DNA of 39,481 nucleotides from positions 1-39,481 of the forward strand of contig CAMOXX010000003.1 of NCBI GenBank assembly GCA_946629475.1. The letters are read 5' to 3'. A program made the position numbers and the translations under genes. The notes under the pieces were generated by a model that did no database searches, was not told where the DNA came from, and was given only the letters and a program-made list of their open reading frames with translations. Positions 1-39,481 of the stretch are shown here, in pieces; the first letter of the stretch is position 1; the number at the start of each line of letters is the position of its first letter. This DNA is from an uncultured Blautia sp. (lineage in GTDB: Bacteria; Bacillota; Clostridia; Lachnospirales; Lachnospiraceae).

Positions 1-25
1 TTCCATTATAATGCGCTTTCCTCTC

Positions 26-1468
26 TTATATTTCCCACCCTGCCGTCGGAACGATCAGGCGGAAATAGCTTATGATGGCATTCGCTGTCCATACCAGTCC
101 AATTCCCCAGTAGACAATATTTCTGTACTTTTCCTTTTTGACCAGCTTTTCCATCAGCCACCCGTATCCTGTGACCACAAAATACATGACAGCGATCGCG
201 GACGATATCATATATCTGCCCTGTGCCTGCAGATCATTGTAGTATGCGTATGTAAACAGCAGAATCACAGGGATAACCATACCGACGGCCATGAAAAAGT
301 TGTACACTCCTCTTTTGTGCAGTCCCCGGAAAGTGATCGTCTCCGTCCGCGAACTCACAAGCCCCTCAGGATATCTGGTTTTATACACCTTACGGTTCTT
401 CCACCGGAAGTTTTTCCGGAACGGCAGAACCGCGAACACGAAGCCCAGAAATACAAAGCCGATGTAAATCTTGTACATCCACTCTTCCATAAAGATCGTG
501 TAATGGCCGAACGCGCAGATAAAGCTGTACATTGTCATGATCATCCAGTTGTGGGGCCATCCCCCGGCCTGATAGAACAGCATGCCCAGGTATGACATTC
601 CCTCTTTCTCGGGTGTCCAGTGAACCGACGGCTTCAGCTCATCAATCGCGTACATCTCGCCTGCGATTTTTGTAGCTTTCAGCCCGAAGATATCCCCGTC
701 ATAGAGAATACCGTTCCGGATGAATGTCCAGAGAGCAATTGCCATCACGATCACTGCAACGAGAATGCCGCTGCGCAGCATTGCGAGGCTTCTTTCCTTC
801 AGGGTACCGCTCTCATCATCCAGAAGATGGCTCACGAGAAAGAAGAAAAAGCTCATCAGCACCCATCCATAGGCATTATAATAGGAAAGGAGACAGAATC
901 CCATTCCAACCGCCAGGATAATATTGTTCTTTCTGGTCCATCCCTCATCGAGATACCGGGTCCAGGCATACAGGATAACCGCTGTCGTAAATATCGCCAT
1001 CGCGTCATTGTTCACATAAGTTCCGACAAAGATCAGCTCCGGCAGGAACATGACCAGAGCATTCATCATCCAGCGCCTTCCGTCATGAAACAGCCTCTTT
1101 GTAATCATCGGAATCAGAGCTGCCGTAGCCGTCGTAAATACAACGCCGGTAAACCTGGCCGCGCAGATCAGCGCCATGTTCGAGGTGGAAAATATGCTCA
1201 CGATCTTCATAAACAGGGCGGAAATCATATAGGAGAGCATGGGATAGAACGCATAGGAGATTCCCCAGAGCTCATTCCGCACTTCCGGGTCATAGCCGTT
1301 CGGAAGCCGCCCATGATCATATATGAATTTCGGAATCATGAAACGCGCATTTTCATCCGGCCCCCCCGGCGGCTGATTGTTCAGCGACCAGGCAAAGGTC
1401 AGAGCAAAAACCAGCACTACAAAACCGATATAGATGAATTTTTCGGAAGAGTGTGTTTTTTCCTTCAT
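26..1468 (-). CDS. Polytopic membrane protein, DUF2142 / glycosyltransferase-39-like, end of polysaccharide operon
   Basis: 480 aa ORF with many hydrophobic segments and an N-terminal 'PPGGPDENARF' motif after TM1, typical of DUF2142/PMT-like proteins; starts 6 nt after the upstream GT stop. Confidence 0.7.
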   Translation of the reverse strand: MKEKTHSSEKFIYIGFVVLVFALTFAWSLNNQPPGGPDENARFMIPKFIYDHGRLPNGYDPEVRNELWGISYAFYPMLSYMISALFMKIVSIFSTSNMALICAARFTGVVFTTATAALIPMITKRLFHDGRRWMMNALVMFLPELIFVGTYVNNDAMAIFTTAVILYAWTRYLDEGWTRKNNIILAVGMGFCLLSYYNAYGWVLMSFFFFLVSHLLDDESGTLKERSLAMLRSGILVAVIVMAIALWTFIRNGILYDGDIFGLKATKIAGEMYAIDELKPSVHWTPEKEGMSYLGMLFYQAGGWPHNWMIMTMYSFICAFGHYTIFMEEWMYKIYIGFVFLGFVFAVLPFRKNFRWKNRKVYKTRYPEGLVSSRTETITFRGLHKRGVYNFFMAVGMVIPVILLFTYAYYNDLQAQGRYMISSAIAVMYFVVTGYGWLMEKLVKKEKYRNIVYWGIGLVWTANAIISYFRLIVPTAGWEI

Positions 1469-1474
1469 AGAGTG

Positions 1475-4000
1475 TCAAATCCTTTTGATTGAAAAGTCCT
1501 GGCTGTCCAGTGTGAGGTTCGGATTATAATAAGGATCCGGTGTCTGGAAAATTCCGGGCCAGTGTTTCTCCACCGTCGCAATTTCACGTCCAAACCTTTC
1601 AATCTTTTCCGGTGTATCCTCATATCCCCTCGACTTGGACTCGTAATGATACAGTTCACAGTATGGGTTGTAGACAATCAGGTAACCTGCATGCCGCACC
1701 TTCAGACAGAAATCAACGTCATTGAATGCCACAGCGATATCCGTGGAAAGACCGCCGACCTCTTCAAACACACTGCGCTTCACCATCATGCAGGCCGCGG
1801 TAACCGCGCTGTAATCCTGAGCGCAGATGATGCGGTGGCAGTATCCCGTATTCTGCCTCGGCTGCTGTACAAAGGCATGCCCCGCAATGCTTCCAAACCC
1901 GATGATAACGCCTGCATGCTGTATGGTATCGTCTCCATAGTAGAGCCTTGCGCCGACAATTCCGACATCCGGACGCATACAATAACCCAGAAGCTCCTCC
2001 ATCCAGTCCTCATTGATCACTTCCGTGTCATTATTGAGAAGCAGGTAGTAATCTCCCCGGGCAGCCGCAGCACCGAAATTGTTGATCGCGGAATAGTTGA
2101 ACGGACCGTCCCAGTAAATCACGCGGACACGCTCATTCGTCTCCTCCAGCTCACGGTAGAAATCAAAGGTCTCCTTCTCCGTGCTGTTGTTTTCTATCAC
2201 GATAATCTCATAATTCCGGTAGGTCGAACGGTTGATAATCGAATCGATGCACTTTTTGAGGTCTTCGATATGATCCTTGTTCGGAATCAGGATGGATACA
2301 AGCGGATCCTCCGCCCACTGATATCTTGTCCGGTACAGTCCGGGGTACTCCCCGAGTATGACCTGTGCAGGGATCCCGACCCTGTCAAAGTGAGCCTGAA
2401 CCGCCCGCTGCCCCGCAGTAAACGCATATCCCTTGCTCTCGGGATGGCTGGATGTGGACTGTTCGGAAATCCTCCAGTGATAAAGGATCCTCGGAATATG
2501 GCGGATTTTGTCCGTGTTTTCGGTACAGCGGAGAACAAAATCGTAGTCCTGCGCACCGTCAAACTCAGGCCTCAGCATTCCGGTCCTGTCGATCAGCTCC
2601 CTGCTGACCACGAGGAAATGGCAGATATAGTTGACCGTATACAGAAGATCCGGGTTGTAGTCCGGCTTAAAATGCGGATCCAGGAATTTCGTTCCCTTTG
2701 CGGACATTTTATCTTCATCAGAATAAATCATTTCCGTATCCGGGTACTGATTGATGACCTGGACGACCTCGAACAGCGCATCCGGGGTGAGAGTATCGTC
2801 ATGATCCGCGAATCCGATATAGTCTCCTGTCGCCGCCTTGATCGCGGCGTTTGTATTCTGCGCGATCCTCAGCTTTTCCGTGTGACGGATCACGCGGATC
2901 CGGGAATCGGATTCTGCCAGCGAGGTAAGGAGATCCGCAATCGGGGAATCCTCCCCGCTGCCGTCCGACAGGCACAGTTCCCAGTTCGAGTATGTCTGTT
3001 TTCTGACGGAATCCACCAGATCCTTCAGATAGTTTTCATCCGTGCAGTAGAGCGGAACAACGATCGAAATCTTCGGCATGTTTGAGAACACATGGTTTCT
3101 CTGTTCGGCCAGCTCCCTGGACGAACGCAGATGCTTCGGAAGCCAGTCCTCATACTTCATAATGTTGAGCCGCCGCTCCGCAAGCATCTGATTCAGAGGA
3201 TCCGAAATGAAGGCAGGGCCTTTCGCCTGAATCACCCTTACTCCGCGCACGGCAGCCTCCCAGGCTCCGCGGCGCGCCAGTTCCTTCACGCCCTTTGTGC
3301 CGACAAGGCGGACGCCCTTCTGACAGTATCCTTCAATTTTTGTCTCGAGCTGCTGGATTCTTCCGAGGCCGATCCTGTAAACGCTCTTCCGCCCTTCGCG
3401 GTCCCGCATCACAAGATAGGCGCATCCGCCTGTCACATTTTCCGCTTCGATCTGAAAACCGCATTTTGCCTCGATCCTGCTCTCTGTGAACATGCTCATG
3501 ACATCGCTGCGGATTCCTTTTTTGATTTTTACCGGTATCCTGTTTTTGTTTTCATCATAAAGACGAATTCCCAGAGGAGTGCGGGCCACGGCCCAGCCGC
3601 GCAGCTTCAGGGTTTTCTTTGCCCGGTCCCAGGCCTCTTCCTCGATATAATACTGCGGAAGTCCGCGCCGCGCCTCCAAATCCCTCACCGGCAGTTTCAG
3701 CCAGCGGCATTTTTCTCCTTCATACGTATAATAAACGGTCAGGGCTTTGTATCCGGACAGGTCCTCCGGCAGATGCACTTCAAGACCGGCAAACTTTCCC
3801 TTTGACTCCGGATCCACACGGATCCCCGAGAGCGCACCCGCCGACGGGTAGAAGAACACTTCGGTCACCAGCGTGTCATCGTCAATCATTGCGGTCACCT
3901 TGCAGTCTTCCGGAAGGATTCCCTGAATCAGATAAACATCCTCACGATCCAGCATGAACCGCTCTCTCACCACGTTAAAATCATTCTTCGTCATCCTCAA
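1475..4000 (-). CDS. Bi-domain GT2 glycosyltransferase
   Basis: 841 aa; domain 1 'KISIVVPLYCTDENYL...GDYIGFADHDDTLTPDALF', domain 2 'VSILIPNKDHIEDLKKCIDSI...YYLLLNNDTEVI'; 4-nt overlap with upstream ORF. Confidence 0.9.
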   Translation of the reverse strand: MRMTKNDFNVVRERFMLDREDVYLIQGILPEDCKVTAMIDDDTLVTEVFFYPSAGALSGIRVDPESKGKFAGLEVHLPEDLSGYKALTVYYTYEGEKCRWLKLPVRDLEARRGLPQYYIEEEAWDRAKKTLKLRGWAVARTPLGIRLYDENKNRIPVKIKKGIRSDVMSMFTESRIEAKCGFQIEAENVTGGCAYLVMRDREGRKSVYRIGLGRIQQLETKIEGYCQKGVRLVGTKGVKELARRGAWEAAVRGVRVIQAKGPAFISDPLNQMLAERRLNIMKYEDWLPKHLRSSRELAEQRNHVFSNMPKISIVVPLYCTDENYLKDLVDSVRKQTYSNWELCLSDGSGEDSPIADLLTSLAESDSRIRVIRHTEKLRIAQNTNAAIKAATGDYIGFADHDDTLTPDALFEVVQVINQYPDTEMIYSDEDKMSAKGTKFLDPHFKPDYNPDLLYTVNYICHFLVVSRELIDRTGMLRPEFDGAQDYDFVLRCTENTDKIRHIPRILYHWRISEQSTSSHPESKGYAFTAGQRAVQAHFDRVGIPAQVILGEYPGLYRTRYQWAEDPLVSILIPNKDHIEDLKKCIDSIINRSTYRNYEIIVIENNSTEKETFDFYRELEETNERVRVIYWDGPFNYSAINNFGAAAARGDYYLLLNNDTEVINEDWMEELLGYCMRPDVGIVGARLYYGDDTIQHAGVIIGFGSIAGHAFVQQPRQNTGYCHRIICAQDYSAVTAACMMVKRSVFEEVGGLSTDIAVAFNDVDFCLKVRHAGYLIVYNPYCELYHYESKSRGYEDTPEKIERFGREIATVEKHWPGIFQTPDPYYNPNLTLDSQDFSIKRI

Positions 4001-6456
4001 GCTTCCTCTTTTCCATGGTAGACATCTCTCTCGGAACCGTCCGTCCCGGATAATGTCAGATTCGGATTGTAATATGGATCGCCCGCCGCCAGAAATCCGC
4101 TGTGCCGCTGCCGGAACAACGCCGACTCTGCGGCAAACCTCGCGGCTTTTTCGGGCGTCGTCTCATATCCTCTGGATTTTGATTCATAATGATACAGAAT
4201 GGCTGACGGCACATACACCGTGTGCTCCCCTTCTGCTGCTGCCCTGAGGCAGAAATCCACATCGTTAAATGCCACTGCAAAATCAGGATCCAGTCCCCCG
4301 ATTTTGCGGTACACAGAGGTTTTCACCATCATGCAGGCGCCTGTCACCGCGCTTACCCTCCGGGCAGAAACGCTCTCAAAAAGCGGTCCGGTAAAGTCCA
4401 TCGGCTTTCCCAGATAGAGATGACCGGCTGTCCCGCCGATTCCCACGACAATTCCCGCATGCTGCAGGGTGTCGTCCGGGTAAAGAAGCCTCGCGCCTGC
4501 AATTCCCGTGCCCTCCTCCGTGCAGTACATCAGCATGCTCTCGATCCAGCCCGGAGAGATCACTTCGGTATCATTGTTCAGGAGAATCAGATACTCTCCG
4601 GAGGCTGCCGCCGATCCGAAATTGTTGATCCGCGAGTAATTAAACTCTCCGTGGTACCGAACGGTCCGCACACGAGGATCCTCCGTGATTTTCGAGTAGT
4701 ACTCCTCGGTCTCGCTTTCCGTGCTGTTATTCTCTATGATAATAATCTCAATATTCCGCCAGGTGCTTTTTGTGAGGATCGAATCGATGCATTTGCTCAG
4801 GTCCTCAATGTGATCCTTGTTCGGGATCAGAATGGACACACAGGGATTTCCGGAAAGCGATGCCGCAGTGAAGACCTCCGTCCGCTGTCCAGGCATTTCT
4901 CCGCTTTCAGGTGCCTCCGGCTCCTGTACCGCCCGATGGCACAGCACTCCCGGAATGTGGCGTATCCGGTCCGTCGCGGAAAAGCACTGCCGGAGAAGGC
5001 CATAGCCGTAATCCTCAATGGACGTAAAATCTCCTTCCAGCGGCTCCTGCGAATAAAACAGGCTCCGGCTGACCATGAACGGCAGTCCTATATAATTGCG
5101 GGACTGCAGAAAAACAGGATCCGGATCCGGCTTAAAGTGCGGCTCCGTAAACACTGTTTTTTCCCTGGACAGTCCCGGAAGATCCGGGCCGCTCCGGAAG
5201 CAGTGGTAATGATCCGTATCTCCATAGATCAGATCAGTTTCCGGATGCGGGTGCAGCACGGCAATATGCCGGTACAGCATATCCGGCGCGAACAGGCTGT
5301 CCTGAGAAGAAAAGATGATGTAGTCTCCCTTCGAAGCGTTTACCGCATCCGTCATCCGCTCCGCAAAGGATGCCTTTTGAGTAATCACAGAGCGGATTCT
5401 TCGGTCCTTGATACCGTCCGGCGATCCGGTGTCCAACCCGTCTTCCTTTACCACCAGCATCTCCCAGTTCCCGTAGCTCTGATTTTCTGCAGAGGCCATA
5501 AGGCGGGAGAGATCTTCTCCTTCCTGTCCGACTGGCACAATCATGCTGAACAGCGGAGCAGGCGAAAGATTTTTCCTTTTCTGCTTTTCCAGCTCTCTCC
5601 GGGATACGGCAGTCTGTTTCTGGTAAAAATCATAGTGATCATAAGATGAGCGGCTTTTTTCCTCCAGAAAGCCCATCAGGTAGAAAAAGCCTCTTTCCCT
5701 AAGGATCCGGAAGCTCTCCTGTCCCCTGTCACTGCAGAGATATCCAGCCACTCTTCCGATTCTTGTGTTCTGTACATCAAATGTGCAGAGATTAAGTTCA
5801 TATTCCAGAGAAGCAAACTCGTTTTTAAATTGCAGGACTACTTTTTTCCCTTCAACACAGGAGCGTGGAAAAGATATTTCGAATCCATAGCAGCAGGACA
5901 AATCCAGATCAAACACCTCGGAGAGATCTGTACGCCTGTGATACACAGGCTCTGCTCCGGGAACCGGAACTCTTCCATCACCGAGGACACACAGCTCCGC
6001 GTTTCCCGTCCGTGAGATATACCATCCCCTGATCCAGACATCGTCTCCCCGCTTCTCTGTTTTTTCGATCAGATACCGGAGAGAATCCGCGGCAAGCCCC
6101 TCCCGCATCTCTGAAGATGTGATTCTTGCGATACGATAATTCTTTCCTTTGCAGACCAGACGCACAAGCACCGGATCTCCTGATGGTATCACACCTGCAA
6201 TACCCGGAATCCGGATTTCAAAGCCCGGGCAGAGCTCTCCTGTTTCCCCTTCTGTCTCATGGAACAGGTCCGGGCAGGCCGAGACCACATCCGGGCGCGG
6301 ATAATGTTTGCTGACCAGCTGCAGGCGGGTATCTCCCGCCTTCGCCTGAAATTCGATATCGGTTTTATCAAAGACGGTCCAGCCCGTAAGAATCAGAATT
6401 CCTCCGTCTGCATACTCATATCGGCATGAATCCAGTGTCACTTCTCTGTCCGGCAT
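3997..6456 (-). CDS. Bi-domain GT2 glycosyltransferase, first GT domain looks degenerate
   Basis: 819 aa; C-terminal domain 'VSILIPNKDHIEDLSKCIDSI...YLILLNNDTEVIS'; N-terminal GT-like domain 'FSMIVPVGQEGEDL...DYIIFSSQDSLFAPDML'. Confidence 0.88.
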   Translation of the reverse strand: MPDREVTLDSCRYEYADGGILILTGWTVFDKTDIEFQAKAGDTRLQLVSKHYPRPDVVSACPDLFHETEGETGELCPGFEIRIPGIAGVIPSGDPVLVRLVCKGKNYRIARITSSEMREGLAADSLRYLIEKTEKRGDDVWIRGWYISRTGNAELCVLGDGRVPVPGAEPVYHRRTDLSEVFDLDLSCCYGFEISFPRSCVEGKKVVLQFKNEFASLEYELNLCTFDVQNTRIGRVAGYLCSDRGQESFRILRERGFFYLMGFLEEKSRSSYDHYDFYQKQTAVSRRELEKQKRKNLSPAPLFSMIVPVGQEGEDLSRLMASAENQSYGNWEMLVVKEDGLDTGSPDGIKDRRIRSVITQKASFAERMTDAVNASKGDYIIFSSQDSLFAPDMLYRHIAVLHPHPETDLIYGDTDHYHCFRSGPDLPGLSREKTVFTEPHFKPDPDPVFLQSRNYIGLPFMVSRSLFYSQEPLEGDFTSIEDYGYGLLRQCFSATDRIRHIPGVLCHRAVQEPEAPESGEMPGQRTEVFTAASLSGNPCVSILIPNKDHIEDLSKCIDSILTKSTWRNIEIIIIENNSTESETEEYYSKITEDPRVRTVRYHGEFNYSRINNFGSAAASGEYLILLNNDTEVISPGWIESMLMYCTEEGTGIAGARLLYPDDTLQHAGIVVGIGGTAGHLYLGKPMDFTGPLFESVSARRVSAVTGACMMVKTSVYRKIGGLDPDFAVAFNDVDFCLRAAAEGEHTVYVPSAILYHYESKSRGYETTPEKAARFAAESALFRQRHSGFLAAGDPYYNPNLTLSGTDGSERDVYHGKEEA

Positions 6457-6468
6457 TTTTCCATTCCT

Positions 6469-7740
6469 TTACTTCTTTTTTACCATCTCGTACATTTTCC
6501 ACACAGATGTGTTTTTCATGTCCCGGATCTGGGCCCTGAGGGCCTCATTTTCCATCATCATCTGAAGGAACCTCTTATCTTCCATCCTGAGCTGTCTGTC
6601 GTTCTCCATCTCAAGCTGGATCAGCCGCTCTACGGTCTTCTTGTCCTCCTTGACAAAGTTCATCCGTACTTCCAGGCGGGAGCTGCCTTCCGGCGTCAGC
6701 ACTCCCGGAAACGCAGGATCATCCGTTGTAAAATAGGCTCTTCGGCCCCTGATATAGCAGCCGGGCGCTTTGATATTATGGATCGGAACCTCCACGCCGT
6801 CGATAGCCAGACGCAGCACGCTCACCATACACGGGCTGCTGCAGGGGTCGATCCGAACATCAATGCAGCCTTTCGGAATGTCGACCGCCATATTGATTTT
6901 CCCTCCGGTCACCTGGGTACAGACTGATTTTTCAGGTCTGTATCCCTCGCCGAAGTTAAAATAAATCTGAAAAATATCCGCAGTATCGACATGGAATTCA
7001 GCGATGCCCGGGGAGATATCCTTATACAGGCTCCGCATCGGAACATGCCCCGCAATGACCGCCTCCTGGAAAGACGCCTCCATCTTCCGGAAAGCTTCGA
7101 TCAGCTCGTCATCAATCCCGAGCCTGGAAAAGAGGTCCCTCATGTTAAGCTCGAGGCGGCCGACACCGAATTCCCCCAGATAATGCAGATTCCGGTAAAG
7201 CACATATTTCCCCGGTACCGGAAAATCAAATGTCCACTCATAATCCAGAACCGTACGGACATCCGTCATCAGCAGGTTGGAGCAGATCAGGTCAATATTC
7301 GTCACCGGCGCGCACTTCAGTCCCTCGGGCAGATCCACATCCCCGAAAAATCTCCTGAATTCGTCCGTCATCTCAAAATTGCTCACGGAATGAATGAGGT
7401 CGATCTTTCGGAGGAACTTAAGGAGCAGCTCCTGGGCCTCCTTGTTCCTGCGCTCTTCCAGAAGCGCGTCGATCTCCTCCTCCAGTGTATGTTCGCTGAC
7501 ATACTCGAGCCACAGCTCATCTCCCTCCATATGGCACTTGTTGCAGACAAATCCTGCGTCCTTATACTCATCATTCAGCGTTTTCTGCAGATCAGCCATA
7601 CGCGAAAGATGGCGGATTCCTTCCGGAAACCGGGCTGTCTTCCGCACGTACCGCTTTTGATCCTCCTCCAGGATGTCGGTCCGGGCAGCAAAAAGCCGGC
7701 TCCGCTCATTGGAATACTTGGTATAAATCAGCTGTTTCAT
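6469..7740 (-). CDS. Putative kinase-fold domain + beta domain + C-terminal coiled coil (WbdD kinase/ruler-like)
   Basis: 423 aa; 'YVRKTA' beta3-lysine-like, hinge-like 'LWLEYVSEHTLEEEI', 'NIDLICSNLLMTDVRTVLDYEW' resembling an HxDxxxxN...DxE/D catalytic loop; heptad-like tail 'ERLIQLEMENDRQLRMEDKRFLQMMMENEALRAQIRDMKNTSVWKMYEMVKKK'. Confidence 0.55.
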   Translation of the reverse strand: MKQLIYTKYSNERSRLFAARTDILEEDQKRYVRKTARFPEGIRHLSRMADLQKTLNDEYKDAGFVCNKCHMEGDELWLEYVSEHTLEEEIDALLEERRNKEAQELLLKFLRKIDLIHSVSNFEMTDEFRRFFGDVDLPEGLKCAPVTNIDLICSNLLMTDVRTVLDYEWTFDFPVPGKYVLYRNLHYLGEFGVGRLELNMRDLFSRLGIDDELIEAFRKMEASFQEAVIAGHVPMRSLYKDISPGIAEFHVDTADIFQIYFNFGEGYRPEKSVCTQVTGGKINMAVDIPKGCIDVRIDPCSSPCMVSVLRLAIDGVEVPIHNIKAPGCYIRGRRAYFTTDDPAFPGVLTPEGSSRLEVRMNFVKEDKKTVERLIQLEMENDRQLRMEDKRFLQMMMENEALRAQIRDMKNTSVWKMYEMVKKK

Positions 7741-8678
7741 TTCCCTGCCTCCTCTGCTGCCTTCTCTGCTATGACGAGAAACGAATTGGCGAAATCCGGA
7801 TACAGTCCCGCGTTGATCACAGAATCATATGCGAGCGGTTCACTGAACAGAAGAATCCTCTGCCGGTCATAATTCAGGAAGGATTCGCGGATCTCCCCGG
7901 GTTTTGGCAGATACCGGTCAGAGTAGATCGTCATCGGAAACTTGTAATCCGGGTACGGATAATAAAAGGTTGTGTTTTTGTACCCCGCATCCTGAATCAT
8001 GTTCTTCAGTTCCCTGCGTGAAAAAGTGCGGACACCGGCCGGCTCAGGGTACCCTTCGATTCCCTTGAACTGCACGCCGATATGATCCTCCGTACAGCCT
8101 GCAAAGTATTTCAGGCCAAGCTTGTTTTCGATCGCCAGTACAAGCTTTCCCCCGGGTGCCAGATGCCGGTACACGCAATCCAGCATCTTCTCGTAGGGCT
8201 TATAATCACCCATGTAGCCTTCCGCGTATTCAAACACGCCGATCAGCGTGATATAATCATAATTCTCCGTCAGGTTCGGTTCGATATCCAGGAAATTCCC
8301 GACGATGATCCTCAGGTTATCCAGGTCACGGTTGCGGTACGCATTTATCATCGAGCGTTTCTTTGACAGCTCGATACACGTTACCGCCCCTGCCATACGG
8401 GATAAAGCTCCGGTAATTGCCCCGCAGCCCGAACCGATCTCCAGCACATGATCGTATTTTCCAATCGGGAGCCAGGAGATTATATTCTGCCGTATTTCGG
8501 AAAAATGGTACATGACCGACCAGTCTTTTCTCTCGGCTATGATTCTGTTCAGATCCTCCTCGCGGGAGGACCGGGCAATTTCGAGAAGCTGATCCTCCAC
8601 CGGGCCGTCGGTGTAGCTGTCCCTTCCGGAGTACCAGAAAAGATCCAATGTGACATTTCCGATTTTTTCCTGCATCAT
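7737..8678 (-). CDS. Class I SAM-dependent methyltransferase
   Basis: 313 aa; motif I 'HVLEIGSGCGAITG', 'YDYITLIGVFEYA', 'LAPGGKLVLAIENKLGLKYFAG'; 4-nt overlaps with both neighbours. Confidence 0.88.
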   Translation of the reverse strand: MMQEKIGNVTLDLFWYSGRDSYTDGPVEDQLLEIARSSREEDLNRIIAERKDWSVMYHFSEIRQNIISWLPIGKYDHVLEIGSGCGAITGALSRMAGAVTCIELSKKRSMINAYRNRDLDNLRIIVGNFLDIEPNLTENYDYITLIGVFEYAEGYMGDYKPYEKMLDCVYRHLAPGGKLVLAIENKLGLKYFAGCTEDHIGVQFKGIEGYPEPAGVRTFSRRELKNMIQDAGYKNTTFYYPYPDYKFPMTIYSDRYLPKPGEIRESFLNYDRQRILLFSEPLAYDSVINAGLYPDFANSFLVIAEKAAEEAGK

Positions 8679-9961
8679 TTTTTCAGTTCCTCCACCGTCA
8701 CACGGGAATTCATATCGTAAAACCCGACTGTATTTTTTGTAGAAACCACTGTCACGTTGCAGGCGTCATACAGCCTGTGGAACACTGTGAAATCTCCTCC
8801 GCAGTATCCGGTACAGCCGAATGACAGGAGGTACTCTCCTCCCTGCAGATCCATTTTCTGGTGAAACGTAACAATGCATTCGTCTCCCGGGCCGGAATGC
8901 TCAATGTGCGCTTTTTCATACATTGTATTCGTCCCGGTGATTTCCGTCCCCTGTATATTTTTGAAGGTATATGCGACAATCGGATCCTGAATCGCAGTAT
9001 TAAACCGCACCTTTACGCGGATATCAAATGAACTGCCTTTTTCCAGGATATTGGTCTTTCTTCCCTTCTCATCAATAATTGCGAACGCCTCAATCTCCGC
9101 CTGCTTATCGCCGTATTCCAGCATGTTCGGGTTCAGGACCATTCCCTGTTTCCAGGATTCGTCGTCCTTTCCGGATTCGGACAGTTCATCCTCCGGTGCC
9201 TCCTCCTGCTGCCGCACCGGGTCCTGATGCACCAGCAGCTGCTTGTACATATCCACCATAGCCTTCGGAGAGCCCTGATCCAGAAGATGTCCCTGATTCA
9301 ACAGAATTACCCTGTCGCAGTATTTCGCGATGCTGGAAAGGTCATGGCTCACGATCAGGATCGTCCTTCCCTGTTCTTTGAACTCCTCGAACTTATGGAA
9401 GCATTTCGCCTGAAAAAAGACGTCCCCTACCGACAGCGCCTCATCCACAATCAGAATCTCGGGGTCAATATTGATCGCAACAGCAAACGCAAGACGGACA
9501 AACATACCGCTTGAATATGTTTTCACCGGCTGATGAATAAAATCCCCGATATCCGCAAACGCAAGGATCTCATCAAGGCGGCGGTCGATCTCCTCCTTGG
9601 AAAATCCGATCATCGTCCCGTTGAGGTACACATTTTCAAGCCCTGTGTACTCTGTGTTAAACCCTGCGCCGAGTTCCAGAAGAGCGCTGATCCTGCCGTC
9701 CACGGTGATTGTACCCGCAGTCGGCGTGAGGACGCCTGTAATGATTTTCAGTACTGTGGATTTCCCGGAGCCGTTCACCCCGATAATCCCGACACACTCT
9801 CCCTCCTTTACATCAAAACTGATGTCATGGAGGGCATAGTGCTCATGGTATCTTTTCTTCCGCGACAGGCCCAGCGCCTCAAAAAGACGATCCTTGGGCC
9901 TGTCATATAATTTGTACATTTTTGTCAGGTTCTGCACCTGAATGACTTTTTTCTCGCTCAA
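8675..9961 (-). CDS. wzt: Polysaccharide ABC exporter ATPase with C-terminal Wzt-type domain
   Basis: Walker A 'GVNGSGKST', signature 'YSSGM', Walker B 'ILIVDEAL', plus ~170 aa C-terminal beta-rich extension ('IRVKVRFNTAIQDPIVAYTFKNIQGTEITGTNT'). Confidence 0.88.
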   Translation of the reverse strand: MSEKKVIQVQNLTKMYKLYDRPKDRLFEALGLSRKKRYHEHYALHDISFDVKEGECVGIIGVNGSGKSTVLKIITGVLTPTAGTITVDGRISALLELGAGFNTEYTGLENVYLNGTMIGFSKEEIDRRLDEILAFADIGDFIHQPVKTYSSGMFVRLAFAVAINIDPEILIVDEALSVGDVFFQAKCFHKFEEFKEQGRTILIVSHDLSSIAKYCDRVILLNQGHLLDQGSPKAMVDMYKQLLVHQDPVRQQEEAPEDELSESGKDDESWKQGMVLNPNMLEYGDKQAEIEAFAIIDEKGRKTNILEKGSSFDIRVKVRFNTAIQDPIVAYTFKNIQGTEITGTNTMYEKAHIEHSGPGDECIVTFHQKMDLQGGEYLLSFGCTGYCGGDFTVFHRLYDACNVTVVSTKNTVGFYDMNSRVTVEELKK

Positions 9962-9990
9962 AAATAACCTCCGGTATTATCCGCAGCGGC

Positions 9991-10812
9991 TTACAGCACA
10001 TCCGCAAAGTGAATCCTGAGACGCTTGAACACGGTCCCCCCGATCAGGAAGCACAGGATCGTTACAATCCAGAAATACAGTGTCCATTCCGCCCTCTCGA
10101 AAAACCACACTTTTTTAATAAAAGTATCCCTGTATCCCGAAACGATATAATACATCGGATTCAGCTTCAGGATCTTCCGGAGAAGTTCATGTTCTGCAAG
10201 AGCGTCCTCCGCCACCCACATAATCGGGGTAAGCCAGATTCCTACCTGCAGGAGGATACTGATAATCTGCGAAAGATCTCTGAAAAACACCACCACCGCA
10301 CAGGTAAAATAAGAAAAGCCAAGCACCAGCACAAAGGTACAGCCGCTGTAATAGATGATCTGCAGATAATAAAAGTCGGGGAATCTTCCGTATGCCATGT
10401 ACAGAATAATGGTAAACAGCACAAAAAAGCAGTGCACAAAAGCAGCCGACAGGATCTTTACAACAGGAAGGACGCTGATATTGAATACAACCTTTTTTAC
10501 AAGATAGTTGTACTCCAGGAGAGAAGCGGTTCCTCCGATCAGCGAATCCTGAAAAAAGAACCAGGGCACAATGCCTGCTACAAGATACAGCACAAACGGA
10601 ATCTGCAGATTGCCGGTCCCTGCACGGAATCCCACCGAGAAAACGAACCAGTATACCAGGATCGTAATAACCGGCTGGATAAAAGCCCATATGATCCCCA
10701 GGTATGAGCCGGCATAGCGTGTCTTGAAGTCGTTCCAGGAAAGCTTCGCGATCAGCCGCCGGCTTCTTATGATCTCGGCAGGAAGAGAAAGAATTGACTT
10801 CATCATTCTCAA
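9991..10812 (-). CDS. wzm: Polysaccharide ABC exporter permease (ABC-2 type)
   Basis: 273 aa, 'LSWNDFKTRYAGSYLGIIWAFIQPVITILVYWFVFSVGFR', about 6 TM; adjacent to wzt. Confidence 0.9.
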   Translation of the reverse strand: MRMMKSILSLPAEIIRSRRLIAKLSWNDFKTRYAGSYLGIIWAFIQPVITILVYWFVFSVGFRAGTGNLQIPFVLYLVAGIVPWFFFQDSLIGGTASLLEYNYLVKKVVFNISVLPVVKILSAAFVHCFFVLFTIILYMAYGRFPDFYYLQIIYYSGCTFVLVLGFSYFTCAVVVFFRDLSQIISILLQVGIWLTPIMWVAEDALAEHELLRKILKLNPMYYIVSGYRDTFIKKVWFFERAEWTLYFWIVTILCFLIGGTVFKRLRIHFADVL

Positions 10813-11390
10813 GATTTTCCTCCGGAGAGAGCTTTTGCCCTGTTATACTCCGCAAACGTACCCCATTTGGTATCCTTCTCGGAAAGCGTCAGCTCCATAT
10901 CCTCCGGAATCGGCCAGAGCACCTGAAGCTCGGGATCATTGTAAATCAGCCCGCCTTCATCATTGGGATGATAAAAATCGGAGCACTTGTAGGTAAACTC
11001 CGCAATCGGGGACAATACCAGGAAGCCATGGGCAAATCCTTTCGGGATAAAGAACTGTTTTTTGTTCTCTGCCGAAAGATGTACCCCGTGCCACTGTCCG
11101 TAAGTCTTAGAGCCTTCCCTCAGGTCTACCGCCACATCAAAAACTTCACCGGACACGACCCTGACGAGCTTGTCCTGAGGATAATTGATCTGAAAATGAA
11201 GACCTCTCAGCACGCCGTAGCGTGAGCTGGACTGATTGTCCTGTACAAACTTCACATCGATTCCGGCCTCGAGGAAATCATTGTAATTGTATGTCTCCAT
11301 GAAGTATCCTCTTGCATCCCCGAACACCTGAGGTTCAATAACCTTCAGGCCTTCAATTGATCCACAAGGTGTAACTTTGATTTTTCCCAT
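10809..11390 (-). CDS. rfbC: dTDP-4-dehydrorhamnose 3,5-epimerase
   Basis: 'GDARGYFMETYN', 'QDNQSSSRYGVLRGLHFQ', 'FIPKGFAHGF' RmlC motifs; start moved to the internal ATG (Met5 of the ORF) preceded by GGAGAAAGCT. Confidence 0.92.
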   Translation of the reverse strand: MGKIKVTPCGSIEGLKVIEPQVFGDARGYFMETYNYNDFLEAGIDVKFVQDNQSSSRYGVLRGLHFQINYPQDKLVRVVSGEVFDVAVDLREGSKTYGQWHGVHLSAENKKQFFIPKGFAHGFLVLSPIAEFTYKCSDFYHPNDEGGLIYNDPELQVLWPIPEDMELTLSEKDTKWGTFAEYNRAKALSGGKS

Positions 11391-11426
11391 AGCTTTCTCC
11401 ATTTTACTTATTCTGACTGATTATTA

Positions 11427-12563
11427 TTATGCTTCGTAATACGGATAAGAAAGAAGAAGGTCCGTCACCTTTTTTACATCCTCCATATCCAGGTTATAGA
11501 ACATCGGGAGCCTTAAAAGCCTCTCGCTCTCTCTGGTCGTGTACTGATCCTCACCGTGGAACCTTCCGAACTTCAGACCTGCCGGCGCCGAGTGGAGCGG
11601 TACATAGTGGAACACCGCGGCAACTCCATGCTCACGCAGCCAGGCAAGCAGACGGCTCCGCACTTTGATATCCTTCACCTTCAGATAGTACATGTGATAA
11701 TTATTGGTGCAGTGTTCCGGTACAAACGGTCTCTCAATAAAGCCCTGCTCCTCGAGCGGCGCAAGATGCTCATTGTAGTATTCCCAGATCTGCTGCCGTT
11801 TGGCGCAGATTGTGTCGCTGACTTCCAGCTGCGCGTACAGATAAGCGGCATTCAGTTCGCTCGGGAGATAGGATGAGCCGAAGTCCTGCCAGCGGTATTT
11901 ATCCACCTGGCCGCGGAAAAACTTGCTCCGGTCGGTTCCTTTTTCACGGAGGATCTCCGCTTTTTCCTGCATCTCATCATTGTTAAACGCGATAGCGCCG
12001 CCCTCACCCATCGTATAATTCTTGGTCTCATGGAAGCTGTAGCAGCCGAAATCCCCGATGGTACCGAGTGCTTTGCCCTTGTAAAAAGAACCGACTCCCT
12101 GGGCGGCATCCTCCACCACCTTCAGATTGTGTCTCGCCGCAATGTCCATGATCGTGTCCATCTCGCATCCGATTCCCGCGTAATGAACCGGAGCAATTAC
12201 ACGTGTCTTATCCGTGATCGCGTCCTCAATCTTCTTCTCATCGATATTCATCGTATCCGGACGGATATCCACGAACACGATTTTTGCCCCGCGAAGTACA
12301 AAGGCATCCGCAGTGGAGACAAAAGTATAGGACGGCATGATGACTTCCTCCCCCGGTTTGATCCCGGTCAGATAAGCGGCCATCTCAAGCGCATGGGTGC
12401 AGGAGGTAGTCAGCATGACATGCCTCACGTCAAATTTATCCTGCATCCACTGGTTGCACATTTTGGTATAGGCACCGTCGCCGCACAGCATGCCCCGCTT
12501 TACGGCATCCTCAATATACTCCGTTTCTTTTCCGGTATACGCCGGTTTGTTAAATACAATCAT
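11427..12563 (-). CDS. rffA: dTDP-4-amino-4,6-dideoxygalactose transaminase (WecE/RffA-type, DegT/DnrJ/EryC1 family)
   Basis: 378 aa; 'MIPMVFNKP'-like start 'MIVFNKPAYTGKE', PLP lysine context 'CYSFHETKNYTMGEGGA', 'VVEDAAQGVGSFYKGKALGTIGDFG'. Confidence 0.88.
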   Translation of the reverse strand: MIVFNKPAYTGKETEYIEDAVKRGMLCGDGAYTKMCNQWMQDKFDVRHVMLTTSCTHALEMAAYLTGIKPGEEVIMPSYTFVSTADAFVLRGAKIVFVDIRPDTMNIDEKKIEDAITDKTRVIAPVHYAGIGCEMDTIMDIAARHNLKVVEDAAQGVGSFYKGKALGTIGDFGCYSFHETKNYTMGEGGAIAFNNDEMQEKAEILREKGTDRSKFFRGQVDKYRWQDFGSSYLPSELNAAYLYAQLEVSDTICAKRQQIWEYYNEHLAPLEEQGFIERPFVPEHCTNNYHMYYLKVKDIKVRSRLLAWLREHGVAAVFHYVPLHSAPAGLKFGRFHGEDQYTTRESERLLRLPMFYNLDMEDVKKVTDLLLSYPYYEA

Positions 12564-12585
12564 TTTTATCTCCTGTCTGTTTTAT

Positions 12586-14109
12586 TTATGCCGGCTCTCT
12601 GCTCACACAGACGCCGTTCTCATCAAAGGTACATATTTCATCCTTGATATTTATGGTAGTATTTTCCGCGCGGACGCCGGTCCGGCTGTCCATCCCTCCA
12701 TAGAAATAGTACTGTTTCCCGCGGATCCTGTGCCAGCCCTTGTAGGCGGCACCGCTCTTGCTGAAGTAGTATGTGTTGGTCTTCCCGTTCTCGACGATCT
12801 CTGTAAAGCCCGAGTTAACACGGACTCCGTTCTTGCCATAATAGTACACCTTTCCTGCCTTTGAGATGTACTTCACATTTTTCTTCATAAAGCCTTTTTT
12901 GGAGTCAAACCAGTAGAACTTTCCTTTTACTTTCCGTGATCCCTTGTAGGCCAGACCATCCTTCCCGAAATAGTACTTTTTCCCTTTCCAGGTAACCCAG
13001 CGGCTCTTAACAATTGCGCCATCCTCACCGCAGTAATACGTCTTCCCGCTTTTGCTGGAGTAGAGCAGCTTGTTCACAAACAGGCGGCCATCCGCTGCTG
13101 AGAAGCGGTACTCTTTGTCTCCAAGTTTCAGAGCGCCTTTTACTTTCTTGCCATTCACATAGTAATAGGTCTCCCCGTCTTCCACAGCCCAGCCGTTTTC
13201 AACCACAACTGTTTCTGTATACGAATCAAGCGGCTGTGTCCGGGGGTTGATAATTTTAGTATAGTCGACAAAACCGAAATTGACGTCCGCATTGTTCACG
13301 ATCGGAATTCCGTCAATCAGGCCTTTCGTCGTCTTCATCCCCGGAGTGTAGTCGCCGCCGGTCGCCTGCCAGATCGTATAGCGGTACTCCGAACTCGGCC
13401 TGTTGATCGTATCTCCGTATCGTGCAAGCCATACATCGTAGGATTTCAGTTTTGCCATATTCAGCTGCGTCAGGTACCAGTATATGTTGGTGTACACCAT
13501 CGGATAATAGCCGGCCTTTTTTATCTCTTCGCAGAACGTTGTCACAAGATTCGTTCTCTGGGCGACCGTGAGGCCGGATGCTGATTCATCCTCCATATCA
13601 TAGACAATCGGATAGGATATCTTATATCCTCTGATTCTCCGGATCAGATACTGTGCCTCTCTCAGGACTTCAGCCTCTGTCGTCGCCGTACTGTAAAGAT
13701 AAACCCCGACCGGAATCCCGCTCGCAATGGCGTTTTTCATATTGTAATCGTACTGCACATCCTCATGCTTCAGGCTGTGGCTCAGGCGGATAAACGCGAA
13801 ATCCACATCGGAGTTTTTCACCTTTTTCCAGTCGATGGTTCCCTGCCATTCCGAAACATCGATTCCTCTGGTGATTGCCCCGGGGATGACTTCGCCGCTT
13901 CCATTATAGCATACACCGTTGATTTTCTTCCATGCCCTGCTCTCGATGCCCTTTTTTCGGGCGCTGACAGCCTTTGCGCTTTCCAGGACTGCTCCCGTGT
14001 TCTTTCCGGGCGGTTCAGCTGCCGCCATCACCGGAACAGACAGGCAGAAGATCAAAGCAGTCAGTAAAGTGATACGGACTGCACGGAAGATGCTGCTGTT
14101 ATTCTTCAT
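12586..14109 (-). CDS. Secreted GH25 muramidase with C-terminal cell-wall/choline-binding-type repeats
   Basis: Signal peptide; 'RGIDVSEWQGTIDW', 'YPIVYDMEDES' catalytic motif; repeated 'GKTYYCGEDGAIVKS.W', 'GKKYYFGKDGLAYKG', 'GKVYYYGKNGVRVNSG'. Confidence 0.92.
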   Translation of the reverse strand: MKNNSSIFRAVRITLLTALIFCLSVPVMAAAEPPGKNTGAVLESAKAVSARKKGIESRAWKKINGVCYNGSGEVIPGAITRGIDVSEWQGTIDWKKVKNSDVDFAFIRLSHSLKHEDVQYDYNMKNAIASGIPVGVYLYSTATTEAEVLREAQYLIRRIRGYKISYPIVYDMEDESASGLTVAQRTNLVTTFCEEIKKAGYYPMVYTNIYWYLTQLNMAKLKSYDVWLARYGDTINRPSSEYRYTIWQATGGDYTPGMKTTKGLIDGIPIVNNADVNFGFVDYTKIINPRTQPLDSYTETVVVENGWAVEDGETYYYVNGKKVKGALKLGDKEYRFSAADGRLFVNKLLYSSKSGKTYYCGEDGAIVKSRWVTWKGKKYYFGKDGLAYKGSRKVKGKFYWFDSKKGFMKKNVKYISKAGKVYYYGKNGVRVNSGFTEIVENGKTNTYYFSKSGAAYKGWHRIRGKQYYFYGGMDSRTGVRAENTTINIKDEICTFDENGVCVSREPA

Positions 14110-14136
14110 AAATGTCCTCCCTTATAACACGCATAT

Positions 14137-14173
14137 GAAGCTGCACCCTGTCTGAAAGACACTGTGCAGCTTC
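14137..14173. repeat. Intergenic inverted repeat between GH25 and HPr genes
   Basis: GAAGCTGCAC CCT GTCT GAA AGAC ACT GTGCAGCTTC: 10-bp perfect outer stem, 4-bp inner stem; no T-tract on the minus strand. Confidence 0.8.
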
Positions 14174-14191
14174 TGTACAGTTACCAGCGTT

Positions 14192-14455
14192 TTACTCTCC
14201 AAGTCCTGTTTTTATCGCTTCCACAATAGAACGAAGTGCCTCTTGCTCATCCTCGCCTTCACAGACGATCTCAATCTGATCCCCCCGTTTTACGCACGCA
14301 CCGAGGATCGAAAGAACACTCTTGGCGTTTGCCTCTCCCTCCTCATACCGAAAAAAAACATTTGACTTGAAGCGCATTGCCTCCTGACAGAGAATTCCGG
14401 CGGGGCGAAGATGCAGTCCCGTTGCATTGATCACCGTAACCATTTTGCTGACCAT
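14192..14455 (-). CDS. HPr-family phosphocarrier protein
   Basis: 87 aa; 'NATGLHLRPAGILCQEA' His-15 context and 'NAKSVLSILG' Ser-46 context. Confidence 0.9.
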   Translation of the reverse strand: MVSKMVTVINATGLHLRPAGILCQEAMRFKSNVFFRYEEGEANAKSVLSILGACVKRGDQIEIVCEGEDEQEALRSIVEAIKTGLGE

Positions 14456-14469
14456 AGATACCTCCCCTT

Positions 14470-15810
14470 TTATTCTACAGTCTCAGTTGTTACAGATACT
14501 TTGGATATAACAATCTCGGTGGAAGCTTCCTCCAGCAGTTCAAAACCTTCCGGCAGTACAATACTGACCGGTATCCTGTAGTTGCCTTCCTCCATTCCCT
14601 TCACATCAATGGAAGCTTCTACCTGCTCCTCTTCCTTCGTACCGAAGTCATTTATCTGATGATCCTCGTCAGCTCTGATACGCACCTCAAGCTTATCGAT
14701 CTCAAAGGAAACCTGCAGCCCTTTTTCCTTACCCTCAACAATAATCTTGCTGGTCGGGATGGACAGGCGCTTTCCTTCTTCCGGCAGAATCCGGAAATTC
14801 ACGAGAATCTCATTGTTGCTGCCGCTGGTCAGCCGAAGTCCCTCAGGAAGAAACTGTGTAATATCAACCTTAAATTCCCTGTCGGACGATGCCCCTGAAA
14901 TGTCGACTGCCTCGTCATCAATTACGATGATGTTCCCGTTGTCCTTCAGGTGCGACAGGGCATCCGCTGTTCCGGCCACGCTGATACTCTCCGGAACCGT
15001 ACTGACGCTTTCCACCATAAAGCCGTTCTGCGGAGCGCTGTCATACAGTACCTCCAGCCCGATATCGCTTCGGGTCTTCCAGAGTCTGGTAGTTACCGTC
15101 ACTTTACCATTATTGTCAAAACGGAGATTGTTCATCTGTACGGAATTCAGGGCTTCACCGTTTTTATCAATCACGGAGAATGCCGCCGTCTCCGAAAAGT
15201 CCTCCGTTACTCCCTCCACGCTGACATTGACGCTGACCTTGTCAATCTTTCGGATCAACGATTCAGGCCCTGTGATACGGACCTTTTCCGGGCTCACTGT
15301 CTGGGTTCCTACCTCATACCCCGCACCCGGCTTGCTGTCCCCGCTGTTGACCCCCACCATGAACTCGCTGGTCACTTTTTCCTCCAGCGTCACGCTCACA
15401 TTCTGCGGCCAGACCGAAATGTTTCCCGCAGGAATCCCATCCACTGTCGCAGTGACAGGAATCATAACGGGGTCAGTTTCAAGGCTTACCGCCTGCTGCA
15501 GGTCAGCTACAACCTTGATATCCGAAACGGATATCGCATTCACTTTTTTTCTCTCACCGGTAACAGTTACCCGGACAGGAGTTTCCTCGCCGTCTCTCAG
15601 GCATACCAGCCCGGTATCGTCAATATAGGCTTCATTCACAAGTTCAAAATTTGGAATCGTGAAACTCCTTGTGATTCCCGGGTTGTCAATATTGACTACC
15701 ACAAGCCAGACGACAATTCCAATCAGGACCGAGATAATCTTAAGCCCTATATTGTCCGTCAGTTTTCTCTTCATCTTTGCCTCACTGCCCGTATTCATCT
15801 CAGCAGACAC
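14470..15810 (-). CDS. cdaR: CdaR / YbbR-domain protein
   Basis: Single N-terminal TM 'IGLKIISVLIGIVVWLVVVNIDNP' and repeated YbbR-like domains; adjacent to cdaA. Confidence 0.9.
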   Translation of the reverse strand: MSAEMNTGSEAKMKRKLTDNIGLKIISVLIGIVVWLVVVNIDNPGITRSFTIPNFELVNEAYIDDTGLVCLRDGEETPVRVTVTGERKKVNAISVSDIKVVADLQQAVSLETDPVMIPVTATVDGIPAGNISVWPQNVSVTLEEKVTSEFMVGVNSGDSKPGAGYEVGTQTVSPEKVRITGPESLIRKIDKVSVNVSVEGVTEDFSETAAFSVIDKNGEALNSVQMNNLRFDNNGKVTVTTRLWKTRSDIGLEVLYDSAPQNGFMVESVSTVPESISVAGTADALSHLKDNGNIIVIDDEAVDISGASSDREFKVDITQFLPEGLRLTSGSNNEILVNFRILPEEGKRLSIPTSKIIVEGKEKGLQVSFEIDKLEVRIRADEDHQINDFGTKEEEQVEASIDVKGMEEGNYRIPVSIVLPEGFELLEEASTEIVISKVSVTTETVE

Positions 15811-15813
15811 AGG

Positions 15814-16695
15814 TTACCTGTTTTTTTGCTTTCTTCTCAGCACATGGAGAATCTTTCCGTTATCCACAACTTTCTTGTCCTGAAGTTCCACCAGTTCATG
15901 CCTGAGCTGCTGATTGTTGATATTGCTGGTAAGCCTGCCTCTTTTCGCAACAGACACATGGCCCGTCTCCTCCGAAACAATGATCGTCAGAGAATCGCTG
16001 ACCTCACTGATGCCGACTCCCGCTCTGTGCCTGGTTCCCAACTGTTTGCTGAGCGTTGTGCTGTCCGAGAGAGGGAGATAGCACGTTGCGGCGACAACAC
16101 GGTTGCCCCGCACAATGACCGCGCCGTCATGCAGCGGAGTATTCTTTTCAAAAATATTGATCAGCAGCTGGCTCGTCAGTGCCGCGTCGATGTTGATCCC
16201 CGTGCGCTCATACTCAGAAAGCCGGACATCCTGCTCCATTACGATCAGAGCTCCGGTCTTCACAGCACTCATTTCAAAGGCCGCCCGGACGATCTCGTTG
16301 ATAGTACGGTCTGTAAACCGCTCCTTCACATCCCTGCCCGTGTCGAACGGGATCAGCGCGGCGAAGATTTTCTTCTGCCCGAGCTGCTCCAGAACCCTGC
16401 GGAGCTCCGGCTGGAATATTACGATCAGGCCTATGATAAGTACACTTGCCAGATTTCTGAATATCCACAGAATCGTGTTCATCCTGAGAATATATGCCAG
16501 AAAAATGAAAAGTGCAACGACCAGAATTCCCTTGAGCAGAGAATAAGCCCTGGTATATTTGATCCAGATAAACAACTGGTATACAAAGTAGGAAATCAGA
16601 ATGATTTCCAGAACATCCGTAACCCCGATGGCGGGAATCGTCATCCGGGAGAGATAATTCAGCAGAAATGACAGTACATTCTGCACTTTTTCCAC
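15814..16695 (-). CDS. cdaA: Diadenylate cyclase (c-di-AMP synthase)
   Basis: 'LHDGAVIVRGNRVVAATCYLPLS', 'LGTRHRAGVGISEVSDSLTIIVSEETG' DAC motifs; N-terminal TMs. Confidence 0.97.
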   Translation of the reverse strand: MEKVQNVLSFLLNYLSRMTIPAIGVTDVLEIILISYFVYQLFIWIKYTRAYSLLKGILVVALFIFLAYILRMNTILWIFRNLASVLIIGLIVIFQPELRRVLEQLGQKKIFAALIPFDTGRDVKERFTDRTINEIVRAAFEMSAVKTGALIVMEQDVRLSEYERTGINIDAALTSQLLINIFEKNTPLHDGAVIVRGNRVVAATCYLPLSDSTTLSKQLGTRHRAGVGISEVSDSLTIIVSEETGHVSVAKRGRLTSNINNQQLRHELVELQDKKVVDNGKILHVLRRKQKNR

Positions 16696-16763
16696 CTCAC
16701 TGTACCTGGGGTTTCCCCGACAGGGTGCTGAACAGGCTGAGCCTTTTTATCCATCCGCTGCTG

Positions 16764-17870
16764 TCATAGATCCTTCAGCGATTCCTCCAGTTTTTTTTCA
16801 AAATCAACCTGGTCGATCTGATCTACCAGATCCACCGGAGCTGCTTCCTCCGGCCGTCTGACCGGCAGAATACCCGGCCGGTTCTCCTTTCCGGGATGCG
16901 GCTCGTAGGTCACGATCGGGTCCGCCGTAGCTCTCTCGGACCCAGTAGGCTGTCCTGTTATTCTTTTTATGCTGCGCTTTGACGTAGAAACCGTTGCCTT
17001 CGGAACGGCTTTTACATAATAGTAGTATTCATCATCCTCATAATTGAGCCGTTCCGTCCGGCTGTAGTCCCCGCCGAAGAAGAAAAACTCTATGACCAGC
17101 CCTACCAGGATGGATATACCCGCCTGAATGAGAAGCGGTCTCAGAAGGATCGTGATATCCAGATAATAGGCCTCCAGCATGAAGACCAGGACATAGGCTG
17201 CTCCTCCTGCCACAATGGAAATCCTCCAGGCATAGTCAAACGCCCTTGTCCTGATCAGATAAACCAGAAGGATCACAGCCGCGAAAGCGATCACGGTCAT
17301 CCACATAACCCAGTTCTGGACGAGCCCGTCAGCCATCATGGTCAGCTTCGGAAGGATCTCCAGCTCCGGATCTACCAGCGCCTCGGACTGAGTCCGAAGG
17401 AAGCGGATAAAGTAGTACAGTATCACCCCGCCTGTCGACGGAAAAATGGCGAATGCGTTTCCGAGCAGTCCCGAACCGATCGGCAGAAGCACCGGGACCT
17501 CAAACGCGAAAGAGAGAGGGGTGCAGATCAGAACCGGATACAGCCCTCCCGAGAAACGCAGAAACAGTACCGCGATCAGGATAATCAGTACAAGCATAAA
17601 CGCCCCGACCTCGATTCCAAGGGCGTATGCATGGCCTATCATCAGTACAAAGCCCACAAAAGCCGTCGCCCCGGGGGGCAGTATACAGCAGATCAGAGCC
17701 AGGATCACAATGACAAAAACACTGTTCAGCCGTGTCAGGTATCCCATGTTCTCGTTGATCCACAGAAAATACACAAGCGCAACAGCAAACTTGATCACGG
17801 GCATCAGGTATAATTCCAGACGTCCGTACAGGTTTTTGATCTTCTGTTTGAATTCAAGCAGCGCTGTCAT
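16764..17870 (-). CDS. Uncharacterised polytopic membrane protein with cytosolic-looking tail
   Basis: 368 aa, about 8-10 hydrophobic segments then 'LNYEDDEYYYYVKAVPKATVSTSKRSIKRITG'; 4-nt overlap with upstream ORF. Confidence 0.75.
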   Translation of the reverse strand: MTALLEFKQKIKNLYGRLELYLMPVIKFAVALVYFLWINENMGYLTRLNSVFVIVILALICCILPPGATAFVGFVLMIGHAYALGIEVGAFMLVLIILIAVLFLRFSGGLYPVLICTPLSFAFEVPVLLPIGSGLLGNAFAIFPSTGGVILYYFIRFLRTQSEALVDPELEILPKLTMMADGLVQNWVMWMTVIAFAAVILLVYLIRTRAFDYAWRISIVAGGAAYVLVFMLEAYYLDITILLRPLLIQAGISILVGLVIEFFFFGGDYSRTERLNYEDDEYYYYVKAVPKATVSTSKRSIKRITGQPTGSERATADPIVTYEPHPGKENRPGILPVRRPEEAAPVDLVDQIDQVDFEKKLEESLKDL

Positions 17871-18301
17871 ACGCCCATTCCTCCCGTGCTCCTTGCCCCG
17901 GACGGTTTTTTCTCCTCCCGGTTATACATTTTTTCGAGCCTGGTAAGCTCTTCATAATAACCCCTGACACTCTTTTTTGCCAGATGATACCTTACCGAAT
18001 ACTGAATATATGTCAGTACCGTATAAACCGCCATCACAATCGCGTATCCGAGAAGGATATCGATGCCGATCTCCATCAGGTTCATCTTATGTATATTGTC
18101 CATCAGGTATTCGCCATAATAAACGCATGCGGAACCGACCACCAGCCCGTACCCGATCGTAACCAGAAAAAAGTTCCTGATCAGGGCAAGGCCGATATAG
18201 TCGCTCCTGTAATACTTGCTCACCGGCAGATACTTGCGTCCGTCGGTCTGTTCATACAGCGCAAGCCGGTTCATGCTTCTGACTTTCTCTTCGTTCAGCA
18301 C
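17867..18301 (-). CDS. Uncharacterised small membrane protein
   Basis: 144 aa with 2 TM segments; overlaps next ORF by 4 nt. Confidence 0.7.
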   Translation of the reverse strand: MLNEEKVRSMNRLALYEQTDGRKYLPVSKYYRSDYIGLALIRNFFLVTIGYGLVVGSACVYYGEYLMDNIHKMNLMEIGIDILLGYAIVMAVYTVLTYIQYSVRYHLAKKSVRGYYEELTRLEKMYNREEKKPSGARSTGGMGV

Positions 18302-18341
18302 TTTACCTGCACCTCCGAAAACGTGTCGTTATTATCGAATC

Positions 18342-18370
18342 ATTATAGCATAGAACGTGTACCGTGAAAA
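18342..18370 (-). promoter_or_regulatory. Candidate sigmaA promoter for the cdaA operon
   Basis: Minus strand TTTTCA-17 nt-TATAAT with extended -10 TG (TGCTATAAT), upstream of the 144 aa ORF. Confidence 0.45.
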
Positions 18371-18390
18371 GGACTTTTTTCTTCCCGCTG

Positions 18391-19137
18391 TCACCGGACA
18401 GCGATGCAGAATGTAAGAAAGCATACATCCGCCGCGCCGGCCCTCAGAAGAGCTTCGGCGCAGGCATCTATCGTGCTCCCGGTCGTGTATACATCGTCTA
18501 CGATCAGAACGTGTCTGCCCACGGCTTCCCGGGACGCCTCAAAAGCCCCTGCGAGGTTGCTGCGCCTGTGGACATAATCCAGCTTTTTCTGTGAATCCGT
18601 CCTGCGGATTTTCCGCAGAAGTTTCTTCGACGCGGGGATTCCCGTCCGTGCCGCGATCCGCTCAGCGATATACCATGCCTGGCCGAACCCGCGTGTTCTC
18701 TCCTTCCGGATGTGCAGCGGAACGCCGGTAATGATATCAATCCCCCATCTTCTGATATCGCTGCCGCCCCATTTTACCATGGCCGCCGCGTAAAAATCCC
18801 CGAATTCACGGCTCCCGTAATACTTGTACCGTTCCAGGGAGGCCTTCCATCCTTCATTGTATACAAAAATCCCCCTGCCCTGCCGGAACAGATGGATATG
18901 CCTTCTGCACTCCGGACAGAATTCTTCCTCTTCCGGCACAGGAACACCGCACTTCATGCATACCGGGCTTTTGATGGGCTTTATCACGCGCGCGCACTCC
19001 CGGCAGATCAGACCGGCCGGATCCCTCAGGATCTCATTGCAGAGCGGACATCTTCTGGGATAGAGGATATCGAGCGCCTTTTTTCCGGCAGTGATTACCG
19101 GCGCGCCGCCTTTACTGCTTTTTGAGCTCATTGGCAA
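18391..19137 (-). CDS. comF: ComF-family phosphoribosyltransferase-like protein
   Basis: Zinc ribbon 'CPLCNEIL...CREC...CMKCGVPV...CPEC' and PRPP loop 'VLIVDDVYTTGST'; overlaps recD2 end by 26 nt (start uncertain). Confidence 0.9.
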   Translation of the reverse strand: MPMSSKSSKGGAPVITAGKKALDILYPRRCPLCNEILRDPAGLICRECARVIKPIKSPVCMKCGVPVPEEEEFCPECRRHIHLFRQGRGIFVYNEGWKASLERYKYYGSREFGDFYAAAMVKWGGSDIRRWGIDIITGVPLHIRKERTRGFGQAWYIAERIAARTGIPASKKLLRKIRRTDSQKKLDYVHRRSNLAGAFEASREAVGRHVLIVDDVYTTGSTIDACAEALLRAGAADVCFLTFCIAVR

Positions 19138-21355
19138 ACTCCCGGATTCTTTTATATAGGAAACTGTATCTCCTGCTCTGCTGTGAATTCGCGATCATCG
19201 AGGCAAAGGTCTCCTCGCTGCCGACCACTGCCACGCACCTTTTGGCCCGCGTAACCGCTGTATAGAGCAGATTGCGGTTCATCAGCATGCGGGGGCCCGT
19301 AAGCAGAGGAAGAATCACGGCCGGATACTCAGATCCCTGTGACTTATGAATCGTAACTGCATAGGCAAGCTCCAGTTCCTCCAGCTGCCGGTATGAATAA
19401 ACTGCGGTTCTTCCATCCTCGAAATTCACGGTTACCGTTTCTGTCACCCCGTTGATCGTCTGAAGGATTCCTGTGTCTCCGTTAAACACACCCAACCCCT
19501 TCTCCACGGGAATATTATATTTTCCGAGAATTTCCCACTCCATCTGGTAATTGTTCCGGATCTGCATCACTTTGTCGCCCTCGCGGAAGACTCTGCCGCC
19601 CGATTCCTTTTCTTTTTTCCCCGTGGACGGAGGATTCAGGTATTTCTGCAGAACCAGATTCAGCTGTTCCACACCCAGGACGCCTTTTCTCATCGGAGTC
19701 AGTACCTGGATCTCAGAAGGCTGTGCTTCCACGTAACCGGGAAGTTTTTCCCGGATCAGCGCAATCATTACGCGGAGAATTCTGTCGGTATCATACCTTT
19801 TCAGGAAGAAGAAATCCCTGCTCTTATTATCTGTGGCCACCGGAAGACCCTTGTTGATCCGGTGCGCGTTCACCACGATATCGCTGTCCATCGCCTGGCG
19901 GAATATCTTCGTCAGTGTCACTACCGGAAAGCACCCGCTGCTGATAATATCGCGCAGAACATTCCCCGGCCCGACGCTCGGAAGCTGGTTTTCATCCCCC
20001 ACCAGGATCAGCCGTGCGCCGGCCGGCACTGCCAGAAGAAGAGAATGCATCAGAAACGCATCCACCATGGACATTTCATCGATGATGATCACGTCCGCTT
20101 CCAGAGGATTCTCTGCGTTCCTCTCGAACCGCGCGGTGCTTTTGTCATCATTCTCCACGGGAAGTCCGGTCAGCTCCAGAAGCCGGTGGATCGTCATAGC
20201 CTCGTACCCTGTCGTCTCTGTCATTCTTTTCGCCGCTCTTCCGGTCGGCGCCGCGAGACTGATCACCGTATTGCCGTCATCAAAATACCGGATGATCGCA
20301 TTGATCGTAGTGGTCTTTCCGGTTCCCGGACCCCCGGTAAGGATCAGAAGGCCGGTTTCCGAAGCGCACTGCACCGCTCTCTTCTGCATCTCGTCCAGAG
20401 GAAAACCGGTTTCCTTTTCAATCAGCGCGATCCTTTTCTCCCTTAAGGCCTCATCCGCAGGATGGCGCACCGAAAGTGCGCAGAGCATCCTGGCCGTGTT
20501 CAATTCGGTATAGTAATGTACAGAAGGATAAACAAACGTCTCCCCTTCCTCCTCCCGGAGTATGATTTTCCGGTCGAGAGAAAGATCCGTCAGATGCTTT
20601 TCCATAAATCCGCTGTCGATCATCAGCAGCTGCCCGGCTTTTTCAGCCAGAATGTCCTTAGGCACGCACATATGCCCGTCCCCGGATGCCTGCTGCAGCG
20701 TATACAGGATCCCGCTCCGGATCCTGTACTCCGAATCCGGCTGGATCCCGATCCTGCCGGCAATCTCATCCGCGATGCGGAATCCGACCCCTGTGATGTC
20801 CTCAGCAAGGCGGTACGGGTTTTCCTGCAGGACGCTGTACAGGGACTGTCCGTACTTCTGATAGATCTTCGCGCCGAGGTTCAACGATATGCCGTATTTC
20901 TGAAGGAACATCATCGCACGGCGCATCTCCGCCTTTTCCGCCATCTGTGAAGCGATGCTCCGCGCCATTTTGATGCTGATCCCCTTGATCTCGGAGAGAC
21001 GCTCCGGCTCCTCCTCGACGATCCGGTAGGTATCCGGGCCGAACGCGCGCACAATCCGGGCGGCCAGCTTTGCCCCGATCCCCTTGATTGCGCCGCTCCC
21101 GAGATACCGCTCCATTGCCAGGCTGTCCTCCGGGATCTGCTCTGTAAAAGCGGCAACCTGAAACTGTTTTCCGTACGAGGCATGGTTGATAAAGCTGCCC
21201 TCCGCCAGAATCACGGTTCCCGGAGAAATATCCGGGAAATAACCTACGCATGTGATCTCCTCGCTCTCCTTACCGACGAGGACCATCACCGTGTATCCGT
21301 TTTCTTCATTTCGGAAAATGATATGGTCAATATAACCTGTTACGGTTTCTGTCAA
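19112..21355 (-). CDS. recD2: RecD2-type ATP-dependent DNA helicase
   Basis: 747 aa; Walker A 'LTGGPGTGKTTT', 'IIDEMSMVD', 'LVGDENQLPSVGPGNVL', 'AYAVTIHKSQGSEYPAV'; N-terminal HhH region. Confidence 0.95.
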   Translation of the reverse strand: MTETVTGYIDHIIFRNEENGYTVMVLVGKESEEITCVGYFPDISPGTVILAEGSFINHASYGKQFQVAAFTEQIPEDSLAMERYLGSGAIKGIGAKLAARIVRAFGPDTYRIVEEEPERLSEIKGISIKMARSIASQMAEKAEMRRAMMFLQKYGISLNLGAKIYQKYGQSLYSVLQENPYRLAEDITGVGFRIADEIAGRIGIQPDSEYRIRSGILYTLQQASGDGHMCVPKDILAEKAGQLLMIDSGFMEKHLTDLSLDRKIILREEEGETFVYPSVHYYTELNTARMLCALSVRHPADEALREKRIALIEKETGFPLDEMQKRAVQCASETGLLILTGGPGTGKTTTINAIIRYFDDGNTVISLAAPTGRAAKRMTETTGYEAMTIHRLLELTGLPVENDDKSTARFERNAENPLEADVIIIDEMSMVDAFLMHSLLLAVPAGARLILVGDENQLPSVGPGNVLRDIISSGCFPVVTLTKIFRQAMDSDIVVNAHRINKGLPVATDNKSRDFFFLKRYDTDRILRVMIALIREKLPGYVEAQPSEIQVLTPMRKGVLGVEQLNLVLQKYLNPPSTGKKEKESGGRVFREGDKVMQIRNNYQMEWEILGKYNIPVEKGLGVFNGDTGILQTINGVTETVTVNFEDGRTAVYSYRQLEELELAYAVTIHKSQGSEYPAVILPLLTGPRMLMNRNLLYTAVTRAKRCVAVVGSEETFASMIANSQQSRRYSFLYKRIREFANELKKQ

Positions 21356-21367
21356 ATCCGGTCTCCT

Positions 21368-22351
21368 TTAAAGCTCCGCCATTATCTCGGCATATTTTCC
21401 CGTTCCGACCACTGCCGCGGTCATCGGCTCATGGACAGTCATCGTATGCACACCGGTTCTGTCCTCGATCAGCCTGTCAAGGCCGGAAAACTGGGCGGCA
21501 CCCCCCGTCAGAAGAATGCCCCGGTGTACTATGTCCGCCGCCATCTCGGGCGGTGTTTTTTCGAGGACCCCATGAATCAGCTCCACGATCCGGGATACCG
21601 GCTCGGCAACCGCAGTCCTGACTTCATCGGAAGTCAGGCGGACCACCTTCGGCAGACCGGTAACGACATTTCTCCCCTTGACATCCATCATTCTCTGTTC
21701 TGTCTCGGTAAAGGCCGAGCCGATCCTGAGTTTGATCGTCTCGGAGGTCTCCTCTCCGATAAACAGATTGTGATTTTCTCTCATATACCGCATAATCGCC
21801 TGGTTGAAGCTGTCGCCCGCAACCTGGGAAGAATTCTGTACAGCCATGCCGCCGATGGAGATCACAGCCGCGTCAGTGGTTCCTGCCCCGATGTCCACAA
21901 TCATGTTTCCGAACGGTTTCCGTATATCAATGCCGGAGCCGATCGCCGCCGCGACAGGGGCTTTTGCCAGATAAACATGCCTTGCTCCTGACTGATAGGT
22001 CGCCTCCTCTATCGCACGGCACTCGATCTCCGTAATCCCCGCAGGAACGCACACGGTGATCCTGGGTTTCCGGAAAGCCCGGCGTCCCAGTGCTTTTGAG
22101 ATAAAGTATTTCAGCATTTTTTCGAGAACAATATAATCGGATACAACACCGTGGCGGATCGGCCATATGACCTCAAGATTGGAATTCAGCCTCCCGGTCA
22201 TCTGCCTGGCTTCCTCCCCGATCGCGCGGATTTTTCCGGCATTCCGGTCATACACGGCCACCGTGGGCTCCGCCAGCATAATACCACGCGCAGTCGAATA
22301 AACCAGGCTGTTTCTGGTTCCAAGATCGATTCCGATATCTGCAGCCGGCAT
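21368..22351 (-). CDS. MreB/Mbl-family actin homologue
   Basis: 'IGIDLGTRNSLVYS', 'MIVDIGAGTTDAAVISIGG', 'GILLTGGAAQFSGLD'. Confidence 0.92.
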   Translation of the reverse strand: MPAADIGIDLGTRNSLVYSTARGIMLAEPTVAVYDRNAGKIRAIGEEARQMTGRLNSNLEVIWPIRHGVVSDYIVLEKMLKYFISKALGRRAFRKPRITVCVPAGITEIECRAIEEATYQSGARHVYLAKAPVAAAIGSGIDIRKPFGNMIVDIGAGTTDAAVISIGGMAVQNSSQVAGDSFNQAIMRYMRENHNLFIGEETSETIKLRIGSAFTETEQRMMDVKGRNVVTGLPKVVRLTSDEVRTAVAEPVSRIVELIHGVLEKTPPEMAADIVHRGILLTGGAAQFSGLDRLIEDRTGVHTMTVHEPMTAAVVGTGKYAEIMAEL

Positions 22352-22369
22352 GGCTATTCTCCTTTCTGC

Positions 22370-25228
22370 TCAAATGTATCGTCCTGTATAGGAAGCGGGG
22401 TTTTCTTTAATCTCCTCGGGAGTTCCCGACGCAACCACCGTTCCGCCTCCGTCGCCGCCTTCCGGGCCCATATCTATAATGTAATCCGCGGTGCGGATTA
22501 CGTCAAGGTTGTGTTCGATCACTACAACCGTATTTCCGCCCTCCGACAGCCTCCGCAGAATGTCGGTCAGCTTATGCACATCCGCGAAATGAAGGCCGGT
22601 CGTCGGTTCATCCAGGATATAGATCGTGTTTCCGGTGCTCCTTCGGGAGAGCTCGGCCGCAAGCTTGATCCGCTGGGCTTCCCCTCCCGACAGAGTTGTC
22701 GAGGGCTGTCCCAGCCGGATATACGAAAGGCCGACATCGTTCAGGGTTTCAATTTTACGCCGGATGGAAGGCAGATTGTCAAAGAAGGGGAGAGCCTCCT
22801 CCACCGTCATGTTCAGCACATCGTAGATGCTTTTATCCTTATATTTCACGTCCAGAGTCTCGCGGTTGTAGCGTTTTCCCCGGCATACCTCACACGGCAC
22901 ATAGACATCCGGCAGAAAATGCATCTCGATTTTGATAATGCCGTCGCCGGAGCATGCCTCGCATCTTCCGCCCTTGACATTAAAGCTGAATCTCCCCTTT
23001 TTGTATCCCTTCGCCTTGGCATCCGGAGTCGATGCAAAAAGATCCCTGATCTGGTCAAAAACACCGGTGTAGGTGGCAGGATTCGACCGCGGCGTCCGCC
23101 CGATCGGCGACTGGTCAATATTGATCACTTTGTCAAGCTGCTCCACGCCCAGAATCCGCTCATGCTTTCCGGCCGTGGTCCGCGCATGGTTCAGCTTCCT
23201 CGCCAGCGCCTTGTACAGAATCTCATTGATCAGCGAGCTTTTCCCTGATCCGGAAACTCCCGTGATGCATGTCATAATGCCGAGAGGAATCTTTACATCG
23301 ATATTCTTCAGATTGTTGCAGGAAGCGCCGCAGACCGTCAGGAAGCCGGTCGGTTTCCTTCTTTCGGATGGTATTTCGATCTTCAGACGTCCGGAAAGAT
23401 AGGCTCCGGTCACCGATTCGGGGGTGTTTATCAGGTCATTCACAGATCCCATGGCTACCAGGGATCCCCCATGCTCTCCGGCACCCGGCCCGATATCGAT
23501 CACGACATCGGCGGCGCGCATGGTCTCCTCATCATGCTCCACCACGATCAGGGTGTTTCCGAGATCCCGGAGCTTCATGAGGGAATTTAACAGCTTCTGG
23601 TTGTCCCTCTGATGAAGGCCTATGCTCGGTTCATCCAGGATATAGGCGACTCCGACCAGACCGGAGCCGATCTGCGTGGCCAGACGGATGCGCTGTGCTT
23701 CTCCGCCTGAGAGCGTCCCCGTTGCCCGCGCGAGGGACAGATAGTCAAGGCCGACATCCGCAAGGAACCTTACACGCGCATTGATCTCCTTCAGGATCTG
23801 CCTGCCGATCAGCTTCTGCTGTTCCGTCAGATCCATCTCAGCCAGAAAAACAAGGAGCTGGCTGACGGACAGCTGGGTCACCTCATAGATATTCCGATCC
23901 GCAACCGTAACCGCCAGGGATTCCCTTTTCAGTCTCTGGCCATGGCAGGACGTGCATGGAGTGATCCGCATAAAGCTTTCGTACTCCTGCTTCATGGTAT
24001 CGGAGCCCGTCTCACGGTAGCGCTGCTCCACGTTCTTGATCAGGCCCGGGAATGCCACGTCATAAACGCCTTCTCCCCGCTGTCCCTTATAGTGTACCTT
24101 GACAGAGTGGCCGTCCGTCCCGTAAATCAGGATTTTCCGGACATTTTCAGGGTAGTCCCGGAACGGGGTGCTGAGGCTGAAGCCGTATTCCTTCGCCAGG
24201 GCTTCCAGAATGCTGTGGGAAAAGCTGCCCTTCTCCGCGCTCGACTGCCAGCCCGTCACAACAATGGCTCCCTCCTCCAGGCTCTTGTCTTCATCCGGAA
24301 TCATCAGTTCCGGATCAAATTCCATTTTATATCCCAGACCGGCACAGTCCGGGCAGGCGCCGAAGGGATTATTGAACGAAAAGCTCCTGGGCTCGATTTC
24401 ATCGATGCTGATGCCGCAGTCCGGACAGGAAAAGCTCTGGCTGAAATTCAGATATCTGCCGTTTTCTCCCGCAGCGGAAGGATCCTTATCCTCCTTCATC
24501 AGGTCGACAACAAGAAGTCCGTCCGTAAGGCCCAGAACCGTCTCGATCGAATCCGCAAGGCGTTTCTCGATCCCCGGCCTTACAACCAGGCGGTCCACAA
24601 CAACCGCAATGGTATGTTTAATGTTTTTGTCCAGCCGGATATCTTCCGAGAGTTCATACATACTGCCGTCGATCTGAACGCGGACATATCCGCTTTTCCG
24701 GGCCTGGTCGAGCACCTTCGCGTGTGTTCCCTTCCTTCCCCTGACCACCGGCGCCAGAAGCTGAAGCCTCGTTTTTTCCGGCAGCATCAGGATCTGGTCC
24801 ACCATCTGATCCACCGTCTGCCGGCTGATCACCTTCCCGCAGTTCGGGCAATGAGGAATTCCGATCCTCGCATAAAGAAGACGGAAATAGTCATAGATCT
24901 CCGTTACCGTTCCGACCGTAGACCTGGGGTTGCGGTTTGTCGACTTCTGATCGATCGAGATAGCAGGCGGAAGGCCTTCTATGCTTTCCACATCCGGTTT
25001 TTCCATCTGCCCCAGGAACTGTCTCGCATAAGAAGAGAGCGACTCCATATACCTTCGCTGCCCCTCTGCGTAGATGGTATCAAAAGCGAGAGATGATTTT
25101 CCTGATCCGGACAGGCCTGTCAGAACCACAAACTGATCCCTCGGAATATCCACATTCAGGTTTTTCAGATTATTCTCATTGGCGCCGCGGATGCGGATAA
25201 ATTTACTCCCTTTTCTGTCCTCTGTCAT
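22370..25228 (-). CDS. uvrA: Excinuclease ABC subunit A
   Basis: 952 aa; '[38 protein letters not shown]', zinc modules, two ABC signatures 'LSGGEAQRI'. Confidence 0.98.
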
Positions 25229-25284
25229 ACTATCCTCCGTTTATCTCTGATCCCGGTCCGGTTTTCCTGTCTCTTTTACCGTTC

Positions 25285-26415
25285 TCAGGACAGCAGAAAG
25301 TCCATCATCACCTGATTGCTCACATGTATGCCATGCCTGGTGAGAAAAATCCTGTCGCCCTCCTCACAGAGGAGTCCGTACTCTTTGTGCTTCCGGATCA
25401 CCGGCTCATATATTTCGCGGACGGTGTGTCCGAACCGGTTCCGGAATTCCGTTTTGCTGATCCCTCCGGTCATACGGAGGCCCAGAAACATGAATTCGGA
25501 AATCCGGTCATTATCGGTCAGTTCCTGCCGGTCAGCAAGCATTTTTTCCCTGTTCCCGGCATTCACCAGATATTCTTCCATGTCATCTGTCACACGGTAT
25601 CTTTCATCCCGGCGCAGGGATGCTGCCGACAGGCCGAAGCCTATGTAATCCTTCCCCGTCCAGTAGGCCGAATTGTGCCGGGACTCCCTGCCCGGCAGCG
25701 CATAATTCGAAATCTCATACTGGCGGTAACCGTATCCTGCCAGTATCTCCGCCGTATCATCGTACATCCGGTATTCCGTATCTTCATCCGGAAGATCCAG
25801 ATCCATTCTTGAAAAAGGGGTGCCCTCCTCCACGATCAGGCTGTACGCACTGATATGCTCCGGAGCCAGGGAAGCGGCAGAATGCAGTGTTCTGCGCCAG
25901 TCCTCTGATGATTGCCCCGGAACCGCGAACATCAGGTCCACGTTGATATTGTCAAACCCTGCCGAGCGGGCGCATCCATAGCTTTTGATGAAGTCCTCAC
26001 AGGTATGGATTCTTCCCAGACGCCTGAGAATGCGGTCGTCCGTCGACTGCAGTCCGATGCTGAGCCTGTTCACGCCAAACTGCCTGTACGCAAAAAGCTT
26101 CTCCTCAGACAAAGTCCCCGGATTTGCCTCCATCGTAATCTCGGCTTCCGGGGATACCCTGAATACTCTGTATAGTTCATTAAAAACGTTTTCCATCAGG
26201 GACACATCCACGATGGACGGGGTTCCTCCTCCGATAAAAACCGTATCTGCCCTGGTCCCCTCTTCGCCGCACATGTGGATCTCGCGGACCAGGGCATCCA
26301 TGTAGGCCCGGATCCTGCCGCTTTCCGCCGGGCCGGAAGGAAAATCGCAGTACAGGCATTTCCGGACGCAGAACGGAATGTGGATGTAAATGCCGATTCC
26401 TTCCGCGTCCTTCAT
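25285..26415 (-). CDS. hemW: Radical SAM heme chaperone / coproporphyrinogen-III-oxidase-like
   Basis: 'GIGIYIHIPFCVRKCLYCDFPS' CxxxCxxC; true start taken as the ATG at 26415, 1 nt after the upstream stop. Confidence 0.92.
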   Translation of the reverse strand: MKDAEGIGIYIHIPFCVRKCLYCDFPSGPAESGRIRAYMDALVREIHMCGEEGTRADTVFIGGGTPSIVDVSLMENVFNELYRVFRVSPEAEITMEANPGTLSEEKLFAYRQFGVNRLSIGLQSTDDRILRRLGRIHTCEDFIKSYGCARSAGFDNINVDLMFAVPGQSSEDWRRTLHSAASLAPEHISAYSLIVEEGTPFSRMDLDLPDEDTEYRMYDDTAEILAGYGYRQYEISNYALPGRESRHNSAYWTGKDYIGFGLSAASLRRDERYRVTDDMEEYLVNAGNREKMLADRQELTDNDRISEFMFLGLRMTGGISKTEFRNRFGHTVREIYEPVIRKHKEYGLLCEEGDRIFLTRHGIHVSNQVMMDFLLS

Positions 26416-26416
26416 C

Positions 26417-27013
26417 TCAGCCGTAGTTTTCATCATAGCCGTAGTCATAGTTCCAGTTGTAATCATAGCTTTCGCCGTATCCGTAGCTTTCGTCGTAGCC
26501 ATAGCTCTCGTCGTAACCGTAGCTCTCGTCGTAACCATAGCTCTCGTCGTAACCGTAGCTCTCATCGTAGCCGTAGCTCTCGTCATAACCGGAGCTTTCA
26601 TCGTAGCCGTAGCTCTCGTCATAACCGGAGCTTTCATCGTAGCTGCTCTCGTCATAGCCGTAGTTTTCGTCAGAAGCAGCAGATTCGGCAGAAGCCTCTT
26701 CCGCATTGTCCGTCACCGGGATTTCCTCCTCATCAGGCATCCGGTTTACCTCGGAAGCTCTGCCGGAATAAGGGTTTTTCCCGTCCGCGGCATCTGCCAG
26801 ATACTGGTTTACCATGGTAATCCCGTCCTTCGCGGTGGTCGCCGCCGGGTATTTCACAACCGGCGCCGGTGTCGGCGAGGGCGCCGGAGTTATGGTAAGC
26901 TTAACGACCTCGGTCGCGTATTTATCCACTTCAGCGCCTTTTCCGCATCCGGTAAGGACAGGTGCCGCGAGCAGAATCAGCCCGCCCAGCATACAGTGTA
27001 TCTTTCCTGTCAT
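26417..27013 (-). CDS. Lipoprotein with Tyr/Asp/Glu/Ser-rich hexapeptide-repeat tail
   Basis: Lipobox 'APVLTGC', linker 'TPAPSPTPAPVVK', tail of (YGYDES)n; ATG at 27013 preferred over the upstream TTG. Confidence 0.75.
   Translation of the reverse strand: MTGKIHCMLGGLILLAAPVLTGCGKGAEVDKYATEVVKLTITPAPSPTPAPVVKYPAATTAKDGITMVNQYLADAADGKNPYSGRASEVNRMPDEEEIPVTDNAEEASAESAASDENYGYDESSYDESSGYDESYGYDESSGYDESYGYDESYGYDESYGYDESYGYDESYGYDESYGYGESYDYNWNYDYGYDENYG
26420..26674 (-). repeat. 18-bp tandem repeat encoding YGYDES units
   Basis: Visible near-identical 'cgtagctctcgtcgtaac/catagctctcgtcgtaac' units, about 10 copies plus degenerate flanks. Confidence 0.92.
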
Positions 27014-27058
27014 TCCATTCCTCAATTATATGATTGATTACAGTGCCAAAATACCCCT

Positions 27059-28867
27059 TTAATTTTCATCCAGCTTCAGCACGCTCATGAAGGCTTTCTG
27101 GGGGATTTCCACATTCCCGATCTGGCGCATCCTCTTCTTGCCTTCCTTCTGCTTTTCCAGCAGCTTCTTTTTACGGGTAATGTCACCGCCGTAGCATTTT
27201 GCAAGAACATCCTTCCGCATGGCCTTTACGGTCTCCCTGGCGATGATTTTGCTGCCGATGGCGGCCTGGATCGGGATCTCGAACAACTGTCTCGGAATCT
27301 CCTCTTTCAGCTTTTCGCACATTTTCCTTCCGCGCTCATAGGCGGTTCCGCCATGAACGATAAAGGAGAGCGCGTCCACCTCTTCCTTATTGACCAGAAT
27401 ATCCAGCTTCACAAGCTCGCTTCGCTCATAGCCCGAGAGCTCATAGTCGAGGGATGCGTATCCGCGCGATCTCGATTTCAGCGCGTCAAAGAAATCATAG
27501 ATAATCTCATTCAGGGGAAGCCTGTAGCGCAGCAGCGCACGGGTCTCCTCCATGTACTCCATCCCCACGTACTGGCCCCGCCGCTCCTGGCAGAGGTCCA
27601 TGATCGGGCCGATAAACTCCGTCGTTACCATGATCTCGGCGTCAACGATCGGCTCCTCCATATATTCGATCTCAGATGGATCCGGCAGATTGGTCGGATT
27701 GGTCAGATCCATCACCTCTCCGTTCGTCTTGTGCACCTTATAGATAACACTCGGAGCTGTAGTCACCAGATCCAGATTATATTCCCTTTCAAGGCGCTCC
27801 TCTATGATTTCCAGATGCAGGAGGCCAAGAAAACCGCACCGGAATCCGAATCCCAGCGCCACCGATGTCTCCGGCTCGTAAAACAGCGAGGCATCATTGA
27901 GCTGCAGTTTTTCCAGCGCGTCCCGGAGGTCACCGTATCTCGCTCCATCCGCAGGATACAGCCCGCAGTAAACCATAGGATTCACCTTTTTATAGCCGGG
28001 AAGGGCTTCTGCGCACGGGTTCAGCCGGTTGGTCACCGTGTCACCCACACGGGTATCCCGGACATTCTTGATGCTCGCCGTGAGGTATCCGACCATTCCG
28101 GCGGACAGCTCGTCACAGGGAATAAACTGACCCGCGCCGAAATATCCCACTTCAACGACTTCTGTTGTGAATCCCGTCGCCATCATTCTGATCGGCGTTC
28201 CTTTCCGGACCGTTCCGTCCATGATCCGGCAGAAAACGATCACTCCCTTGTAGGAGTCATAGACAGAGTCAAAGATCAGAGCTTTCAGAGGCGCTTCCGG
28301 GTCTCCCTTCGGAGCCGGAATCTTTGTGACGATCTGCTCCAGGACCTCTTCCACATTCTGGCCTGTCTTCGCGGAGATCAGCGGGGCATCCTCGGCTTCC
28401 AGGCCGATTACATCCTCGATTTCACTGATCACCCGGTCCGGCTGCGCGCTCGGCAGATCAATCTTATTGATGACGGGAAGCACATCCAGATCGTGGTCCA
28501 GAGCCAGGTACACATTGGCCAGAGTCTGGGCCTCGATCCCCTGCGCGGCATCCACCACAAGGATTGCCCCGTCGCAGGCCGCAAGGCTCCGGGATACTTC
28601 ATAGTTGAAATCCACATGTCCGGGTGTATCAATCAGGTTGAAAATATACTCTTCTCCGTCCTTCGCCTTATAGACGATGCGGCAGGCCTGGGATTTGATC
28701 GTGATTCCTCTCTCCCGCTCCAGTTCCATATTGTCGAGGATCTGCGCCTGCATCTCCCGCTCTGTCAGGAGCCCCGTCTTTTCGATGATGCGGTCCGCGA
28801 GGGTGGATTTGCCATGGTCAATATGTGCGATAATACAGAAGTTTCGGATTTTGCTCTGGTCTGTCAT
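27059..28867 (-). CDS. lepA: Elongation factor 4
   Basis: 602 aa; '[15 protein letters not shown]', '[22 protein letters not shown]', 'NKIDLPSA'. Confidence 0.98.
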
Positions 28868-28926
28868 TTTTTATGTTCCTTCTATTTAATCTTCAGTGCA
28901 GCGCATCTTCGCCGGTCCGGAACCCG

Positions 28927-29262
28927 TTACAGCCGGTAAATCAGGATCCCTGTGATGATCAGAAGATTCCCGATCAGTTTCCGCCGGGTGATTTTTTCAT
29001 GCAGAAACACAACCGACATGATAAAAATCCAGACATATGCCAGCGTCTCAATCACGGCGCCGTATTTCATGTCCACTTTTGTGTACGCGTAGGTATTGCA
29101 GAGCAGCACGGTGCCGAACAGAATGTAAGCGACAATCACTTTCCAGTTCAGATATTCTTTGAGAAAGCTCTCATGCTTTTCATCGGCGCTCTGTTTTAAA
29201 AGCAGCTGTGAAATGGCAGTCAGGAACGTACCCGCCACCATAAGATAGATCAAATTACTCAT
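28927..29262 (-). CDS. Small EamA/SMR-type 4-TM half transporter
   Basis: 111 aa; 'YGAVIETLAYVWIFIMSVVFLHEKITRRKLIGNLLIITGILIY'. Confidence 0.8.
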   Translation of the reverse strand: MSNLIYLMVAGTFLTAISQLLLKQSADEKHESFLKEYLNWKVIVAYILFGTVLLCNTYAYTKVDMKYGAVIETLAYVWIFIMSVVFLHEKITRRKLIGNLLIITGILIYRL

Positions 29263-29605
29263 CGCCTGTCACCACCAGTACGCCGACCGCCACGATCAGC
29301 ATTCCCAGAATATTTTTCCATGTAAGGGTTTCTTTAAAGATGATCACCGCCCAGATCTGCGACCAGATCAGATAGACGCTCCTGTGCGCGTAGGCGGTGG
29401 AAAGCTGGAATTTTTTGATCACCATCTGCCAGCAGATGGCATACACCCCGCAGTTAAGCACCATCAGTGCCAGAAAGACATAGAGAAGAGGTGCCGTGAG
29501 GCCGCCCCGGTTGTACTGTACCGAAGCTGCCTTGGAAAACACGCTCGTCAGAGAAAACAGCAGAATATTCAGGTGAAGCTGTATATACTTGCCTGCATTT
29601 TTCAC
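29255..29605 (-). CDS. Small EamA/SMR-type 4-TM half transporter
   Basis: 116 aa; 'AYAHRSVYLIWSQIWAVIIFKETLTWKNILGMLIVAVGVLVV'; 8-nt overlap with its partner. Confidence 0.8.
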   Translation of the reverse strand: MKNAGKYIQLHLNILLFSLTSVFSKAASVQYNRGGLTAPLLYVFLALMVLNCGVYAICWQMVIKKFQLSTAYAHRSVYLIWSQIWAVIIFKETLTWKNILGMLIVAVGVLVVTGDE

Positions 29606-29674
29606 TTCATATACCTCCTAATAAAAAAAGCACCACCCCCGGCATTCACATGAAGCCAGAAACGGTACTTTCAG

Positions 29675-29747
29675 TGCGTCTTCAGGGGTTCGAACCCTGG
29701 ACACCCTGATTAAGAGTCAGGTGCTCTGCCAGCTGAGCTAAAGACGC
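29675..29747 (-). tRNA. tRNA-Lys(CTT)
   Basis: Minus strand GCGTCTT TA GCTC AGCTGGCAGA GCAC CTGACTCTTAATCAG GGTGTC CAGGGTTCGAACCCCTG AAGACGC A: complete cloverleaf, anticodon CTT. Confidence 0.96.
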
Positions 29748-29766
29748 ATCTCTTAACGCAAGTGCT

Positions 29767-29795
29767 ATTATATAAAAAGCGCTTATAAAAGTCAA
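29767..29795 (-). promoter_or_regulatory. sigmaA-type promoter of tRNA-Lys
   Basis: Minus strand TTGACT - 17 nt - TATAAT, about 20 nt upstream of the tRNA 5' end. Confidence 0.8.
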
Positions 29796-29814
29796 GAGGG
29801 ATTTTAAAATTTTT

Positions 29815-30678
29815 TTAACTATTTTTCGGAGCTGTTTTTTCCTCCGCGAGATAAGCCCGGATGGCCTTACCATCCCTGCGGCCCTCCTCGTACATCATCC
29901 AGATGGATTCTTTACTCCTGGTCAGTGTCTTCATACTTCCTATGCTCTTCGGGGCAATGATCAGGACCCGCCCTTCTTTTTCATACTGCTTCGCGATCTC
30001 CAGGCTGCGGTTGTAATAGCTCGCGCGCCGGTAAAGCGCTCTTGCGGTATTCGGCCATCTGCGGAACAGGCCTCTCGCGATCCGGATATCATTCCCGGGC
30101 TTCCGGTAATTGTCCCTGGGGCGGGTCAGAACCAGCACGATCTTATCATACCCTTCCGCCAGCGCGTGCCGGATGGGGATCGGGTCGGAAAGTCCTCCGT
30201 CAAAATAGGGAATTCCGTCAATCTTATAAGGCCTGTCAATCGCCGGCACGCAGGAAGAAGCCTTGATGACTCCGTAGTCATCCTGCTTCATATCGTCCAG
30301 CGTAAAGTAGCGGGGTCTTCCCGTCTCCGCATTGGTCGCCACCACATAGAACGTTTTTCCGGAGGATATCACCCGGTCGAAATCCAGCGGGTATTCTCCG
30401 TCCGAGTTGCTGAGCGCCCCGTAGATATAGTCAAGTCCAAGGTAGGAGCCGGTTCTGAAAAAATTGCCCCAGCTCATATATTCTTTCCGGAACGCGTATT
30501 CCGTGTAGAACTTCAGGTTGCGTTCCTTCTGTCCCGCAAGAAAGCTCACACAGTTCGCGGCTCCTGCGGAAACACCGTAGCAGGTATCGAACTCCGTCCC
30601 TTCCTCCATACAGGTATCAAAAACACCCGCGCCGTAGATGCCGCGGAGCCCTCCTCCTACATCAATCACACAATTCAT
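29815..30678 (-). CDS. Patatin-like phospholipase
   Basis: 'VIDVGGGLRGIYGAGVFD' oxyanion hole, 'GVSAGA' nucleophile elbow, 'FDGGLSDPIP' catalytic Asp. Confidence 0.92.
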   Translation of the reverse strand: MNCVIDVGGGLRGIYGAGVFDTCMEEGTEFDTCYGVSAGAANCVSFLAGQKERNLKFYTEYAFRKEYMSWGNFFRTGSYLGLDYIYGALSNSDGEYPLDFDRVISSGKTFYVVATNAETGRPRYFTLDDMKQDDYGVIKASSCVPAIDRPYKIDGIPYFDGGLSDPIPIRHALAEGYDKIVLVLTRPRDNYRKPGNDIRIARGLFRRWPNTARALYRRASYYNRSLEIAKQYEKEGRVLIIAPKSIGSMKTLTRSKESIWMMYEEGRRDGKAIRAYLAEEKTAPKNS

Positions 30679-30701
30679 ACCAGTATTCCCTCCTTTTGGG
30701 T

Positions 30702-32615
30702 CTATCCTCCGAAGCGGAAGCTTCCGAGGCGGATTTTGCGGTTCAGGTACTGGATCAGTCCGTTGACCGTGTCACTGGCCATCTCCTGGGCAATGCAGCG
30801 CTGTGCCAGGGCCACATTATCTGTAATGATATTGTCGACCTTGCGGTCGATCATCAGGTTGATGGAATCCCTGCTGTTCACCGTCCAGGCATAGATCTGC
30901 TTGCCTGCATTGTGTACCCTTCGGACCAGGCTCTGGGTAATGCTGCTCTGCTTCACACTGAAATGGTCCGCATAAATGAGCCGGTTTACATTTCCATAGG
31001 CAAATGCCGTGACATAGACCGTGGTAATTGTTTCGTCCAGCTGCTTCACCTTCGAGATGGACTGATACTGCTGTGATGTCACCACGCACCGATCCGTAAA
31101 CTCTTTCTCGTGCAGCAGCTCAACCAGGGCCTCCTCCAGCCCCTCTTCCTGTTCTGACGGCTTGATTTCAATGTTCAGACGGATTCCTGTCTCCTTCGCA
31201 AAGTCAATCACTTCTGACAGGAGCGGGATTCTTTCCCCCGCAAACTCCTCCCCAAGGAAGCTGCCGGCATCCAGTTTCATGATCTCATCATAGGTCAGAT
31301 CCCAGGCCATCGCCCTTACGCCGGTCGTTCTGAAAAAGGAGTTGTCATGCATGGTAAAAATCTGTCCGTCGCGTGAAAGATGGACATCCAGCTCGATCCA
31401 GTCCGCTCCCGCATCGAACGCGCCTTGAAAGGCCGCCATGGTGTTTTCAGGAAACTGCTTGGACGCCCCGCGGTGGGCAGTGACTTCCATCGTCTTTAAG
31501 AATTCAATGCTCCTGTTCATCTCCCCCCGGTGCACCTGGTACACATAGAAGGTACAGGCACTCACCGCTGCGAGGAACAAAAGACTCTGCAGGACACCGA
31601 ATGCCCTCCGGTGCTTCTCCCGAAACCGGTCCTCCCGCGCCGAGTGGTGAAAATTCTTTCGGTCATGCACCTCTCTGATGGTTGTCTCAGGCTCCTTCTT
31701 CATGGTCTTGTGATTATAAAAAAGAAGGCTGATCATCAGACAGGTGACCGGCGGCCCCAGCACGGTAAAGAGAACCAGCAGGACCACAAGAACAATCTTT
31801 ACGATCGAGAACAGAATCTGGGACAGCAGAAACAGTCGGGAGAAAAACCGCCCGATCAGAACCGCGGAGAGTATGCCGAGCGCAAGCATAAGCATGTACA
31901 GGACATACAGAAAAAGCTGGGCCGCCAGTGCGGAAAGCAGATCCCGGATCCGGCTTCCCTTTCCGAGATTCACACTCTTCCGGACTGCGGTTTTTCCGTC
32001 CGCATTCTCAAGCGTATAATACCAGAACGTGTACATCAGTCTTCCGTATGGGATCGAAAGAGCCAGTATCACAGAGATCACGCCAGCGTAAAGGCTTCCG
32101 TTCTTCATGCTGATCATGATCATGTTCGGCATCGAATAGGAGGACATAATCTCCGGGATCTGCCCCACACTGAAAAACGGGAGCATCAGGTACACGATAA
32201 AGATCAGCCTCCTGTTCCCCCTGCGGAAAAGGCCGGCCACATTCCGGACCGCAAAACGGATCGTATCCAGGATATCCGTCCGCCGCCCCGACCGTGAGCA
32301 GTGCACCATATAGATGACCGCGCTCATATCAACCAGGGTATAAAACCCGATAAAAGCAAGAATTATCAACAGGATCAGAAGAATCAGCGGATGCCGGAGA
32401 GACTTCTTCAGATTTTCCAGTGTCAGGTAGTGATATCCCGCTGCACTCATTGTCAGGTCGAACGCGCCGTACAGCAGCGGGACAAAGAGCGTAACACCCA
32501 GCAGCTTGTAGAGGATTTCAAACCACCAGAACATCCGCCCGTTCACGGTCAGAAGATGCGCCGCCTTCCCGGTCCGCGAATTCCGGAACCGGGATCGCCT
32601 GTCACTCCTGTTCAA
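30702..32615 (-). CDS. Glycerophosphodiester phosphodiesterase with large N-terminal membrane domain
   Basis: 'VTAHRGASKQFPENTMAAFQGAFDAGADWIELDVHLSRDGQIFTMHD' GDPD motif following several TM segments. Confidence 0.93.
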   Translation of the reverse strand: MNRSDRRSRFRNSRTGKAAHLLTVNGRMFWWFEILYKLLGVTLFVPLLYGAFDLTMSAAGYHYLTLENLKKSLRHPLILLILLIILAFIGFYTLVDMSAVIYMVHCSRSGRRTDILDTIRFAVRNVAGLFRRGNRRLIFIVYLMLPFFSVGQIPEIMSSYSMPNMIMISMKNGSLYAGVISVILALSIPYGRLMYTFWYYTLENADGKTAVRKSVNLGKGSRIRDLLSALAAQLFLYVLYMLMLALGILSAVLIGRFFSRLFLLSQILFSIVKIVLVVLLVLFTVLGPPVTCLMISLLFYNHKTMKKEPETTIREVHDRKNFHHSAREDRFREKHRRAFGVLQSLLFLAAVSACTFYVYQVHRGEMNRSIEFLKTMEVTAHRGASKQFPENTMAAFQGAFDAGADWIELDVHLSRDGQIFTMHDNSFFRTTGVRAMAWDLTYDEIMKLDAGSFLGEEFAGERIPLLSEVIDFAKETGIRLNIEIKPSEQEEGLEEALVELLHEKEFTDRCVVTSQQYQSISKVKQLDETITTVYVTAFAYGNVNRLIYADHFSVKQSSITQSLVRRVHNAGKQIYAWTVNSRDSINLMIDRKVDNIITDNVALAQRCIAQEMASDTVNGLIQYLNRKIRLGSFRFGG

Positions 32616-32889
32616 GTTCCGTCAGGAACAGTTCATAATAATCATCCTCGCCCTGCAGCATCGGAGAATTCTCGCCTCCCCCGTTTGTGCTTCGCTTCAT
32701 CGACGCATAGCTGTCCTCTCCACAGGCGATCAGATCCATCTCATACAGAGGAAACCCCTCCTCCGTACTGATCCGGCAGAATGTCGAAACCGGATTTTCG
32801 TGTTTTTTTGTCCCCAGCAGCTTTTCCTTCAGGGCAGGATTGCAGCGTGCTTTCTTTTTCAAACCGTCCAGTGCTTCCCATACTTCCAT
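32602..32889 (-). CDS. Small Nif11-leader-like conserved hypothetical peptide
   Basis: 95 aa; 'NPALKEKLLGTKKHENPVSTFCRISTEEGFPLYEMDLI' resembles Nif11 leader layout; C-terminal 'MKRSTNGGGENSPMLQGEDDYYELF'; overlaps GDPD start by 14 nt. Confidence 0.65.
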   Translation of the reverse strand: MEVWEALDGLKKKARCNPALKEKLLGTKKHENPVSTFCRISTEEGFPLYEMDLIACGEDSYASMKRSTNGGGENSPMLQGEDDYYELFLTELEQE

Positions 32890-32905
32890 GGTATGTCTCC
32901 TGTCA

Positions 32906-33958
32906 TCATGCTCCGTGATTTACTGTGACGGCTTTTCCGGTCTCTGCCGACTCGAACGCGGCAAAAATCACGCGCATGGCCTTCAGGGACTCAGGTCCGC
33001 TCGAAAGCGGCTCCCTGTGTTCCAGAATGCTCTCCACAAACTCATCGATCACTCCGGTGGATTCACGGTCGCCTCGTGTCTGGTCTGTATTCTTTTTCAG
33101 CTTCTGAAGATTGTAGCGGACCATATCGCCGCCCTTCTTTTCCAGGATCAGCGCGGATTCCTCATCGTCATAGCAGCGGATCACGCCTTCTGTTCCATAG
33201 ATCACCGTGGAATTCTTTTCATTCCCATAGAAAGTCCAGCTGACATGCATGATACCGGTCACGCCGCTGTCGGTCTGCATCAGGCAGAATGCGTTGTCCT
33301 CCACATCGATCGGCCTTCCATCCGGCCATTTTTTATCCAGTGTCGTGATCATCGCCTGGATTTTCGTAACCGGTTCTCCGAGGAGGTAATGCATCAGGTC
33401 GGTTTTATGAATTCCCAGATCCGCCATCACGCCGAACACTGCCTGCTTTTTGTCAAAGAACCAGGTGTTGGGAGTCTGGGTCCAGATCTCGGGCCCTCCG
33501 TGCCCAAACTTCGTCTCAAATGAAAGCAGCTTTCCGATCGCCCCTTTATTGATGAGCTCGTACGCCTTCTGGTGTGCTTTCGCGAATCTCTGGTTATGCC
33601 CGATCATGAGGACCTTCCCGCTCGCCTCAGCGGCCTCAGTCATCGCGATGCAGTCCTCGAGCGTCATCGCCATCGGCTTTTCACACAGTACATGCTTTCC
33701 GGCATTCAGAGCCCGAACCGTGATGTCCTTGTGGAACGCGTTTGCCGTACACACACTCACCGCATCGATATCCAGGGCAAGGAGCTCATCGACCGTATCG
33801 CACACCTTTCCCCCGTACTCCTCCGCCATGGCTTCCGCCCGCGCTCTGTTATTGTCATAGAACGCAATGATCTCGCAGTTCGGGTTTTCCATATACTCCG
33901 GCGCGTGCCGGACTTTTGTGATCATTCCGCAGCCTATAATACCGATTTTCAGTTTCAT
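32906..33958 (-). CDS. Gfo/Idh/MocA-family oxidoreductase
   Basis: 'KIGIIGCGMI' Rossmann, 'HVLCEKPMAMTLEDC'. Confidence 0.94.
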   Translation of the reverse strand: MKLKIGIIGCGMITKVRHAPEYMENPNCEIIAFYDNNRARAEAMAEEYGGKVCDTVDELLALDIDAVSVCTANAFHKDITVRALNAGKHVLCEKPMAMTLEDCIAMTEAAEASGKVLMIGHNQRFAKAHQKAYELINKGAIGKLLSFETKFGHGGPEIWTQTPNTWFFDKKQAVFGVMADLGIHKTDLMHYLLGEPVTKIQAMITTLDKKWPDGRPIDVEDNAFCLMQTDSGVTGIMHVSWTFYGNEKNSTVIYGTEGVIRCYDDEESALILEKKGGDMVRYNLQKLKKNTDQTRGDRESTGVIDEFVESILEHREPLSSGPESLKAMRVIFAAFESAETGKAVTVNHGA

Positions 33959-33977
33959 CGTATTTTCCTCCCTGTCA

Positions 33978-33996
33978 GGGTTCTGAACAGTTACGT
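33978..33996 (+). repeat. 19-bp intergenic repeat copy 1 (GGGTTCTGAACAGTTACGT)
   Basis: Exact reverse-complement match to 39427..39445. Confidence 0.9.
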
Positions 33997-35004
33997 TTAT
34001 TTGCTGAAGCGCTCTTTCAGTCTCGGACCCGCAAGCTGGATCAGGATTACCACCAGCAGGATAATACCCTTGATTGCGTCATTGATCAGAGAGTCCATCT
34101 TGAGGGCTACGATGATCTTGTCGATGACCGTGTAGGACATGGCACCGAACAGTATCCCAAGGCATTTTCCGCGTCCGCCGCTCATACTGATGCCTCCGAG
34201 CACTGCAGAGGCAATCGCGTACATCTCGTTGCTCTTTCCTGTGGTTGCCGGGTCAGAAGAAGCATTCATCGCGATCCACAGGAACGCGGCGGCGCCGACC
34301 AGGGCTCCGGTAATGATAAACACACAGGTCTTCATCAGATTAACATTGATACCGTTCATGGCAGCGCCCTTCTCGTTGCTGCCGATCGCATATACCTTTT
34401 TGCCGAATTTTGTACTTGTTGTGATATAAGTAAACAGCACAACCACAAGGATCAGCACAACGCCGACGATCGGTACCGTCGCGATTTTTCCGTTTCCGAA
34501 GCCGTAGAAGGACTGATAGGAATCCTTGCTGTTGATCATCCGGTATACAGAGCTCCCGCCTCCGCAGAGATCCTTCGGGATAATCTGGCAGAAATACTGG
34601 GCAAAGGAGCGGTAGATCAGCATTGTGGCGAGTGTCACAATGAAAGCCGGCATCTTGACATAGCCGACAAGGACACCGTTAATCGCGCCGCACAGGGCAC
34701 CGAAGCCCAGGCAGAACAGGAGTGAAACGGCGATGCTCCCGGTGATATTGAAGATCACGACCGCAAATCCGCTGATCAGGGCCAGCATGGATCCGACTGA
34801 CAGGTCGATCTCACCGGTGATGCAGACCATCCCCATGCCGATGCCGATGATTCCAATCACCGCCGAATGCCTGAGAATATTCATCACTCCGTTCCAGGTA
34901 AGGCCGTTCGAAACAACCGCATACACCGCAAATATCGCGATAAACACAATGACAAAGCTGTATTGTGAGATTATCCGACCGACTGAATTTTTACTCGAAA
35001 CCAT
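33997..35004 (-). CDS. Ribose-type sugar ABC transporter permease
   Basis: 'ITGEIDLSVGSMLALISGFAVV', 'AIASAVLGGISMSGGRG' RbsC-family motifs. Confidence 0.92.
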   Translation of the reverse strand: MVSSKNSVGRIISQYSFVIVFIAIFAVYAVVSNGLTWNGVMNILRHSAVIGIIGIGMGMVCITGEIDLSVGSMLALISGFAVVIFNITGSIAVSLLFCLGFGALCGAINGVLVGYVKMPAFIVTLATMLIYRSFAQYFCQIIPKDLCGGGSSVYRMINSKDSYQSFYGFGNGKIATVPIVGVVLILVVVLFTYITTSTKFGKKVYAIGSNEKGAAMNGINVNLMKTCVFIITGALVGAAAFLWIAMNASSDPATTGKSNEMYAIASAVLGGISMSGGRGKCLGILFGAMSYTVIDKIIVALKMDSLINDAIKGIILLVVILIQLAGPRLKERFSK

Positions 35005-35022
35005 TATCTTATCCTCCTGACA

Positions 35023-36507
35023 TCAAATGTTCGCAGCATTTGTCGAATAGTACATAACCGTCTGTTCATCCAGCTCGGCATGCTGCAGAATCTTCACGAT
35101 CCTTCCTTCGTAGAAGATCGCACAGTAGTCCGCGATTTTCTGTAGCTCCGGAATTTCCAGCGTATTGATCAGGATCGTCTTTCCCTCCCCCGCCATCTGC
35201 AGGATCAGTTTGTATATTTCCGCTTTTGCCCCAACGTCGATTCCCTGAGTCGGGTTATCCAGAAGCAGGATATCCGCGTTGGTATTCAGCCATCTGGCCA
35301 GAAACACCTTCTGCTGGTTTCCGCCGGACAGTGAGAGGATCGAATCCCCGCTGTCCTGGGCTTTGATGTTCAGCATCCGGCGGTAATTCTCAAATTTATT
35401 CTTTTCTTCCCTTTTATGGATGGCAAAGCGCCCTGCCGACAGAGTATGCTCTGCCAGATACATATTTTCAAGCAGCGACATGTCGGGAATGACCGAATTC
35501 TCCTTCCGGTTGGAGGCCAGCATCGCGATTCCCGCTTTCATGGCGCGGTGTGTAGAGGCCGGCGGCACTGTATTCCCATTTGCTTCCAGGGTTCCGCCGG
35601 TTGCCCGGGTAACACCGAACATGCACTGCATAAGTTCCGAGCTTCCCGCCCCCTGAAGGCCGGTAAGTCCGATGATCTGGCCTTTTTTCACTTCCAGATT
35701 GATATTTTCGAACCCGGGTCCGCTGTAGTCGTGCAGCTTCAGCACGGTTTCCCCCACCGGACGGGTTTCATAAATGTCCTTGAAAGAATCCGTATTTCCG
35801 ACCAGCAGAGCCGTGATTTCCTCCGGATTCGTATCCGCGATATTGCCCGACGCGATATATTCCCCGTTCCGCAGTACGGTGTAGCGGTCCGAAATGCGGA
35901 AGATCTCCGGCATTTTATGGGAGATAAAAATGAATGATGTTCCGTTCTTTTTCAGGTTTTCAATAATCTGAAACAGATGATCGATCTCGTCATTGTTCAG
36001 CGCGGTTGTCGGCTCATCCAGAATCAGAAGCTTCGCTTCAAAGAAAAGCGCCTTGGATATCTCGAGAAGCTGTTTCTCGCTGGTCTTCAGATTCTCAACC
36101 ATTTCCTCGGGATCGATCGAAACATCAAGCCGCTCAAACAGCTCGCGGCATTTCGCGACCATACTCCGCTTATCGCAGTGTCCCAGCGCCTTCACGATCT
36201 CCTTGTTGAGAAAAATATTCTCCCATACCGTCATCTCGTTGAAGAGGTTCAGCTCCTGATGGACAAACGCAATGCCGGCATCCTCCGACCCCTTGATGGT
36301 AATATGGTCCATGTGCTTTCCGTCAAAGACCACGGTACCGTGGTCCAGCGGGTGAACGCCGGTCAGCACGTTCATCAAAGTGGATTTTCCGGCACCGTTT
36401 TCGCCCAGAAGCGCATGAACTTCACCTTTTTCCACTTCAAGCTGTGCCTTTTTCAGCACAGGCACTCCGCTGAAGGCCTTGTCGATCTCTTTCATTTCCA
36501 GCAGCAT
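35023..36507 (-). CDS. Ribose-type sugar ABC transporter ATPase (two ABC domains)
   Basis: 'LLGENGAGKSTLMNVLTGVHPLDHGTVVFDG', 'LSGGNQQKVFLARWLNTNADILLLDNPTQGIDVGAK'; start set at ATG 36507 preceded by AGGAGG. Confidence 0.94.
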   Translation of the reverse strand: MLLEMKEIDKAFSGVPVLKKAQLEVEKGEVHALLGENGAGKSTLMNVLTGVHPLDHGTVVFDGKHMDHITIKGSEDAGIAFVHQELNLFNEMTVWENIFLNKEIVKALGHCDKRSMVAKCRELFERLDVSIDPEEMVENLKTSEKQLLEISKALFFEAKLLILDEPTTALNNDEIDHLFQIIENLKKNGTSFIFISHKMPEIFRISDRYTVLRNGEYIASGNIADTNPEEITALLVGNTDSFKDIYETRPVGETVLKLHDYSGPGFENINLEVKKGQIIGLTGLQGAGSSELMQCMFGVTRATGGTLEANGNTVPPASTHRAMKAGIAMLASNRKENSVIPDMSLLENMYLAEHTLSAGRFAIHKREEKNKFENYRRMLNIKAQDSGDSILSLSGGNQQKVFLARWLNTNADILLLDNPTQGIDVGAKAEIYKLILQMAGEGKTILINTLEIPELQKIADYCAIFYEGRIVKILQHAELDEQTVMYYSTNAANI

Positions 36508-36540
36508 TTTGTGAAATCCTCCTGTTCCCCTTATTAAAAG

Positions 36541-36565
36541 AGGCCGCCGCAATCCGCGGCGGCCT
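36541..36565 (-). terminator. Hairpin between binding-protein gene and ATPase gene (attenuator / partial terminator)
   Basis: Perfect 10-bp stem AGGCCGCCGC-AATCC-GCGGCGGCCT, followed on the minus strand by CTTTTAATAAG. Confidence 0.6.
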
Positions 36566-36579
36566 TTTGCTTGCATCAG

Positions 36580-37632
36580 TTAGAAGGACGGATATTCGTC
36601 AACGTTTTCAGATGTTACGTTCTCGCATGCGATCACGTGATCCTGCTCAACTTCCTCGCCGTTCAGATAATCAACCATATCCTGGATTGCTGTCTGAATC
36701 ATGGCCGGGCTGTAGGTTACGGAGCAGAGTCCGCTGAATCTCTCTGCAAGGTCTGCATAGGAGTTGCCGCGAAGCACTTCGTAATACTCATCAAGTCCGC
36801 CGCATCCGGTCATGGCCGGTGCGTTGCCAAGGAAGCTTTCCTTTACGCTGTCATCGATTCCGCCGCCGTTCAGAGCCTCCAGAACGCCCATTGCCAGCTC
36901 GTCATCCTCTGCGTAGAACCATTTGATCTCTGCATTGGAAGCGTCGCCCATCAGGGATTCGAAGGATGTCTTGGTGTCGGAACGGCTCCAGTTCATGGCT
37001 CCGGAGTAGGTGATGGAAGCGATATCATCCTCGCTCCACTTGAGATCGTCAGCGATCTTCTCGCCGTCGAACTCCGCCTCGCCTGTCAGATAGTCCACAA
37101 AGCCGTTGTCGCGGAGTGTGGTAACAGAGGAGGTGTCTCCCTCATATACATAAACCTTATCGCCCGGCTGCATGCCGAGAGATACAAAGTACGCTGCAGA
37201 GCCCGCGCCGATACCGCTGTTGTCACCCTTTACGTTTGACACTGCAGTGTCAGCAACGGCGTCGATGATGCGGTCGAATGCGACATACGGAACTTCCGCG
37301 TCGACGATCTGCTGAATCGCGGACTGTACGGTATCGTCAAGAGGCATAACAACAAATGCGATGTTGCTGGTATCGCCCGCGAGGATGTCCTCGATCTGGG
37401 TGATCTGATCGGATGCGCTGGCTGCAGTGATGACCTCTGCTGTGTAGGTTCCCTCTCCGTTCACTTCTTCCGCTTTTTCCTTTGCGAAGGTAGCGACGGA
37501 ACCGGTCCAGCCATGATCCTCAGATGCGGTAAGCACATAAATATGGGCTCCCTCATCAGCCTGTGCGATTGCGCCCATGCCGAAAACCATCGATGCTGTC
37601 ATTGCCAATGCCATAACTTTCTTCATTTTCAT
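36580..37632 (-). CDS. Periplasmic-binding-protein-like sugar-binding protein (RbsB-type)
   Basis: 'HIYVLTASEDHGWTGSVATFAKEKAEE', 'IAFVVMPLDDTVQSAIQQIVDAEVPYVAFDR'; start at ATG 37632 after GGAGG. Confidence 0.92.
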   Translation of the reverse strand: MKMKKVMALAMTASMVFGMGAIAQADEGAHIYVLTASEDHGWTGSVATFAKEKAEEVNGEGTYTAEVITAASASDQITQIEDILAGDTSNIAFVVMPLDDTVQSAIQQIVDAEVPYVAFDRIIDAVADTAVSNVKGDNSGIGAGSAAYFVSLGMQPGDKVYVYEGDTSSVTTLRDNGFVDYLTGEAEFDGEKIADDLKWSEDDIASITYSGAMNWSRSDTKTSFESLMGDASNAEIKWFYAEDDELAMGVLEALNGGGIDDSVKESFLGNAPAMTGCGGLDEYYEVLRGNSYADLAERFSGLCSVTYSPAMIQTAIQDMVDYLNGEEVEQDHVIACENVTSENVDEYPSF

Positions 37633-37753
37633 GTGAGTACCTCCATTCAAAAAATTGATTTCACAACGCTATTCTAGCAGATTCTCTTATAAAATGGTAG
37701 TGTTATTTCTGTTTTTTTTATCGGTTTATAGTGCAAAAATGCCAACCACCTGT

Positions 37754-37759
37754 TATAAT
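37754..37759 (+). promoter_or_regulatory. Extended -10 element for the plus-strand PRTase-like gene
   Basis: TGTTATAAT about 100 nt upstream of the ATG at 37858; no strong -35. Confidence 0.4.
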
Positions 37760-37857
37760 AGAAGAAACAAAGCGCACATTTTCCATAAATATCTGTGTGT
37801 ACTGTTCAGAATCCCTAACGGATACAGAGATAATTCTCATCGAAGGAGGCAACCGTA

Positions 37858-38498
37858 TGGAACAATATGTAAAACTGACCTCTCAGCGTGTGCATGATGT
37901 AATTCTCCGGGTAATTCCCGGTCACTTTGCAACGCCAAACTCACATGTCAACTACTATATGGATATGGCCGCGCTCAAATCGAGAATGACCGAGGCCAGG
38001 GCTGCCGCCCGCGCTCTGAGTGAGGTGTACTATACTTCACACCCGGTTGACACCATCGTCTGCATGGACGGAACCGAAGTGATCGGTGCCTACCTTGCCG
38101 AGGAGCTTACGCGGGTCGGGGTCATGTCCCTCAACCGCCATAAATCCCTCTATGTACTTACCCCTGAGTACAATATGTCCGGACAGATGATTTTCCGCAA
38201 TAACCTCCAGCAGTGGATCACACAGAAGAATGTGCTTCTTCTTCTCGCCTCTGCCACCACCGGCACAACGGTCGCCCAGGCAGTGGAATCCCTGAAATAT
38301 TACGGTGCCGAGATCGTAGGGATTTCCGCGCTGTTCTCCGTTGCCACCAAGATTGCGGGGCTTCCGGTGTACTCCCTGTTCTCCCCCATGGACCTTCCGG
38401 ACTACTCCGCCTACAATCACGAGGACTGCCCCCTCTGCAAAAAAGGCATCAAAGTTGACGCGCTCTGCAACGGGTACGGATATACACCGATTCGTTAA
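37858..38498 (+). CDS. Phosphoribosyltransferase-like protein with degenerate PRPP loop
   Basis: 'DTIVCMDGTEVIGAYLAEEL...VLLLLASATTGTTVAQAVESLKYYGAEIVGISALFS' plus C-terminal 'CPLCKKG'; ATG at 37858 preceded by GAAGGAGGCAACC. Confidence 0.75.
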
Positions 38499-38506
38499 AA
38501 CAGACA

Positions 38507-38551
38507 GCCGGCTCTGTATCTTTTCAAAGGATACAGAACCGGCCTTTTTTT
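38507..38551 (+). terminator. Rho-independent terminator
   Basis: GCCGGCTCTGTATC-TTTTCAAAG-GATACAGAACCGGC followed by CTTTTTTT. Confidence 0.88.
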
Positions 38552-38559
38552 ATCTGGTC

Positions 38560-39387
38560 TTATTTTTTATAAAGGAAGCGTTCCGGCAGCGTCACATGGA
38601 ATCCCTCAGCCACCTGGCGGAGGTTATCCGCGGTGATCGTCTGCAGCTTGTCGGGACGCACGGAATAGATCTTCAGGAGAATTTCGGCCGATTTTTCAAT
38701 CGTATGCATAAGGCCGAAGGTCAGGTCGAAGTCCTTTCCGGAGCAGAACATTCCATGATGCGCCCAGATCGCGACATCATACTGTTCCATCAGCTTGCTT
38801 GTGGCTACCGCGATATCACGGCCGCCCGGAACCATCCACGGCACAACGCCGACGCCGTCCGGGAACACGACCGGACACTCGGTTGCGGATTCCCACAGCT
38901 CCCTGGTGAAAATCTCATCCTTCAGGGGCAGGATAAAGGTCAGCGCGATAATGTTCGTGGTATGCGCATGATAGATGACCCTGTGTTCCCCGTTCGTCAC
39001 CCTCTGCTTCACCTCATGGTTCATCAGATGGGCCGGAAGCTCGCTGGTCGGTTTTCCTCCCTCGACAAGGCCCCAGCGGATTCTGTAGTTTTCACCTTTG
39101 TCATCCAGCTCGATGATCGCGATACTTGCCTCCGGGTCAACGATGACATTCCGGAAATACTTGCCGCTGCCTGTCACCAGGAAGAATTCATTGGCGAGGC
39201 CCGGAACACTGGTGCCGATCGGATACCAGTCACCGTGGTCATTGAGACGCGGTTTGATCTCCTGAACCTCCTCGTCCTTAAGGCGGTAGGAAAGATTTCC
39301 GCCGTTTCTCTCATGCCAGCCCTGCTGAAAACCATCGTCTGCCATCTTGACAAAACCCCTGACAAATTTAGTATCAAGAATCTTCAT
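38560..39387 (-). CDS. rhaD: Rhamnulose-1-phosphate aldolase
   Basis: 'GWHERNGGNLSYRL', 'VIYHAHTTNIIALTF', 'WAHHGMFCSGKDFDLTFGLMHTIEKSAEI' class II aldolase/RhaD motifs. Confidence 0.93.
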   Translation of the reverse strand: MKILDTKFVRGFVKMADDGFQQGWHERNGGNLSYRLKDEEVQEIKPRLNDHGDWYPIGTSVPGLANEFFLVTGSGKYFRNVIVDPEASIAIIELDDKGENYRIRWGLVEGGKPTSELPAHLMNHEVKQRVTNGEHRVIYHAHTTNIIALTFILPLKDEIFTRELWESATECPVVFPDGVGVVPWMVPGGRDIAVATSKLMEQYDVAIWAHHGMFCSGKDFDLTFGLMHTIEKSAEILLKIYSVRPDKLQTITADNLRQVAEGFHVTLPERFLYKK

Positions 39388-39426
39388 ATCGCATCCTCCT
39401 GTATGAATCGTGTTTTGTTACATTAT

Positions 39427-39445
39427 ACGTAACTGTTCAGAACCC
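39427..39445 (-). repeat. 19-bp intergenic repeat copy 2 (GGGTTCTGAACAGTTACGT)
   Basis: Exact match to 33978..33996 in opposite orientation, upstream of rhaD. Confidence 0.9.
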
Positions 39446-39481
39446 ATTCATTCGGAATGCTTTGCATTCCTCATGTGGGCG

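Follow-up and report, generated by a model that had tools for sequence, protein, structure and literature searches.

A Small Orphan Gene and Its Surroundings

The window, by which is meant the whole stretch of 39,481 nucleotides analyzed, carries on its minus strand an ORF of 95 codons with an ATG start, the limits of which were read exactly from the sequence (Table 1). A Shine-Dalgarno-like element precedes it, and such an element, at positions -18 to -4, is also present in 60 of 81 relatives. On the same strand, genes for a periplasmic-binding protein, an ABC ATPase, a permease, and a Gfo/Idh/MocA oxidoreductase lie upstream, and GDPD and patatin genes lie downstream. The GDPD protein matches PF03009 (E = 8e-44) and PF10110 (E = 3e-23). 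Its gene has a TTG start at 32615 and shares 14 bp of its 5' end with the 95-aa ORF, bearing out the overlap between the two genes reported in the initial annotation. That annotation had also stated that no radical SAM protein, lanthipeptide synthase, or peptidase is adjacent; this held, as no maturase or peptidase was found beside the ORF in the window and no conserved RiPP machinery was found beside its relatives.

Elsewhere in the window, a lipoprotein-like ORF (26417..27025, minus strand) has LTGCGK near its N terminus and many imperfect tandem YGYDESYGYDESS repeats at its end. In a different frame, the repeat DNA would give the downstream HemW-like radical-SAM ORF (25285..26706) an N-terminal extension rich in Thr and Met, which leaves the start of that gene uncertain.

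Table 1. Features of the 95-aa ORF and its overlapping neighbor
Feature	Coordinates	Strand	Basis
95-aa orphan Nif11-like protein, whole gene	32602..32889	minus	ORF list; conserved family; protein-level purifying selection
Shine-Dalgarno-like AGGAGA, upstream of ATG	32895..32903	minus	Sequence read directly
N-terminal Nif11-like four-helix domain, residues 1-61	32707..32889	minus	AF2; hhalign; PF07862/TIGR03798 in relatives; PDB 9zn4
KRSTNGGGENSP segment (residues 65-76); highest conservation, predicted disorder	32662..32697	minus	Conservation; pN/pS; pLDDT
Amphipathic helix at the C terminus (residues 84-94), after near-invariant D83	32608..32640	minus	AF2 model; conservation
Membrane glycerophosphodiester phosphodiesterase (GDPD) neighbor, outside the conserved system	30702..32615	minus	PF03009; PF10110

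Distribution and Genomic Neighborhoods of the Family

One contig scan of species-representative genomes identified 189 relatives of the 95-aa protein, with Lachnospiraceae accounting for nearly all of the best 80 of these 189. Using profile searches, the family was found in 33 of 60 genomes of the host's own genus, in 28 of 200 Lachnospiraceae sampled at one genome per genus (14% of genera), in 22 of 391 Clostridia (the weakest match, E = 0.006, is spurious), and in 4 to 5 of 399 across the whole phylum, where the sole nonclostridial match is doubtful (E = 0.003). Carriers include the dominant human gut genera Blautia, Dorea, Mediterraneibacter, Anaerostipes, and Coprococcus. The host's genus takes in the genome of Blautia luti, so the host itself is probably Blautia-like. 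A single copy was present in 41 of 47 genomes, and no member was found in the plasmids searched. The family, which is unnamed, is restricted to Clostridia, chromosomal, and patchy in its occurrence, and this patchiness suggests a function that is dispensable yet repeatedly retained. Two degenerate copies were also observed: a frameshifted second copy at L032 (1915-2290), about 4 kb from the intact one, and a copy at L195 (about 1570-1775) that runs on in an unrelated frame once past KRSTR.

Among pairs of loci whose family proteins are at least 85% identical, 70% share a neighboring gene family, compared with 6% of pairs below 60% identity, and the families shared by the latter are mostly generic (MATE, nitroreductase). 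No neighbor is conserved among the family loci, and the genes flanking distant members are likewise unrelated. The GDPD gene and the sugar-transport operon were considered as a functional context and rejected, as the GDPD family occurs in only six loci and the neighbors of other relatives are unrelated; the overlap with GDPD is a local arrangement that is common only to close relatives and gives no clue to function.

Of the family matches, two come from viral contigs and a third from a scaffold labeled "Bacteriophage sp." that is unverified. These matches, together with the patchy distribution and the few genomes with truncated or degenerate copies, are what might be expected of a selfish or phage/defense-related small protein carried by mobile elements; such an origin is nevertheless highly improbable given the predominance of single copies, the lack of any plasmid match, and the absence of a credible match in PADLOC or PHROGs. 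A phage or plasmid gene was rejected, the viral matches being explained as flanks or unverified sequence. On the IMG/VR contig L106 (1223-3912), a LysM/GH18-like ORF comes after the family gene, as does a large ORF of the serine-recombinase type on the opposite strand; the end of the latter overlaps the family gene, suggesting that an element inserted into the neighboring gene. With this site-specific recombinase nearby, the locus looks like bacterial DNA beside an insertion.

Nif11 Ancestry and Constraint on the Tail

The AF2 model contains four helices over residues 1 to 61 with a pLDDT of 91.7 (helices at 3-16, 18-29, 33-43, and 50-61), and this domain includes a near-invariant F37 and the invariant C38 and G45. 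The N terminus had been likened to Nif11-type leaders, and the ancestry stood up in the family as a whole, although the window protein searched alone gave no Pfam match. PF07862 matched 7 of 28 close members and, in a diverse set of 21, 11 at E ≤ 1, with a best E of 4.1e-5; TIGR03798 gave weak matches to 10 of 21 members, the best at E = 2e-4. When genomes were searched, unguided, with the Pfam Nif11 model, one member protein, present in two genomes, scored 24.3 bits against a curated cutoff of 23.8. In hhalign, the family profile matched that of seven genuine Nif11 leaders from clostridia with a probability of 90.7% (E = 1.3e-6, 47 columns). The top PDB sequence match of the family profile was 9zn4, a 77-residue chain described as "Nif11 domain-containing protein" (residues 5-59, E = 0.0036), with the match ending before the STNGG tail. 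Foldseek searches of the models against PDB and BFVD gave nothing significant; 9zn4, which may be absent from that library, was not returned. The N-terminal ~55 residues can be assigned, with moderate-to-good confidence, to a divergent Nif11 domain.

In several members the alignment of the N-terminal ~50 residues to PF07862 spans almost the full model. The family differs in that a Cys in helix 3 is invariant in every member, and in that the conserved C-terminal STNGG/YExF segment lies outside the Pfam model. It is a new form of Nif11-domain protein, not a new fold. No model in Pfam, NCBIfam, PADLOC, or PHROGs covers the whole protein; in the literature searched, GGGENSP, STNGGG, and KRSTNGG appeared in no paper, and Nif11 and Blautia occurred together only in a review.

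The C-terminal segment singled out in the initial annotation, MKRSTNGGGENSPMLQGEDDYYELF, corresponds to residues 64 to 88 (32700..32626), and its STNGGGENSP portion had been described as having the look of a strongly conserved functional site. Homologue alignment and selection analysis both upheld the strong conservation. Across 115 distinct relatives, S67, N69, and G70, as well as C38 and G45, are identical in every sequence, and per-residue conservation is 99% at G71, P76, and D83, 98% at F88, and 96% at R66, with Y85 also near invariant. The invariance of S67, N69, and G70 extends to a 21-sequence set reaching down to 23% identity. As pattern-based recruitment of relatives was biased towards MKRSTNGG, 35 profile-found members were checked separately, and in these the mean frequency of the commonest residue is 0.82 at residues 65 to 76 versus about 0.51 at residues 1 to 58. 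In distant members from other clostridial families, [KR]S[TVQC]NG[GS] and the D..YE.F helix are kept and ENSP is lost; thus, SxNGG together with the terminal helix makes up the core signature.

From 432 related pairs (72 to 97% identical and not independent of one another), pN/pS rose from 0.013 in KRSTNGGGENSP to 0.055 across the C-terminal part and to 0.235 across the N-terminal domain. As pS was 0.75 to 0.80 in every part (about 0.77), saturation at synonymous sites is near, which makes the absolute ratios rough but not their ranking; this near saturation rules out conservation at the DNA or RNA level. The 189 relatives and the invariance of residues despite such synonymous divergence place the family well outside what chance would give. 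In the AF2 model, which had 28 input sequences, residues 59 to 81, motif included, have a pLDDT below 50, and the disorder of the tail is predicted from this low pLDDT only; a helix follows at residues 84 to 94. No signal or membrane segment was seen in the protein.

The loop rich in Gly, Asn, and Ser and C38, both invariant, could together with a conserved acidic patch belong to a ligand-binding mini-protein, a sensor or carrier in which the SxNGG(G)xN loop and Cys38 bind a nucleotide, metal, or metabolite. We regard this as distinctly unlikely, as no known binding fold or motif was matched and the loop on its own is predicted to be unfolded.

RiPP Context and a Possible Docking Role

Compared with TIGR03798 (N11P), the family shares the leader-like N-terminal domain and a size of ~90 aa, but it lacks the ELSDEELEAVAGG cleavage motif, a variable core, paralogous expansion, and a nearby maturase or transporter. 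The double-glycine leader motif (E-L-x-x-[VI]-x-G-G), with its acidic -8 and hydrophobic -7 positions, is missing from the GGGENSP group: before NGG, position -8 is M, I, L, or Q and never acidic, position -7 is K, R, or N in this group, and a K or R at -6 is conserved. The cores of RiPPs tend to diversify. Hypervariability of the core in such precursors was stressed by Haft in 2010 (PMC2887384). The tail of the present family is, in contrast to the core that TIGR03798 describes, its most conserved part.

Maturation enzymes were surveyed in 23 carrier genomes and in 19 noncarriers from the same family. LANC was found in 0/23 carriers, C39 peptidase in 4/23, and SPASM in 17/23, against 6/19, 8/19, and 16/19 noncarriers, respectively; LANC is therefore rarer in carriers (Fisher p = 0.005), in an exploratory, uncorrected comparison that may be phylogenetic. 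All three were missing from six of the 23 carriers, five of which have an intact gene. These counts, with the missing double-glycine signature, counter-indicate a lanthipeptide, a C39-processed RiPP, or a SPASM RiPP. No RiPP machinery was colocalized with the family gene in about 100 loci. The lack of RiPP context, the conserved tail, and the missing double-glycine leader signature make it unlikely that the protein is an ordinary RiPP precursor.

A separate RiPP cluster is present in the same genome on contig C108 (L163, 443-8951), comprising two SPASM radical-SAM proteins, an HlyD-like protein, a C39 ABC transporter, and a second ABC transporter. Its precursor (91 aa, 3770-4045) has a leader ending in ...EISDEELDEAAGG and the core CVCICCAHNSPTVCGFPR; the short leader is Nif11-like by eye only and has no Pfam match. 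Unlike the 95-aa gene, it is flanked by the two SPASM proteins and the C39 ABC transporter and has a double-Gly site and a Cys-rich core.

Such machinery might in principle act in trans on the 95-aa protein, whose N terminus is related to Nif11 leaders, with the conserved STNGGGENSP...YELF tail as the core and a conserved product, e.g., a cofactor or signal. RiPP cores can be strongly conserved, as in PqqA and SCIFF. We consider this unlikely: the C108 cluster already includes a precursor of its own, complete with a proper cleavage site, colocalization and the leader signature are both lacking, and the five carriers with an intact gene have none of the three protein types surveyed (SPASM, LANC, and C39). 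Cleavage after NGG, with secretion of the ~20- to 25-residue tail (GENSPMLEGEDDFYELF...) as a pheromone-like signal, is very unlikely. The NGG does lie near the position of the double-glycine site of Nif11 leaders, and the tails are of fairly uniform length (19 to 30 residues), but 19 of the 23 carriers have no C39 transporter, no adjacent receptor, kinase, or transporter is conserved, signals usually diversify between species, and conservation is equal on either side of NGG, unlike at a cleavage site.

The reading we favor, and hold to be moderately probable, is that of a stand-alone, Nif11-derived small cytosolic protein acting as an adaptor or modulator through binding of its tail to a conserved, unlinked partner. 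The tail is read as a docking segment because, in a protein that is probably cytosolic, unlinked, and mostly single copy, a flexible motif is under tighter constraint than the folded domain. Three parts would be involved: the four-helix domain, which may hold or present the tail; the flexible, glycine-rich linear motif KRSTNGGGENSP; and the acidic/aromatic amphipathic helix DDxYExF. The tail would form the functional surface, docking one partner encoded elsewhere, for which an enzyme, a regulator, or a ribosome or RNA polymerase component are candidates, and the protein itself would remain unmodified. Counting against an adaptor are the patchiness (about half of the genus and 14% of Lachnospiraceae genera), which is unusual for a housekeeping adaptor, and the fact that a conserved core alone is compatible with a RiPP. 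The earlier suggestion of a regulatory or adaptor protein rather than a RiPP precursor is therefore retained in part: a RiPP role is unlikely and an adaptor, possibly regulatory, is the best remaining reading, but neither a partner nor a genetic link to one was found.

More tentatively, the family may represent Clostridia-wide Nif11-domain proteins that never became RiPPs and whose near-immutable tail docks a conserved cellular partner. If so, the Nif11 domain would have a nonbiosynthetic role from which leader peptides could have been recruited. A Nif11 domain with an invariant tail and no maturation machinery offers a small, concrete, and testable handle in dominant gut genera, and it cautions against the labeling of such genes as orphan bacteriocin precursors by genome-mining pipelines. 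Neither neighborhoods nor a consistent fusion pointed to a partner for the tail; the single fusion, at L074 (4871-5746), with a type of membrane domain found near no other family locus, joins a relative via NTETQNSQ repeats to this C-terminal domain, which is DUF1232-like by eye.
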